Source: Streptomyces sp. SID13031 (GTDB lineage: Bacteria; Actinomycetota; Actinomycetes; Propionibacteriales; Kribbellaceae). From it: a stretch of 64,000 bases of DNA. Made by a program: the position numbers and the translations under genes. Shown piece by piece: positions 1 to 64,000 of the stretch. How positions within the stretch are numbered: the first letter of the stretch is position 1; each line of letters opens with the position of its first letter. The notes under the pieces were generated by a model. It worked only from the letters and a program-made list of their open reading frames with translations. It was not told the DNA's origin and made no database searches. The stretch spans positions 1-64,000 of the forward strand of contig NZ_JAAGLV010000009.1 of the NCBI RefSeq assembly GCF_010548305.1. Reading direction: 5' to 3'.

Positions 1-85
1 CCCCCGAAGGGGCCTTACCGCTCGACTTGCATGTGTTAAGCACGCCGCCAGCGTTCGTCCTGAGCCAGGATCAAACTCTCCGTTG
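1..85 (-). rRNA. rrs: 16S ribosomal RNA, 5' end only
   Basis: Read on the minus strand, the first ~85 bases give the highly conserved start of bacterial 16S rRNA: the AGAGTTTGATCCTGGCTCAG universal primer site (complement of about 60-79), followed by GACGAACGCTGGCGGCGTGC and the helix leading into ACATGCAAGTCGA. The gene runs off the left edge of the window. The exact mature 5' end near 80-88 is set by homology only. Two promoters and a leader lie upstream, and tyrS is the next gene upstream on the same strand. Confidence 0.97.
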
Positions 86-384
86 AATTCTATATGCCAA
101 CCACCCGAAGATGGATAACAGACAAACGAAAAACGATCCATTGCAATCAGAGACAAATCAAACTGACTTGAATCCAGAAAAATTACAAAGGAATCCAACA
201 CGAATCAACGATGAACCAGACCTACCAACCTCGAAGAGGCAAGCAAGCCCACTCACACCGAGACCCATGAAGGGGGTTAATGCTAAATTTCGGCATTGAC
301 TTTCGGCACGCTGTTGAGTTCTCAAGAATCGGGCGCACACCGCGTCTTTGACCTCTCGGCCAGGACTCCGGGGCAACCTGCGCT
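86..384 (-). other. 16S rRNA leader (untranslated, processing and antitermination region)
   Basis: No gene is supported here; the region is more A-rich than the rest of the window and lies between the proximal rrn promoter and 16S. On the minus strand it contains TTGAGAACTCAACAGCGTG (about 307-325), the boxA-like block typical of actinobacterial rrn leaders, with a TTGAG/CTCAA dyad at 314-325. A short stem AATGC/GCATT lies at 279-297. The role in antitermination and RNase III processing is inferred from related rrn leaders. Confidence 0.7.
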
Positions 385-413
385 ACCTTACCGGACCAGA
401 TCCACCGGGTCAA
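385..413 (-). promoter_or_regulatory. rrn promoter, proximal (sigma-70-type)
   Basis: On the minus strand TTGACC (complement of 408-413) is followed after exactly 17 bases by TAAGGT (complement of 385-390). This is a near-consensus housekeeping promoter about 300 bp upstream of 16S. Seen directly; function inferred from match and position. Confidence 0.7.
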
Positions 414-548
414 GCCCGAGTTTTTCCGATCCGCGCCCCGCGCCTGAGCTACCGACCCGAGTCAGACGACGCGGTGCGGCTCAGCTAGCTTTGGGGGGTT
501 CGGAGCGACCGGCCGCTTTCGCGTCCCGCACTCGCTCCAACAAGAAGA

Positions 549-578
549 ACATTACGTGGCTTCGAGGTAGCCGGTCAA
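549..578 (-). promoter_or_regulatory. rrn promoter, distal (sigma-70-type)
   Basis: On the minus strand TTGACC (complement of 573-578) and TAATGT (complement of 549-554) are separated by 18 bases. With the proximal element it gives a tandem rrn promoter pair between tyrS and 16S, a common arrangement in actinobacteria. Confidence 0.55.
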
Positions 579-644
579 ATCGGTATCCGGTGGGGCGAAT
601 CACAGGGCCGTAATTTGCCCCGGGCATCGACCTCGTGGGATACG

Positions 645-1949
645 TCAGTCCGCGGCCGGCGAGGCCAGAACCCCTGCGAACGAACGCTTCCCGCGCCTCA
701 GGACCAGCACGCCACCCGGCAGCAGGTCCTCGCCACCCGGGACGTACTCAGGGTCGCTCACCTTCTCGTTGTTCAGGTACGCGCCACCTTCGGCGATCGT
801 CCGGCGCGCGGCCGACTTGCTGGCCACCAGCTCCGAGAGCACCAGCAGGTCGGTGATGGTCGGCATCTGCTCGTCCGGCTTGAGCTCGTAGTGCGGCGCC
901 TCCCGCAACGCGGCCACCAGAGTCCCGCCCTGCAGAGCCTTCAGCTCCGACTGGCCGAACAGCGCCTTCGCCGCCAGCTTCACCTGCTCGGTCTCCTCAG
1001 CGCCGTGCACCAGCGTCGTGACGTCCTCCGCGAGCAGCCGTTGCGCCTCACGGGCGTGTGGGCGCTCAGTGGTCGCTTCCTCGAGCGCAGCGATCTCCTC
1101 AGCCGTGCGGAACGTGTAGAACCGCACCAGCTGCATCACATCGCGGTCATCGGTGTTGAACCAGAACTGGTAGAACGCGTACGGCGAGGTCAGCTCCCGA
1201 TCCAGCCACACGGTCCCCGACTCGGTCTTGCCGAACTTGGTCCCGTCCGCCTTGGTCACCAGTGGCGTAGCCAGCGCGTGCGCCTTGCCCGAGTCCGACC
1301 GCCGGATCAGCTCGACCCCAGCCGTCAGGTTCCCCCACTGGTCGCTTCCACCGGTCTGCAAGGTGCACCCGTGGCGCCGGTACAGCTCCAGGTAGTCCAG
1401 CGACTGCAGCAGTACGTAGCTGAACTCCGTGTAGCTGATCCCCTGCTCCAGCCGGGCCTTCACCACTTCCCGGCCGAGCATCCGGTTCACCGGGAAGTGC
1501 TTGCCGATGTCCCGGAGGAAGTCGAGCGTGTTGAGGTCCTTGGTCCAGTCGTAGTTGTTGACCATCCGCGCCGGGTTCGGCAGCGACTGGTCGAAGTCGA
1601 CGAACCGCTCCACCTGGCCGCGGACCTTCTCCACCCACTGCTCGACGAGGTCCTTCGGGTTCAGCACCCGCTCGGACGACTCCTTGGGGTCACCGATCAG
1701 CCCGGTGGCACCGCCGACCAGCCCGATCGGATTGTGGCCGGCCAGCTGGAGCCGCCGCAGCGTCAGCAGCTGCAACAGGTTGCCCATGTGCAGGCTCGGT
1801 GCGGTCGGGTCGAACCCGACGTACGAAGTGATCGGTCCGGCGGCCATCGACGCTCGGAGCGCGTCCAGGTCGGTGGAGTGCGCGATCAGGCCGCGGCTCT
1901 CCAGGTCGTCGAGCACCTGGGTGCGGCTTGCGGTCCCGCTGTCGGTCAC
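645..1949 (-). CDS. tyrS: tyrosyl-tRNA synthetase
   Basis: Cytosolic class Ic aminoacyl-tRNA synthetase that charges tRNA-Tyr with tyrosine using ATP. The 434-residue length is normal. The HIGH-type motif is HMGN at residues 54-57 in PTAPSLHMGN, the KMSKS-type loop is KFGKT at 238-242, and the tyrosine pocket contains GGSDQWGN near 200-207. The last ~80 residues form an S4-type tRNA-binding domain. The ATG at 1949 gives the expected N terminus. It is 70 bp downstream of the App1-like gene and immediately upstream of the rrn promoters on the same strand. Confidence 0.97.
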   Translation of the reverse strand: MTDSGTASRTQVLDDLESRGLIAHSTDLDALRASMAAGPITSYVGFDPTAPSLHMGNLLQLLTLRRLQLAGHNPIGLVGGATGLIGDPKESSERVLNPKDLVEQWVEKVRGQVERFVDFDQSLPNPARMVNNYDWTKDLNTLDFLRDIGKHFPVNRMLGREVVKARLEQGISYTEFSYVLLQSLDYLELYRRHGCTLQTGGSDQWGNLTAGVELIRRSDSGKAHALATPLVTKADGTKFGKTESGTVWLDRELTSPYAFYQFWFNTDDRDVMQLVRFYTFRTAEEIAALEEATTERPHAREAQRLLAEDVTTLVHGAEETEQVKLAAKALFGQSELKALQGGTLVAALREAPHYELKPDEQMPTITDLLVLSELVASKSAARRTIAEGGAYLNNEKVSDPEYVPGGEDLLPGGVLVLRRGKRSFAGVLASPAAD

Positions 1950-2019
1950 TTGGTCTCTCCTCGAGTCACGTCAGATCAAGACAAGTGTCCTGTACCAGCT
2001 CCGGCCGGCAGGCGCCGGG

Positions 2020-3057
2020 TCAACCTGCGTCGGGCCGCGACAGTACTGCGCGCAGCTGCGCGACCAGAGCATGTCCATCGGGCCCGTGCACCGTTGCGGC
2101 CGTCGGGCGATGGGGATCGTGAGCACCCGGGTCCGGGTTGGGCACCGGCAGACCGTGGGACAGCACCTGCTCGGCGGGAGTCAGCTGGCGGATTCCGATC
2201 GCCCGCACGTGCTCCGGGTGCGTCTGGGCGAAATCGCCGTACAACTGGGGATCGTGCTGGCCGTCGTCGCCCACCAGCACCCACTTGACGTTCGGGAACT
2301 CGACAGCCAGGCGACGCAGCGCAGTGCGCTTGTGCTCCTGCCCGCTGCGGAACCAGCCGGTGTTGGTCGGCCCCCAGTCCGTCATCAGCAGCGGCCCAGC
2401 CGGGTAGCCGTGCCGGTCGAGGAATCTGGTCAACGTCGGCGCCGTGTTCCAGGCACCGGTCGACAGGTAGAACATGGGCGCGCCCGGGTGGTCGGCCAGC
2501 AGCTCGGCATACATCTCGGCCATGCCGGGCACCACTCTGCGCGCCTGCTCCTCGCGGAGGAAGGTGTTCCAGGCCGCGATCAGTGGTCGCGGCAGCATCG
2601 TCAGCATCACCGTGTCGTCGATGTCGCTGACCAGACCGAAGGCGGCATCCGGGTCGGGCACATACACCTGCCCGCGCGCCTGCCGCTCGCCGTGCACGCC
2701 GAGGCCGATCTCATGCCAGCCAGGAGGCAGCGCCACCGGCACTGTGAGGTCTACGAAGCCACCGCGATCGGTGGTCGCCTCGAAGGTCTGACCGGACACA
2801 GTGACGGACACCTGTACTCCGGTCGCCGGCGCGGTGACGAATACCCGCCAGCCGCGCACCACCTGGTCTTCGTCGTACCGGGGCTGGTTGCGCGGGTCGC
2901 GGCTGAGCACGACGCGAGCCAGCACCCGGGTGAACTCCTGGGTGCCGTAGCCGACGTGCGGGATGATCCGTTCCCGCCAGCCGCGGCGGCGCAGGATGAC
3001 CCCGACCCCGACGTTGAACCAGTCCTCCAGCCGGGAGGAGTAGTGCGGACGGGCCAT
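2020..3057 (-). CDS. App1-family (DUF2183) phosphatase-domain protein
   Basis: 345-residue protein. The C-terminal half is an App1-type HAD-like catalytic domain: DIDDT at residues 145-149 supplies the two aspartates used by HAD phosphatases, and a later GDDGQHDP block carries the distal acidic residues. Yeast App1 is a phosphatidate phosphatase; the bacterial substrate is unknown. Residues ~65-135 look like a beta-sandwich domain (GWRVFVTAP, TTDRGGFVDLTV). No signal peptide or membrane segment is evident. It is divergent from the LLM oxidoreductase gene 75 bp away. Family assignment is firm, substrate is not. Confidence 0.85.
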   Translation of the reverse strand: MARPHYSSRLEDWFNVGVGVILRRRGWRERIIPHVGYGTQEFTRVLARVVLSRDPRNQPRYDEDQVVRGWRVFVTAPATGVQVSVTVSGQTFEATTDRGGFVDLTVPVALPPGWHEIGLGVHGERQARGQVYVPDPDAAFGLVSDIDDTVMLTMLPRPLIAAWNTFLREEQARRVVPGMAEMYAELLADHPGAPMFYLSTGAWNTAPTLTRFLDRHGYPAGPLLMTDWGPTNTGWFRSGQEHKRTALRRLAVEFPNVKWVLVGDDGQHDPQLYGDFAQTHPEHVRAIGIRQLTPAEQVLSHGLPVPNPDPGAHDPHRPTAATVHGPDGHALVAQLRAVLSRPDAG

Positions 3058-3132
3058 GTCCGAAACCTACCCGCCGACGGGGCCTGTACTCGCACCGGGA
3101 GGACTGTCCCCGGCGACCTTTACAGTCTCGAT

Positions 3133-4092
3133 ATGACTCAGACCGCCGCTGCTCTCGGAATGTGCTTCCCACGGACCTTCCCGGCTGCCCTGGTGACAGA
3201 GGTCGCCCGTCGTCTCGACGCCGGCGGCGCGGACGAGCTGTGGCTGATCGAGGACTGCTTCTACACCGCCGGCCCCTCCCTGGTCGCGGCCGCGCTGACA
3301 GCGACCGAGCGGCTCACCTGTGGGCTCGGCATCGTCCCGGCAGTAGCCCGTACTGCGGCCGTCACCGCGATGGAATTCGCCACTCTCGACGCGCTGGCGC
3401 CCGGGCGGTTCCTGCCGGGTATCGGGCACGGCGTGCAGGAGTGGATGGGCCAGATGGGCGTGCGGCCCAAGTCGCCGCTGACCGCGCTCGACGAGGTGAC
3501 GACAGCGGTGACCCGGTTGCTGGCCGGCGAGAAGGTGACGATGCAGGGCCAATACGTCGTACTGGAGGACGTGCAGCTGGATGCGCCGCCAGCCCAGGCG
3601 CCACCGATCCTGCTCGGCGTCCGCGGGCCGAAGTCGCTGGCACTGGCCGGGCGCGTCGCGGGTGGCATCGTGCTCGCGGAGCCCGCCAGTCCGTCGTACG
3701 TGCGAGCCGCTGTCGAGGCGGCCGGCTCGCCGGAGGGCTTCGTGGTCGCCGCCTTCAGCGCCTTCTGCGTGCGCAGCGACCGCAAGACGGCGTACGAGTG
3801 GACAGCGCCCTGGCTTGCCGGGCTGATCGCGGAGAAGAACCCGGCACTCCCCGCGTTGCCTTTCTACGACGACCTCACCAAGCTGTTCGACGAGAAGGGC
3901 ATCGACGGCCTCGTCTCGATGCCGCAGGACTGGTGGGCCGAGCTAGGCCCGATCGGCACCCTCGACGATGCCGCGGCCCACATCGACGCGCTGGAAGCCG
4001 CCGGGGTCCACCACATCGGCCTGTTCCCGGACCCCGAGGTCGAGCACGGCCTGCCCCAACTCGAGTACGTCCTCGAGCTCGCCAACCGCTAG
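3133..4092 (+). CDS. LLM-class (F420-dependent type) oxidoreductase
   Basis: 319-residue TIM-barrel protein of the luciferase-like monooxygenase superfamily, whose actinobacterial members usually use coenzyme F420. Typical blocks include MGLG-like GLGIVPAVARTAAVTAMEF, LAPGRFLPGIGHGV and PILLGVRGPKSLALAGRVAGG. The ATG at 3133 is chosen because the conserved N terminus starts there; the open frame extends far upstream only as a shadow of App1 and tyrS. No Shine-Dalgarno is visible, so the mRNA may be leaderless. Cofactor and substrate are inferred from the family only. Confidence 0.88.
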   Translation: MTQTAAALGMCFPRTFPAALVTEVARRLDAGGADELWLIEDCFYTAGPSLVAAALTATERLTCGLGIVPAVARTAAVTAMEFATLDALAPGRFLPGIGHGVQEWMGQMGVRPKSPLTALDEVTTAVTRLLAGEKVTMQGQYVVLEDVQLDAPPAQAPPILLGVRGPKSLALAGRVAGGIVLAEPASPSYVRAAVEAAGSPEGFVVAAFSAFCVRSDRKTAYEWTAPWLAGLIAEKNPALPALPFYDDLTKLFDEKGIDGLVSMPQDWWAELGPIGTLDDAAAHIDALEAAGVHHIGLFPDPEVEHGLPQLEYVLELANR

Positions 4093-4130
4093 GGCGTGTC
4101 TCCCAATCCCCTGCAGTCGCGAGCGGTGCC

Positions 4131-4754
4131 CTAGCCCCGCTTCTTCGGGGCGTGTGGTTTGTAGGGCGAGACGGTGGGGTCGCCCGGGATCCAGAAGCGC
4201 CAGGGCCAGTCGGGGGCCTCGCGAAGACCGACCCGAGGTCCGGTGGCCGGTTCGCCGTCGAAGCCGTCGCCCGGCAGAAGTTGAACAGCCGACCTGCGGT
4301 CCAGAAGGTCGACGCCGTTGGCCTCGCGCTCGATGCCGAGGGCGACGCAGAGGCGAGCCGGCCCGCGGGCGAGGTCACGATCGGGATGCGCCTTGGCCGG
4401 GAGAGAGCCCCAGCGACGCTCGCGAGCCAGGTCGAGGCCCTCGATCACCTCGCCGGCGCGGAAAAGGACGGCGGAGGGCTGGCCCGCGGGGCCGGCGCTC
4501 ACGTTCATGCAGAAGTGCATGCCGTAGGTGAAGTAGACGTACAGATGCCCGGCGGGGCCGAACATCACCGCGTTGCGCGGCGTCTCACCCCGATACGAGT
4601 GCGAGCCGGGGTCGTTCGGCCCGTCGTACGCCTCGACCTCGGTCACCCGGACCGCCACCGGGCCGGCCTGCGTCGTCCTGCGCAGCACCATGCCGAGCAA
4701 CTTCGGCGCTACTTCCAGGACAGGCGAGGCCAGGAGTGTACGTCGTACGGGCAT
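4131..4754 (-). CDS. mpg: DNA-3-methyladenine glycosylase (AAG/Mpg family)
   Basis: 207-residue base-excision repair enzyme that removes alkylated purines. Motifs of the AAG fold are visible: VTEVEAYDGPNDPGSHSYRG (the glutamate of the VEAY block activates the water), the YVYFTYGMHFCMNV segment, and GPARLCVALGI near residue 133. Length is standard. It is convergent with the LLM gene (38-bp gap without an obvious hairpin) and is followed on the other side by a divergent membrane protein. In many actinobacteria this gene sits near argH and tyrS, as here. Confidence 0.93.
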   Translation of the reverse strand: MPVRRTLLASPVLEVAPKLLGMVLRRTTQAGPVAVRVTEVEAYDGPNDPGSHSYRGETPRNAVMFGPAGHLYVYFTYGMHFCMNVSAGPAGQPSAVLFRAGEVIEGLDLARERRWGSLPAKAHPDRDLARGPARLCVALGIEREANGVDLLDRRSAVQLLPGDGFDGEPATGPRVGLREAPDWPWRFWIPGDPTVSPYKPHAPKKRG

Positions 4755-4900
4755 GCGGCGAACTCTATTGCGGTCAGCGACTGAGGTCCTACCACAAAGT
4801 GACCAAAGACCCTGGCCGGGCTGCTGGGGACCGATGAGGATCAGCGAGCTGGGGCCATTCGGTCCGAGCGGACTGAATCAAACTCACGGGGGCTCCTCAG

Positions 4901-5521
4901 ATGGCACATCCGCCGCAACCACCACAGCTGGCTCAGCCGCCGTTCAACCCGCCGCAGGAGCCACCGAAGAAGAAGCACACCGCCCGCACCGTGCTGATCG
5001 TGATCGGGTCCGTGTTCGTCGTGCTGATCGGGATCAGTGTCGCCTCGAGCGGCGGCGACAACGCCAGCCCTGGGACCAACAATCCGGCCACCGCACCGGG
5101 CCCGGCTGCCACAAAGGCCGCCGCGCCGAAAGCCACCGCACCGCAACCCACCACGTCGGCCAAGGCCTCGGTCGCGCCGCCGGCGTCGACGGTCGCCTGC
5201 GCCGACCAGGACGACCGGTCGGCGCCGTGCACCGTGACGGTCGGTGGAGCGTTCGCGCTCGGCAAGCATCAGGTCCTGGCCGGGTGGAAGATCAGCGACT
5301 CCGGATTCGGCCTGACGATCACGGGTAAGGCGAAGAACGTCAGTGACGACGCCTCCGCGATGGTCGTCACGGTGAAGTTCCTGCGCGGTGACGAGGTGAT
5401 GGCGAACGTCATGTGCACCACCGGCGAGCTCGCCGCGGGGCAGATCGAGACGATGAGCTGCCTGCCGGACGGTACCTACACCAAGAAGTTCGACAAGGTG
5501 ACGGCCGAGGCCGCCTTCTAG
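4901..5521 (+). CDS. membrane-anchored protein with FxLyD-like extracellular domain
   Basis: 206 residues. A proline/lysine-rich cytoplasmic stretch (~1-28) is followed by one transmembrane helix (about 30-50, VLIVIGSVFVVLIGISVA), then an Ala/Pro/Thr/Lys-rich linker (~55-95) and a C-terminal domain with two cysteine pairs (VACADQDDRSAPC and MCTTGEL...MSC). The SGFGLTITGKAKNVSDDASAMVVTV pattern resembles FxLyD-type beta domains found in actinobacterial surface proteins. Function unknown. It is convergent with argH across a strong hairpin. Confidence 0.7.
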   Translation: MAHPPQPPQLAQPPFNPPQEPPKKKHTARTVLIVIGSVFVVLIGISVASSGGDNASPGTNNPATAPGPAATKAAAPKATAPQPTTSAKASVAPPASTVACADQDDRSAPCTVTVGGAFALGKHQVLAGWKISDSGFGLTITGKAKNVSDDASAMVVTVKFLRGDEVMANVMCTTGELAAGQIETMSCLPDGTYTKKFDKVTAEAAF

Positions 5522-5532
5522 CTTGCGTGCCT

Positions 5533-5567
5533 GCAGTGGCGCCCGTGGAGAGGTCGGGCACCACTGC
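5533..5567. terminator. bidirectional terminator-like hairpin
   Basis: GCAGTGGCGCCCG (5533-5545) pairs with CGGGCACCACTGC (5555-5567), 12 of 13 bases, with a 9-base loop. It fills the gap between the convergent membrane-protein and argH genes. No T tract, as is common for actinobacterial terminators. Confidence 0.65.
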
Positions 5568-5578
5568 GGCGCACGGGA

Positions 5579-7006
<1,428 letters not shown>

Positions 7007-7034
7007 TCAAAAGCAGAAGTACACAACAGCGTCA

Positions 7035-9671
<2,637 letters not shown>

Positions 9672-9675
<4 letters not shown>

Positions 9676-10579
9676 GACGGGATCACCTGGGTTCCACTTC
9701 CGGCGTCGGTGAAGATCTCGAGCAACAGCGAGTGCGGCACCCGGCCGTCGATGACCGTCGCCCGGGAGACGCCGGACTGGACCGCGCGCAGGCAGGCCTC
9801 CATCTTCGGCACCATCCCGGACGCCAGCGACGGCAGCAGCTCGGCCAGCTCGGCGGCGTCGATCTGGGTGATGATCTCCTCGCTCTCCGGCCAGTTCCGG
9901 TAGAGACCGGCGACATCGGTCAGTACGACGAGCTTCGAGGCGCCGAGTGCGACCGCGAGCGCGGACGCGGCGGTGTCGGCGTTCACGTTGTGCGCCTGGC
10001 CGTCCTCGTCCGGCGCGATCGTGGAGACGACCGGGATCCGGCCGGCGTCGATCAGGTCGATCACAGCCTCCGGGCGAACGTCGACGACGTCACCGACCAG
10101 GCCGATGTCGACCGACTCACCGTCGATGATCGCGCCCCGCCGCTCGGCGGTGAACAGGCCCGCGTCCTCGCCGGACATGCCGACGGCGAACGGGCCGTGC
10201 GCGTTGAGCAGACCCACGAGTTCACGGCCGACCTTGCCCACCAGGACCATGCCGACCACGTCCATCGCCTCGGGCGTCGTCACCCGCAGCCCGCCGCGGA
10301 ACTCGCTGTCGATGCCGAGCCGCTGCAGCATGTCGCTGATCTGCGGTCCGCCACCGTGCACGACGACCACCCGGACGCCACAGTGCCGCAGGAACACGAT
10401 GTCGGAGGCGAACGCCTGCTTCAGCTCGTCGTCGACCATCGCGTTACCGCCGTACTTGACGACGATCGTCTTGCCGTGGAACTCCTTCAGCCAGGGCAGC
10501 GCCTCGGTCAACACGGCGGCCTTCTCGACCGCATTCGCGTGCGTGTTCACGGTGACCGCCGGTTTCGGCGCGGTCGTCG

Positions 10580-10583
<4 letters not shown>
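9672..10583 (-). CDS. argB: acetylglutamate kinase
   Basis: Phosphorylates N-acetylglutamate, usually the arginine-inhibited step. From the ATG at 10583 the protein has 303 residues. VVKYGGNAM is the N-terminal glycine-rich/lysine motif, [14 protein letters not shown] the substrate loop, and [12 protein letters not shown] the nucleotide region. The reading frame is open further upstream only as a shadow of argJ; the 10583 ATG overlaps the argJ stop by 4 bases. The N-terminal ~25 residues before [12 protein letters not shown] could form the mobile helix that mediates arginine inhibition, which is inference. Confidence 0.96.
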
Positions 10584-12852
<2,269 letters not shown>

Positions 12853-12908
12853 TCAAGCTCCGTAGAACCACTCAAGCGCAGACCCGGCCGAATGGCCAGG
12901 ATCAACGT

Positions 12909-13217
12909 ATGAGCTATCGGGTTTTCTTCGGCTGGGTCGGTCTGGAGCTGGCCGGCTATGTACTCGCGGTGGTGTTCGCCTCCGATGAACCCAACTCGGG
13001 ATGTACTGGCCTGTGCTTCAGCGACCAGGGGCTGCTGGTGCTGTTCGCGATGACGTTCGGGGTCTTCGTCCTAGGAGGCCAGGTGCTCGTCGGATTGTTG
13101 CTGACCAAGTCGTTCGACCGCAGCCGCCGGAGCCCCTTCGTCACCGGCAGCACCGCCTTCTTCATCACCTTCATCGTGGTCGCACTGGTCCTCACCTTCC
13201 TGGCGGTGGCGCACTGA
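12909..13217 (+). CDS. small integral membrane protein, paralogue of the next gene
   Basis: 102 residues with about three hydrophobic helices (roughly 5-25, 42-66, 79-101). Between helices 1 and 2 is a short loop CTGLCFSDQG. The next gene has the matching loop CADTCWSDQD at the same position relative to its helices, so the two are paralogues, probably forming a pair. I do not recognise the family. It begins 95 bp from the divergent argC and its stop overlaps the next start (TGATG). Confidence 0.7.
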   Translation: MSYRVFFGWVGLELAGYVLAVVFASDEPNSGCTGLCFSDQGLLVLFAMTFGVFVLGGQVLVGLLLTKSFDRSRRSPFVTGSTAFFITFIVVALVLTFLAVAH

Positions 13218-13588
13218 TGACCGAGGCGAATCCCGGCCGGATACGGCGCAGTGTGCGGGCATTGCTGACACTGCGCAGTATGCGGGCATTGCTCGCATGC
13301 GTGCTGGTAGAAGCCGAGGTGTACTTCGTCGTGCTGCTGACGCGGTCGGGTCAGGACCCATCCGGGTGCGCCGACACCTGCTGGAGCGACCAGGACATCG
13401 CGGCCGTCTGGGGACTCGGGGTCGTCGCGCCGCTGGCGGTCGGCCAACTCGTCTTCGGTGGAATCGCCGTTGCCCTGGCGGCCCGCAAGGGCGACCGGGG
13501 CATACCCACCGGTCTGTTCGCCTGGTTCGGCGCCACCGCGCTGACGGCAGCGCTCCTTTTCGGCACCTGGTTCCTGCAAACGACGTGA
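13217..13588 (+). CDS. small integral membrane protein, paralogue of the preceding gene
   Basis: 123 residues. An Arg-rich N terminus (~1-22) is followed by about three hydrophobic segments (23-42, 65-88, 98-120). The loop CADTCWSDQDIAAVWGLG parallels CTGLCFSDQGLLVLFAM of the upstream gene. The ATG at 13217 overlaps the preceding stop; an open frame further upstream is a shadow. Function unknown; the paired CxxxC-type loops could be a disulphide or metal site on the outer face, which is speculation. Confidence 0.7.
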   Translation: MTEANPGRIRRSVRALLTLRSMRALLACVLVEAEVYFVVLLTRSGQDPSGCADTCWSDQDIAAVWGLGVVAPLAVGQLVFGGIAVALAARKGDRGIPTGLFAWFGATALTAALLFGTWFLQTT

Positions 13589-13684
13589 CCGGCATCACGT
13601 CACAACCAGTCTGCCGCCGCGTGTCCGGAGGGGTGACACGACCCGGGGGGGTCGGGCGGGAGATGTCTCGACAATGGAGGCAGG

Positions 13685-14608
13685 ATGGTCGACGTGACGT
13701 CCGATGAGGAACTGGCAGTCGAGTTCGATGAACATCGGAGGGTGCTCGTCGGGGCGGCGTACCGGGTGGTGGGGAGTGTTGTCGACGCGGAGGACGTCGT
13801 ACAGGAGACGTGGTTGCGGTGGGCGGCTGCGGATCGGGATGAGGTGCGTGACGTCCGGGCGTACCTGATCCGGATCACGACCCGGCTCGCGCTCAATCGG
13901 CTCCGTGCGCAGAAGGCGCAGCGGGAGCAGTACGTCGGGCCATGGCTGCCGGAGCCGCTCGGCTCCACGCACGACCTTGGCAAAGACGACCCGGCCGTGG
14001 TGGCCGAGGTCGCCGACTCGGTGTCGATGGCGATGCTCGTCGTACTGGAGACGCTGTCGCCGCTGGAGCGGGCAACCTTCGTACTGCGGGAGGTGTTCGA
14101 CCTGCCGTTCGGGGAGATCGCCGACACGCTTGGCCGGTCGGAGCCCGCGGTACGGCAACTCGCTCATCGGGCCCGCGAGCACGTGCACGCGCGGCAGCCG
14201 AGGCACCAGGTCGACAAGGCGCGGCACACCGAGGTGACCAGCCAGTTCCTCACGGCGGCGTGGTCGGGCGACTTCGACCAGATGGTCTCGCTGCTCGCGC
14301 CGGACGTCGAGCTGGTCAGCGACGGTGGCGGTAAGAAGAAGGCCGCGCTCCGGCCGCTGCTGGGCCAGGTCAAGATCGCCCGCTGGCTGCTCGCGCTGGT
14401 CGCGCCCGGCCAGCACGCCTACAACTTCGAGGTCCGCCTGACCGACCTCAACGGCGACCAGGGCTTCGTCTTCTACGACGGCGAAACCCCCGACAGCGCA
14501 TGCTTCCTGGAACTCGACGAAGCCGGCCGGATCAGCCAGATCTACATCATCCGCAACCCCGACAAGCTCACCACCATCCCCCGCCTCAGCGAGCTGCCTG
14601 AGCCTTAG
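13685..14608 (+). CDS. ECF41-type RNA polymerase sigma factor with SnoaL-like C-terminal domain
   Basis: 307 residues. Residues ~10-75 form sigma region 2 (AEDVVQETWLRW, AYLIRITTRLALNRL), a WLPEP motif lies in the 2-4 linker, and region 4 (LSPLERATFVLREVF...GEIADTLGRSEPAVRQL) follows. The C-terminal ~115 residues are a SnoaL-like domain with the SDGGGKK motif (DGGG[RK]), which identifies the ECF41 group, where the extension regulates activity in place of an anti-sigma factor. The usual COE partner (carboxymuconolactone decarboxylase, oxidoreductase or epimerase) is absent next to it. The gene is convergent with, and overlaps by 4 bases, the phosphotransferase remnant. Confidence 0.9.
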   Translation: MVDVTSDEELAVEFDEHRRVLVGAAYRVVGSVVDAEDVVQETWLRWAAADRDEVRDVRAYLIRITTRLALNRLRAQKAQREQYVGPWLPEPLGSTHDLGKDDPAVVAEVADSVSMAMLVVLETLSPLERATFVLREVFDLPFGEIADTLGRSEPAVRQLAHRAREHVHARQPRHQVDKARHTEVTSQFLTAAWSGDFDQMVSLLAPDVELVSDGGGKKKAALRPLLGQVKIARWLLALVAPGQHAYNFEVRLTDLNGDQGFVFYDGETPDSACFLELDEAGRISQIYIIRNPDKLTTIPRLSELPEP

Positions 14609-15042
14609 TTCACGGCGGCCGCGATGGCGCGGGCGCAGTCGATCGACTCGGTTGTACCGGTGCCGACCTGTACGTCGTAGGTGACTCCTTCGTGCACTGC
14701 CGTCGCCTGCGACTCCGCCATGCCGCCGGTGCGGTCGCCGCGGGCGATCTCGCGGCCGGCCGCGATCTCCGGGGCGCACCGGACGCCGACCCAGAGCACC
14801 TCGATGCCTGCCAACTGGGTGCGCACTCGCTCCTGTGAGGCGGCGCCGCTCAGGAAGACGTCGTCGAAGATGATGCGTGCGCCGGCCCGCGCCATCGCGG
14901 CGACGCCGGTCATCCAGGCCGACTCGATCTCGCGGAAGCCCGCGCCGACCTCGACCTCGCCGTGGTCGCCGAACGCGATCCCCGTGCCCGAGTCCAGGAG
15001 CCCGGGTGGCAGCGCGTCGACCAGGTCCGGCGGCAACTGCAA
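14605..15042 (-). pseudogene. chloramphenicol phosphotransferase-like gene lacking its P-loop region
   Basis: The frame matches the C-terminal ~145 residues of chloramphenicol 3-O-phosphotransferase-like kinases: IAFGDHGEVEVGAGFREIE, MARAGARIIFDDVFLSGAASQER, LWVGVRCAPEIAAGREIARGDR and EGVTYDVQVGTG. The family's N-terminal P-loop (GGSSAGKS type) and first ~30-40 residues are missing. Upstream the frame runs into the out-of-frame end of the alpha/beta hydrolase gene, and the first in-frame candidate start is a TTG at 15042. Without a Walker A it should not bind ATP, so I call it a 5'-truncated remnant. Confidence 0.75.
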
Positions 15043-15047
15043 TTTCG

Positions 15048-15905
15048 CTACGTCAGCCGGCTGAGGAACGGGCGGATCAGGGCGACCGTCTCGTCCAGGT
15101 GACTCTCCAGTAGCCAATGCCCGCCGCCCTCGAGCAGATGCAGTTCGGCGTCGGGCAGATCCTTCAGGTAGGCACGCGCCGATTCCGCCGGCATGTATCC
15201 GTCCTCGGGACCCCAGACGATCAACGTCGGGGGTTGATACTCCCGCAGAAAGGCCTGGTACCGCGGGTAGAGCCGCACGCTCGACAGGATCTCCAGGAAG
15301 AAGCCGGCCATGATGTCGCGGTGCGGCTCCATCAGCGGCCAGGACAGCTGCCACAGGTCCGGGCTGATCCGCACGGCGGTCTCCGGCGGGACCTCGCCGA
15401 GGATCTCCTCCCGCAGCCCGTCTGCACTCACCGCTTTCGTGAGCTCGACTAGGTGTTCCTCAGTCGGCGACTCCCAGTACGCCCGCAGTGGCTCGTACTT
15501 CGGCCCGAGGGTCTCCTCGTAGGCGTCGCCGTTCTGGATCACCAGCCCGGCGATCCGCGACGGGTCCTTCAGTGCCAACTGGAACCCGACCTGCGATCCG
15601 TAGTCGAACAGGTAGAGCACGAACCGCTTCACCCCGAGCGCTGCAACGAACTTGTCGAGGAGCTCGGCATAACCACCGAAGGTGTACTCGAAGTCCTCCG
15701 GCGCCTCGCTGTAACCGAACCCGGGGAAGTCCGGCGCGATCACCCGCCACCGGTCCGCGAGCGCGGGCATCAAACCGCGGTACTGGAACGACGACGAGGG
15801 ATAGCCGTGCGGCAGAAGCAGCACAGGCGCATCGGGCGGTCCCGCCTCCCGGTAGAAGACCTGCACTCCGTCGACGTCGATCGTCCGGTGAGCCATGCTC
15901 GGCAT
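15048..15905 (-). CDS. alpha/beta hydrolase, epoxide hydrolase / haloalkane dehalogenase-like
   Basis: 285 residues. The oxyanion motif HGYPSSS follows strand 3, the nucleophile elbow is LFDYGSQVG with aspartate in the nucleophile position (as in epoxide hydrolases and dehalogenases, not serine), the acid is in VWGPEDGYM and the histidine in EGGGHWLLES. A cap domain lies between ~130 and 220. The ATG at 15905 is preferred because GGGAG lies 8 bases before it. Its stop is 6 bases from the truncated kinase frame. Substrate unknown. Confidence 0.85.
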   Translation of the reverse strand: MPSMAHRTIDVDGVQVFYREAGPPDAPVLLLPHGYPSSSFQYRGLMPALADRWRVIAPDFPGFGYSEAPEDFEYTFGGYAELLDKFVAALGVKRFVLYLFDYGSQVGFQLALKDPSRIAGLVIQNGDAYEETLGPKYEPLRAYWESPTEEHLVELTKAVSADGLREEILGEVPPETAVRISPDLWQLSWPLMEPHRDIMAGFFLEILSSVRLYPRYQAFLREYQPPTLIVWGPEDGYMPAESARAYLKDLPDAELHLLEGGGHWLLESHLDETVALIRPFLSRLT

Positions 15906-16014
15906 CGCCACTCCCTTCCTCGATCTCCCTGAGGTACCCGAAAGTCGACGATGCGAACGAACGACCCATGTCAATAGACTGCCACCTGCAAACGAGTCGC
16001 ATTTAGAGGTAGCT

Positions 16015-16533
16015 GTGGAGTACGTCGTGATGGACCCGGAGGCGGTCTCGGATCCGGGGTTGCGGGCCGATCTGCTGGATACCTGGATCGCCGCCACGGA
16101 TGCGGGCGGCAGCGTCGGGTTCACCGTGCCGGCGCCGGTGCACCTGGTCGCCGAGACGCTCGACCTCGCGCTCGAGCGAGTTGCCGCGGGCAAGGATCTC
16201 CTCGGCGTCCTGCACAACGGCGACCGGTACGTCGCGATGGGCCTGCTGGTCGGCAAGGACAGCGCGCTGAACCTGCACTGGCGCACGGTGCTGCGCGTGA
16301 TGGTGCATCCGAAGTACCAGGGTGGTGGCACCGGCAGCCTGCTGATGAACGGGTTGCGACAGTCAGCGATCGACCTCGGGCTCGAGCAGTTGCAGCTCAC
16401 CATCCGCGACGGCAACAGCCTCGAGGAGTTCTACGGCAAGCTCGGCTACCGCATCGTCGGCAGCCACCCCCGCGCGGTACGGGTCGCTCCTGACGACTAC
16501 CGCGACGAACTCATGTTGGTGACCGACCTGTAG
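16015..16533 (+). CDS. GNAT-family N-acetyltransferase
   Basis: 172 residues from a GTG at 16015 preceded by AGAGG. The acetyl-CoA-binding motif A is RVMVHPKYQGGGTGSLLMNG (Q/R-x-x-G-x-G/A type), with a following EFYGKLGYRIVG motif B. These are hallmarks of GNAT acetyltransferases; the acceptor substrate cannot be inferred. It is divergent from the alpha/beta hydrolase and ends at a hairpin shared with the surface-protein gene. Confidence 0.85.
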   Translation: MEYVVMDPEAVSDPGLRADLLDTWIAATDAGGSVGFTVPAPVHLVAETLDLALERVAAGKDLLGVLHNGDRYVAMGLLVGKDSALNLHWRTVLRVMVHPKYQGGGTGSLLMNGLRQSAIDLGLEQLQLTIRDGNSLEEFYGKLGYRIVGSHPRAVRVAPDDYRDELMLVTDL

Positions 16534-16534
16534 A

Positions 16535-16566
16535 GCCGGGTCCCGCCCGAAGCAGCGGGACCCGGC
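16535..16566. terminator. bidirectional terminator hairpin
   Basis: GCCGGGTCCCGC (16535-16546) and GCGGGACCCGGC (16555-16566) are a perfect 12-bp stem with an 8-base loop. It lies between the convergent GNAT and LPxTG surface-protein genes and would serve both. Confidence 0.75.
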
Positions 16567-16580
16567 GCCACGGTTCCCCA

Positions 16581-19500
16581 CTATTGGCGGCCCCGGCGGG
16601 CTAGCCCCATCAGTGTCAGACCCAACGCGACCAGCAGCACGGCCAGCGTGAGGAGCAGGACCGAGGGACCACCGGTATCCGGCAGTGCGGTCTTGTCCAC
16701 GCTCGTCTGCGCGGCCGGTTGAGCTCCGATGGTCACCTTCACCTGCGAGTCCACTGTCACGCCATCCGTGTCAGCGACCCGGTACGACTGCTTCGCCGTA
16801 CCGATGAAACCCCGCTCCGGAACGAGCCTGATCGTCGCGTCCGTACCGACCGTCCAGACTCCGACGTTCGCTACGGCCACCCGCTTCCCACAGGTGGCCG
16901 GCCCGGTGACCAGGCAGACACTGCCCAGGTCCCAGGCCGCGCCCTGAGTCGCGGCGTCGTTCAGGAGGGGGTTGACGACCACCGGGTTTCCGGGGCTGCC
17001 GGTACCGCTGTCCGGGATGGCCTTCGCCCCGCTGGGAGCACCGACGGTGATCTCCAGGCGAGCCGTGTCCGACGTCCCGTTCGCATCGGTCACCCGATAG
17101 GTGAGCGATCTGGTGGTACCGGCGAAACCCTTCACCGGGGTGTATCCGACGGCGCCGTCCGGCCGGGCCGTGAAGCTGCCCTCGCCCTGGATCGTCACCG
17201 TGGTCTTGTCGGTCCCGTCCGCCGGGTCGCGCAACACGACCGACGCCGGGACCAGGGGCGCCGACGGATCGCCGGCCTTGTCATTGCCGAGCACCGGCAC
17301 GACAACAGCTTTCCCGTACTGCGTACTCACGCTGTCGTCGACCGCGATCGGCCTGACCGGCAGCACCGTCACCGAGACGGTCGAGCGGGCCGCGTTCCGG
17401 TTGCTGTCCTTCACCTCGTATGCCGCCGGCCGCGTGCTGCCCACGAAGGCCGCTACCGGCGCGAAGGTGACCTTGCCATTGGCAACCACGTAGGTGCCTT
17501 GCCCGAGAATGGTCACCCGGTCGACCAGGTTGCCCGAGGCATCGACCAGCAGGAGGGTGGCCGGGTCGAGGGTCGCGCCGGCGCCCGGCTTGTCGTTGGC
17601 CAGCGGATCGAAGGTGACCGCGACGTGCTGCCTGGTCTTCGCCACATCCGGCAGCGCCACCGGCTTCACGCCCACGGTGACCACCAGCTTCGCAGTACCG
17701 GCGCTTCCGTTGGCGTCGCTGACCTGATACGTCACCGCTGTCGTCGGACCGGTCCAGCCGCCCCACGGCAGCAACCGGATGCCGCCGTCGGGTTGCACGG
17801 TATAGGTGCCCTGGCCAACGACCCGAAGGCTCGTCACCGGGTCGCCGGTCGCGAAGTCGATCAGCCGGACACTGGCCGCGACGAGTGGCGCACTGGCATC
17901 GCCAGGCTGGTCGTTCGCCAGCACCGGCACGGTGATCGGGGTGTCGAAGGCGGTCGTGGCCGCGTCGTTCACAGCGTCAGGGACGATCGCGTTCACCGTC
18001 ACGGTGACCGTCGACGTCGCCTTGTTCTTCGCCGTGTCCGTCACCTGGTAGGCGATCGAGCTCGGTCCGCTGAACGTCGGCACCGGGTCGAGGGTGATCT
18101 TGCCCGTCACCCCGTCGACCTTGTACGTTCCCTGCCCGGCGATCGTCGCGGTCCTGCCCCACGCCTTGCCGTCGTAGACCTGGACCGACGTCTTCTCGAG
18201 CTCGGCGTCGGTGCCGGGCTGATCGTTGCCGAGCGCATCGACCAGGGCATCGACGTTCTGCTTCGTCATGGCCGTGTCGGGCTTGGCCTGCGGCCCCTTG
18301 CCGACGGTGAGGAAGAGCAGACCGTCGGCCGGGGTCCCGTTGCTGTCGCTGACCCGGTACGTCGCCGGCGTGGTCATGCCCTGGTAGTCCTTCACCGGCA
18401 CGAAGGTGATCGACCCGTCCGGCTTCGCCGTGTAGGTGCCTTCACCGGGCTGGGTGACCGTCTTCTGGTACTTCGTCGCGTCGGCCGGGTCCTGCAGCAG
18501 CAGACTCGCCGGTACCAGCGGAGCACTCGGATCGCCGGGCTTGTCGTTGGTCAACACGTTCAGCGTGATCGGCTGGTTGAACGGCGTGATCGCCGAGTCG
18601 TCGACCGTGAACGGCTGGACCCCGGTGACCTCGATACCGAGTGTCGACGAGGCGGTATTGCGCTGCGAGTCGGCCACCTTGTACTGGATCAGCCGCCCGT
18701 GCCCCTCGAAGGCCGGGACCGGGTCGAACTGGATCGCGCCACTCTTCTGCACGGTGTATGTGCCCTGCCCGGGAACGGTCACCGTCTTGCCGAAGCCGGT
18801 CGCCGCGGGCACCTCGGGTGAGCTGATCACCACCGACGACGCGTCGAGCTTCGCGCCGGTGCCCGGGCTGTCATTGGACAACACGTTCACGGTGACGGTG
18901 ACGTTCTGCAGCGTCGAAGCATTGTCGGGTTGCGCGACCGGCGGCAGTCCGACGGTGATCCACACCGTGGCAGTCGCCGTCGTCCCGTTGTCATCGGCAA
19001 CTTGGTAGGTCAGGGCGGTACCAGGCCCGCTGAAGCCCGGCACCGGTACGAACACGACGACTCCGGCCCGCGCGGTGTAGACGCCTTCGTCCTTGATCGT
19101 CACCACGGTCTTGAACAGCCCGTCGGCCGGATCCTTCACCAGCAGGCTGCCGACGATGAGCGGCGCACTCAGGTCACCCGGCTTGTCGTTGGCGAGCACC
19201 TTGACCGTCGCGGTCGCGCCGTACGGCGAGGTGGCGGTGTCGTCCTCGGCCGTCGGAACGATCGGCGTCACCGAGATCGTGATGGTCGACCGGGTCGCCT
19301 GGTCGAACCAGTCGGAGACGCGGTACTTGAGCGTGGTCGCCGTCCCGGTGAAGGCCGGCAGCGGATCGAAGCCGACCGTACCGTCGGGGTTCACGTGGTA
19401 CGTGCCCTGGCCGGCGATCGTGACGACCTTCTTCAGCGAGCCGTCGGCCGGATCGATCAGTACGACGCTCAGCGGGTCGAGCCCGGTGCCCTGCCCGGAC

Positions 19501-22500
19501 TCGTCGTTGGCGAGCGGGTCGAGGGTGATCGGATCGTCCTGCTTGGTGGTCGCCGTGTCTGGTTTGGCAAGCGGTGGCGGCGGCTTGGCGACAGTCACGG
19601 TGAGCGTCGCCGTCGCGAGCGTGCCGTTCACATCCGAGACGGTGTAGGTCAGCGCCGTCGCAACCCCGGTGTAGGTCGGCAACGGATCGAACTGCACATC
19701 GCCGTCGGCCAGCACCTTGAACGTCGCCTCGCCATCGACAATGACGGTCGTCTTCGACTCCTCCGTCATCGGGTCGATCAGCTTGACGCTGCTCGGCACC
19801 AGCGGCACGGCCGGGTCACCCGCGCTGTCGTTCGCGAGCACGTCCACGGTGACGTTCTGGTCGTACGCCGTACTGGCGGTGTCGTCCGTCGCGTCCGGCT
19901 GCACCCTGGTGAGCTCCAGGGTCAGCGTCGCCTTGCCGATCGCGCCGTTGCCGTCGGCCACTTGGTAGGTGATCGGGGTCGCCTTGCCGCTGAAGGCCGG
20001 GACCGACTCGAACAGCACCCGGCCGTCGGGTTTCACCGTGTACTTGCCCTGCCCGGCGACGACCACGCTGGTGGCCGGCTCGCCCTTGACTACTGCGGGC
20101 ATCGGGAGCGGCGCCGGTTTCGCTGTCGAGGAGATCGAAACCGTCCCCGGGGCCGGTGGGATCAGGCGGAGCGAGCCCGGCACGATCGCCGAGCCCGTCG
20201 GGCCGGGCTTGTCGTTGTCGAGCACCGGGACGAAGATCGAGCCGCCCTGCAGCAGTACCGCGTGGTCGGGGTTGGCGACCGGTGGGCCGGGTTCGTCCAC
20301 CGAGACGGTCAGCTGCGCTCGCGTCGCCGTGCCGTTCTTGTCGAGCACCTGGTAGGTCAGCGGTGTGGTGACGCCCCGGAATCCCTGCACCGGCTCGAAG
20401 GCCACCTTGCCTTCAGCAACCAGATAGTTGCCTTGGCGCGGCACGATCACCTGGTCGACGAGCTTGCCGCCGGCCGGATCGACCAGCTTGAGGGTGAGCG
20501 GGTTCAGCGGGGCCTCGGGCGTGCCTGGCAGGTCGTTGTCGAGGACCGGGATCACGACGTTGGTGTCGAACGGCGTGCTGATCGAGTCGCCTGCGGCTCG
20601 CGGCGTGACCGGTGTGACAGTGACGGCGAGCGTCGACTCGGCGACCTGGCGGGTGCTGTCGGTGACGCGGTACCCCAGCGTCGTCGCGACCCCGGTGAAC
20701 TGCGGCAACGGCATGAAGTCGACCGTGCCGTTGGGCTTCACCACGTACGTACCTTCGCCTGGCACCACCACCTTCTTCTTGAAGGTGTCGGCCGCAGTCT
20801 TGAGGGCCGCGTCCGCCGGGTCTCTCAGTACGACGGAATCGGGGACGAGCGTCACGCCGGGCGCCGGGCGGTCGTTGGCGAGCGGGGTCAGCGCGATGCT
20901 GACGTTCTGCTGGGTGGCCGCCTTGTCGGGAGCGGCCACTGGCTTCGCGGGGAGCGCCACCGTGATGGTCAGCTTCGCGGTCGCCGTCGTCCCGTTGGTG
21001 TCGGCGATCCGGTAGGTGACCGGCTTGCCCTCGCCGACGAACCCGGGGACCGGCTCGAAATCGATCTCGCCGTCGGACTTCGCGACATACTTGCCCTCGG
21101 CCACCACGTTGACCATCACGCCGCACTTGCCGCCGTCGACCAGACACAGCGAACCGGGCTTCAGCGGGCTGGCCGGATCGCCCGGCCGGTCGTTGCCGAG
21201 CACCTCGGTCGTCAGGCCCGCGTTGTACGGCGTGGTCGCGGTGTCGTCGAGCGCGATCGGCGGAGGCGGCGGCGCGATCACGAGCGGGTGGTCCTCGACC
21301 TCGCCACTGTCCGCGGCGCCGACCGGCTTCTCCACCTGGGCCGTCGTGTACCCGGCCCTGACTCGCGCGTACGTCGTACCGGCGGTCAGGTTCGGCAAGG
21401 CCGGCCAGGTGAGGGTCGCGGCGCTCTGGCCGGAGGCAAAGGTGGCACAGGCCCGCTCCCCCGGCTCGAACTTGCCGTTCATGTCCAGATCGAGCCAGCC
21501 GCAGACGCGACCGGACTTGCTAGCTCCGCTGAGCGCGACGGTGGCCGAATAGTTCTTCGCGATGGTCGCGAGCGGCTTGAAGGTGACTCCGTCGTCGGCC
21601 TGGTCCTGAGTCGCCGGACCGACGGTGCCGTTGGCAACGGTCGTGTTGTCCTCAGTCGCGTCGTCGCCCAGCCGCAGGTCGCCGAGCACCGACCAGGCTG
21701 CGCCGTACGACGGGGGCGCGTCGCCGAAGTCTTCACCGGCCGAGGCGACGAGCGAGAACGCGTCGCCCGAGGAGGAGGTGTTGAACGCGGGGAGCTTGGC
21801 GTTCTTGGTGAAGACGGCGGTGAGGTCGAAGGTGATCGACTTCGCGACCCCGTTGACCTTGACCGAACCGCAGGCCGCAGTGACTGCCGAGTCCGGGCCT
21901 TCGCCGGTGTCGGTGGTGATGCAGTTCGGGCCGGCGTCGGGGTTGAGCGCGGTGATCGTGTCGCTGCTGACGGCCAGGTTGTTGCCCTGACCCAGCTTCG
22001 CCAGGCTGAGGCCGGCGGTCGTGAGCTTGAGGACCGAGTGCAGCTCGGACTGGGCGCTGACCCGGCCGTTCGTGGTTTGGGTGACCGCGCCGCCGATGCC
22101 GGCCAGATGCAGGATCGGATTGCGGACCGGTTGCGAGAAGGTGATCGTGAGCGTGCCGCGCGTCCCGCAGCTGCCGATCGCGGCGCAGCTGCCGGTGTTG
22201 ACGAGCAGGTCCTGCGCCGGTGTGGTGCGCGCGATCGCCGGCTCGTAGGTCGTGCCGGTGCTGCCGCGGACGCCGGCGGTGGTTGCGTCGAGCAACTCGG
22301 TCTGGCCGGTGACCGCGATCGTCTGGGTGATCCCCGACCCGGGCATCGTCGCGGTCGCGGTGTTGCCCTGGGCAAAGGGGGCCGTCGGCACCTGATAGGC
22401 GATTGCCGGGCCGACCCCGGTGAGGACGGTGACGGCCACGACGGCGAGGCTCAGATTGATACCAGCGAGGACGGCGGGCAGCCGATGGCCGGACCTCGTC

Positions 22501-22502
22501 AT
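16581..22502 (-). CDS. sortase-anchored giant fibrillar surface protein (CshA-type repeats, LPDTG)
   Basis: About 1973 residues from the ATG at 22502, which has GGGAGGG 7 bases upstream (a GTG at 22526 is possible). Order: signal peptide (~1-35); N-terminal domain to ~410 with DFGDAPPSYG, a calcium-loop-like DLDMNGKFEPGE and GEVEDHPL, as in GEVED/CshA non-repetitive regions; 14 tandem ~100-residue CshA-type fibril repeats; then LPDTGG at ~1940, a hydrophobic helix and a RRGRQ tail. This is a complete cell-wall sorting signal. Adhesin or fibril function is inferred from the family. No sortase gene lies in the window. Confidence 0.9.
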   Translation of the reverse strand: MTRSGHRLPAVLAGINLSLAVVAVTVLTGVGPAIAYQVPTAPFAQGNTATATMPGSGITQTIAVTGQTELLDATTAGVRGSTGTTYEPAIARTTPAQDLLVNTGSCAAIGSCGTRGTLTITFSQPVRNPILHLAGIGGAVTQTTNGRVSAQSELHSVLKLTTAGLSLAKLGQGNNLAVSSDTITALNPDAGPNCITTDTGEGPDSAVTAACGSVKVNGVAKSITFDLTAVFTKNAKLPAFNTSSSGDAFSLVASAGEDFGDAPPSYGAAWSVLGDLRLGDDATEDNTTVANGTVGPATQDQADDGVTFKPLATIAKNYSATVALSGASKSGRVCGWLDLDMNGKFEPGERACATFASGQSAATLTWPALPNLTAGTTYARVRAGYTTAQVEKPVGAADSGEVEDHPLVIAPPPPPIALDDTATTPYNAGLTTEVLGNDRPGDPASPLKPGSLCLVDGGKCGVMVNVVAEGKYVAKSDGEIDFEPVPGFVGEGKPVTYRIADTNGTTATAKLTITVALPAKPVAAPDKAATQQNVSIALTPLANDRPAPGVTLVPDSVVLRDPADAALKTAADTFKKKVVVPGEGTYVVKPNGTVDFMPLPQFTGVATTLGYRVTDSTRQVAESTLAVTVTPVTPRAAGDSISTPFDTNVVIPVLDNDLPGTPEAPLNPLTLKLVDPAGGKLVDQVIVPRQGNYLVAEGKVAFEPVQGFRGVTTPLTYQVLDKNGTATRAQLTVSVDEPGPPVANPDHAVLLQGGSIFVPVLDNDKPGPTGSAIVPGSLRLIPPAPGTVSISSTAKPAPLPMPAVVKGEPATSVVVAGQGKYTVKPDGRVLFESVPAFSGKATPITYQVADGNGAIGKATLTLELTRVQPDATDDTASTAYDQNVTVDVLANDSAGDPAVPLVPSSVKLIDPMTEESKTTVIVDGEATFKVLADGDVQFDPLPTYTGVATALTYTVSDVNGTLATATLTVTVAKPPPPLAKPDTATTKQDDPITLDPLANDESGQGTGLDPLSVVLIDPADGSLKKVVTIAGQGTYHVNPDGTVGFDPLPAFTGTATTLKYRVSDWFDQATRSTITISVTPIVPTAEDDTATSPYGATATVKVLANDKPGDLSAPLIVGSLLVKDPADGLFKTVVTIKDEGVYTARAGVVVFVPVPGFSGPGTALTYQVADDNGTTATATVWITVGLPPVAQPDNASTLQNVTVTVNVLSNDSPGTGAKLDASSVVISSPEVPAATGFGKTVTVPGQGTYTVQKSGAIQFDPVPAFEGHGRLIQYKVADSQRNTASSTLGIEVTGVQPFTVDDSAITPFNQPITLNVLTNDKPGDPSAPLVPASLLLQDPADATKYQKTVTQPGEGTYTAKPDGSITFVPVKDYQGMTTPATYRVSDSNGTPADGLLFLTVGKGPQAKPDTAMTKQNVDALVDALGNDQPGTDAELEKTSVQVYDGKAWGRTATIAGQGTYKVDGVTGKITLDPVPTFSGPSSIAYQVTDTAKNKATSTVTVTVNAIVPDAVNDAATTAFDTPITVPVLANDQPGDASAPLVAASVRLIDFATGDPVTSLRVVGQGTYTVQPDGGIRLLPWGGWTGPTTAVTYQVSDANGSAGTAKLVVTVGVKPVALPDVAKTRQHVAVTFDPLANDKPGAGATLDPATLLLVDASGNLVDRVTILGQGTYVVANGKVTFAPVAAFVGSTRPAAYEVKDSNRNAARSTVSVTVLPVRPIAVDDSVSTQYGKAVVVPVLGNDKAGDPSAPLVPASVVLRDPADGTDKTTVTIQGEGSFTARPDGAVGYTPVKGFAGTTRSLTYRVTDANGTSDTARLEITVGAPSGAKAIPDSGTGSPGNPVVVNPLLNDAATQGAAWDLGSVCLVTGPATCGKRVAVANVGVWTVGTDATIRLVPERGFIGTAKQSYRVADTDGVTVDSQVKVTIGAQPAAQTSVDKTALPDTGGPSVLLLTLAVLLVALGLTLMGLARRGRQ
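16738..21270 (-). repeat. 14 tandem ~100-residue fibril repeats in two alternating types
   Basis: The encoded repeats alternate. A units begin like DDTATTPY, contain LANDKPGDPSAPL and end with YxVSDxNGT. B units begin like PDTATTKQ, contain LANDxPGTGA and end with YKVxDxxxN. Seven A-B pairs can be followed; the last B is divergent. This pattern implies expansion by duplication of a two-domain unit of ~200 residues (~600 bp). Boundaries are approximate. Confidence 0.8.
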
Positions 22503-22563
22503 TCCCACGCCCTCCCGAGCACTCACGTTTCCGCATGCGTCGGCCTCGGGGCGAGCGGGCCAG

Positions 22564-22583
22564 CGTAGAGCTAACGCTCTACG
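22564..22583. terminator. short hairpin between surface-protein and membrane-protein genes
   Basis: CGTAGAG (22564-22570) and CTCTACG (22577-22583) form a 7-bp stem with a 6-base loop in the 102-bp gap upstream of the surface-protein start and downstream of the membrane-protein gene. Possibly a weak terminator; no T tract. Confidence 0.35.
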
Positions 22584-22604
22584 CCGGTCCGATGTTACGC
22601 GGGA

Positions 22605-24938
22605 TCAGCCGGTGAGTTCGTAGATCCGGACCCGCTGCCAGCTGTGTCGGAGTACGGCGAGCTTGTCCAGCTCCGGCGACACCGGCCCGCCGAACAGATC
22701 GGCGTACACCCAGCGCACGTGGTACTGGTCGCGCAGCACCCGCAGCACTTCGGGAGTCGGCTCGTAGATCGCCTGGTTGGTCAGCTCGACGCGGTCCGGC
22801 CAGGGCGACGGCTGCTGGTTGTAGCGCAGGCCGCCGACGCCGTGGTTGATCATTGCCTGCGAGGTGTAGCCCCAGCCTTCGAGGAAGGTCCGGCGGCCGG
22901 CGATACCGCTGACGATGTAGCCGCGGGCGTCGCAGCCCGGGCCTTGTTTGCCGGCCGGCCGGCACCAGGTGTTGCTGACGACGACGTCAGTCGGCTCGGA
23001 GTTCTTCGCGAGCCAGAGCGCGGCGGCTTCCTCGTCGGGATAGACCCACCAGGTGGCGGAGGTGAAGGTCTTCGCCTGCTTGCCGCCGTTGAGGTGCAGG
23101 TTCTGCTCGAAGCTCTTCGCCGACGGCACGACCAGCAAGGTCAGCAGAACCAGCAGCCCACCGAGACCGGCCAAGCGTGGTACTCGCTTCACCAACAACA
23201 ACCAGACAAGCATGAGCACCGCAGCTACGCCGACGACCACAAGCAGAGGCCGCGCAACCAACGCAATCCGCCGCAGTTGCGAACCGCTGGGCAACGCGTC
23301 GGTGGTCAGCAGAACGAAGGCAAAGAGCGCACCAAGCACCACGGCCGCGACGCCAACCCCCGCCAAAACCGCGCGGTTGGGGGTGGAGGCAGGGCCGTCC
23401 TCAACCTCGCTTGCGCGACCGGCGCGCAATGCCGGGCGCGCGGCGGCGTACGACCTGGCGATTGTTGCGGCGAGCCAGCCTGCTGCGGCCAGGCTGAAGG
23501 GGACAGCGCTGTGGACGAAATAGGCCTCGCTGATTGAGGGGTGGTCGACGAGGAGGAATCCGGCCCAGCCTGCGATCAACGCGCCGAGCAAGAACCAGCC
23601 GATCGGATCACGGCGCAACTCCCGTCTGCCGACCAGGCCGTAGCCCGCGACCGCCAGCAGTTGACCAGTCAGCAGCAGGGCTGTGACGACGAGAACTCCG
23701 CCGATGGACAGCAGGCCGCCGGACAGCGCGGGCAGGATCAACCCGCCTTCGCCGGCCAACGTCTTGTCGCGCGTGGCGGCTGTGTACCCACCTTGCGTCT
23801 TCACCACAGCAAGGAACTGCAGCCCCGAACCACTCGTGCTGCCCGCGACCGTGACCATCGTGCCGACAGCAGCGGCGACCAGCAGCGATCCGGCCGCAAG
23901 GAACCGCGCAGGCAGCCGACGGTCGCGGATCAGCAGGAAGAGCGCCGGAAGCCCGACCGCTCCAACCAGGATCGGGAGCGTCGTCGGCTTCGATCCACCT
24001 CCGACTACCGCGACGGTGAAGGCCAGCAGCCACAACCCCTTGCCGGTCTCACCTTTGAAGAGCAGGTGGATCAGGAACACGGCGGCCGCAGTACCGGCGA
24101 CCATCCCGAATGTCTGGGACGGGCTGAGCAAACTGAGCGGCGGCGACAGGTTCACCGCAGTGTCGACGAACAGGAACAGCTGCGGCCCAGCCAGCGCAGC
24201 AGCAGCCAGTACGCCGGTCCACCACGCGCGGCTGACCGTCCTGGCCAGGGTGGCGCAAACCAGCAGTGCCACGAGCAGTTGCGGCAACAACCACAACCGG
24301 TAGAGCACGGTGATCGGCGACAGCTTGGTGATGTCCACTGCCGCGGCCATGTCGGCATTCGCGAACCAGTGGTACTCCAGCGACTCCCCGGACACCTGCG
24401 GCAACTGCGGCGGCACCGAGCGGGTCAGCTCGTTCAGCATCGACAAGTGGTACAGCAGGTCCTGGTAGTACGACGTACCGTCCGGTGGTGCCGGGTGGTA
24501 CTTCATCGCGCCGAGCACCGTCCCGCCGAGCAGGACAGCTGACGCGATCACCATCCCCCACGTCCACAGCAGCGGGAGCGGCTTGGGGTCGCTGATCCGC
24601 CAGTGCTTCCGGAGGCGCGGCAGTGCGGCGAAGGCGACGATCACGAGGGCCGGCCAGATCACCAGCGCCCGCTGCCACCCGAGAGCCGTGAAGATCGCCC
24701 ACCCGGCCAGTTGGTACGTCGCCCCGACCGCCGACCCGAGTCCGAAGTCCTCGGCCCAGTTGCCTGTACTACGCCAGAGTGCGCGCAGGAGCAGGATCCC
24801 CGGCAACGCGACCGCCAGGGCGAAGTACAGGGTGTACTTCGCGATCGGGGCGATGGGGACGTCGAGGGAGCTCAGCGCCAGGACCGTGACGGCGTACGGA
24901 AGCAACCACGGCAGCAGCCGTGGCAGGGAACGCGTCAT
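22605..24938 (-). CDS. large polytopic membrane protein, GT-C-like glycosyltransferase candidate
   Basis: 777 residues with roughly 13-15 hydrophobic segments and a C-terminal soluble domain (~640-777: ATWWVYPDEEAAALWLAKN, VVVSNTWCRPAGKQGPGCDARG). An early extracellular loop after helix 5-6 has the acidic/polar DLLYHLSMLNELTRSVPPQ and ESLEYHWFANAD. Topology, size and C-terminal domain fit GT-C-fold transferases that use polyprenol-linked sugars. Its start overlaps the stop of a polyprenol-type GT2 (ATGA), so the GT2 may supply the donor. Specific function unknown. Confidence 0.65.
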   Translation of the reverse strand: MTRSLPRLLPWLLPYAVTVLALSSLDVPIAPIAKYTLYFALAVALPGILLLRALWRSTGNWAEDFGLGSAVGATYQLAGWAIFTALGWQRALVIWPALVIVAFAALPRLRKHWRISDPKPLPLLWTWGMVIASAVLLGGTVLGAMKYHPAPPDGTSYYQDLLYHLSMLNELTRSVPPQLPQVSGESLEYHWFANADMAAAVDITKLSPITVLYRLWLLPQLLVALLVCATLARTVSRAWWTGVLAAAALAGPQLFLFVDTAVNLSPPLSLLSPSQTFGMVAGTAAAVFLIHLLFKGETGKGLWLLAFTVAVVGGGSKPTTLPILVGAVGLPALFLLIRDRRLPARFLAAGSLLVAAAVGTMVTVAGSTSGSGLQFLAVVKTQGGYTAATRDKTLAGEGGLILPALSGGLLSIGGVLVVTALLLTGQLLAVAGYGLVGRRELRRDPIGWFLLGALIAGWAGFLLVDHPSISEAYFVHSAVPFSLAAAGWLAATIARSYAAARPALRAGRASEVEDGPASTPNRAVLAGVGVAAVVLGALFAFVLLTTDALPSGSQLRRIALVARPLLVVVGVAAVLMLVWLLLVKRVPRLAGLGGLLVLLTLLVVPSAKSFEQNLHLNGGKQAKTFTSATWWVYPDEEAAALWLAKNSEPTDVVVSNTWCRPAGKQGPGCDARGYIVSGIAGRRTFLEGWGYTSQAMINHGVGGLRYNQQPSPWPDRVELTNQAIYEPTPEVLRVLRDQYHVRWVYADLFGGPVSPELDKLAVLRHSWQRVRIYELTG

Positions 24939-25930
24939 CTAGCCGGGACCTCATCGAAGGTCTCGTCGGGCGTCTGGTCGAGGGGCTGGTGCCCGGTGTC
25001 CTCGAGGCTGTCGTAGCCGACCAGGAACTGCGGGCGCCGCTGGCTCGACTGGAACAGGCGAGCGACGTACTCCCCCAGTAGACCGAGACACAGCAACTGG
25101 ATCGCGCCGATGATGCTGACGGCGAGCACCGTCGACGTCCAGCCGGGGACGCTGTTGCCGGACAGCTTGATCACGAGCGCGCCGACCGCGAACATCCCGG
25201 ACAGCAGGCCGCCGAGCAATCCGAACCAGGTCGCCAGCCGCAGCGGCGCCGCCGAGAACGCGGTCACGCTGTCGAAGGCCAGCCGGAACATCTTCGACCA
25301 GTTGTACTTCGTCACGCCGGCCGCCCGCTCCGCTCGCACATAAGCGACCTCGGCACTCGGGAAGCCCAGCCACGGGATCACCAGCCGGAAGACGCGGCCG
25401 TCCTCGGGGAGTGAGTTCACCGCGTCGACGACCCGGCGCGAGACGAGCCGGAAGTCGGCCGCGTCGAAGGGAATGTCCTTGCCGACCAGGCGGCACATCA
25501 GCCGGTAGTACATCCGGGCCGTCGTCCGCTTCGGCCACGAGTCGCTCGAACGGTCGGACCGTACGCCGTACACGACGTCGACATCCTTGTCGCGAGCAGT
25601 GGCCAGCAGCTCGGCGATCACCTCGGGCGGATCCTGCAGGTCGGCGTCGATCGTGACGAGGTACCGGCCACGGGCGCGCCGGAATCCTGCTGACTGGGCA
25701 GCCTGGTGCCCGGAGTTGCGGAGCAGGCGGACGACGCGGAGCTGCTGCCAGTCGACGGCGGCCTTGAGCAGCATCGTGGCGGTCGCGTCCCGGCTGCCGT
25801 CGTCGACGACGAGCACCTCGTAGCTGATGCCGAGGCCGTCCAGCAGGGGTCGCATCCGCTCGAAGAAGATCGGCAGTACCTCTTCCTCGTCGTACATCGG
25901 CACGACGACGGAGAGTTCGGGATCCGGCAT
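24935..25930 (-). CDS. GT2 polyprenyl-phosphate glycosyltransferase (DPM1/GtrB type)
   Basis: 331 residues. The GT-A catalytic domain (1-~225) has SVVVPMYDEEEVL, EVLVVDDGSRD, the DADLQDPPE metal/catalytic block and DFRLVSRRVVDAV. Two transmembrane helices follow (~230-255 and 268-292), as in GtrB-like enzymes that load a sugar onto undecaprenyl phosphate at the cytoplasmic face. The C-terminal tail is acidic. It forms a two-gene unit with the downstream GT-C-like protein. The sugar is not predictable from sequence. Confidence 0.9.
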   Translation of the reverse strand: MPDPELSVVVPMYDEEEVLPIFFERMRPLLDGLGISYEVLVVDDGSRDATATMLLKAAVDWQQLRVVRLLRNSGHQAAQSAGFRRARGRYLVTIDADLQDPPEVIAELLATARDKDVDVVYGVRSDRSSDSWPKRTTARMYYRLMCRLVGKDIPFDAADFRLVSRRVVDAVNSLPEDGRVFRLVIPWLGFPSAEVAYVRAERAAGVTKYNWSKMFRLAFDSVTAFSAAPLRLATWFGLLGGLLSGMFAVGALVIKLSGNSVPGWTSTVLAVSIIGAIQLLCLGLLGEYVARLFQSSQRRPQFLVGYDSLEDTGHQPLDQTPDETFDEVPAR

Positions 25931-25983
25931 CCCCAGAAAGTAGCAGGTGAATTCCGGGGATTTGCCGGTCGGTACCGGTCTGA

Positions 25984-27528
25984 TCAGGTTTGTGGCGAGA
26001 CGGCGACGGCGCCCGTGCGGCGGGGGTCGCCCACTGCGAGCAGGCCGTCGGCCGGGTCCCAGAAGGCGGCGGCGACGCCACCGAAGTACATCGAATGGGG
26101 TGGCATCGGGCGGGTCGGCAGGTTGCTGGCGAAGCCCGACACGGCGAGATCGTCCTCGTAGTCGACGACGACGTCCTCGCGGACGCGGACGTGCAGGCGC
26201 GGGTGCTCCACCGCCTCTTCGAGCGACAGTCCGCCGTGGGTGTAGAGCGCGTAGACCTGCGCGATCGCGGTCGGGATCCGGTCGGAACCGGGCGAGCTGA
26301 TCGCCAGCACGGCGCCGTCGCGGTCCCGGCGCGCGACGCTCGGCGCCATGTTCGACGTGAGCCTGGTGCCGGGCGCGAGACTGTGCGGGCCGCCGTGCAT
26401 GAGCTCTTGTTCGCCGAGTGCGTTGTTGAGCCAGATGCCGGTGCCCGGGGTCATCACGCCGGAGCCGTAGCCGGACGAGACGGTGATCGCGCAGGCGTCG
26501 CCTTCGTCGTCGACCACCGAGACGGTCGCAGTACTGGGTGAGCTGAGTGCCCGCAGATCGCCGGCGCTGGCGAGGTCGAGCAGCTTCTTGCCTTCGAGCT
26601 GGCGAACGTCTTCCTCGTCCAGCTCGGCCAGGCGGCGACCGAACACGGCGTGCTGTACCTCGATCAGTCGCTCGAGCTCGGCCGGATTCCAGGCGCCCTG
26701 GCTCGGTACGCCGTCGAGCAGCGCGAGCATCGCGGCCACGGCGACTCCGCCGACGGCCGGTGGCGGGTTGGTCGCGAGGCGCCAGCCGTTCTGCCGGACG
26801 ATCAACGCCGGCCGGATGATCGCCTCGTACGCCGCCAGGTCCTCGGCGGTCAGGATGCCGTCGTTGTCGGCCATGTCGCGGACGAGCAGCTCGGCGAGCT
26901 CGCCGGTGTAGAGGGTCTCGGCGCCCTGCGTCGCGATCAGCTCGAGCGCCTCGGCCAGCTCGGGGATCACGACAGTACTGCCGGCCTTGATCACCACGCC
27001 GTCGTCGTCATGCACGACGCCATGGCTCGGCGGGTGCCAGCCGAAGATGATGTCGTGGGTGTACCCGAGGTAGTACCCCGAGGTGCGGCTGAGCGGGAAC
27101 CCCTGGCGCGCAACCTCGATCGCAGGCCTCACGACCTCGCTCCAAGGCGCCTTGCCGGATCGCTGATGCGCAACGTCCAGCGCCTTCATCCCGCCGGGCG
27201 TCGCCACCGACCCGTGGCCGATGGCGGTGGTCGTCCCGCCGCCGTACTCGGTGCTGATGTCCCAGACGCCCTGCCCGAACTTGTGCTCCGGCAGCCCGCG
27301 CCCGGGCATCTCCACCCAGCCGTCGATGGTGACCGCTTCGCCACCCTTGACCTGCAAGGTGACGAACCCACCCGAGGCCGGTGACACGACGCCGATCTCG
27401 TTCACCATCGTCACCAGAATCGCGGCGATGGCAGCATCAACCGCGTTGCCACCTTCCGCCGCCAACCGAACCCCGGCCTCGGCCGCAGCTTTGTTAGGAG
27501 CCGCGACCGCGACTCGAGGATTAGCCAT
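25984..27528 (-). CDS. gamma-glutamyltransferase family protein
   Basis: About 514 residues of the Ntn-hydrolase GGT family (glutathione and gamma-glutamyl compound hydrolysis or transfer). GNAVDAAIA near the N terminus, the putative nucleophile region SPSTATVSVVDDEGDACAIT (first threonine after SPS; homologues have TTH) and GSGVMTPGTGIWLNNALGE are seen. No signal peptide is evident, so it may be cytoplasmic. The ATG at 27528 fits the family start; an ATG at 27546 is also possible, and neither has a good RBS. The STA in place of TTH is worth noting. Confidence 0.85.
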   Translation of the reverse strand: MANPRVAVAAPNKAAAEAGVRLAAEGGNAVDAAIAAILVTMVNEIGVVSPASGGFVTLQVKGGEAVTIDGWVEMPGRGLPEHKFGQGVWDISTEYGGGTTTAIGHGSVATPGGMKALDVAHQRSGKAPWSEVVRPAIEVARQGFPLSRTSGYYLGYTHDIIFGWHPPSHGVVHDDDGVVIKAGSTVVIPELAEALELIATQGAETLYTGELAELLVRDMADNDGILTAEDLAAYEAIIRPALIVRQNGWRLATNPPPAVGGVAVAAMLALLDGVPSQGAWNPAELERLIEVQHAVFGRRLAELDEEDVRQLEGKKLLDLASAGDLRALSSPSTATVSVVDDEGDACAITVSSGYGSGVMTPGTGIWLNNALGEQELMHGGPHSLAPGTRLTSNMAPSVARRDRDGAVLAISSPGSDRIPTAIAQVYALYTHGGLSLEEAVEHPRLHVRVREDVVVDYEDDLAVSGFASNLPTRPMPPHSMYFGGVAAAFWDPADGLLAVGDPRRTGAVAVSPQT

Positions 27529-27588
27529 TGGCCGACCCGCGCTCATTCGTGTTGGGTGCGGGGACCGCGACCCTCGGGGTGCCCACGG

Positions 27589-30072
27589 TCAGCCGACGCG
27601 CTGGACTGCGCCGAAGCGGTCGACGGTGACCTGGACGGCTGCCTGGCGGGCGGCGCCGACCTCCGTCTCGGTGAGCGTTCGGTCGTGGGCGCGGAAGCGG
27701 AGGGCGAACGCGAGCGACTTCTTGCCCTCGCCGATCTGCTCGCCGGTGTAGAGGTCGAACAGCCGGATCGACTCCAGCAGCTCCCCCGCACCTTCGACGA
27801 GCGCCGCCTCGACCTCCGCCGCGGCGAGCTCGGCCCCGACGATCAGCGCGACGTCCTCCTTCGCGACCGGGTACGACGAGAACGCGTGCGCCGTGACCGA
27901 CGACGGAGCCGCCGCCATCAACGCCTCCAGGTCGAGCTCGACCGCACCCGACCGGGCCGGGAGCCCGAATGCCTGACACACCTTCGGGTGCAACTCACCG
28001 GCATGACCGATGACCTTGCCACCGACCGACACCTCGGCACACCGGCCCGGATGCCACGGCGCCAGCTCGACGTTCCGTAGTACCGGCTCGACCCCGACCA
28101 CCGCGGCCACAGAACGAGCAACCTGTACTGCGTCCGCCCAACCCGCGGGCTGGCCCTTGCCCCACCAGCCGGCCGGGGTGCGGGAGCCGGTCAGCACGAC
28201 TCCGAGATGGAGCGGCTGGTCCGGGAGCGCGTCGTACAGGGCCTGGAGCTCTTCGTCGCTCGGGCGCTGCTCGACGGACGGCAGCGGCGCCGGCTTCGAG
28301 TCCGCACGAGGCAGGAACACCAGACCGGTCTGGAAGATCGCGAGATCTCCCGCGCCGCGACCGACGTTGCGCTCGGCCACCCGGAGCAGGGTCGGCAGCA
28401 GCGTCGTCTGCATCGACGGCTCCTCGTCCGACAACGGGTTGGCCAGCTTCACCGTCGTACGGCGGAAGTCGTCCGCCGGCAGGCCCATCGCGTCGAAGTC
28501 CGCGTCGCCGACGAACGGGTAGGACACGACCTCGGTCAGCCCGGCCCCCACCAACGCGGTGGCGATCCGGCGCCGGCGCTGCTGCGCGACGGTCAGCCCC
28601 TTGCCACCGGGCGCCTTCGGCAGTACCGACGGCACGTTGTCGAACCCGAACAGCCGGATGACCTCTTCGGCATAGTCATTGGGGTCCCGCAGATCGGGCC
28701 GCCACGACGGCGGGCTGACGACCAGGGTCCCGTCCTTCGGGCCGTCGACATAGCAGCCGACGGCGCGCAGGTACTCGACTGTTTCCTCGATCGAGATCGG
28801 CGCACCGGCGACCCGGGCCGCGTGGTCCGCGGGGATCGTCACGCGCTTCGGCAGGAGGTGGGTGTCGATGACGGTCTCGTCGGTCAGGATGGTGCCGCCG
28901 GCCAGCTCCGCGAGCAGGTCGGCGACGCGCTGCGCGGCGTACCGGGGAAGCTCGGGATCGACCTCGCGCTCGAACCGGCGAGAGGCCTCGGAGGAGAGCT
29001 TGTGCCGGCGCGACGAACGCGCGATCACGATCGGATGGAAGTGCGCCGCCTCGATCACCACCTCGGTGGTCGACGCGGAGATCTCGGTGGACGCGCCACC
29101 CATCACGCCGGCGACGCCGATCGGGCCGGAGTCGTCGGTGATCAGCAGGTCCTCGACATCCAGCTCACGCGTCTGGTCGTCCAGCGTCATCAGCTTCTCG
29201 CCGGCGGTTGCACGGCGGACGACGATCTCGCCGCTCAGCCGGGCCTTGTCGTAGCCGTGGATCGGCTGCCCCAGCTCGAGCATCACGTAGTTGGTGATGT
29301 CGACGCCGATCGAGATCGGCCGCATGCCGGACATCACGAGCCGCTGCTGCAACCAGCGCGGCGACGGTGCCGCCGGGTCGATCCCGGTCACCGTCCTGGT
29401 GACGAAGACGCTGCAAGCCTCGGCGTCGTCGACACGCACCGGGTAGCCGTTTTCCTGGCTGCCGGTGACGGTCAGCGCCGCCGGGTCCTTCAGCTCCACC
29501 CCGTACGCCGTGGCCGCCTCGCGCGCGACGCCACGAATCGACAGGCAGTAGCCCCGATCCGGCGTCACCGCGATGTCGAGCACGTCGTCGCGCAGCCCGA
29601 GCAGCTCGATCGCGTCCGTGCCGGGCTCCGCCTCGCCCGGCTGGAGGACGACGATGCCGTGGGTGCCGTCGTCGCCCAGGCCCAGCTCCGACGACGAGCA
29701 GATCATCCCGCTGGAGACGTGCCCGTAGGTCTTCCGCGCGGAGATCGCGAACCCGCCGGGCAGGACCGCGCCCGGGAGTACGACGACGACCAGGTCGCCG
29801 ACCTCGAAGTTGCTCGCGCCGCAGACGACCCATTGCGGCTCGTCCTTGCCGATGTCGAGCGAGCACCAGCGGATGGTCTTGCCGTTCTTCTGCGGCTCCG
29901 GCTCGAAGCTGAGCACCGTGCCGACCACCAGCGGACCGGTCAGCCCGCCGCCCGCCTCGTCGACCGTCTCCACCTCGAGCCCGGCGCGGACCAGCTTCTC
30001 GCCGACGTCGCGACCGGTCACGCCGGCCGGCAGCTCGACGTACTCCCGAAGCCATGACAGTGGGACCCGCAT
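27589..30072 (-). CDS. pheT: phenylalanyl-tRNA synthetase beta subunit
   Basis: 827-residue subunit of the (alpha-beta)2 enzyme. Order: N-terminal EMAP/OB-type tRNA-binding domain (~40-150), B3/B4 editing domain (~210-400), B5 (~405-475), catalytic-like module, and C-terminal ferredoxin-fold anticodon-binding domain (~735-827, [14 protein letters not shown]...[18 protein letters not shown]). Its ATG overlaps the pheS stop by one base (TGATG). Length is usual. Confidence 0.97.
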
Positions 30073-31181
30073 CAGATCTCCATCCCGAACTGGCGGCTGA
30101 ACCGCACATCACCCTCGACCATGTCGCGCATGTCCTCGACGCCGTTACGGAACATCAGCGTCCGCTCCAGCCCCATCCCGAACGCGAACCCGGAGTACCG
30201 GTCGGTGTCGATCCCACAGGCCTGCAGCACCCGCGGGTTGACGACGCCGCAGCCGCCCCACTCGATCCAGCCCTCGCTGCCACACGTGCGGCACGGGCGA
30301 TCGGGGTTGCCGACCGAGGCGCCCCGGCAGACGAAGCACTTCAGATCGACCTCGGCCGACGGCTCGGTGAACGGGAAGAAGTTCGGCCTCAGGCGTGCTT
30401 CGAGCCCCTCACCGAACATCGAGACGACGAAGTGATCGAGCGTGCCCTTGAGGTGCGCGAGCGTGATGCCCTCGTCCACGACCAGGCCCTCGACCTGGTA
30501 GAAGACCGGCGTATGGGTCGCGTCCAGCTCGTCGGTACGGAACACCCGGCCCGGACAGATCACGTAGATCGGCGGCTTGCGGGTCAGCATCGATCGCGCC
30601 TGCACCGGCGACGTGTGCGTCCGCAGTACGGTGCCGGAACCGGGCGGGTCGACGAAGAACGTGTCCTGCATCTGCCGCGCCGGGTGGTCGGGCTGGAAGT
30701 TCAGCGCGTCGAAGTTCAGCCACTCGGCCTCGACCTCGGGCCCCTCGGCGACATCCCAGCCGAGCGCCGTGAAGACGTCAGCGACCTGCTCCGAGATCAG
30801 CGACAGCGGGTGCCGGGCCCCGAGCTCCGGGCTGTGCCACGGCAGCGTCACGTCGACGCGCTCGGTGGCGAGCATCCGCTCCTCGTGCTCGGCCTCCAGT
30901 ACTACGAGCCTGCCCGCGAACGCGTCGTTGATCGCCTTCCGCGCCGACCCGATCCGCTGCCCGGCCTCCTTACGCCCCTGCGGCGGCAACGCACCGATCT
31001 CCCGGTTCGCCAGCGCGATCGGCGACCGCTCACCCAGATGAGCGACCTTCGCCTCCTGCAACGCCACCAGATCGGCCGCCTTCACGAAGGCGTCAAGAGC
31101 CTCGTCGCGCGCCCGTCCGACCTCATCGGCATGCAGAGGAGTGACCTCGACGGGGTCGTAGTTCTTGTTGGGACCGGACAT
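30072..31181 (-). CDS. pheS: phenylalanyl-tRNA synthetase alpha subunit
   Basis: 369-residue class II catalytic subunit. An N-terminal coiled-coil arm (~20-110) precedes motif 2 ([20 protein letters not shown]) and motif 3 ([13 protein letters not shown]). A zinc-like [19 protein letters not shown] cluster near residue 290 is an insertion seen in some actinobacterial PheS. The start has GGAAGAGAG upstream. A 17-bp inverted repeat lies in the 203-bp gap upstream. Confidence 0.97.
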
Positions 31182-31286
31182 GGCTCTCTTCCCGGGGTCG
31201 CTGATTCCTGAAACTGCTCAAAGCAGTCTAGGAACCCCAGGCCCCGGACCGTGAATCGGTCGTCCACAGGCCGGGCCGCCGGGGCT

Positions 31287-31374
31287 CCACCACACACCAA
31301 CCCGCCTCGACGGCTCTCGTCGGAGCGCAGCCACGCTCATGACCACTTCGCAGCACAGGGTTGGTGTGTGGTGG
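31287..31374. repeat. perfect 17-bp inverted repeat with 54-base spacer
   Basis: CCACCACACACCAACCC (31287-31303) is repeated exactly in inverse orientation at 31358-31374. It lies in the 203-bp gap between the pheS start and the stop of the next gene upstream (same strand). It could be a terminator of the upstream gene, a structured pheS leader, or a small repeat element; no T tract or transposon genes are seen. Confidence 0.6.
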
Positions 31375-31384
31375 CGGTCCGGGA

Positions 31385-32104
31385 CTACTTGCGGAGGCCG
31401 AACCAGGGTTCCTTGGCCAGTTCACGCTGCAGTACTTCCTGGTCTCCTGGGTCGGCGACGAGTGCGCTCAGCTCCGCCGCGCGTTCAAGCTCGATCTCTG
31501 CGGCTCCCGGCGAGCCGGTGGCGGCCAACGCGCGGGCGAGGGCTTCCCGGGCGAAGGGGGCGTCCCAGTCGGCCATCTGGTCGGGATGCGCGAGCACCAG
31601 TTCCAGGCAGCGTTGAGCGTGCTCCAAGCCGAGGGAGACCCGGCCGATGCGGAGAGACGCTCGGGCGATCATGTACTCGCCTCGGGCGTGGTTGGCCTCG
31701 TTGCCGGCTTCCAGCCAGTGGAGGCAGGCTGCGTAGGCGCCGTACAGGAGGCGTTCCTGGTCGGCCAGCGGGCTGGTTTCGTCGATCTGGTCCATCAGGT
31801 CCCAGGTCTCGTTGTTGAGTTCGACGCCGAAGTAGCGGTGGAGCTCGCGGCCCTCGATCAGTTCGGTGGCGACCTTTTCCGTCAGGTCGCTCCAGCTTGT
31901 CATCCCGTGTTCGCGGGCGATCGTCAGTTGCGCGTCGCGGAGGGTGAAGGCTGTTGGGTCGACGGAGTTGCCCCGGTACTCCGGGTGGTGCGCCCGCACT
32001 CGCGCGATCGCGTCCGGGCGGGACTTGGCGACGGCTTTGCGGAGGTCCTTCGCGCGGGTGCGGAGCTGGCTGAGGCTTGCTTTGGTGGGCAGTTCGGTGG
32101 ACAT
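31385..32104 (-). CDS. ankyrin/TPR-type hypothetical protein
   Basis: 239 residues from an ATG at 32104 with GGAAGGA upstream. Residues 1-75 contain LSQLRTRAKDLRKAV...AFTLRDAQLTIAREHGMTSWSDL, a block found at the N termini of actinobacterial ankyrin-type and related proteins. The rest is mostly alpha-helical with a TPR-like feel (ARASLRIGRVSLGLEHAQRCLELV, EALARALAATGSPGAAEIEL). No catalytic motif is visible. Role unknown. Confidence 0.7.
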   Translation of the reverse strand: MSTELPTKASLSQLRTRAKDLRKAVAKSRPDAIARVRAHHPEYRGNSVDPTAFTLRDAQLTIAREHGMTSWSDLTEKVATELIEGRELHRYFGVELNNETWDLMDQIDETSPLADQERLLYGAYAACLHWLEAGNEANHARGEYMIARASLRIGRVSLGLEHAQRCLELVLAHPDQMADWDAPFAREALARALAATGSPGAAEIELERAAELSALVADPGDQEVLQRELAKEPWFGLRK

Positions 32105-32239
32105 CGACGGATCCTTCCAGGCAGCCCGCTCCGCTGAACCAGGCCGTCCCGAAGGGGTCACCGGCCATCGCTCACAACAGAGTATCCAGGTGCACTCGGT
32201 GCTTGCCGCGGAGAGGAGGCGCCCTGGCGCGCGCTGCGC

Positions 32240-33811
32240 CTACGCTGACACGCCACGCTCGCCGCCGTCAACATCACCCGGTACTCCGTCAGCCGCCACC
32301 GGTACTCCGCCTGCCGCCACCGCTACTCCGCCTGCGACGGCCGGTCCATTGCGCGGCAGTACGAGCAGCGCGACCACCGCACCTGCCAATGCCCCCACCA
32401 GCCCGACGGTCATCGCGATCGACATCGCGTCCGTGAACGCCTCGCGGGCGGCACCCGCGAAGGACGGCCCGAGAGCAAGCGTCGACGCAATGGAGTCCCG
32501 CCCAGCCGAAGGTACTGAGTCCGGCAACGCGGCCGTGTAGGCCGCCGCCAGCACACTCCCCAGCACTGCGACCGACAGCGCCGCACCCGTCTGCTGCACG
32601 GTGTCGTTCATCGCCGACCCGACCCCGCGATGCTCCGCCGGCACTGCCTGCATCAGCAACGTGTACGCCGCCGGGCCGGCCAATCCGCCACCGACGCCCA
32701 TCACCAGCAAGCCGATGATCAGCAGCCCATACCCGGTCGACGGCGAGACCTGCGACAAGATCCCGAAGCTCGCCGCGATGACCGCCAGCCCGATCACGAT
32801 CAGCGTCCGATCAGCCAGCTTCTTGCCCAGCGTTGCCCCGAGCCCGTTGAACACCGTCGCGGCCACGGCGTACGGGATGAGCGCGAGCCCGGCCTTCAAC
32901 GGGCTGTACCCCAAGACGAACTGCAGGTACTGCGTCAGCGCGAGCAGTAACCCGCCGGCCGTGAAGGACAGCAGCACGATCGAGAAGCTCGTCCCACTGA
33001 AATTGCGGTCCCGGAACAGCGCGAGCGGCACCATCGGATGCGCACTCCGCTTCTCCCACAGAGCAAAGCCGACCAGCCCGGCAACCCCGACCGCCAGTCC
33101 GCCGAGCACACGACCCGAGCCCAACCCGTCGCCCGGGATCGAGATGATCGCCCAGACCACCGCGGCCATCCCGATGATCGACAGCACCGCGCCGACCGGG
33201 TCAACGTCGCGCGCCGGACCCCGCGACTCGGGGATGAACGCGAGCGTGCCGATGATCGCCAGGATCGCGATCGGCACGTTCAACCAGAAGATCGAGCCCC
33301 ACCAGAAGTGGTTGAGCAGGACGCCGCCGACGGTCGGCCCGGCGATGACGCCGAGCATCGCGACCGCGGACCAGCCGGCCATCGCCTTGCGCTGCTCCTC
33401 CGGTGGGAAGACGGTGAACAGCAACGACAAGGTGCTCGGCATCAGCAGCGATCCCCCGACGCCCATCAGGCCGCGGCAAGCGATCAGCTGCGCCGGATTC
33501 GAGGCGAGCGTGGCGAGCAGCGATGCCGCGCCGAAGACCACCAGACCCAGTAGCAGCATCTTCCGCCGGCCGAACCGGTCGGACAGGCTTCCGGCCGTCA
33601 GCAGCAGACCGGCGAAGGCCAGGATGTAGGCGTCGATCACCCATTGGATATCCGCCGGAGTCGCGGCCAGGTCGCGCATCAGCGACGGGATCGCGAGGTT
33701 GAGGACGGTGTTGTCGACCACCAGCACCATCAGGCTCAGACACAGAATCAGCAGGATCCACCAGCGGCGCGGGTGTCCCGTGGAGTTTGACTCGAACGTT
33801 GCACTAGTCAC
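32240..33811 (-). CDS. MFS drug exporter, DHA2 (14-TM) family
   Basis: 523 residues, about 14 hydrophobic helices. Motif A after helix 2 is GSLSDRFGRRKM, the family motif in helix 1 is LVVDNTVLNLAIPSL (D-x-T-I/V-x-N type), and motif C in helix 5 is GVIAGPTVGGVL, indicating an H+-antiporter of the EmrB/QacA type. GTG start at 33811. The C terminus ends in a Gly/Val-rich tail. Likely substrate class is small toxic compounds or secondary metabolites; there is no local regulator gene. Confidence 0.92.
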   Translation of the reverse strand: MTSATFESNSTGHPRRWWILLILCLSLMVLVVDNTVLNLAIPSLMRDLAATPADIQWVIDAYILAFAGLLLTAGSLSDRFGRRKMLLLGLVVFGAASLLATLASNPAQLIACRGLMGVGGSLLMPSTLSLLFTVFPPEEQRKAMAGWSAVAMLGVIAGPTVGGVLLNHFWWGSIFWLNVPIAILAIIGTLAFIPESRGPARDVDPVGAVLSIIGMAAVVWAIISIPGDGLGSGRVLGGLAVGVAGLVGFALWEKRSAHPMVPLALFRDRNFSGTSFSIVLLSFTAGGLLLALTQYLQFVLGYSPLKAGLALIPYAVAATVFNGLGATLGKKLADRTLIVIGLAVIAASFGILSQVSPSTGYGLLIIGLLVMGVGGGLAGPAAYTLLMQAVPAEHRGVGSAMNDTVQQTGAALSVAVLGSVLAAAYTAALPDSVPSAGRDSIASTLALGPSFAGAAREAFTDAMSIAMTVGLVGALAGAVVALLVLPRNGPAVAGGVAVAAGGVPVAADGVPGDVDGGERGVSA

Positions 33812-33885
33812 TCACACACCGTACGACAATATCGCACGCTGTACCAGGTTGAGCCGAGGAGACGCCTGGAAGCGGCGGCCGACTC

Positions 33886-34797
33886 TCAGGTCAGGTGGAT
33901 CGGGTTGGTCCAGGCCCGGCCGCCATCGGCGTCCTCGACCGTGACCCGGCAGTACCCGTCGCCGAACATCTCCACAGGCAACGAGCACTCCGTCAACGAA
34001 CTGCCCTGAACCACCTGGGCACCCGGCGCGCCACCCGTGAGGAGCACCTTGCGTGCAGGCGAGCAGCACACCGTGACCAGCCCGTCGTCGAGGCGGACAT
34101 CGTGCAACTCAGGACCGGTACTTGAGTAGAAGTGACCCGCCTTGAGCGCCGAGAGTAGAGCCCCCGGCTCCAGCGATTCGGCCCGCACCTGGACCCACGC
34201 GACGCAAGGCGCCGGGTCCTGCGGCTGGAAGTGCGCGTCATCGGCGGCGTAGGCGGTCAGCCGACGCCCCCGGTTGAGCAGCACATCGGTGAGGTGCCAG
34301 CTGTCGCCACGGTTCTCGCGATCCGCGAGCGCGTTGTAGACCTCCACCGAATGAGCAGCATCCAGACTCTCGGCATCCGCAGCGGTGAGCAGCGACGCCG
34401 ACGGATGCGCCATCCCGACGAACGCCCCCGCGGCCCGCGCCCGGCGCGCCAGCTCGGGCCCACTCTCACCAGGCTCCGGCGGCCGGAAATCCAGCGGCAG
34501 CCCGACCGCGACGATGTGCCAGGACGGGCCGGCCTCGGTCCGCGGCGCGTGCAACTCGGCCCCCAGCAAGGTGGTGAAGCCCGGCGAGCGCAACGCCGTG
34601 GTATCCGTCAGCGGAAAGTTGAATTCCGCCCGGAAGTGGTCGGTGAGCGCGACGAAGTCGTAGCCGGCGTCCCGGTAGTGCCGCAGCGTCTCCGCGGGCG
34701 ACAACGCGCCGTCGGACTCGTTCGAGTGCGTATGCAGGTTGCCCCGCCAGAAGCGGCCGGGCCGATCGAAAGGAAGATCAGTCACTCGGCCAGTCAC
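33886..34797 (-). CDS. PHP-domain metallophosphoesterase (CehA/McbA-like)
   Basis: 303 residues. The PHP metal-binding motifs are RGNLHTHSNESDGALSP (HxH), FVALTDH and MAHPSAS, followed by AADDAHF. A C-terminal beta-rich domain (~215-303) is also present. PHP proteins hydrolyse phosphoester bonds using two or three metals; CehA-like members include carbamate/phosphonate hydrolases. The GTG at 34797 overlaps the methyltransferase stop as GTGA, so the two genes are coupled and this start is preferred over the upstream open frame. Confidence 0.85.
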   Translation of the reverse strand: MTGRVTDLPFDRPGRFWRGNLHTHSNESDGALSPAETLRHYRDAGYDFVALTDHFRAEFNFPLTDTTALRSPGFTTLLGAELHAPRTEAGPSWHIVAVGLPLDFRPPEPGESGPELARRARAAGAFVGMAHPSASLLTAADAESLDAAHSVEVYNALADRENRGDSWHLTDVLLNRGRRLTAYAADDAHFQPQDPAPCVAWVQVRAESLEPGALLSALKAGHFYSSTGPELHDVRLDDGLVTVCCSPARKVLLTGGAPGAQVVQGSSLTECSLPVEMFGDGYCRVTVEDADGGRAWTNPIHLT

Positions 34798-35612
34798 TCG
34801 GTACGCCGCTGCGCGCGGGCGGAGGCGTAGAGGCAGACGGCGGCCGCGGTGGCCAGATTGAGCGACTCGGCACGACCGTAGATCGGAACCTTCACCGACC
34901 GGTCGACGATCGCGTCGAAACCGTCGGGCAGGCCGTGGGCCTCGTTGCCGAACAGCCAGACGGACGGCTTCGCGAGGGTGCCGTCGCCGATGCACTCGTC
35001 GAGGTCGGAGCTGCCATAGCCATCAGCGGCGAGGACCTGCAGCCCCTGCTCACGCCACGACTTGGCGGCTGTCACGACATCGGCCTCGACCGCGATCGGC
35101 AGGTGGAAAAGGCTGCCCACACTGGCCCGGACGGCCTTGGGATTATGCGGATCGACCGACTCGGCCGACAGTACGACGGCATCGGCGCCGGCCGCGTCGG
35201 CAGTACGAATCAAGGTGCCGACGTTGCCCGGGTCGCGTACCTGGACGCCGACGGCCACCAGGCGCGCGGTAGGTAGTACGGCGTCTGCCAGCGGTACGTC
35301 GACCAGCTGGCAGACCGCGACGACGCCTTGCGATGTGACGGTCTCGCTCAGTTCCTCGATCGCGGCCCGGTTCACGTCGTACCAGGGGACGTCGGCGAGC
35401 TGGGCCAGGTCGCGCAGATCCCGGTGCCGGGTGGCGACGTCGGGCTCGGCATACACCTCGACCACCAGCTCGCGGTGCTCGAGGGCTTCGCGGACAGCCT
35501 GCGGGCCCTCGGCCAGGAAGCGGCCGGACTTGCGCCGGAACGCACGAGTGGCGAGCCTGCGGGCCTGCTTGATCCGCACGGATTGCGCGGTCAGCAGACC
35601 TGGGCTCGCCAC
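34794..35612 (-). CDS. SpoU/TrmH-family RNA 2'-O-methyltransferase
   Basis: 272 residues. An N-terminal SpoU substrate-binding domain (~10-85, GRFLAEGPQAVREAL) precedes a trefoil-knot SPOUT domain with motif 1 VRDPGNVGTLIRTADAAGAD, motif 2 LFGNEAHGL and motif 3 IPIYGRAESLNLATAAAV. It methylates ribose in rRNA or tRNA using S-adenosylmethionine; the exact site is unknown. Position next to infC-rpmI-rplT is common in bacteria. 36 bp downstream of rplT. Confidence 0.93.
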   Translation of the reverse strand: MASPGLLTAQSVRIKQARRLATRAFRRKSGRFLAEGPQAVREALEHRELVVEVYAEPDVATRHRDLRDLAQLADVPWYDVNRAAIEELSETVTSQGVVAVCQLVDVPLADAVLPTARLVAVGVQVRDPGNVGTLIRTADAAGADAVVLSAESVDPHNPKAVRASVGSLFHLPIAVEADVVTAAKSWREQGLQVLAADGYGSSDLDECIGDGTLAKPSVWLFGNEAHGLPDGFDAIVDRSVKVPIYGRAESLNLATAAAVCLYASARAQRRTE

Positions 35613-35648
35613 TTCGGGTGCGATATCGCTCTAGCTAAACGTCGCAGC

Positions 35649-36038
35649 TCAGGCTGCGGCGTCGCTCTTCGCGTTCACGTCGGCCGGCAGGGCCGCCTTC
35701 GCCAGCGCCAGCAGGGCCGAGAAGGCCGCCGGGTCGTTGACAGCCAGGTCGGCGAGGATCTTGCGGTCGACCTCGATCTCGGCCAGGCGAAGACCCTGGA
35801 TGAGACGGTTGTAGGTCAGGCCCTCCGCGCGGGACGCGGCGTTGATCCGCTGGATCCACAGCTTGCGGAAGTCACCCTTGCGCGCCTTGCGGTCGCGGTA
35901 GGCGTAGACGAGCGAGTGGGTGACCTGCTCCTTGGCCTTGCGGTACAGCCTCGAGCGCTGGCCGCGGTAACCGCTGGCCTGCTCGAGTACGACGCGACGC
36001 TTCTTGTGGGCGTTCACTGCCCGCTTCACGCGTGCCAT
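35649..36038 (-). CDS. rplT: 50S ribosomal protein L20
   Basis: 129 residues; starts [15 protein letters not shown] with the basic N-terminal extension that threads 23S rRNA, followed by [21 protein letters not shown] and [12 protein letters not shown]. Last gene of infC-rpmI-rplT. A GC-rich 26-base hairpin (36063-36088) lies in the gap after rpmI, and AAGGAGT precedes the start. L20 binds operon mRNA in E. coli and Bacillus; the hairpins here are candidates for that. Confidence 0.98.
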
Positions 36039-36110
36039 GAGGTGTTACTCCTTGTATATCTGCGCCGGTGAAGGTGGTCCACCCGGCGGGGTGTTCGGGG
36101 GGTGGGCTAC

Positions 36111-36305
36111 TCAGATACCGAGGAGCTTCTTGGCCTTCTTCACGTGCGACGAGGCGACCTCGACGGTGCCGGACAGGCGACGCTTGCGCTTGGTCGACTT
36201 CGCCTCGGCGAGGTGACGCTTGCCGGTCTGCTCGCGACGCAGCTTGCCCGAACCCGTGATCCGGACGCGCTTCTTCATCCCCGAGTGGGTCTTCATCTTC
36301 GGCAT
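36111..36305 (-). CDS. rpmI: 50S ribosomal protein L35
   Basis: 64 residues starting MPKMKTHSGMKKRVRITGSG, typical L35 with strongly basic composition. The ATG at 36305 is chosen by homology and by CCAGGAG 8-10 bases upstream; the frame is open to 36362 without meaning. Between infC and rpmI is a perfect 13-bp hairpin. Confidence 0.98.
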   Translation of the reverse strand: MPKMKTHSGMKKRVRITGSGKLRREQTGKRHLAEAKSTKRKRRLSGTVEVASSHVKKAKKLLGI

Positions 36306-36342
36306 GGCTATGAACTCCTGGTTTTCTTCGTTGACTCGATCG

Positions 36343-36377
36343 GGTGCTGCTCCGGCCGTCACGACCGGAGCAGCACC
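36343..36377 (-). promoter_or_regulatory. hairpin in the infC-rpmI gap (candidate translational operator)
   Basis: GGTGCTGCTCCGG (36343-36355) pairs perfectly with CCGGAGCAGCACC (36365-36377), with a 9-base loop. It begins directly after the infC stop and is followed on the minus strand by an A-rich stretch, not a T tract, and then the rpmI RBS. That argues for an RNA operator or processing site over a terminator. In E. coli the L20 operator also lies near rpmI; the parallel is inference. Confidence 0.55.
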
Positions 36378-37067
36378 TCACTCCGGGTCGAGGTTGTCTG
36401 CCGGACCCTTCGGCTTCTTGGTGGCGCCGGCGGCCTGCTCGGCCTCGTACTGCTTCAGCTGCGCAGCACGCTCCTGACGCTCAGCCTCTTGCTCGGCCTC
36501 GTGCTCGGCGACCTTCTTGGCCTTCTCGGCCTCGACGTCGACGCGTGCTTCGGACTTCTTCTTGTGCGGTCCGAGCACCATGATCATGTTCCGGCCGTCC
36601 TGACGCGGCGAGGACTCGACGAAGCCGAGCTCGCTGACATCTTCGGCCAGCCGCTGCAGCAACCGGAACCCGAGCTCGGGCCGGGACTGCTCACGTCCGC
36701 GGAACATGATGGTGATCTTGACCTTGTCACCGCCGCGCAGGAACCGGACGACGTGACCCTTTTTGGTCTCGTAGTCGTGCGGGTCGATCTTCGGCCGCAG
36801 CTTCATCTCTTTGATGACGGTGTTGGTCTGGTTCCGGCGAGACTCACGCGCCTTCTGCGCGGTTTCGTACTTGTACTTGCCGAAATCCATCAGCTTGCAG
36901 ACCGGCGGGCGTGCCGTGGCCGCAACCTCGACCAGGTCGAGATCGGCTTCCTGTGCCAACCGAAGTGCGTCCTCGATCCGGACGATGCCTACCTGCTCAC
37001 CGTTCGGTCCGACCAGGCGCACCTCAGGTACGCGGATGCGCTCGTTGACGCGCAGTTCAATGGTGAT
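36378..37067 (-). CDS. infC: translation initiation factor IF-3
   Basis: IF-3 keeps ribosomal subunits apart and checks the initiator codon. The conserved start [26 protein letters not shown] extends upstream of any ATG or GTG near the RBS, so the real start must be non-canonical: ATC at 37067 (4 bases after AGGAGG, matching the usual length) or ATT at 37061 (10 bases after). I use ATC, giving 229 residues. N- and C-domains ([23 protein letters not shown]) and an extra Glu/Ala-rich C-terminal tail (~170-229) are seen. The rare start is the known basis of infC autoregulation in E. coli. Confidence 0.93.
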
Positions 37068-37129
37068 GGGTCCTCCTGGGTTGTTCGTTCAATGGTTCCA
37101 CCTCTGTGCCGCCCGGGGCCAGAAATCAC

Positions 37130-37159
37130 AAAAGGCCCCCGTGCGTTCACACGAAGGCC
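37130..37159 (-). terminator. attenuator-like hairpin in the infC leader
   Basis: On the minus strand GGCC-TT-CGTG, a 6-base loop, CACG-GGG-GGCC is followed by TTTT (complement of 37130-37133). It is a stem with one internal loop plus a short T run, ~65 bases upstream of the infC RBS. It could be an intrinsic terminator used as an attenuator for the infC-rpmI-rplT operon. Inference from form and place. Confidence 0.4.
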
Positions 37160-37390
37160 CAATTCCCAGATCGACGGCTCCGCAATCCCGTCACCGGGAA
37201 CACAGGCCGTACGATTCGCCGTGGCACCTCGGCCGGAGCCTCGGAACCGCAGCGTGACCGGGACCCGCTGACTGTCCATCAGCTGGGTGGGAGGTGGCCC
37301 TCCGCTTAGACCTGAACCGCTGGAGTCCCTCGAGTATTCCGCTCAGGGGTCACCGTCGGACCGGGTCGGTCGCCATGTAAGAGTAACAGC

Positions 37391-37807
37391 ATGAGCGACC
37401 AAGTCTCCACTCCGCCTGCCACCACCCCCGCGCCGGAGGCTGCCGAGCAGTCATCGGTCGATCCGCTGTCGACGGTTTCGCGCGACATCGCCGAAGTACC
37501 GAGCGTGGAGATCATCTCGACCGCCGCCCTGCACCTGATGAGCGCGGCAGCCGTCCACCTCGGCCTGGCCGAGGACCTGCCCGAACACCGCGACCTCGAC
37601 GAGGCCCGCTCCCTGATCGACTCCCTGGCCGGGCTCCTCGACGCCTCCGCCCCGTCACTCGGCCACCACCACGCCGCTCCCCTGCGCGACGGCCTCCGCT
37701 CCCTGCAGCTGGCCTTCAAGGAAGCCTCGACCATCCCGGACGAGCCCGGCGCCGGCCCGGGCGAGAAATACACCGGCGCCGTCCACCCGTCAGCTTCCCG
37801 CCGCTGA
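37391..37807 (+). CDS. DUF1844 protein
   Basis: 138 residues: a disordered N terminus (~1-30), then the DUF1844 core VEIISTAALHLMSAAAVHLGL and DLDEARSLIDSLAGLLDA, and a disordered C-terminal tail. The family is small, widespread, of unknown function, and in actinobacteria is regularly found divergent from infC, as here. No membrane segment or catalytic motif. Confidence 0.9.
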   Translation: MSDQVSTPPATTPAPEAAEQSSVDPLSTVSRDIAEVPSVEIISTAALHLMSAAAVHLGLAEDLPEHRDLDEARSLIDSLAGLLDASAPSLGHHHAAPLRDGLRSLQLAFKEASTIPDEPGAGPGEKYTGAVHPSASRR

Positions 37808-37922
37808 GCCGGCTGAGCCGATAGGCTTTTGCACCCGCCGAACGGCGGGACGGGACCTGGCCGGCAGACGGTTGCGCACCCGACCATCACGCCGAGCCGA
37901 CCAAAGAGCCACGGAAGGCGGA

Positions 37923-38426
37923 GTGTCGATGGAACCGCAACTGGTCGAGAACTTCAGTGACGACAAGGCCGAGGCCCTGCAGTGGTCCGACGTCCTCGAG
38001 GTGATCGAGACCACGGAGATGTTCTGGCTGTCGACCGTACGCCGCGACGGGCGGCCGCACGTGGCGCCGCTGCCCGCCATCTGGCTCGACGGCGCGTTGC
38101 ACTTCGGCACCGGCCCGGCCGAGCAGAAGGCCAAGAACCTCGAGCACAACCAGAACTGCGCGCTCACCACCGTTACCCGGGAGTACCAAGCTACTGGCGT
38201 CGTCCTGGAAGGACAGGCCCGCCAGGTCACCGATACGGAGACGCTGCGCGCGCTGGCTCGCCTCTGGAAGAAGAAGCTCGACTGGAACTACTCAGCCGGC
38301 GACGGCGTCTTCATCAATCACGACCACCACGACATGGAGATCCCCGTCTTCGAAGTGCGGCCGGTGAAGGTGCTCGCCTTCGGCAGACACCCTGACTCCC
38401 AAACCCGCTTCACGCCTTCGAGCTGA
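37923..38426 (+). CDS. pyridoxamine 5'-phosphate oxidase-like (split beta-barrel) protein
   Basis: 167 residues. The flavin/F420-binding split-barrel pattern is clear: TEMFWLSTVRRDGRPHVAPLPAIWLDGALHFGTGP, AKNLEHNQNCALTT and EGQARQVTD. In actinobacteria many such proteins are F420- or FMN-dependent reductases or haem-binding proteins; activity is uncertain. GTG at 37923 (GGAAGG 4 bases upstream) is used; ATG at 37929 is an equal alternative. Confidence 0.85.
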   Translation: MSMEPQLVENFSDDKAEALQWSDVLEVIETTEMFWLSTVRRDGRPHVAPLPAIWLDGALHFGTGPAEQKAKNLEHNQNCALTTVTREYQATGVVLEGQARQVTDTETLRALARLWKKKLDWNYSAGDGVFINHDHHDMEIPVFEVRPVKVLAFGRHPDSQTRFTPSS

Positions 38427-38568
38427 CCGGCTCGCTCCCCCAAGCCGCCTGTCGCTGCCGGCTCCCTGATCTCATCCACAGCCATCGTTGCTGAGATACC
38501 GGTGAGACCGCGGTGAAACGCCGACCCCGGACAGTGATCGGCAGACACGCCGACTTGGGGGAGCATTC

Positions 38569-40368
38569 ATGAAGCTGCATCGCGGTCTGGCCGCCATGCT
38601 GGTCGTCACACTCACCACACTGACCGCCTGTGGCAGCGGGCCGAAGGACAGCGCCGACACCAGCTCCAGCGGGAAAGTCACGCTGGAGCAGCGGTACGGG
38701 AAGGCCCCGGTCAAGAGCCCGAAGGACATGACGTACCAGCCGGGCGTCGTCATCATCGGCGGCGGGCCGAAGGCGATCCGGCACGTCAGCTCCGACGGGC
38801 TGACCTGGACCATGGACAAGTCGGCGAGCGGAATGTCCGACCTGGCCCCGGGCAAGGTGATGTACGCCAGCTCGAAGGCACTCGGCAAGGTGGTGAAGGT
38901 CGAGCCGGCCGGGGACGATGTCGCCGTCTTGCTGGCTCCGATCGAGCTGACCGACCTGATCAAGGACGGCACCCTCGAATTCGACGAGCCGCTGGACGTC
39001 GGAGCCGCGGGCGTACAGCAGATCCCGGACGCGCCGGGCGCCTATACCGACCTGCCGAAGGATCCCGACAGCGACGGCACCACCGAGCCGACCGAGCCGG
39101 AGCCGACGAACCCCGAGGCGACAGAACCCGAGGCGACTGAGCCGCAGCCGACCAGCTCCACGCCGACGGACGAGGCCACCGAACCACCCGCTGCCGAGGA
39201 GTCGGACCCGCCCCCGGCGACCGAGGAGCCCACCGAGCCGGAGGAGACCGATCTCGACGGAGTCTTCGGACCCGAGGAGGGTGGCGGATCCGCGCCGATG
39301 GGTGCCTCACTACCGCAGCAGGGCCTGCTGAAGCAGAGCCTGGCACGGCAGACCGCGGTTCGGCAGAGCTCGCAGAAGCAGAGTGGGCCCGAGCAGATCG
39401 TGATCGCTCCGGAGCTGAAGATTCCGGCACAGCAAGCGGGAGCACGGGCCGGGACCGGCGGCCAGCTGCCGCCACCCGACATGCAGCAGGACAACGGCAA
39501 GGTCAAGGTATCGATCGGCAACTGGGACTTCGAGTACTACTCCCGGTCCAACTCGCGGCAGTCCGAACTCGGTCTGCGGGCGACGGCCGGCAAGGGCAGT
39601 AAGAACGCGAAGCCCGGGCTCAAGGGTGGATTCACCCTCCGGATGGACATCGAGAACCTGCGCGCGAAGGCAAAGGTGCCGATCGCGGGAGGCCGGGTGC
39701 AGAACTCGACCGTGGCCCTCAACGGCCTCAAACAGATCGCGGTCGACCTCAAGATGGGCAGCGGTGAAGGCCTGGCCGACAACTCGCGGGGCCGGATCGA
39801 GATTCCGCTCGACATCCCGCTCAAGGCGACGCCGGTCGCCGAGCTGGGTTTCCAGCCGTCGATCAAATTCAAGCTGATCATCAAGCTCGGCTTCAGTTCC
39901 AAGAACACCACCGTCTCAGGGACGATCGCCTACACGATCGGCGGCGACCTCGGGACCTCGGCAGCCACGACGGTCAAGCCGGCCGGCCTCAACCCGGTCA
40001 AACTGTGGACGTCCGCCTCGATGGCGCCGTTCGGAATCGTGGCCGCGTTCGAGGTCAAGATCATGATCGGACTGGGGTTGCCGGGCATGAACGCCGGACC
40101 GTACGTCAAGGCGATCGTGTCCCTCGGCTATGCCAACGCGGGCTTGATGGGAGCGGTGCCCTGCTCGTCGCTGACAGAGAGCTTCACCGTCAGCTGGGGC
40201 GTCGGCGCCAACGTCTCCAGCACAGTCAGCGGCGTCCTCGGCAAGTTGTTCGGGACCAAGGGAGTCGCCAGTATCAAGCCGGAAGCGGAGTATCAGAAGG
40301 GCACCTATACGCCCTGGCCATCGAAGACGCACGCCGATCCCGACACGAAGCACTGCCGCGCCGAATGA
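38569..40368 (+). CDS. secreted lipoprotein with acidic Thr/Glu/Pro linker, family unknown
   Basis: 599 residues. Signal peptide with lipobox LTAC (cysteine ~21). An N-terminal domain (~35-150) is followed by a TEP-rich acidic linker (~160-240), a Gln/Lys-rich segment (LLKQSLARQTAVRQSSQKQ), and a C-terminal ~270-residue domain that is beta-rich with alternating hydrophobic residues (GGFTLRMDIENLRAKAKV, IKFKLIIKLGFSS) and a single Cys pair near the end. I do not recognise the C-terminal domain. It would be lipid-anchored outside the membrane. GGGGAG precedes the ATG. Convergent with the GH18 gene. Confidence 0.75.
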   Translation: MKLHRGLAAMLVVTLTTLTACGSGPKDSADTSSSGKVTLEQRYGKAPVKSPKDMTYQPGVVIIGGGPKAIRHVSSDGLTWTMDKSASGMSDLAPGKVMYASSKALGKVVKVEPAGDDVAVLLAPIELTDLIKDGTLEFDEPLDVGAAGVQQIPDAPGAYTDLPKDPDSDGTTEPTEPEPTNPEATEPEATEPQPTSSTPTDEATEPPAAEESDPPPATEEPTEPEETDLDGVFGPEEGGGSAPMGASLPQQGLLKQSLARQTAVRQSSQKQSGPEQIVIAPELKIPAQQAGARAGTGGQLPPPDMQQDNGKVKVSIGNWDFEYYSRSNSRQSELGLRATAGKGSKNAKPGLKGGFTLRMDIENLRAKAKVPIAGGRVQNSTVALNGLKQIAVDLKMGSGEGLADNSRGRIEIPLDIPLKATPVAELGFQPSIKFKLIIKLGFSSKNTTVSGTIAYTIGGDLGTSAATTVKPAGLNPVKLWTSASMAPFGIVAAFEVKIMIGLGLPGMNAGPYVKAIVSLGYANAGLMGAVPCSSLTESFTVSWGVGANVSSTVSGVLGKLFGTKGVASIKPEAEYQKGTYTPWPSKTHADPDTKHCRAE

Positions 40369-40430
40369 CCTGATCCGGACAAGAGAGCGGCCCGCCCGGG
40401 GGGATTGGGCGCGGCCGCTCTCGGATCAGG
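40369..40430. terminator. long bidirectional terminator hairpin
   Basis: CCTGATCC (40369-40376) and GGATCAGG (40423-40430), and within them GAGAGCGGCC (40383-40392) and GGCCGCTCTC (40413-40422), form an 18-bp stem with a 6-base bulge on one side. It fills the whole 65-bp gap between the stop codons of the lipoprotein and GH18 genes. Confidence 0.8.
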
Positions 40431-40433
40431 GAT

Positions 40434-41780
40434 CTACGCGAAGACCTTGAGCTCGTAGATGCGGGCCGCAGGGTCGGTGCCCTGGGTCGGGGTGGTGATG
40501 TTGAGGCGCACGTAGCGGGCCGAGACGCCGGTGACCGAGTGGGTGGTGACGGCGGCGGTGTTGTTGGTGATGGTGGCTCGGGTGGTCCAGGTGGTGCCGT
40601 TGGTGGAGGTTTGCAGGGTGAAGGCTCGGGTGTTGAAGGAGGCTGACTCGCCACCGGCCGAGGCGTGGGAGATCTCGACCGAGCCGAGCGCCTGCGACGT
40701 ACCGAGGTCGACCTGCAGGAACTTCGTGGCGACCAGTGAGCAGAACTTGTCGGCGTTACCGCCGGAGACGCTGCCGTTGAAGGCCTTCGCCGGGCCTTCC
40801 GTGGAAGCGCAGGCGGCTGAGCCAGTGGCCGGCTTGTTCAGAGCAAGATTGGCCGGGCCACCGCTGCCGCCCGACATCGCCGACGTCATCTCACGCGCCC
40901 ACTGCCACGGCGCCGCGGTACCGCCCGGGTCCGAGTTGAAGTACTCCCAGCCGTCGACGCCGCCGAAGGTCGGGTACTTCGCGACCAGCGCCGCCAGCGT
41001 GCTCTTCAGCGTCGGCAGCGCGACGTACCCGCCGCAGTTGGCCGAGTTCGTCACCACGCCCGCCACCACCTTCGCCGGCGTGAACAGCCCGCGGTTGATG
41101 ATGTTGTCGTAGCCGCTGGTGTTCGCCATCGAGCCCCAGCCGCAGTAGAACTGCGCGTTGTACCAGTCGATCTTCGTGCCACGATCGCGCTCGAGCGTCT
41201 CGTAGTTGAAGCCGGACAGGTTGCCGCCACCACTCAGCGCGGGCGCGACCGGCGCCAGCGTGATGATGAAGCCGGTGCCGAAGTCGGTGGTCAGCTGGTC
41301 GATCAGCCGGTTGATCCCGGCCTGCGACATGGACTCCTCGACGTCCAGGTCGAGACCGTCCAACCCGTACGTCGTGACGAGGCTCTTCAGCCGCGGGTAG
41401 TACTTGTCGAACTCGGTGTCGAGCCGCTGGAAACTCCCCTGCGCGGCGCCGCCGACGAACGCGGAGACCTTGACGCCGGCCGCCTGCATCGCGTGCAGGT
41501 CGGCCCACATCTGGGTGAACTTCGCGGCCTCCGGCGGGTCGTCGTTGAGGTGCACGACATCCCGGTCGAGGTGGATCGCGCCGACCAGCACGTTGGTGAC
41601 GCCGGTGGTGTTGTCGGTCAGCGCCTTCGGCGAGACGTAGACACCGTTGACGTACTGCGTCTGGTAGTACACGACGACCCGCTTGCTGTCTGCCGTCGTA
41701 CTGGCTTGCGCCGTGCCGACGGGCAGCAGCGCGGCGCCGAGCAGCGCAGCGGCCGCAAAGGTGATTGCCTTACGCAACAT
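40434..41780 (-). CDS. secreted GH18 glycosidase with C-terminal F5/8C (CBM32-like) domain
   Basis: 448 residues. Signal peptide 1-~26 (AAAALLGAALLPVGTAQA). The GH18 barrel (~33-300) carries YGLDGLDLDVEESM, the DxxDxDxE motif with the catalytic glutamate, plus WYNAQFYCGWG and GWEYFNSDPGG, a pattern seen in chitinases and endo-beta-N-acetylglucosaminidases. A Ser/Gly linker is followed by a discoidin-type domain (ANLALNKPATGSAACAST...YVRLNITTP). 40 bp downstream of the ABC permease gene, so likely in the same LacI-controlled operon. It would release GlcNAc-containing oligosaccharides outside the cell; exact substrate unknown. Confidence 0.9.
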   Translation of the reverse strand: MLRKAITFAAAALLGAALLPVGTAQASTTADSKRVVVYYQTQYVNGVYVSPKALTDNTTGVTNVLVGAIHLDRDVVHLNDDPPEAAKFTQMWADLHAMQAAGVKVSAFVGGAAQGSFQRLDTEFDKYYPRLKSLVTTYGLDGLDLDVEESMSQAGINRLIDQLTTDFGTGFIITLAPVAPALSGGGNLSGFNYETLERDRGTKIDWYNAQFYCGWGSMANTSGYDNIINRGLFTPAKVVAGVVTNSANCGGYVALPTLKSTLAALVAKYPTFGGVDGWEYFNSDPGGTAAPWQWAREMTSAMSGGSGGPANLALNKPATGSAACASTEGPAKAFNGSVSGGNADKFCSLVATKFLQVDLGTSQALGSVEISHASAGGESASFNTRAFTLQTSTNGTTWTTRATITNNTAAVTTHSVTGVSARYVRLNITTPTQGTDPAARIYELKVFA

Positions 41781-41820
41781 GATGGAACTCCTTGCAATGG
41801 GCGGATTGCAATGGTGTGGG

Positions 41821-42744
41821 CTACCCCTTCACGGCGCCTTCCTCGACGCCTTTGAAGAAGAATCGCTGGCAGACGGCGAACACGATCACGATCGGGATGA
41901 ACGCGATCATAGTGCCCGCGGCGATCAGCCGGGGGTTGTTGCTGAAGGTGCCGGACAGGTACTGCAGCCCGACGGTCAAGGTGTACTTGTCGGGGTCGGT
42001 CAGCACGATCAGCGGCCAGAGGAAGTCGTCCCAGGCGCCGATGAAGGCGAAGATCGCCACCACGCTGATCGTCCCCCGCACCGACGGCAGCCCGATGTAG
42101 ACGAACCGCTGCCAGACGTTCGCACCGTCCACGACCGCCGCCTGATCCACCTCGACCGGCAACGACCGGAACGCGTTGTACATCAGCAGCACGTTGAGCG
42201 CGCCGACCATACCGGGCAGCGCCACCCCGAACAGCGTGTTCGCCAGCCCGAGCTCGCGCACCGTCACATACTGCGAAATGATCGTCACCTCACCAGGCAG
42301 TACCAGCGTCGCCAGGAACAGCCCGAGAACGATCCGCCGGAACCGGAACTCCAAGCGGGACAAGGCGAATCCGGCCAGCGACGACCCGACGATGTTGCCG
42401 CCGACAACCAGTACCGCGACCTGGAGCGAGTTGCGCATGTAGTCCCAGACCGGGATGGTGTCGGCCACCTCGGCGTAGTGCGACAAGGTCGGCTGGGACG
42501 GCAGCAACCGCGGGATCCGGGTGTAGATGTCTTCCCCCGACCCCTTCAGCGAGGTGGACAACTGCCACAGGAACGGGCCGATCGTGATGATCAGCACGAA
42601 CACCAGCAGCAGGTACCGGACCACCTTCTCCGTCGGCGACAAGGAATTGAACCCGAAGGTCCCCCGCTTGCGCCGCCCGCGGTCGCCGGTACCGGAAGCA
42701 TCCGGTATCGCCACCGGTCGGGCCGGATCCGTCACGACGCTCAT
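41821..42744 (-). CDS. carbohydrate ABC transporter permease, MalG type
   Basis: 307 residues with six transmembrane helices after a basic cytoplasmic N terminus. The cytoplasmic EAA loop is VEVDQAAVVDGANVWQRFVYIGLP, which docks with the ATPase. Start overlaps the preceding permease by 4 bases. CUT1-type importer subunit. No ATPase gene is present in the locus; actinobacteria commonly share an MsiK-type ATPase, which is inferred here. Confidence 0.95.
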   Translation of the reverse strand: MSVVTDPARPVAIPDASGTGDRGRRKRGTFGFNSLSPTEKVVRYLLLVFVLIITIGPFLWQLSTSLKGSGEDIYTRIPRLLPSQPTLSHYAEVADTIPVWDYMRNSLQVAVLVVGGNIVGSSLAGFALSRLEFRFRRIVLGLFLATLVLPGEVTIISQYVTVRELGLANTLFGVALPGMVGALNVLLMYNAFRSLPVEVDQAAVVDGANVWQRFVYIGLPSVRGTISVVAIFAFIGAWDDFLWPLIVLTDPDKYTLTVGLQYLSGTFSNNPRLIAAGTMIAFIPIVIVFAVCQRFFFKGVEEGAVKG

Positions 42745-43619
42745 GCGTCCGCCGCCTTCCGGTTCAGCCGGGCCAGTACGAGCATCGGGACGACGGTGAC
42801 GAAGAACAGCACGATGGACAGCGCGGACGCGTAACCGAGGTTGCCCTCGAAGCCCTGGCTGTACTGCTGGATCAGCATCACCACGGAGTTGTCCCGGCCA
42901 CCCGGACCGCCCTTTCCACCGCTGAGGATGAACAGCTCGGAGAAGACCCGCAGGGCCGATACCGAGATCAGGATCGAGATCAGGATCATCGTTCCCCGGA
43001 CGCCGGGGATCGTCACATTGAGGAACCGGCGGAAGGCCGACGCGCCGTCGACCGCGGCGGCCTCGTGCAGCTCACGGCCGACGTTCCCGAGGGCGGCCAG
43101 GTAGATGATCATGTAGTACCCGAGCCCCTTCCAGATCGTCAGGCTGATGGCGCTGAGCAGCAACAGCCACTGGTCGCTGAGGAACGGCAGCGGCCCGGAG
43201 ATCACGCCGAGCTTCTCGGCCAGGCCGTTGACCAGGCCGCGATCGTCCAGGATCCACTGCCAGATCAGCGCCACCACCACCGCGGAGGCGACCACAGGGG
43301 TGTAGAAAGCGGTCCGGAAGAAGGTGATCCCGGGCAGCTTCTTCTCCACCAGCACGGCGAGCAGCAGCGGCAGGATGGTCAGGAACGGCAGGCAGACCAC
43401 CATGTAGATGACGCTGTTGAGCAGCGCCCAGCGCAACTGCTCGTCGTGCAGCAGGGCCTCGAAGTTCTTCAGCCCGACGAAGGTACCGCCGCCGATCGGC
43501 TTGGCGTTGGTGAACGACAAGATGACGGTGTTGATCGACGGCCAGAGGTTGAACACCAGCAACCAGGTGAGGGCCGGGATCACCAGCACCCACGGCGTGA
43601 ACCAGCGGTGGTAGCGCAT
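42741..43619 (-). CDS. carbohydrate ABC transporter permease, MalF type
   Basis: 292 residues, six helices, EAA loop RELHEAAAVDGASAFRRFLNVTIPG. It lies 3 bp after the solute-binding protein gene and overlaps the second permease by 4 bases. Forms the CUT1 membrane heterodimer with the MalG-type subunit. Confidence 0.95.
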   Translation of the reverse strand: MRYHRWFTPWVLVIPALTWLLVFNLWPSINTVILSFTNAKPIGGGTFVGLKNFEALLHDEQLRWALLNSVIYMVVCLPFLTILPLLLAVLVEKKLPGITFFRTAFYTPVVASAVVVALIWQWILDDRGLVNGLAEKLGVISGPLPFLSDQWLLLLSAISLTIWKGLGYYMIIYLAALGNVGRELHEAAAVDGASAFRRFLNVTIPGVRGTMILISILISVSALRVFSELFILSGGKGGPGGRDNSVVMLIQQYSQGFEGNLGYASALSIVLFFVTVVPMLVLARLNRKAADA

Positions 43620-43622
43620 CGA

Positions 43623-44915
43623 TCAGGAGGCGAGCAGCTGGTTGGCCTTGGCCACCGCGGCGTCGAGGGCCTGCTTGGAGGTCACCTTGCCGGAGATCGC
43701 GAGCGAGATCTGCTGGTTGATGAAGTCCTGGGTGGCACCGCTGATCACCGGCGGCTGCAGCACCTTCGCCTTGGCCAGCGACTCGAACGCGAGCACCTTG
43801 GCGTCGGACTCCGGAGTCCCGTCGCTCTTGGAGAAGTACGGGTCCTGGGCCGAGGCCTTGGTGGACGGGAAGATGTTGACGATCTTCGCGAACGCGGCCT
43901 GGTTCTCGGCGTTGGTGACGAACCGCGCCAGCGCGATCGCGGCGGCCTGGTTCTTGGTCTTGGCCGAGACCGATAGCCCCTGCACGTACAGCGGCGGGGT
44001 GTCCAGCGCCGGCGACGGGACGACCTTGCCCTTCAGCGACGGGTTGTCCTTGGTGAAGTCCTGGATCGCGGCGCCACCACCGGTGGTCCAGGCGACCTTG
44101 TTCTGGGTGAAGAGCTTGGAGTTGCCCAGGTACTCCTGGGTCAGGATGTCGCGCGGCAGGTAGCCGGCCTTGTAAGCGGCGGCGTACTTGTCCAGCAGTG
44201 CGGCGGCCTCGGGGGTGTTGAAGGTGAAGGACTTGCCGTCGTCGGACTGGATCTTGACGCCGGCGTTGGTGAAGTCACCGATGCCGGGCAGCCGGCTCAT
44301 CATGTACTCCTTGCCGCCCGACTTGTCGTGCATCACCTTGGCGGCGGCGAGCAACTCGTCGAAGGTCTTCGGCGGGTTCTTCACGTCGAGCCCGACGGCG
44401 GCGAACTTGGTCGCGTTCCAGTAGTCGATGTCGGTGTTCAGGTACCACGGGTAGCCGAAGGTGCCGTCCTGGCCCTGGTACTTGTACGCGGCGACGCCGC
44501 CCTCGACGTACTCCTCGGCGATCTTCGGGTCGGCCGCGCCGACGTCGAGCAGCATCGACTGCTTGGCCAGCGGGAGCGCGAAGTCCGGCGGCAGGTTGAC
44601 CACGTCGGGCAGCTGACCGGCGGACGCCTGGCTCAGCACCTTCTTGTCGTAGCCGTCACCCGGCTGGTCGAGCCAGGTCACCTTGGTACCCGGGTATTTC
44701 GCCTCGAAGGCTTTGATCACGCCTTCGACGTAGGACGTGAACTTAGGCTTGAGCGCCCAGGTCTGGAAGCTGACCTCGCCCGTCACCTGGGCGTTCGCGT
44801 CGACGGTGGGCTTGCTGCCGGACGACGTGTCGTCCGAGGAACCGAGGCCACAACCAGCGAGAGTAAGTGCCACGACGGCAAGAGCTGCCACTCCGGAAAG
44901 ACGACGACTACGCAT
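43623..44915 (-). CDS. ABC transporter sugar-binding lipoprotein
   Basis: 430 residues. Lipoprotein signal with lipobox LAGC (cysteine at ~22), then a Ser/Thr/Asp linker and a type-1 extracellular solute-binding domain (family 1): FKAKYPGTKV-like AFEAKYPGTKVTWLDQPGD, YGYPWYLNTD-like TFGYPWYLNTDIDYWNATKF, and AFVTNAENQAAFAK. Captures an oligosaccharide for the two permeases. AGGAG lies 7 bases before the ATG, and a LacI-type operator lies 16 bases upstream of it. Confidence 0.95.
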   Translation of the reverse strand: MRSRRLSGVAALAVVALTLAGCGLGSSDDTSSGSKPTVDANAQVTGEVSFQTWALKPKFTSYVEGVIKAFEAKYPGTKVTWLDQPGDGYDKKVLSQASAGQLPDVVNLPPDFALPLAKQSMLLDVGAADPKIAEEYVEGGVAAYKYQGQDGTFGYPWYLNTDIDYWNATKFAAVGLDVKNPPKTFDELLAAAKVMHDKSGGKEYMMSRLPGIGDFTNAGVKIQSDDGKSFTFNTPEAAALLDKYAAAYKAGYLPRDILTQEYLGNSKLFTQNKVAWTTGGGAAIQDFTKDNPSLKGKVVPSPALDTPPLYVQGLSVSAKTKNQAAAIALARFVTNAENQAAFAKIVNIFPSTKASAQDPYFSKSDGTPESDAKVLAFESLAKAKVLQPPVISGATQDFINQQISLAISGKVTSKQALDAAVAKANQLLAS

Positions 44916-44931
44916 GGAATTCTCCTGAGGT

Positions 44932-44947
44932 GATAAACCGGTATAGC
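44932..44947. promoter_or_regulatory. LacI-type operator ahead of the ABC/GH18 operon
   Basis: GATAAACCGGTATAGC, a CG-centred imperfect palindrome 16 bases upstream of the solute-binding protein start. It matches the operator at 46077-46092 in 13 of 16 positions, giving GMTAAACCGRTWTAGC. LacI-family regulators bind sites with a central CG. Binding by the neighbouring LacI protein is inferred. Confidence 0.7.
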
Positions 44948-45025
44948 TCCTGCACTATCCACATCGTAGAATCCGCTGTCAAGGGCCACATCGATCAGGC
45001 ACGGTGACGTGAGGGAGGGGATCCG

Positions 45026-46045
45026 ATGGCGCGACCGACCATTGCGGACATCGCCGACAAGGCGGGGGTCTCCAAAGGCGCGGTGTCGTTCGCGCTGAAC
45101 GGGCGGCCCGGCGTGAGCGACGCGACCCGGGCCAGGATCCTGCAGATCGCCGACCAGATGAGCTGGCGCCCGCACAGCGCCGCCCGCGCGCTGGGCGCCT
45201 CCCGGGTGGACTCCGTCGGGCTGGTGATCGCCCGTCCGGCCCGCACGCTCGGCGTCGAACCGTTCTTCGCGCATCTGCTGTCCGGTCTGCAGTCCGGGCT
45301 GTCCACGCACTCGATCTCGCTGCAACTGCTGATCGTCGAGAACACCGAGGCGGAGATCGAGGTCTACAAGCGCTGGGCCTCCGAACACCGCGTGGACGGC
45401 GTGATCCTGGTCGACCTGACCGTGAAGGACGCGCGGATCGAAGCGCTCCGGGCGCTCGAACTGCCCGCGGTGGTGATCGGTGGGCGCGGTGGCAAGGGTG
45501 CGCTCGCCTCCGTCTGGGCCGACGACCGCGACGCGATGCTCTCGATCGTGGACTACCTGGCCGCGCTAGGGCACCGCCGGATCGCCCACGTCGCCGGTAC
45601 GCCGAACTTCCAGCACACCCAGCGCCGGATCCGCGCCGTCCGCGACGCCGCACCCCGGCTCGGCCTGATCGACGCGCCCTCGCTGACCACCGACTTCAGC
45701 GACGCCGAGGGCGCCGCCACCACCCGCAAACTGCTCTCCCAGCCGGACCGGCCGACTGCGATCGTCTACGACAGCGACGTGATGGCGGTGGCCGGCCTAG
45801 GCGTCGCGATGGAGATGGGCGTCTCGGTCCCCGGCGACCTCTCGATCGTCGCCTTCGACGACTCGATCCTGACCCAGTTGATGCATCCCGCGCTGACCGC
45901 GCTGTCCCGGGACACCTTCGAATTCGGGCGGCAGGCGGCCGAAGTGCTACTCGAAGTGATCGCCGACCCCACCAAGGTGATCAACCTCCGGACCGCGGAC
46001 CCGGTCCTGACCGTCCGCGAGTCCACCGCCCCGCCCAGCTCCTGA
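45026..46045 (+). CDS. LacI-family transcriptional regulator
   Basis: 339 residues. The N-terminal helix-turn-helix and hinge are PTIADIADKAGVSKGAVSFALNG and a SWRPHSAARALGAS region (central hinge leucine present). The C-terminal periplasmic-binding-like effector domain includes LGHRRIAHVAG, PTAIVYDSDVMAVAG and VPGDLSIVAFDDS. Divergent from the ABC operon and 56 bp ahead of the GH5-like gene; two matching operators flank it, so it most likely represses both arms until its sugar ligand is present. Confidence 0.95.
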   Translation: MARPTIADIADKAGVSKGAVSFALNGRPGVSDATRARILQIADQMSWRPHSAARALGASRVDSVGLVIARPARTLGVEPFFAHLLSGLQSGLSTHSISLQLLIVENTEAEIEVYKRWASEHRVDGVILVDLTVKDARIEALRALELPAVVIGGRGGKGALASVWADDRDAMLSIVDYLAALGHRRIAHVAGTPNFQHTQRRIRAVRDAAPRLGLIDAPSLTTDFSDAEGAATTRKLLSQPDRPTAIVYDSDVMAVAGLGVAMEMGVSVPGDLSIVAFDDSILTQLMHPALTALSRDTFEFGRQAAEVLLEVIADPTKVINLRTADPVLTVRESTAPPSS

Positions 46046-46076
46046 CCCAGCCCCGACCGAGCAACTGGCGTAATTC

Positions 46077-46092
46077 GCTAAACCGATTTAGC
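46077..46092. promoter_or_regulatory. LacI-type operator ahead of the GH5-like glycosidase
   Basis: GCTAAACCGATTTAGC: perfect 6-bp arms GCTAAA/TTTAGC around CCGA. It ends 9 bases before the ATG at 46102. No Shine-Dalgarno is visible between it and the start, so the transcript may be leaderless and the operator would overlie the core promoter. Confidence 0.75.
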
Positions 46093-46101
46093 ATCGCTGT
46101 C

Positions 46102-47280
46102 ATGCTCTCGGATCCCGCCACGCCCAGGTTCGGCGCGAACTACGTCCCGTCGTCCGGGTGGTTCTACAGCTGGCTCGACTACGACCCGGCGGCGGTCCGC
46201 CGGGACTTCGCCGACCTGGCCGGGCTCGGCCTGGACCACGTCCGGGTGTTCCCGATCTGGCCCTGGATCCAGCCGAACCGGGCGATCATCCGCGAGCGCG
46301 CGATCGACGACCTGCTCGATCTGATCGACGCCGCCGCCGAGCACGACCTGACAGTGGCGGTCGACCTGATCCAGGGACACCTGTCGAGCTTCGACTTCCT
46401 GCCGGCGTGGGTGCTCACCTGGCACAAGAGCAGCCTGTTCGAGAGCGGGACGGTCCGCGACGGGCTGACGGCCTACGTCGATGCCGTGGCGCGCGCAGTG
46501 GCGACCAAGCCCAATGTCTTCGCGATCACCCTCGGCAACGAGGTGAACAACCTCTGGCCGGACAGCTCGACCACCCCGGAGGCGTCCACCCGCTGGGCTC
46601 ACGACTTGTTGCTCACGCTGAAGAAAGCCGCGCCCGACGTCCTCGCCCTGCACTCGGTCTTCGACGATGCCTGGTACAAGCCAGACCACCCCTTTCTCCC
46701 GGCCGACGTTGTCGACCTGGGTGATCTGAGCACCGTCCACTCGTGGGTTTTCAACGGGGTCTCTCGGGTGGACGGCCCGCTCGGTCCGGCAACCCTGACG
46801 CACGCCGACTACCTGGTCGAGCTCGCCGCCGCCACTTCACTGGATAGTTCACGACCTGTATGGCTGCAGGAGATCGGCGTACCGGGCCCGGATATCCCGA
46901 CGGACCTGCAGGCGGAGTTCACCCGCCGTACCGTCGAGCTGGTCATCGACAACCCCGCCCTCTGGGGTGTCACCTGGTGGTCCTCCCACGACATCGACCG
47001 GCGCCTCCTCGACTTCCCCGACCGCGAGTACGACCTCGGCCTCTTCACCGTCGACCACCACCGCAAGCCCGCCGCCCAGGCCCTGGCCGACGTGATCGCG
47101 GAGGTGCGCGCCAACGGCGTACACCCCCGACCGGCCGCGGTTCTCGACGCGCCGCTCAACCCGCGCACCGAACCATCCCGCCGCGCTGAGTTGTCCCCCG
47201 GCAGCGACTTCCACCGCAGCTGGGTGGAAGCCCGCGCCAACGGGCCGGTCCGCATCCGTGTCCCTAACGACAGGACATAG
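46102..47280 (+). CDS. GH5-like (clan A) glycoside hydrolase
   Basis: 392 residues, no signal peptide, so cytoplasmic. TIM-barrel with FGANYVPSSGWFYSWLDY at the N terminus, LDHVRVFPIWPWIQP (strand 2), FAITLGNEVNNLW with the NE acid/base glutamate, and RPVWLQEIGVPG with the nucleophile glutamate, the clan GH-A layout shared by GH5 mannanases and mannosidases. Subfamily cannot be fixed by eye. It probably trims oligosaccharides brought in by the divergent ABC system. Stop codon lies in an inverted repeat shared with the tetR gene. Confidence 0.85.
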   Translation: MLSDPATPRFGANYVPSSGWFYSWLDYDPAAVRRDFADLAGLGLDHVRVFPIWPWIQPNRAIIRERAIDDLLDLIDAAAEHDLTVAVDLIQGHLSSFDFLPAWVLTWHKSSLFESGTVRDGLTAYVDAVARAVATKPNVFAITLGNEVNNLWPDSSTTPEASTRWAHDLLLTLKKAAPDVLALHSVFDDAWYKPDHPFLPADVVDLGDLSTVHSWVFNGVSRVDGPLGPATLTHADYLVELAAATSLDSSRPVWLQEIGVPGPDIPTDLQAEFTRRTVELVIDNPALWGVTWWSSHDIDRRLLDFPDREYDLGLFTVDHHRKPAAQALADVIAEVRANGVHPRPAAVLDAPLNPRTEPSRRAELSPGSDFHRSWVEARANGPVRIRVPNDRT

Positions 47281-47350
47281 CGCCTGTACAGCAGACGGCG
47301 ATCGCCGCTGTGAGCGTGGCGCCTGACCGAACGGCGGACTATGTCCTGTC
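47269..47350. terminator. inverted repeat covering the ends of two convergent genes
   Basis: GACAGGACATAG (47269-47280) and CTATGTCCTGTC (47339-47350) are perfect complements, each containing a stop codon (TAG) of the convergent GH5-like and tetR genes. A GGCGATCGCC palindrome (47297-47306) lies in the loop. Likely bidirectional terminator. Confidence 0.55.
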
Positions 47351-48082
47351 GGTCGGGACAGCCAAACCGTCGATCAGAACCTGGATACCGTCGAGGATGC
47401 GGTCCAGGCCGAAGTCGAAGTCGTCGTCGAGAGTGTCTTCGTACTCCTGGTTGGTGTACATCGCCAGGAGTCGGTCATAGCCGGCCGACTGCAGCCGCGG
47501 CACCAGGAACGTGCCGACCGCCGCCGACTCGACCGGGGCCGAGTCGCTGGCTGCTAGTTGGCGGGCAAGGTTCGCGTAGCTGCGGGCATAGCCGTCGAAG
47601 AGGACGGCACAGCCGAGGGCGTCGTGCTGGCTCAACCCGGTATCGGCCATTACCCCCAGCAGCGTCTCCACCCAGTGCAGCAGGTTGGGCGTGACCGGGG
47701 CGCCACGGATGGGCACCTCGAGCAGCCACGGGCGTTCGGCGTACTGGTCGACCTGGGCCTTCACCCACGCGCGTGCGCCTGCACGCCAGCCGTCGGCCTC
47801 CAGGATGTAGGCCGGAGCGCGCCCCCAAGCTGTCTCCGCGACCAGCACGATCAGCTCGTCCTTCGAGCTGACGTAGCGGTACATCGCATTGGTGGAGACG
47901 CCGAGCTGCGCCGCGATCTTCTGCAGCGAGATGGCCTCGAAACCCTGGGCGTCACCGAACTCGATCCCGGTGGCGACGATCTGGTCGACCGTGAGGGCCG
48001 GCTTCGGTCCGCGCCGCTGGACCGGCTGGACGCCCCAGGACAGGGCGAGGCCGGGCGGTAGCTGCGCCGGCTCCTCACTCAT
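47339..48082 (-). CDS. TetR-family transcriptional regulator
   Basis: 247 residues from the ATG at 48082. A ~20-residue extension is followed by the TetR helix-turn-helix LTVDQIVATGIEFGD...QKIAAQLGVSTNAMYRYVSSKDELIVLVAE, then a TetR_C-type ligand domain. Divergent from a small 2-TM protein and an ABC system, which it probably controls. The ABC genes are broken (see next entries), so part of its regulon is lost. Confidence 0.92.
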   Translation of the reverse strand: MSEEPAQLPPGLALSWGVQPVQRRGPKPALTVDQIVATGIEFGDAQGFEAISLQKIAAQLGVSTNAMYRYVSSKDELIVLVAETAWGRAPAYILEADGWRAGARAWVKAQVDQYAERPWLLEVPIRGAPVTPNLLHWVETLLGVMADTGLSQHDALGCAVLFDGYARSYANLARQLAASDSAPVESAAVGTFLVPRLQSAGYDRLLAMYTNQEYEDTLDDDFDFGLDRILDGIQVLIDGLAVPTDRT

Positions 48083-48263
48083 GCCCCCATCCTTCCGCAC
48101 GTTTGCCCGATAGCGCAGGAAGGCCTGCCACCCCCGGTGCGGGGGACTTAGCCCTACCCCCGAAACGGGCTGCAGGACCCTTCAAGATGAAACTGTTCAA
48201 CCCATACGCTATTTCTCGTCAGGTACCGCGGCCAAGCGGGCCCAGGAGAAGAAGGAATCCCTC

Positions 48264-48704
48264 ATGAACACCCTGAACGCCACCCTCGGCCCGCTGGTCT
48301 CCCCCGACGAGCAGGAGCTCAGCTACACCGACAAGCAGGCAGCGCACGCGAAGATCGAGAGCGCGGCCCGGCTGGGAGTATTGTCCGCCCAGCAGGCCGC
48401 CGACCGGCACCGGGTGCTCAACGAGTCCCACCGGCGCGGCCATCTGCGCGAAGTACTGGCCGGTCTGCACGACGCCGTACCGCCGTCCGGGCTCACCCTG
48501 GCGCTGCGGATCGCGGCAGTCGGCTGGCTCGCGGTCTGCGTGATCCAGTTCGTGATCTGGCTCGCGCTCGCCGCCTTCGGGCACCTCGACTGGCCGTGGT
48601 GGCTGTGGTCCGACGTCGGCCTCGGCCTCGCGGTCGGCATCCTGTGGTGGACGCACGAGTCGTACCACCGCAAGTCCCAGCTGGATCCGGGGACGAGCCG
48701 ATGA
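48264..48704 (+). CDS. small two-helix membrane protein
   Basis: 146 residues. An N-terminal helical region (~15-75; AHAKIESAARLGVLSAQQAADRHRVL), DUF1707/SHOCT-like in feel, is followed by two transmembrane helices (~83-107 and ~113-132) and a short basic tail. AGAAGAAGG precedes the ATG. It overlaps the ABC ATPase start by 4 bases. Possibly an accessory of the broken ABC exporter; function unknown. Confidence 0.7.
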   Translation: MNTLNATLGPLVSPDEQELSYTDKQAAHAKIESAARLGVLSAQQAADRHRVLNESHRRGHLREVLAGLHDAVPPSGLTLALRIAAVGWLAVCVIQFVIWLALAAFGHLDWPWWLWSDVGLGLAVGILWWTHESYHRKSQLDPGTSR

Positions 48705-48892
48705 GCGTGCCCCTCCAGCTGACCGAAGTACAGAAGGTTTACGGCACCGGGCCCAGCGCGGTCACCGCGCTGGGCGGGGTCAGCTACTCCTTTGCCCAAG
48801 GCACCTTCACCGCGGTGATGGGACCGTCCGGCTCCGGCAAGAGCACGCTGCTGCACTGCGCCGCCGGGCTGGACGAGCCCAGCTCGGTCTGA
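48701..48892 (+). pseudogene. ABC transporter ATPase, truncated after Walker A
   Basis: The 63-residue reading frame starts normally (MSVPLQLTEVQKVYGTG), keeps the Walker A GPSGSGKST and LLHCAAGLDEPSS, and then stops at a TGA at 48890-48892. The Q-loop, signature, Walker B and H-loop (~170 residues) are missing. The following bases encode the end of an FtsX-type permease, so one deletion removed the rest of the ATPase and the front of the permease. Cannot function as an ATPase. Confidence 0.85.
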
Positions 48893-49653
48893 ACGGCCCT
48901 GTTCACAAGGGGAAAGTCCGCGAGGGCTCACTTGATCAGCTCACCGGCGACACGGTCGCTCTGCCACCCGGAGCGGCCAAGAAGCTGAAGGTCGGTGTCG
49001 GCGATCAGCTCGGCGTACGACTGGGCGACGACGCGCTGGTCAAGCTGAAGATCGTCGCACTGGTCGACGGTACTTCGGGGTACGAGTCGATCTTGTTGCC
49101 CTCGGCCCTGCTGGCGGCACACACGACGGCCGGGCTGCCGACGCAGATCCTGCTGAAGACTTCGTCGCCGAAGGCAATCGATCTCGGGAAGTGGCCGGGG
49201 ACAACGATCGGCGACCGCGACCTGCTCTCGGCCGAGTACGACGCCGGACTCGGGATCGACGCCTGGATCGGCTACCTGCTCGCGGCGATCGCGATCGCCT
49301 ACACCGCGATCGCCTCGATCAACACGATCGCCGTCGCGGTCCTGGACCGGCGGCGGGAGTTCGGGCTGCAGCGGCTGACCGGTTCGACCCGCAAGCAGGT
49401 CTCGAAGATGCTCTACCTGGAGAACCTGGTGATCGCGGCCTTCGGGCTCGTACTGGGCCTGGTCGCCGCCTGTTTCAGCATCTTCCCGATCGCCATCGCC
49501 ACCCGCGGCCTGCCGATCCCGTCCGGGCCGATCTGGGTCCTGCTCGGCTGGATCGTGCTCGTCCTGCTGCTGGTCCCGCCCGTCACCGGCATCGCGGGCC
49601 GCCTAGCCATGGGTACTAGGCCCATGGACGCGGTCAACTCCCCTGCCGGGTGA
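48893..49653 (+). pseudogene. FtsX/MacB-type ABC permease, C-terminal fragment
   Basis: Directly after the ATPase stop, another frame reads a MacB_PCD-like piece (VHKGKVREGSLDQLTGD, LPPGAAKKLKVGVGDQLGV, VALVDGTSGYESILLP) and then a C-terminal FtsX domain with three helices: AYTAIASINTIAVAVLDRRREFGLQRLTG, a middle helix and a last helix before RPMDAVNSPAG. Full permeases of this type have ~800 residues; only the final ~250 remain. The first possible internal starts give only a fragment (for example 49093). Confidence 0.85.
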
Positions 49654-49658
49654 CCGCC

Positions 49659-49687
49659 GCGGTCAGCCTCTCCTCTCGGCTGACCGC
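49659..49687. terminator. bidirectional terminator hairpin
   Basis: GCGGTCAGCC (49659-49668) and GGCTGACCGC (49678-49687) form a perfect 10-bp stem with a 9-base loop between the convergent permease fragment and the SseB-like gene. Confidence 0.7.
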
Positions 49688-49701
49688 CTCCGCCGACGAC
49701 C

Positions 49702-50214
49702 TCAGTCGCCGGTGGAGATCCACCCGTAGCCGCCGTCTTCCAGCCTGACCACCTGGAGGCCGGCGGCTACCCGGCGTACGTCGTCTGTCTCGATGACAGC
49801 GGGTGCCGGACCGGCCACGTCGATGACGATGGCGGCGGCACCCTCCTGGATCGCGGCCGTGGCGACCAGGTTCGCCTGGGCGGGCATCGGCCGCGCCTCG
49901 GGGCTCCAGCGCTGGAGGTTCTCGGTGCTCGTGAAGGCGAGGAGCGCCTTCCGCCCGTCCTGCCCCTGCAGTAACGCGACCGCCATGTCGGAGGTCTTGT
50001 CGTGCGCGAGCCCACGCTCGTCGTACTCGACCTCGCCCAGCATCGCCACCACCGGCACCAGCAGTCGCGCCCCTTTAGACGCCTTGGTCAGGGCAGCCAG
50101 AATCGCCCCCTGGTCCCGCTGCGCCAACGCCTCGGCGAGCGCGGGGTCAGCAGACCCGTCATCGTCGTCGAATCCGGTAAAGGCCAAGCGGCGTTCTGGT
50201 TGCACGGAGCCCAT
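49702..50214 (-). CDS. SseB-family protein
   Basis: 170 residues from the ATG at 50214 (MGSVQPERRLAFTGF); a longer frame to 50514 is a shadow. The SseB N-terminal domain pattern is LAEALAQRDQGAILAALTKASKGARLLVPVVA, KTSDMAVALLQGQDGRKALLAFTS and AAAIVIDVAGPAPAVI. SseB-like proteins are widespread in actinobacteria without a firm function. Divergent from the next membrane protein by 91 bp. Confidence 0.88.
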   Translation of the reverse strand: MGSVQPERRLAFTGFDDDDGSADPALAEALAQRDQGAILAALTKASKGARLLVPVVAMLGEVEYDERGLAHDKTSDMAVALLQGQDGRKALLAFTSTENLQRWSPEARPMPAQANLVATAAIQEGAAAIVIDVAGPAPAVIETDDVRRVAAGLQVVRLEDGGYGWISTGD

Positions 50215-50305
50215 TGTCCGCTCAGCCTCCCCGGAGTGGGGTTTCAGGGTGGTACCAGGGCCTTTCCCCCCTTGGTTCCCGGCGGACTTGTGCGAGCCTG
50301 GGTAT

Positions 50306-50827
50306 GTGCCTGACTTCAACGATCTGACGCTGCTGCCGTTCTGTGTCGGCCTCACGCTGCTCGGCCTGATCGGCTCCTGGGCCGCCTGGCGGCGCCGGGG
50401 GCTCGCTTCCGGGGTTCGCGGCCTGGCTTGGTCGCTACTCCCGGTCTCGCTGTACATGACCGGGCTGCTCGAGTTGCTCTGGGACGTGGTGAAGTCCGTC
50501 AGCAGCTGGGTCACGCATCTGATCTTCTCCCCGACCGTGTGGGCCGGCGTGGCGCTGTTCGGCGTCTCGGTCGTCCTCTACGTCGTCTCCGGCCTGGCCA
50601 AGGGCCGGGGTGGGAGCAGAGAGAAGGCAACCAAGCCCGCGCCGGCCAGCCGGCCGGCCTCTGACGCGATCGGTGAACTGACCGCCGGCGGCCCCGCCCC
50701 GGCCAGTGCCGGCCAGCCCACCAGGACTCCACAGAGCCGCTCCAAGGCCGCCAAGGCGGCGAAGGGTCAGGAATCGTCGGAGTTCGACGACATCGAGGAC
50801 ATCCTGAAACGCCATGGAATCAACTAA
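50306..50827 (+). CDS. conserved actinobacterial membrane protein
   Basis: 173 residues from a GTG at 50306. About three hydrophobic helices (~8-24, ~37-60, ~76-95), then an Ala/Pro/Lys-rich disordered stretch and the C-terminal motif EFDDIEDILKRHGI, a conserved-looking acidic helix. No enzyme motif. RBS is weak. It overlaps the kinase gene by 14 bases. Confidence 0.7.
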   Translation: MPDFNDLTLLPFCVGLTLLGLIGSWAAWRRRGLASGVRGLAWSLLPVSLYMTGLLELLWDVVKSVSSWVTHLIFSPTVWAGVALFGVSVVLYVVSGLAKGRGGSREKATKPAPASRPASDAIGELTAGGPAPASAGQPTRTPQSRSKAAKAAKGQESSEFDDIEDILKRHGIN

Positions 50828-51581
50828 TCGCCTGACCAGCGACCCCCTGAGCACCCAACCCCTGACCAGCGAGCCCCTGACCAGCCAGCCCCTGACCGAC
50901 CAACCGCCGGTCGGCCAACCCCTGACCAGTCAGCCGCTGGCCGACCGGCCGCTGACCATCGACAGCCTGCTCGAGCACGTCCAGGCGGCCCCCGCCCGGC
51001 TCGGCAAGACCCGGCTGATCAGCATCGACGGCCCGGCCGGATCCGGGAAGAGCACCCTGGCCGACCGCTTCGCCGCGCGTGCGGAGGCGCGCGGCCTGCG
51101 GACCCGGGTCCTGCACATGGACGACCTGTACGACGGCTGGGACGGTGCCGTCCGTGGTTTCGCGCTCCTGCGAGACCACGTGCTGACCCGGCTCGCCGAC
51201 GGCCGCGAAGGGCGCTACCGCCGCTACGACTGGAGCGCCGGCGCCTACGCCGAGCTCCACCTGGTACCGGCGACCGTCGAGCTGTTGATCGTCGAGGGCG
51301 TCACCTCCTGCGACCGCGACGCCGACGCGTGGCAGTCGCTGCAGATCTGGATCGAGACGACCAACGAGGTCCGCCTCGGCCGCGGCATCGAGCGCGACGG
51401 CGAGGCCCTCCGCGACCACTGGCTCGAGTGGATGCGCTGGGAACGCGACCACTTCGCCACCGAGAACACCCGCACCCGAGCCAACCTGATCGTCGACGGC
51501 AACCCCGCCGTCCCCCACGACCCAGCCACCGAACTCGTCCCCAAGTCCCTCACCCTCCCCCACAACTCCGCCGCCAGCTAA
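50814..51581 (+). CDS. uridine kinase-like P-loop kinase with repetitive N-terminal extension
   Basis: 255 residues. Core (~48-240): Walker A ISIDGPAGSGKSTLADRF, VLHMDDLYDGWDG (the DD substrate block of uridine/phosphoribulokinase-type enzymes), LIVEGV(T) Walker B-like strand, and R-rich lid VRLGRGIERDGE. The first ~47 residues are a Pro/Leu/Thr/Gln repeat encoded by a 15-bp minisatellite and are probably disordered; homologues would be expected to begin near TIDSLLEHV. No alternative start occurs in between. Substrate uncertain. Confidence 0.85.
   Translation: MESTNRLTSDPLSTQPLTSEPLTSQPLTDQPPVGQPLTSQPLADRPLTIDSLLEHVQAAPARLGKTRLISIDGPAGSGKSTLADRFAARAEARGLRTRVLHMDDLYDGWDGAVRGFALLRDHVLTRLADGREGRYRRYDWSAGAYAELHLVPATVELLIVEGVTSCDRDADAWQSLQIWIETTNEVRLGRGIERDGEALRDHWLEWMRWERDHFATENTRTRANLIVDGNPAVPHDPATELVPKSLTLPHNSAAS
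50835..50954 (+). repeat. 15-bp tandem repeat inside the kinase gene (8 units)
   Basis: Eight units of 15 bp with consensus ACCAGCCAGCCCCTG encode TSQPL-type pentapeptides at residues ~8-47. In-frame units mean copy number can change without loss of the reading frame. Confidence 0.8.
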
Positions 51582-51590
51582 ACCCACCAG

Positions 51591-51714
51591 CCCAGCCCAG
51601 CCCGCCCAGCCGAGCCCGCCCAGCACAGCCCGCCCAGCCCAGCCGAGCCCGCCAGCCGAGGGCGCCAGCTGAGGGCGCCAGCTGAGGGCGCCAGCTGAGG
51701 GCGCCTGCTGAGGG
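51591..51714. repeat. short tandem repeats downstream of the kinase gene
   Basis: First, variants of CCCGCCCAGCCGAG (13-19 bp units, 51601-51660), then 4.4 copies of the 13-bp unit GAGGGCGCCAGCT (51658-51714, fourth copy GAGGGCGCCTGCT). Non-coding. GGCGCC and CAGCTG within units are self-complementary. Confidence 0.8.
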
Positions 51715-51715
51715 C

Positions 51716-51776
51716 CACTTTGTGCACCACCTGAGCATCCTGGCGCGGCGGATTCGCTCAGGTCGTGCACAAAGTG
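51716..51776. repeat. 21-bp inverted repeat (hairpin)
   Basis: Arms 51716-51736 (CACTTTGTGCAC...CTGAGC) and 51756-51776 (GCTCAG...GTGCACAAAGTG) match in 20 of 21 positions around a 19-base loop. It lies between two plus-strand genes and may terminate transcription of the kinase gene; no T tract follows beyond CCTTT. Confidence 0.7.
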
Positions 51777-51780
51777 ATCC

Positions 51781-51823
51781 TTTGCGCGCCGGGGTGGGTG
51801 CCGTTTGCGCGCCGGGGTGGGTG
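51781..51823. repeat. 20-bp direct repeat just before the epimerase gene
   Basis: TTTGCGCGCCGGGGTGGGTG occurs at 51781-51800 and again at 51804-51823, a 23-bp period. The second copy ends 11 bases before the aldose-epimerase ATG, and the RBS GAGGA follows it directly. Confidence 0.8.
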
Positions 51824-51834
51824 AGGATGGAGGG

Positions 51835-52725
51835 ATGAGCGTGTTGCCGTCGGGTGAGCAGTGGAGTATTCGCGCCGGGGAGTACTCCGGGACCGTCGTG
51901 AGCGTGGGAGGTGGGTTGCGGGGGCTCTCGTACGGCGGGCGCGAGGTGCTGATCGGGTACGCCGAGAACGCGCCCGCGCGGGCCGGGATCGGGCAGCATC
52001 TGTTCCCGTGGCCCAACCGGATCACCGATGGGAAGTACAGGTTTCAGGGCGTCGAGCAGCAGCTCTATCTGACCGAGCCGGCGCGGAGTAACGCGATCCA
52101 TGGGCTGACCCGGTGGGCCAACTGGGAGCGGGTGGACGACGGCAGCGACGAGTCGGTCGTCGAGGTCGCGTACCGGTTGCACGGGCAGCCGGGGTATCCG
52201 CATCAGCTCGACCTGACCCTCAGCTACCGGCTCGATGCGACCAATGGGCTCACCGTCACGGCCGGTGCGGTCAACGTGGGCGCGGGCGACGCGCCGTACG
52301 GGTATGGCACGCATCCGTACCTAACCGTCGGGCGGCAGATCGACGAGTGCGAGCTGGAGTTCACCGCCGGCAGTTGGCTCGAGGTCACTCCGGATCGGTT
52401 GAGTCCCGTCGGGCTGGCGCAGGTCGCCGGTTCGCAGTACGACTTCGGGCAGGCGCGCAAGCTGCAGGATCTCGACATCGACAACGCGTTCACCGAGCTG
52501 CCCCCGACCTGGGAGGTCCGCCTGACCGACCCGGCGACGGGCAACTCGGCACGCCTCACCAGCGATACCAGGTGGATGCAGCTCTACACGGCGAACGCGC
52601 TCGGCCGCGTCGGTCTGGCCGTCGAGCCGATGACCTGCCCGCCGGACGCGTTCATCAGCGGCGACGACCTCGTCGTACTGAAGCCCGGTGACAGCCACAC
52701 CACCAGCTTCAAGGTCAGTATCTAG
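51835..52725 (+). CDS. aldose 1-epimerase family protein
   Basis: 296 residues of the galactose-mutarotase superfamily. NRITDGKYRF with preceding LFPWPN, NAIHGLTRWANW (first catalytic histidine), GYGTHPYLTVG (second histidine) and VEPMTCPPDAF (glutamate) are the active-site landmarks. It interconverts anomers of a hexose or a modified sugar. GAGGA lies 7 bases before the ATG at 51835. It ends overlapping the PH-domain gene by 4 bases. Confidence 0.92.
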   Translation: MSVLPSGEQWSIRAGEYSGTVVSVGGGLRGLSYGGREVLIGYAENAPARAGIGQHLFPWPNRITDGKYRFQGVEQQLYLTEPARSNAIHGLTRWANWERVDDGSDESVVEVAYRLHGQPGYPHQLDLTLSYRLDATNGLTVTAGAVNVGAGDAPYGYGTHPYLTVGRQIDECELEFTAGSWLEVTPDRLSPVGLAQVAGSQYDFGQARKLQDLDIDNAFTELPPTWEVRLTDPATGNSARLTSDTRWMQLYTANALGRVGLAVEPMTCPPDAFISGDDLVVLKPGDSHTTSFKVSI

Positions 52726-53162
52726 CCTGCACCGTGCGAGCGGGCCACGGCTGCCAGTTCCTTGGCAGCCCGGCCTGCTCGGGCGCCTTCGGACGCCTGC
52801 ACCGCCAGTACGCCGAGTCTGTTGCCCTCGGCATCGAAGAGTTGCAGCCACGGGTCGCCCGCGCGGAAGCGGAGCGCCTTCACGTCGCTCCAGGCGTACC
52901 GGTAGGTGCGGAAAACGTTCCGCACCCGCAAGTTGTCCTCGTACGCCGTGACGCGCACCGTCGCCATCCGGTAGAGCAGGTAGAGCACGGTCCCGAAGAA
53001 CGCCAGCAGCGTGAGCCGCTGGAACAGGGTGAACGTGTCACGCGCGTCGGCCGACAGCCGGAACCAGATCACCCCGAAGACGGCGACGATCGACAGGCCC
53101 ATCACACCGGCCATCATCGCGATCGCCCACGGATGGAACGTCCACAGCGCCTTCGGGGTCAT
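52722..53162 (-). CDS. PH-domain membrane protein
   Basis: 146 residues: two transmembrane helices (~9-34 and ~47-67) followed by a bacterial PH-like domain (~70-125) with YRMATVRVTAYEDNLRVRNVFRTYRYAWSDVKALRF. In several actinobacteria this gene follows hisG, as here (11-bp gap). Role unknown; PH domains of this type are thought to bind lipids or proteins at the membrane. Confidence 0.88.
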   Translation of the reverse strand: MTPKALWTFHPWAIAMMAGVMGLSIVAVFGVIWFRLSADARDTFTLFQRLTLLAFFGTVLYLLYRMATVRVTAYEDNLRVRNVFRTYRYAWSDVKALRFRAGDPWLQLFDAEGNRLGVLAVQASEGARAGRAAKELAAVARSHGAG

Positions 53163-53173
53163 CGGGTCGTCGC

Positions 53174-54019
53174 TCAGATCCGGCAGGCGTGGATGTCGGT
53201 GGTCAGGATCGCGCGCGCCCCGACCTCCCAGAGCTGGTCCATGATCCGCTGTGCGTCGGCCCGGACCACCATCACCCGGACGGCGACCCAGCCTTCGCGA
53301 TGAAGCGGCGAGACCGTCGGCGACTCCAGCCCGGGCGCGACCGCGTTCGCGGCCTCCACCGCCTCGGCGCGGATGTCGTAGTCCATCATCACGTAGTTGC
53401 GCGCGACCAGAACGCCCTCGAGCCGGCGGACGAGCTGATCGAGCCCGGCCGGCTTGTCGACGCCGTGCCGGGTGATCAGCACGGCCTGCGACTTGAGGAT
53501 CACGTCGCCGAACACCTCCAGGCCCGCCTGGCGCAATGTCGTACCGGTCTCGACGACGTCGGCGATCACGTCGGCGACGCCGAGCTGGACCGCGGACTCG
53601 ACCGCGCCGTCCAGCTTGACCACGGACGCCTCGACGCCGTTCTCGGCCAGGTGGTCGGTGAGGACACCGGCGAAGGAAGTGGCGATGCGCTTGCCCTGCA
53701 GGTCCTTGACCGACTGGGCGACGCCCGGGCGGCCGGCGAACCGGAAGGTCGAACCGCCGAAGCCGAGCTCCAGGATGGTCTCGGCGTCGGCGTGCGAGTC
53801 GAGCACCAGGTCGCGGCCGGAGATACCGACGTCGAGGGTCCCCTCACCGACGTACACGGCGATGTCGCGCGGACGGAGGTAGTAGAACTCGACGCCGTTG
53901 TCCGGGTCGGTCAGCGACAGGTCTTTGGTGGTCCGGCGCTGGCGGTAGCCCGCCTCGGACAGGATGGAGATGGCGGCCTCGCTCAGCGAGCCCTTGTTGG
54001 GTACTGCGACGCGCAGCAT
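53174..54019 (-). CDS. hisG: ATP phosphoribosyltransferase, long form
   Basis: First enzyme of histidine synthesis: joins ATP and PRPP. 281 residues, the long form with a C-terminal regulatory HisG_C domain (~210-281, SPTVSPLHREGWVAVRVMV). LRVAVPNKGSLSEAAI and the VGISGRDLV region (pattern GITG-D) and DVIADVVETGTTLRQAGL (PRPP loop) are seen. Feedback by histidine is expected from the family. It lies 45 bp after hisE. Confidence 0.97.
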   Translation of the reverse strand: MLRVAVPNKGSLSEAAISILSEAGYRQRRTTKDLSLTDPDNGVEFYYLRPRDIAVYVGEGTLDVGISGRDLVLDSHADAETILELGFGGSTFRFAGRPGVAQSVKDLQGKRIATSFAGVLTDHLAENGVEASVVKLDGAVESAVQLGVADVIADVVETGTTLRQAGLEVFGDVILKSQAVLITRHGVDKPAGLDQLVRRLEGVLVARNYVMMDYDIRAEAVEAANAVAPGLESPTVSPLHREGWVAVRVMVVRADAQRIMDQLWEVGARAILTTDIHACRI

Positions 54020-54064
54020 GGAACGGCCAATCTGTTGAGGTGAACCGGGTCTGTCGGGGCGCTC

Positions 54065-54328
54065 CTACAGATGTCGGTACACGTCGTCGAGGCTCAGGCC
54101 GAGCGCATGCATCATCACCTGCGCGTGGTAGAGCAGCTGGCTCAGCTCCTCCGCGGCCCGTTCCTTGCCCTCGTGCTCGGCGGCCATCCAGGACTCGGCG
54201 GCCTCCTCGACCAGCTTCTTGCCGATCGTGTGCACGCCCGCATCCAGCGCGGCCACCGTGCCGGAGCCCTCCGGTCGGGTCAGCGCCTTCTCGCCCAGCT
54301 CGGCGAAGAGTTCGTCAAAGGTCTTCAT
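54065..54328 (-). CDS. hisE: phosphoribosyl-ATP pyrophosphatase
   Basis: Second step of histidine synthesis; 87-residue all-alpha protein with [29 protein letters not shown], the EExxE...EExxD-type metal site. Usual length for a stand-alone HisE. It is followed by hisG and the PH-domain gene. Upstream neighbour is the APH-like kinase instead of ribH. Confidence 0.96.
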
Positions 54329-54430
54329 CGCGCCTCCACCCTAAAGGTCGGCCGTGAGCCGGTTGCGATCAGGTCTCGCTCCACGGACTTTCCGGTACTG
54401 CGGCTGCCGCGTTCCCGGGGTCTCTGGTGG

Positions 54431-55123
54431 TCAGCCGCTGAGGATCGATCGGCTGAGCCGGCGCAGGTCTTGGACGAAGGACGGCAAAGCCCGGAACTCG
54501 CTCGCCACCCGTTCCTCCCGGTCGCCGATCTTGGCCTTCCACCCGGTGACCTCTCCCCCGGCTGCGTCGGCGATCAGCAGTTCGGTCAGGCCGGCCAGCC
54601 GGGTACCGATCGTCTTGTCGAACAGCTCCGCGTGCCGCGCCCCGACCTCCGAGCCGGTCGCGTCGAGGTAGGCCTTGACTGTTTCGCGCAGTCTTGTGAC
54701 ATCACCGTCGGTGAAGTGGTACAGCGTGTCGCCGGTCTCGTGGAGCGCTGACTCCGCGCCCACTGAGTCCCAGTCGATCAGTACCGGCCCGGGCATCCCG
54801 TAGATGACATTGGACGGCATGAAGTCGCCATGGGTGATGACCCGATCGGGCGCTTGTTCGTACGCCGTGGTCAGGACCTCGGTCAGCCGCAGGATGTCGC
54901 CCAGTGCGTCCGCTGCGGGGTCGGCCCAGGCGCGCTGATGCTGTACTCCGAAACTCAGCCAGTCCGCCCAGAACGGCGCCTCGGCCGGCCACAACTCCTT
55001 GACCAGGTATGAGCCAGTACCGGTGTTCAGTCGCCAGGTCCGGCTCACGGTGTGCTGTACCGGTGTCAACTCCCCGTCCACTGCACCTAGGTCGAAGGCG
55101 CTGCTGATGAGTTGCGCGTCCAT
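54431..55123 (-). CDS. APH-family phosphotransferase with shortened N-lobe
   Basis: 230 residues against ~300-340 usual. The catalytic lobe is complete: VITHGDFMPSNV (HGD 98-100, asparagine downstream) and GPVLIDWDSVG (metal-binding D118). The N-lobe keeps the first strands and the lysine strand SYLVKELW (39-45), but then jumps at about residue 50 to the helix normally found just before the HGD (FWADWLSFGVQHQRAWAD), so ~90 residues including the hinge appear deleted in frame. May be inactive or divergent. ATG at 55123 has GGGAGG close upstream. Confidence 0.7.
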   Translation of the reverse strand: MDAQLISSAFDLGAVDGELTPVQHTVSRTWRLNTGTGSYLVKELWPAEAPFWADWLSFGVQHQRAWADPAADALGDILRLTEVLTTAYEQAPDRVITHGDFMPSNVIYGMPGPVLIDWDSVGAESALHETGDTLYHFTDGDVTRLRETVKAYLDATGSEVGARHAELFDKTIGTRLAGLTELLIADAAGGEVTGWKAKIGDREERVASEFRALPSFVQDLRRLSRSILSG

Positions 55124-55195
55124 TGCCCTCCCGGTCTCGGCGGCGCCCGCGGCGAACGGTAACAAGCCGGGCGGGTCTGGCCGAGGATGGACGGT

Positions 55196-56227
55196 ATGAG
55201 AATCCGTTCCCTGGGAGTGGCGCCGGGCACCTTGCCGACTGGTCGTCTGAATGCGATCACCGACGTACCGGGGGTGCTGGTCGGCCAGACCACACTGACC
55301 GGCGATGGGGTGAACACCGGTGTCACCGCGATCGTGCCGCCCGGGTTCGAGGCCGGGGTGCCCGGGTTCGAGGCCGGGCTGCCCGCGGCGATTGCGGTCG
55401 GCAACGGCTACGGGAAGCTCGTCGGGTCGACCCAGGTGGACGAGCTCGGCGTGCTGGAGACGCCGATCCTGCTGACCGGCACCCTCTCGGTCTTCCGCGT
55501 CGCCGACGCCCTGCTCACCTGGCTCCTCGACCGCGACCCGTCGGCCACCAGCCTCAACCCAGTAGTCGGCGAAACCAACGACGGCTACCTCTCGGACATC
55601 CGCGCCCGACCGATCACCCCCGCCCACGTCTTCGCCGCCCTCGACACGGCCTCCGCGGACCTCCCCGCCGAAGGCAACGTCGGCGCAGGCACCGGGACGG
55701 TCGCCCTCGGCTTCAAGGCCGGGATAGGCACAGCCTCACGCGTGGTGGGATCGGTCGATGCGCCCGCTGGTGGCAGGAGTGTGGATGGAGTGGTCGGGGT
55801 GCTGGTGCAGGCGAATTTCTCCGGGGTGTTGACCGTGCTCGGAGCGCCGATTCCAGCGCCTGCGGAGACACCTGTTCCCGAGGGGAACTCGTGCATGATC
55901 GTGGTCGCCACCGACCTGCCGTTGGACGCCCGGCAGCTCGGGCGGGTGGCTCGGCGGGCTGTGTTCGCGCTGGGGCGGGTGGGGTCGGACTTCTCGCCGG
56001 GCAGCGGTGACTACGCGATCGCTTTCAGCACCAGTCGGGCAGCGCCGATGCGGGAGTACGATTTGAAGGCGGTCTTCACGGCTTGTATCGAAGCCGTGGA
56101 AGAAGCCTTACTCAATTCCTTGACGATGGCGTCGACCGTGACCGGCTACGGCGGCAACACGCAGTACGCAGTACCGCATGAACTGATTACGAATAGAGCC
56201 CGGCAACTTCCTCGGCCAGCTGTTTGA
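55196..56227 (+). CDS. P1-family (DmpA/S58) aminopeptidase
   Basis: 343 residues. Autoprocessing Ntn-type peptidase; DmpA homologues cleave before a serine. The matching block here is EGNSCMIVVATDLPLD, with asparagine instead of the usual glycine before the serine. VGNGYGKLVGSTQVDELGVLETPILLTGT and PVVGETNDGYL are family blocks. ATG at 55196 is 8 bases after GAGGA, preferred over 55187. Its last 41 bases overlap the convergent WYL-regulator gene. Contains a 21-bp tandem duplication (GFEAGVPGFEAGLP). Confidence 0.85.
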   Translation: MRIRSLGVAPGTLPTGRLNAITDVPGVLVGQTTLTGDGVNTGVTAIVPPGFEAGVPGFEAGLPAAIAVGNGYGKLVGSTQVDELGVLETPILLTGTLSVFRVADALLTWLLDRDPSATSLNPVVGETNDGYLSDIRARPITPAHVFAALDTASADLPAEGNVGAGTGTVALGFKAGIGTASRVVGSVDAPAGGRSVDGVVGVLVQANFSGVLTVLGAPIPAPAETPVPEGNSCMIVVATDLPLDARQLGRVARRAVFALGRVGSDFSPGSGDYAIAFSTSRAAPMREYDLKAVFTACIEAVEEALLNSLTMASTVTGYGGNTQYAVPHELITNRARQLPRPAV

Positions 56228-57182
56228 GTTCGGCGCGGAGCTCGGGCGGTTCCAGCACCTCCAGCGACTTGCCGTAGCGGATCAGCTGGGTCGCCGCGTT
56301 GCCGATCGACTCGATCGGCACGGCGACCGTGATGCTGCCGTCCTCGGCCGGCTCCGCGCCGGTGTCCGCGATCGCCTTCAGCAGCAGGGTCGCGGAGAGA
56401 TCGGCCAGGCGGCCGACCAGGCCTGGCGAGATTCGCACCAAAGACTTAGCCGTGAAGCGGTCCTGCTCGAAGCGGTCCAGGTGCTCCTGCCAGCGCTTGG
56501 CCAGGTCGAAACCGGGCGGCCGGGTGAAGGTCTCCTCGGTCGGCGCGAGCTGGAGGATGTTGGAGACGCGATAGGTCCGCACCCCGCTGATCCGCTGACC
56601 CGCTTCGCGGTCGGGCGCCGCGGCGACGACGTACCAGGTGCCGTTCTTGAGAACCAGCCCGTACGGTTCGAGGGTCCGCTCGACCTCGCGCGGCGCTTCC
56701 CAGCGGCGGTAGAGCACCTTGATCCGGCGATCCTCCATCACCGCCGAGGCGACCGCTGACAGGTACGGCGACTCCTCGGCGTCCCGGTACCACGCGGGCA
56801 TGTCGAGGTGGAAGCGGTTCTTCAGCCGCCCGGCCTTGTCGCGCTGGCCGGGTGCCAGTGCAGCGAGCAGTTTCAACTCGGCCGCGCTCGTCTGCTCGGT
56901 CAACCCGAGTGCCGCGGCAGGCCCGGGCATGCCGACCAGGAACAGCGCGGCCGCCTCGCCCTCGGTGAGCCCGGTGAGCTTGGTGCGATAACCGTCGACC
57001 AGGCGATAGCCGCCGGCGCGACCTTGGTCGGCGTACACGGGAACTCCCGCCGCGGCGAGCGCCTCCACGTCCCGGTAGATCGTCCGGAGTGAGACCTCGA
57101 GCTCCTCGGCCAGCTCGCGCGCGGTCAGCTGACGGCGCGTCTGCAGCAGCAGAAGGATCTGGAGGAGCCGGCTCGAGCGCAC
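56187..57182 (-). CDS. WYL-domain transcriptional regulator (YafY/DeoR-like HTH)
   Basis: 331 residues. N-terminal HTH_11 winged helix LLLLQTRRQLTARELAEELEVSLRTIYRDVEAL, then a WYL domain (~135-215; KNGTWYVVAAAPD carries a WYV version of the WYL core) and a WCX C-terminal domain. Such proteins sense ligands or nucleic acids; many regulate stress or defence genes. Divergent from the DUF1579-like repeat protein by 61 bp, the likeliest target. Confidence 0.93.
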   Translation of the reverse strand: MRSSRLLQILLLLQTRRQLTARELAEELEVSLRTIYRDVEALAAAGVPVYADQGRAGGYRLVDGYRTKLTGLTEGEAAALFLVGMPGPAAALGLTEQTSAAELKLLAALAPGQRDKAGRLKNRFHLDMPAWYRDAEESPYLSAVASAVMEDRRIKVLYRRWEAPREVERTLEPYGLVLKNGTWYVVAAAPDREAGQRISGVRTYRVSNILQLAPTEETFTRPPGFDLAKRWQEHLDRFEQDRFTAKSLVRISPGLVGRLADLSATLLLKAIADTGAEPAEDGSITVAVPIESIGNAATQLIRYGKSLEVLEPPELRAELKQLAEEVAGLYS

Positions 57183-57243
57183 GTTCCGAGGCTAGCCGGA
57201 AACACTGCCACTCGCTGTCAGGTTTTGGCGGGAGGCTTGGCTC

Positions 57244-59139
57244 ATGAGCACAATCACCAAGGTCACCGGCGACTTCGACTTCCTCAGCGGCCACTTCGAC
57301 GTGGTCAATCGCGTCCTTAATTCAAGTGGTGAATGGGAGGAGTACGCCGGTACGCATACCGGCCGAACCCATTTCGCCGGAGCGGTCAGCGTCGACGAGG
57401 CGCGGTTCCCGAGTAAGGCGTCGTACGGGATGTCGCTGCGCCTCTACGACCCGGTCGAGAAGATCTGGACCATCTACTGGGTCAACAGCAGGACCGGGAA
57501 GCTCCAGCCGGCGGTCCGCGGGAGCTGGTCGGACGGCGTCTGCACGCTGTACGGCGAGGACGATCTCGGCGATCGGATGATCCCCGTCCGGCTGCGCTGG
57601 TCGGACGTCACCGACGAGACCGCGCACTGGGAGCAGGCGTACTCCGAGGACGGCGGCGAGACCTGGCAGACCAACTGGACAATGGACCTCACCCGGCGAT
57701 CTACCGAACCGCCGGCGCTCGATCTCCCCAAGGTCACCGGCGACTTCGACTTCTTCGTCGGCGAGTGGAACGTGCAGCATCGCAGGCTCCTCGCGCCGCT
57801 GACCGGCAACGACGACTGGCGGGAGTTTCGGGGCACCGCGGAGACCTACACCCTCTTCGACGGCGCCGTCTGCATCGACGAGACGTTCTTCCCGACCGAG
57901 GACTTCGACGGGATGACGGTCCGCCTGTACGACGTGGCGGCCGGCGCGTGGGCGATCTACTGGATCAACAGTTCACGCGGCATCCTGGAGCCGCCCGTGT
58001 ACGGCGGCTTCGGCGCGGACGAGGTCGGGATCCTCGAAGGGCCGGACGAGCACGACGGGCAACCGGTGGACGTCCGGTTCCGCTGGACGAAGGGCGACGT
58101 ACCGGTCTGGGAGCAGTTCTTCTCGACCGACGGCGGCGCGACCTGGGAGAGCAATTGGTCGATGACCTTCACGCCGCGGACAACTTTCCCCAAACTGACT
58201 GGCGACTTCGACTTCCTCAACGGGTACTTCGATGTGCGGCACCGGACCCTCGGCAAGGTGTTCGTCGGCAGCGACGACTGGCAGAGCTTCGAGGGCACGT
58301 GTACCGCACGGACCCACTTCGACGGCGCGATCAGCATCGACGAGATGCAGTTCCCGGGCAAAGCGTCGTACGGGATGTCCGTGCGTTTGTTCAACCCTGA
58401 GAACAAGGAATGGACTATCTACTGGATCAGCAGCAAGACGATGGAGATCTACCCACCCGTGAAGGGTCGCTGGGCCGAGGACGGGAAGTCCTGCTGGCTG
58501 GTCGGCGAGGAGGAACTGGACGGCAAACCGATCCTGTCCAGCTACGCCTGGTCGGAGGTCACCGAGACGACCGCGCACTGGGAGCAGTCCTACTCCGACG
58601 ACGGCGGCGAGACGTGGGAAGTCAACTGGGTGATGGACTTCACCCGGCGCGACGCGGAGCCGCCGCGGGTCGGCATCCCCAAGCCCACCAGCGATTTCGA
58701 CTTCCTGGTGGGCGAGTGGGACATGCACAACGAACGCCGCAGACCCGCACTGGGCGAGCCGGCCGCCTGGTACGAGGTCGAGTCGAAGATGAAGGTCTTC
58801 GGGTACTTCGACGGCGCGATCAGCTTCGACGAGAGCTGGTTCCCGACCGAGGGTTTCCGCGGCGCGACGCTACGGCTCTACAACCCTAAGTCCAAGACTT
58901 GGTCCATCCATTGGATCAACAGCCTGCGCGGCACTCTCGAGACCCCCGTGATCGGCGCCTTCACCGAAACCGGCCAAGGCATCTTCGAAGGCCCCGACGA
59001 GTGGAACGGCCAACCCATCGACGTCCGCTTCGTCTGGACGCCCGGCACGGATCACGCTGCCTGGGAACAACTCTTCTCCACCGACAACGGCAACACCTGG
59101 CACAGCAACTGGAAAATGCGCCACACCCGCACCGCCTGA
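57244..59139 (+). CDS. four tandem DUF1579-like (lipocalin-type) domains
   Basis: 631 residues made of four ~155-residue copies starting at 6, 163, 317 and 480, each beginning KxTxDFDFLxGxW/F and ending with HWEQ-xYSxDGGETW-xNWxMxFTR. Copies 1 and 3 (GHFDV/GYFDV, SYGM, WTIYWxxS) resemble each other more, as do copies 2 and 4 (VGEW, FFPTE/WFPTE, ILEGPDE, WNGQP), so an A-B unit was duplicated. No signal peptide. DUF1579-like domains fold as beta-barrels of unknown ligand. Divergent WYL regulator upstream. Confidence 0.85.
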   Translation: MSTITKVTGDFDFLSGHFDVVNRVLNSSGEWEEYAGTHTGRTHFAGAVSVDEARFPSKASYGMSLRLYDPVEKIWTIYWVNSRTGKLQPAVRGSWSDGVCTLYGEDDLGDRMIPVRLRWSDVTDETAHWEQAYSEDGGETWQTNWTMDLTRRSTEPPALDLPKVTGDFDFFVGEWNVQHRRLLAPLTGNDDWREFRGTAETYTLFDGAVCIDETFFPTEDFDGMTVRLYDVAAGAWAIYWINSSRGILEPPVYGGFGADEVGILEGPDEHDGQPVDVRFRWTKGDVPVWEQFFSTDGGATWESNWSMTFTPRTTFPKLTGDFDFLNGYFDVRHRTLGKVFVGSDDWQSFEGTCTARTHFDGAISIDEMQFPGKASYGMSVRLFNPENKEWTIYWISSKTMEIYPPVKGRWAEDGKSCWLVGEEELDGKPILSSYAWSEVTETTAHWEQSYSDDGGETWEVNWVMDFTRRDAEPPRVGIPKPTSDFDFLVGEWDMHNERRRPALGEPAAWYEVESKMKVFGYFDGAISFDESWFPTEGFRGATLRLYNPKSKTWSIHWINSLRGTLETPVIGAFTETGQGIFEGPDEWNGQPIDVRFVWTPGTDHAAWEQLFSTDNGNTWHSNWKMRHTRTA

Positions 59140-59167
59140 CCCCACAGCCCACCAAGCCCCGGCGGCG

Positions 59168-59273
59168 GCGAGCCCACCACTGGTGGGCATGAACACCTGG
59201 CGGCGGCCGTGAACAGGGTAGACCTTGTTCACGGCCGCCGTTTCCTGTTCATGCCCACCAGTGGTGGGCTCGC
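59168..59273. repeat. 106-bp nested palindrome
   Basis: Outer arms 59168-59195 and 59246-59273 are perfect 28-bp complements. Inner arms 59202-59215 and 59226-59239 are perfect 14-bp complements. They are separated by 6-base spacers, with a 10-base loop. Each outer arm contains its own near-palindrome CCCACCACTGGTGGG, so cruciform or branched RNA forms are possible. It lies between the convergent repeat-protein and ribH genes and may be a bidirectional terminator or a mobile palindromic element. Confidence 0.85.
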
Positions 59274-59289
59274 GACTGCTGGTGCTGGG

Positions 59290-59760
59290 CTATAGGGATC
59301 GGGTGGCGACCAGGGTGGCGAGGGCTGCCTGGGCCGACTCGTAGCCCTTGTCTTCGCGGCTGTCGGGGAGGCCGGCGCGGTCCAGGGCCTGCGGGTCGTT
59401 GTCGCAGGTGAGCAGGCCGAACCCGACCGGTACGCCGGTGTCGACCGATACCTGCATCAGGCCGTCGGTCGCCGCCTGGCAGACGTACTCGAAGTGCGGG
59501 GTATCGCCACGAATCACGACGCCGAGGGCGACCACCGCGTCGTACCCGCCCTTGGCCGCATGCAGCGCCGCGACCGGCAACTCGAAGGAGCCGGGGACCC
59601 GGATCACCTTGTAGTCGGTCACTCCCGAGTCGGCGAGTGCCCGCTCAGCGCCCGCGACCAGCGAGTCGGTGACCTTCGGGTGCCACTGGGCCGCGATGAC
59701 GGCGACCCTGACTCCCTCAGCGTGCGGGATTTCGATCGTGGGTGCTCCACTGCCCGACAT
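59290..59760 (-). CDS. ribH: 6,7-dimethyl-8-ribityllumazine synthase
   Basis: Condenses the pyrimidinedione with dihydroxybutanone phosphate to lumazine. 156 residues. [37 protein letters not shown] and [17 protein letters not shown] carry substrate-binding and catalytic histidine residues. The start overlaps the ribBA stop by one base. Last gene of the rib operon before the palindrome. Confidence 0.97.
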
Positions 59761-60992
59761 CAGCCGGCTCCGTTCTCGTCAGTGCCGGTGGGCAGGTGGT
59801 GCCCCATCCGGTCGCGCTTGGTCCGCAGGTACCGCAGGTTGTGCTCGGTCGGGTCGATCGAGATGCCGCGGCGCTCGACCACGTCGATGCCGTAGCCCTG
59901 GACGCCGGACAGCTTGTCCGGGTTGTTCGTCAGCAGCTTCACCGACGTCACGCCCAGGTCGGCCAGGATCTGCGCGCCGGTGCCGTAGTCGCGGGCATCC
60001 GCCGGCAGGCCGAGGTCCAGGTTCGCGTCCACCGTGTCGCGGCCGGCATCCTGCAACTCGTACGCCTGCAGCTTGTGCAGCAGGCCGATCCCGCGCCCCT
60101 CGTGTCCACGCAGGTACACGACAACGCCACCCTCGGCCGCGACCAGTCGCATCGCCTCGTCGAGCTGCGGACCACAGTCACACCGCTGCGAGCCGAACAC
60201 ATCGCCGGTCAGGCATTCCGAGTGCAGCCGGACCAGCGTCGGCTTGTCGCCGATCTCGCCACGGACCAGCGCGAGCTGCTCGGTCCCGTCGATCGTGTTC
60301 CGGTAGCCGTGGGCAATGAAATCCCCGTACTGCGTCGGCAGCGTCGTCGTCGCCACCCGCTGGATCTGGCTCTCGGTCCGTCGCCGATACCGAATCAGGT
60401 CTTCGATCGAGACGAGAACTAAGCCATGTTCATCGGCGAACGTGCGCAGGTCTCCCCCACGCTTCATCGTCCCGTCATCGTTGACCAGCTCGGCGATCAC
60501 CGCGGCCGGACGCATCCCGGCAATCCGGGCGAGATCGAGCGACGCCTCTGTGTGCCCGGGCCGAACCAGTACGCCGCCCTCGCGCGCCCGCAACGGGAAG
60601 ATGTGCCCGGGTTGTACCAGGTCGTAAGACTCCGACGCCGAATCCGCGAGCACCCGGATCGTCCGGGCCCGGTCCGCCGCCGAGATGCCCGTCGTCACGT
60701 TGTCCCGCGCGTCGACGGAGATCGTGTACGCCGTCCGGAGCCGCTCGCGGTTGTGCGGCGTCATCAACGGGATGCCGAGGCGATCGAGCTCGGCTGCCTC
60801 CATCGGGACGCAGACGACGCCGGAGCTGTAGCGGATCAGGAAGGCCAGCAGTTCCGGCGTCGCCTTCGACGCCGCGAACACCAGGTCGCCCTCGTTCTCG
60901 CGGTCCTCGTCGTCGACCACGATGACCGGCCGCCCTGCCCGGATCTCGTCGATCGCATGCTCGATCGTGTCGAGCTTCAGTACCTCGCCCAT
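59760..60992 (-). CDS. ribBA: 3,4-dihydroxy-2-butanone 4-phosphate synthase / GTP cyclohydrolase II
   Basis: 410-residue bifunctional enzyme. N-terminal RibB (~1-205): [11 protein letters not shown] metal loop, TGISAADRA and [15 protein letters not shown]-terminal RibA (~210-405): [22 protein letters not shown] with the zinc cysteines and GHEGRGIGL. Both active sites look complete. 3 bp downstream of the transporter gene ribM. Confidence 0.97.
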
Positions 60993-60995
60993 CGG

Positions 60996-61676
60996 TCAGC
61001 CCACCGTCACTGGCTCAGGAGTGGCCGCAACGGCCGACTCGCGGTTCTGGATCCGCCACCAAGAGGCGAATCCGATGACACAGAAGAGCCCGTAGACGAC
61101 GTACATCGCCGCGGACGGGTAGAACTTCGCCTGGACGAGCAGCGGTACGCCGACCACGTCCACGGCGATCCAGATCAGCCAGAACTCGACGAACCCGCGC
61201 GCCATCCCGTAAGTCGCCAGGATGGAGCCGGTCAGGATCCACGCGTCCCACTGCGGTCCCCACGAGCCCAGCGCCTTCAGCACCGGGTAGGCGATCGCGT
61301 AGAGGACAACCGCGGCCCCCAGCAGTTCGAGCCGCTGCCTCGTCGTTGCCCAACGAGGCTGCACGCCGGTAGCGGCGCCCGCGTGGCGGGTCTGGTACCA
61401 CCGGTACCAGCCGTACAGGCTGACGAGCGCGAAGAAGACCTGACGCCCGGCCTGACCCCAGAGGTCCTTGTCCTGCGGGGTGTCGAACAGCCCGCCGACG
61501 AAGACCGTGAACAGCAGAACGTTGCCGATGATGCCGACCGGCCAGGCCGAGACCAGCCGGCGCATGCCGAACAGCGCACTGCCCAGACCGAAGACGTTGC
61601 CGACGATCTCGCGGACCAGCACCGGCGAGCCGCCGATCGTGACCTGCGAGTGCAGCAACCAGTCGAAGAAGTTCAT
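60996..61676 (-). CDS. ribM: PnuC-family transporter in rib operon (RibM/PnuX-like)
   Basis: 226 residues, about seven hydrophobic segments, with the PnuC pattern W-x-x-[36 protein letters not shown] and [17 protein letters not shown]. Family members import vitamins by facilitated diffusion; in riboflavin operons of Streptomyces and Corynebacterium the member called RibM/PnuX carries riboflavin, which I infer here from place and riboswitch control. ATG at 61676 overlaps the ribE stop (ATGA); the frame to 62192 is a shadow. Confidence 0.85.
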
Positions 61677-62332
61677 TCCTTGCCTCCTGCCAGCGGTGTG
61701 GACGCGCCGCCTCCGGCGAGCGGTGCCGATGAGCCGCCTGCGGTGAGCAGGCGCTCGACGTACTTGGCGATCACATCGACCTCGAGGTTGACCGTGTCGC
61801 CGACCGCGTTGCGGCCGAGCACGGTGAGCTCGAGCGTGGTGGGGATCAGGCTGATCCCGAAGGTCCCGGTGCCGTCGTCCACATCGGTGACCGTGAGCGA
61901 GACGCCGTCGACGGCGATCGAGCCCTTCTCCGCGACGTACCGGAGGATCTCGGGCGCCGTCGCGATCCGGACGACCTCCCAGTGCTCGGCGGGCTCGCGG
62001 CTGGCGATCGTACCGACGCCGTCGACGTGGCCCTGGACGATGTGGCCGCCGAGCCTGGCGTGCGCGGTGACCGCACGCTCGAGGTTGACCGTCGAGCCTT
62101 TCTCGACGCTGCCGAGGCTGGTGCGCTGCAGAGTCTCGCGCATGACATCCGCGGTGAAGGTGCCGTCGCCGTGCTCGATCACCGTGAGGCAACAGCCGTT
62201 CACCGAGATCGAGTCGCCGTGGCCGGCGTCCTCGGTCACCTTCGGGCCGCGGATCGTGAGCCGGGCGGCGTCGCCGTCCAGCAGGTCCAGGGATTCGACC
62301 GTACCGAGCTCTTCGATGATGCCGGTGAACAT
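61673..62332 (-). CDS. ribE: riboflavin synthase alpha chain
   Basis: 219 residues with two lumazine-binding repeats. Repeat 1 begins MFTGIIEELGTV with GDSISVNGCCLTV; repeat 2 has GGHIVQGHVDGVG and KGSIAVDGVSLTV. The tail of ~15 residues is Gly/Ala-rich (LLTAGGSSAPLAGGGAST) and unusual. Dismutates two lumazines to riboflavin. Overlaps ribM by 4 bases; begins adjacent to the ribD stop. Confidence 0.96.
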   Translation of the reverse strand: MFTGIIEELGTVESLDLLDGDAARLTIRGPKVTEDAGHGDSISVNGCCLTVIEHGDGTFTADVMRETLQRTSLGSVEKGSTVNLERAVTAHARLGGHIVQGHVDGVGTIASREPAEHWEVVRIATAPEILRYVAEKGSIAVDGVSLTVTDVDDGTGTFGISLIPTTLELTVLGRNAVGDTVNLEVDVIAKYVERLLTAGGSSAPLAGGGASTPLAGGKE

Positions 62333-63361
62333 CTACTTACCTCCGAGAGGAGTCAGGGTTAGGCGGACGTCGTCGCCTAGGCGGGTGACGTCCGCAAGGT
62401 TGAAGCGCCGTAGCTGGTCGATAGATTCCGCGCCCAGGTCGCCGATGGCGGAGAAGCCGGAGCCGAGCACCGCCGGCGCGACGTACGCGACGATCTGGTC
62501 GACCCATCCAGCGCGGAGGAAGGCGGCGGCAAGCGTCGGGCCGCCTTCGAGCCAGAGGTGCCGGATCTGGTGGTCGTCCAGCTGACGCAATACCTCGGCC
62601 GGATCGTGTGTCGGGAGCAGCAGCGTCTTGGCGCGGTCGTTGCGGACCTTGGCCGTCAGCGGGATCTCACGGTCCCCGACCACGACCCGCAGCGGCTGCC
62701 GCGCGGCTGGGCGGTCTTGCTCGTCGCGGACTGTCAGCTCAGGGTCGTCGGTGAGTACGGTCTGGGTGCCGACCGCGATCGCGTCGCACTCGGCGCGCTT
62801 CTTGTGCACGTCGGCGCGGGCGAGCGGGCCGGTGATCCACTTGCTCGACCGGTCTTTCGCGGCCGATCGCCCGTCGAGGGTGGTGGCGAACTTCCAGGTG
62901 ACGAACGGGCGGCCCTGGCGGACGCTGTGCAACCAGACATGGTTCACGGCTTCGGCTTCGTCTTGAAGCACGCCTTGTTCCACGCGGATGTCCTTGGCGG
63001 CAAGTGTCTCGGCACCACCGGCGGCCTGCTTGTTCGGATCCGGTACCGCGTACACGACCCGCGCGACGCCGGCCGCTATCAGGGCGTCCGAGCAAGGCCC
63101 GGTCCGGCCGGTGTGGTTGCACGGCTCCAGCGTGACGTACGCCGTACCGCCGCGGGCCCGCTCGCCGGCCATCCGGAGCGCCTCGACCTCAGCGTGCGGG
63201 CCACCCGGGTACGCATGCCAGCCCTCGCCGACCGGGTGTCCGTCGCGACCGGTGATGACACAGCCGACGACCGGGTTCGGGTGGGTACTGCCGACGCCAT
63301 GCGCGGCGAGCTCGACGGCACGACGCATCCAGGCGATGTCGATCGGCGAAGCGTTCTTCAC
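62333..63361 (-). CDS. ribD: riboflavin biosynthesis deaminase/reductase
   Basis: 342 residues. N-terminal deaminase (~1-145): GGPHAEVEAL (zinc histidine and catalytic glutamate) and EPCNHTGRTGPCSDAL (two zinc cysteines). C-terminal NADPH reductase (~148-340): FVTWKFATTLDGRSA, WITGP and LWLEGGPTLAAAFL. The GTG at 63361 has GAGGGA 7 bases upstream and is preferred over a GTG at 63382. First gene after the FMN riboswitch. Confidence 0.96.
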   Translation of the reverse strand: MKNASPIDIAWMRRAVELAAHGVGSTHPNPVVGCVITGRDGHPVGEGWHAYPGGPHAEVEALRMAGERARGGTAYVTLEPCNHTGRTGPCSDALIAAGVARVVYAVPDPNKQAAGGAETLAAKDIRVEQGVLQDEAEAVNHVWLHSVRQGRPFVTWKFATTLDGRSAAKDRSSKWITGPLARADVHKKRAECDAIAVGTQTVLTDDPELTVRDEQDRPAARQPLRVVVGDREIPLTAKVRNDRAKTLLLPTHDPAEVLRQLDDHQIRHLWLEGGPTLAAAFLRAGWVDQIVAYVAPAVLGSGFSAIGDLGAESIDQLRRFNLADVTRLGDDVRLTLTPLGGK

Positions 63362-63483
63362 TGACAGGTCCCTCGTTGTCACGGACGCACACCGGGGCCA
63401 TGACAACCGGCGTACGTACGGACCCGTCGCTCGAAAACGGCTCGCTTCAGCCGCGTCCGGACGTCGGAGCGCACGCCGATCGC

Positions 63484-63609
63484 GTGCGCCTCCCATCCGG
63501 ACTTTCACCGTCGGTCCTGGAATTCCACCAGGTCAACCGGCCGAGATACTGCTACGGCCGGGTCGCGGACTATAACCGCCGGCTCGGAATTACACCGACC
63601 CCGGAGCAC
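63484..63609 (-). promoter_or_regulatory. FMN riboswitch (RFN element)
   Basis: On the minus strand the RFN consensus blocks appear in order: GGGGTCGGTGTAATTCCGA, CCGGCGGTTATAGTCCGCGA, CGACGGTGAAAGTCCGGATG and GGGAG, enclosed by a P1-like stem (GTGC near 63606-63609 with GCAC at 63484-63487). About 120 bases separate it from the ribD start. No T-run terminator is seen after it, so translation-level control is the likely mode in this actinobacterium, repressing ribD-E-M-BA-H when FMN is high. Confidence 0.95.
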
Positions 63610-64000
63610 GCGAGTGGGTTCACTCGTACTTGAAGTGTGCCACGCCGCAGAAAACCCACCATTACCTGGGTCACATCGTGGAACGGCCGTCCCCCACCCG
63701 TACTCGCGCCCCGGGCCAGCGCGCGGCGCCCACCAGAGCTTCATAGATGGCCCAAGTCGCCAGCTCTGAGCCAGGACCCGCCAGATGACTGAAATCGCTA
63801 ACCCCCGAGGCGCCATGTAGGCGTCCACCGGGGGAATTTGTTCTTCGCGCGCTCAAAATCGTCCAGCTCGGACAGCGGTACCGCTGCCAGCGGAGATCCC
63901 GTGAGAAGTTCTCTACGCAGCCTGTCGGATTTGAAGCGGGGTGTTCGTAGTAAGGGCGAGAGGTGGCCGGACGCTGGCTGCCGGGACAAGGAGTGATGAG
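63610..64000. other. 391-bp stretch upstream of the rib operon without a supported gene
   Basis: A 16-base hairpin (CGAGTG-GGTT-CACTCG, 63611-63626) lies next to the riboswitch, and the rib promoter must lie further upstream on the minus strand, though I see no convincing -35/-10 pair. Two minus-strand frames are open toward the right edge (one to 63671, one to 63798), but neither has a recognisable protein or strong codon bias. Confidence 0.5.

Follow-up and report, generated by a model that had tools for sequence, protein, structure and literature searches.

The window, a 64,000-nucleotide stretch of the genome of Streptomyces sp. SID13031 (family Kribbellaceae; G000 in a comparison set of 38 genomes of the actinobacterium Kribbella), carries a 106-bp palindrome at positions 59168-59273, in the gap between two convergent genes. 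The left gene (57244-59139, + strand), which encodes a 631-aa product with BNR/Asp-box matches, stops 28 bp before the element, and the stop codon of ribH (lumazine synthase; 59290-59760, - strand) lies 16 bp past it, according to gene calls from a custom codon model for which 13 window ORFs served as training set. The initial annotation had described two concentric perfect stems of 28 and 14 bp with 6-nt spacers and a 10-nt loop, and direct reading of the sequence reproduces these figures exactly. The left outer arm (59168-59195, + strand, 28 nt) and the right outer arm (59246-59273, + strand, 28 nt) are exact reverse complements, and so are the left (59202-59215, + strand, 14 nt) and right (59226-59239, + strand, 14 nt) strands of the inner stem. 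Between these lie the left spacer (59196-59201, 6 nt), the loop (59216-59225, 10 nt) and the right spacer (GTTTCC, 59240-59245, + strand, 6 nt), which opens a weakly T-rich stretch 3' of the inner stem. The outer arms were also said to be nearly palindromic in themselves, and each indeed holds GCCCACCA-C/G-TGGTGGGC, a perfect palindrome centred on one base. Within the arms sit the terminal hairpins, here termed hairpin A (GCCCACCACTGGTGGGC; 59172-59188 on the left, 59253-59269 on the right), which occur solo at other gene ends too. The left strand of the inner stem is the second copy of a 14-nt unit, GGYGRCCKTGAACA, 20 bp after the first. The ends of the element were checked against a copy of 91% identity in unrelated flanks on contig C123; beyond them the palindrome extends imperfectly outward to 59152-59289, with 82% complementarity.

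The predicted fold is exceptional. RNA folding of 59145-59295 gives -131.7 kcal/mol, compared with an average of -65.7 for shuffled sequences (z = -14.05; 0 of 200 shuffles as good), and DNA folding of 59152-59289 gives z = -14.2. With z = -19.7 (single-base shuffles, 40 per gap; gaps >200 bp trimmed), the hairpin of the window gap is the lowest among 63 convergent gaps of at least 30 bp across 337 kb from G000 plus 400 kb from G030. The only Rfam matches, C4 antisense RNA and MIR7510, both fell below threshold and were attributed to chance resemblance between hairpins.

The element is one of many. The search for further copies suggested in the initial annotation was productive both in the source genome, where C123 carries the 91% copy, C40 one of 80%, and C31, C58 and C48 partial ones, and among relatives, with DNA matches to the element region in 14 of 38 Kribbella genomes, including 23 matching places in G007 (Kribbella catacumbae DSM 19601). 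A single copy at a position conserved in all relatives had been named as the outcome that would speak against a mobile element; instead, the copies are multiple and the ribH gap differs among species. G000 has 20 sites that match the 17-bp terminal hairpin (≤1 mismatch; reversed control 0). Inner hairpins (≤2 mismatches) number 43 in G030, 41 in G007, 15 in G028, 9 in G027, 7 in G001 and 4 in G000, with 0-3 in the other 32 genomes; at least one is present in 22 of 38, and the reversed pattern gives 0 in all 38. Hairpin A, counted as a 21-bp hairpin, was found 57 times in G007, 19 in G000 and 5 each in G028 and G030 (control 0), and is absent from the other 34 of the 38 Kribbella genomes searched. 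These four genomes cluster on a ribAB-ribH tree of 30 of the 38 genomes with a support of 0.98, and those just outside the group (G015, G018, G014 and G037) have 0 or 1 inner hairpins.

Confinement of the whole repeat to these four species was considered and rejected: nested cores of the same spacing, mostly with GGGG-type units, are present at loci of G001, G003, G004, G006, G009 and G027, and only hairpin A is so confined. The core is therefore older than the four-species group, and the counts above are low for such cores, as the GGYG search pattern undercounts those with GGGG-type units. A generic nested motif (≤4 substitutions) was found 5 times in 400 kb of G030 and once in 337 kb of G000 (control 0), with one weak match in 200 kb of G003 and none in G027, G018 or G009 (200 kb each), samples too small to exclude a thin presence. 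Our reading is that the repeat is thinly spread across the genus and multiplied in one small group, of which hairpin A is an addition. Spread outside Kribbella was judged from a single strict inner-hairpin pattern, which in a genome-contig collection (84,980 species by its description) had 7 matches, every one of them in K. catacumbae; that collection may omit records close to the window, and G030 and G028 did not appear. Phage, plasmid and viral-contig collections held no copy of the element. In a codirectional gap of G027, three nested GGGGGCC-unit cores form a local row (L032, 1169-1566) with intervals of ~170-190 bp.

When 30 stretches, each 106 nt long and most of them G007 copies, were aligned (11 of 41 left out for length or partial match; a few of the 30 with one degenerate end), the consensus arm was SCGAGCCCACCASTGGTGGGCTYGRACACC-AAGC-GGYGRCCKTGAACA, which contains two copies of the 14-nt unit ending TGAACA at a 20-bp interval. 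Several columns of the unit are invariant in 60 of 60 arms, and the inverted doublets with a spacer that characterize REPs and REPINs are present. G030 copies differ in that their outer end is mostly of the CCAGAASTGGCGACC type instead of hairpin A. In G030 and G007, inner-stem pairing within copies is higher than in any of 500 between-copy shuffles, and in G028 it ties with the best of them; outer-unit pairing shows no excess in any of these three genomes, spacer pairing is above shuffles only in G030, and distal-end pairing only in G007, all judged with shuffles that ignore kinship among copies. In two genomes the inner arms of a copy match each other better than expected by chance.

Other arrangements of the modules were also seen. 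In G028, head-to-tail 20-bp units (GGCGACCTTGAACACCACGT) adjoin a core copy (L207, 2441-2538), so the 20-bp unit can also sit in tandem. Contig 97 of G007 (L071, 97-279) carries two tandem cores with one common hairpin A, which is what unequal recombination between terminal hairpins would give. Near 1480-1535 of L021 the palindrome of a solo hairpin A extends outward (GTGTGGCGAGCCC...GGGCTCGCCACAC), and an upstream GAACAAGGTGTG stretch resembles the core of full copies.

Placement of the repeat is strongly biased towards gene 3' ends. Among 101 inner-hairpin copies (43 of 43 in G030, 15 of 15 in G028, 40 of 41 in G007 and 3 of 4 in G000), 2 at edges were unclassified, and the remaining 99 fall into 56 convergent, 41 codirectional and 2 divergent gaps. 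Background gaps of at least 60 bp in 737 kb, counts that include a few elements, number 41 convergent, 203 codirectional and 105 divergent; they replace another background (9, 70 and 54 of 133 gaps, respectively) that came from element-selected loci. The median distance of the 78-nt core is 23 bp to 3' ends and 188 bp to start codons. None of the inner-hairpin copies lies within a called gene, and in the fetched loci 1 of 59 exact hairpin A copies does (L008, a low-scoring call).

The defining feature of a bidirectional intrinsic terminator, a stable hairpin directly 3' of stop codons and usable from either strand, is present. The commonest bases after the inner stem (202 arms, both strands) are GTTTGGTGTTCA, a weak U tract, short and interrupted by G; the window element yielded 0 sites in a simple terminator scan. 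Term-seq in Streptomyces clavuligerus found transcript ends at hairpins that are U-rich, U-lacking or bidirectional (PMC8269248). Given the 3'-end placement, the hairpins and the occurrence in S. clavuligerus of ends with and without U tracts, the most likely role of the element is bidirectional termination or 3'-end protection. The candidate bidirectional terminator of the initial annotation is, then, largely right in position and anatomy, namely 3'-end placement and fold, and termination would be the activity that these features predict. The repeated GGYGRCCKTGAACA unit could instead be a site for a protein that recognizes it, serving chromosome organization rather than termination, as the unit columns identical in all arms and the additional tandem units of the G028 copy at L207 might suggest. 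However, placement is tight just 3' of stop codons and the hairpin form persists despite differences in unit sequence among species, both of which favour a role in RNA, and we regard protein sites as improbable.

Copies are sharp-edged. The window and C123 copies match over their 106 bp with outside flanks at chance, and the eight closest pairs in G007 are 93-96% identical within unrelated flanks and have their boundaries at GCGAGCCC and GGGCTCGC; in one subgroup of G007 copies a short additional GGCCGAAAGGYC hairpin is present on one side. The closest pair in G030 reaches only 85% over 106 nt, so copying there looks old. These edges bear on the simplest account, that the element is an ordinary bidirectional terminator and that its likeness to others is convergent, produced by selection for hairpins without copying. 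Strong hairpins are indeed general in convergent gaps (z < -4 in 22 of 63; the corresponding counts are 23 of 245 for codirectional and 3 of 109 for divergent gaps). Also, at a site with a solo hairpin A (L013), unrelated hairpins were seen by eye 3' of the same left gene in G030, G028, G037, G014, G018 and G015, only G030 aligning across both flanks. Convergence does not sit with 91-96% identity over ~106 bp, loops included, in unrelated flanks, or with a 21-bp hairpin that has 57 copies in one genome and none in 34 relatives. In its strict form this account is already refuted by the sharp-edged copies, and overall we consider it very improbable.

Miniature inverted-repeat transposable elements (MITEs) are short, have inverted repeats and no called gene, and reach high copy number in few species. 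The Kribbella repeat is like them in size, inverted repeats and copy pattern, and a short, palindromic, sharp-edged element of this kind might be moved through its terminal inverted repeats by the DDE transposase of some insertion sequence. It differs from them in that none of 35 copies with both ends carries an exact direct repeat of 3-10 bp as a target-site duplication; a 2-bp direct repeat was found at the ends of 1 of 35, below the shuffled mean. Divergent gaps, moreover, hold only 2 of 99 copies, and no cognate insertion sequence was noticed in passing. A DDE-mobilized MITE appears unlikely.

The ribH gap provides a direct comparison between species. G030, a sister species, has the same gene arrangement as the window (hisE at 68059-68319, ribH at 72519-72986), and hisE is found in 0 of 30 ribH loci, each covering 1.5 kb beside ribH. 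As geography, the remark in the initial annotation that the element marks the edge of the block between ribH and hisE is accurate. Its reading as a scar of that block was rejected, because G030 shares the block but has its own version of the element at that place, a related nested palindrome lacking hairpin A. Around ribH, the flanks of the window element and those in G030 are 87-90% identical. The window copy itself is 0.91 identical to the C123 copy and 0.61 to the G030 ribH-gap copy over 106 nt (0.89 and 0.69, respectively, over the 78-nt core). We read this contrast as probable copying or conversion since the species split; alternatively, similarity could have been lost in G030 alone. By eye, G015 and G014 have almost nothing in the gap, and the hairpins that G028, G037, G008 and others have there are unrelated.

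Inheritance is nevertheless visible at some sites. For 17 orthologous pairs the mean identity is 0.79 between orthologs, 0.76 to paralogs of the same genome and 0.73 to non-orthologs of the other genome; in 11 of 17 pairs identity to the ortholog is above the mean for paralogs of the same genome, and in 7 of 17, including four G028-G030 pairs, the ortholog takes first or second place among the cross comparisons. Some copies are therefore inherited and others carry little ortholog signal, and full concerted evolution is weakened as an explanation by the inherited orthologs. Two elements ~1.07 kb apart recur in each of G030, G028 and G007 (L166, L205 and L217), with flanks paralogous to each other at about 75-80%; this is a long-retained pair.

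Turnover is evident where sites can be aligned. Five G030 copies lie in a block syntenic with G000, which has the element at one of these places, another palindrome family at one and none at three; in two of the three element-free places the right flank aligned only further on. No clean empty site was found in this comparison, since intergenic DNA diverges too fast. A solo hairpin A in G000 (L016) faces an arrangement of hairpin A, core and hairpin A in G030 (L177), and looks like the product expected from deletion between two A ends. Another solo site (L019) faces a full copy of the G030 type (L168) and is not of deletion form.

A second palindromic family was noted in the window at 47259-47360. 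It has the form TGTCCC(G/T)A-N-CGACAGGACATAG, inverted, and is ~102 bp in length; the outer ends of its 13-mer are separated by exactly 84 bp in 9 of 9 inspected copies (search ≤110 bp). Strand hits of the 13-mer number 54 in G000, 119 in G007, 11 in G030, 1 in G028 and 0-2 in the rest, with 1 each in G005, G007 and G037 for the reversed control. At this convergent gap, G030 has the family of the 106-bp element instead.

The repeat is multi-copy, modular, sharp-edged and located at 3' ends, with hairpin A in only four of the genomes searched and turnover at orthologous sites. The best explanation, to which we assign a probability of roughly 0.7, is a REPIN-like, non-autonomous palindromic repeat that is thin in Kribbella, has multiplied in one species group and serves as bidirectional terminators. 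A full copy, as in the window, comprises two inverted terminal hairpins (module A, or the other end type in G030) around a structured core, in which a 14-nt unit recurs at 20-bp intervals and is followed by its mirror image. Nearly all surviving copies are at the 3' ends of genes, with convergent pairs the most frequent setting, and there a transcript arriving from either side could fold into the same long hairpin and may be terminated or stabilized at its 3' end. New copies might arise by duplicative movement or gene conversion, and deletion between two A ends could leave a solo hairpin A. On this model the repeat would both serve as, and replace, bidirectional terminators. A stronger version is possible, and we put it forward tentatively at slightly less than even odds: that a RAYT-less actinobacterial analogue of REPINs spreads by colonizing or replacing terminators, with exchange among gene ends outpacing divergence of the flanking genes, such that the terminators of a species group are being rewritten from a shared, self-homogenizing repeat through an as yet undescribed mobilizer or conversion process.

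As far as our searches extended, a RAYT-less palindromic repeat that occupies and replaces gene-end hairpins is new for an actinobacterial genus. Titles and abstract openings revealed no Kribbella literature on such repeats, in a search whose coverage excluded most subscription journals, and absence from print is not claimed. REP-like anatomy and placement in an actinobacterial group without a Y1 enzyme raise the question of the mode of copying. This system makes that question testable, because the ribH gap holds the element, the G030 version, unrelated hairpins or almost nothing depending on species, so that the hairpin at one gene pair is naturally swapped between sister species.

Among known systems, REPINs are the closest. 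PMC3116915 describes them as inverted pairs of REPs which form hairpins and have an association with RAYT tyrosine transposases, and regards single REP units as remnants, some of them from deletion between the pair. PMC3733652 places REPs mostly between convergent and codirectional genes, reports GTAG or CGTC tags for most of them, ties the GTAG kind to a tyrosine transposase and describes the CGTC kind as lacking a dedicated one; such dispersed palindromic repeats are reported there mainly from Proteobacteria. A short palindromic unit in many extragenic copies, the basic REP/REPIN feature, is found in Kribbella. The inverted units, structured spacer, 3'-end location and solo units fit the anatomy in both papers, so these genomes could hold a true REPIN whose mobilizing RAYT was lost or lies outside the searched genomes. 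Against this, the Y1_Tnp tyrosine transposase (PF01797) was sought in 8 genomes, among them the four that carry hairpin A, and found in none, when 5 of 14 control genomes were positive, and a Y1 transposase was rejected as mobilizer for these eight. Nor is there a fixed tag beside hairpin A: GTAG was found at 0 of 58 and CGTC at 8 of 58 copies within 8 nt on either strand, raw counts that include, among the copies scored as solo, some belonging to full elements with a degenerate core. A true REPIN therefore seems rather unlikely, and the REP/BIME-like candidate of the initial annotation holds for position and anatomy but not for tag or transposase. We accordingly call the repeat REPIN-like and do not file it as a REPIN, as it has neither the fixed tag nor the Y1 enzyme family.

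The REPIN-like repeat of Kribbella differs from REPINs further in that its core is a mirrored repeat of 20-bp period and its host is actinobacterial; actinobacteria go unmentioned in the main text of either PMC3116915 or PMC3733652. With REPINs (PMC3116915) it shares inverted short palindromic units around a spacer, the capacity to fold as one long hairpin or a clover, an extragenic location, and solo units, one Kribbella case of which resembles deletion between a pair. With the GTAG and CGTC families of REPs (PMC3733652) it shares a location mostly in convergent and codirectional gaps 3' of coding regions, and it differs from both in having no fixed tag of either kind. The hairpin ends of S. 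clavuligerus (PMC8269248) resemble it as GC-rich hairpins 3' of the stop codon, with bidirectional ends there; the Kribbella hairpin is distinguished from these by being a dispersed repeat that is conserved in sequence.
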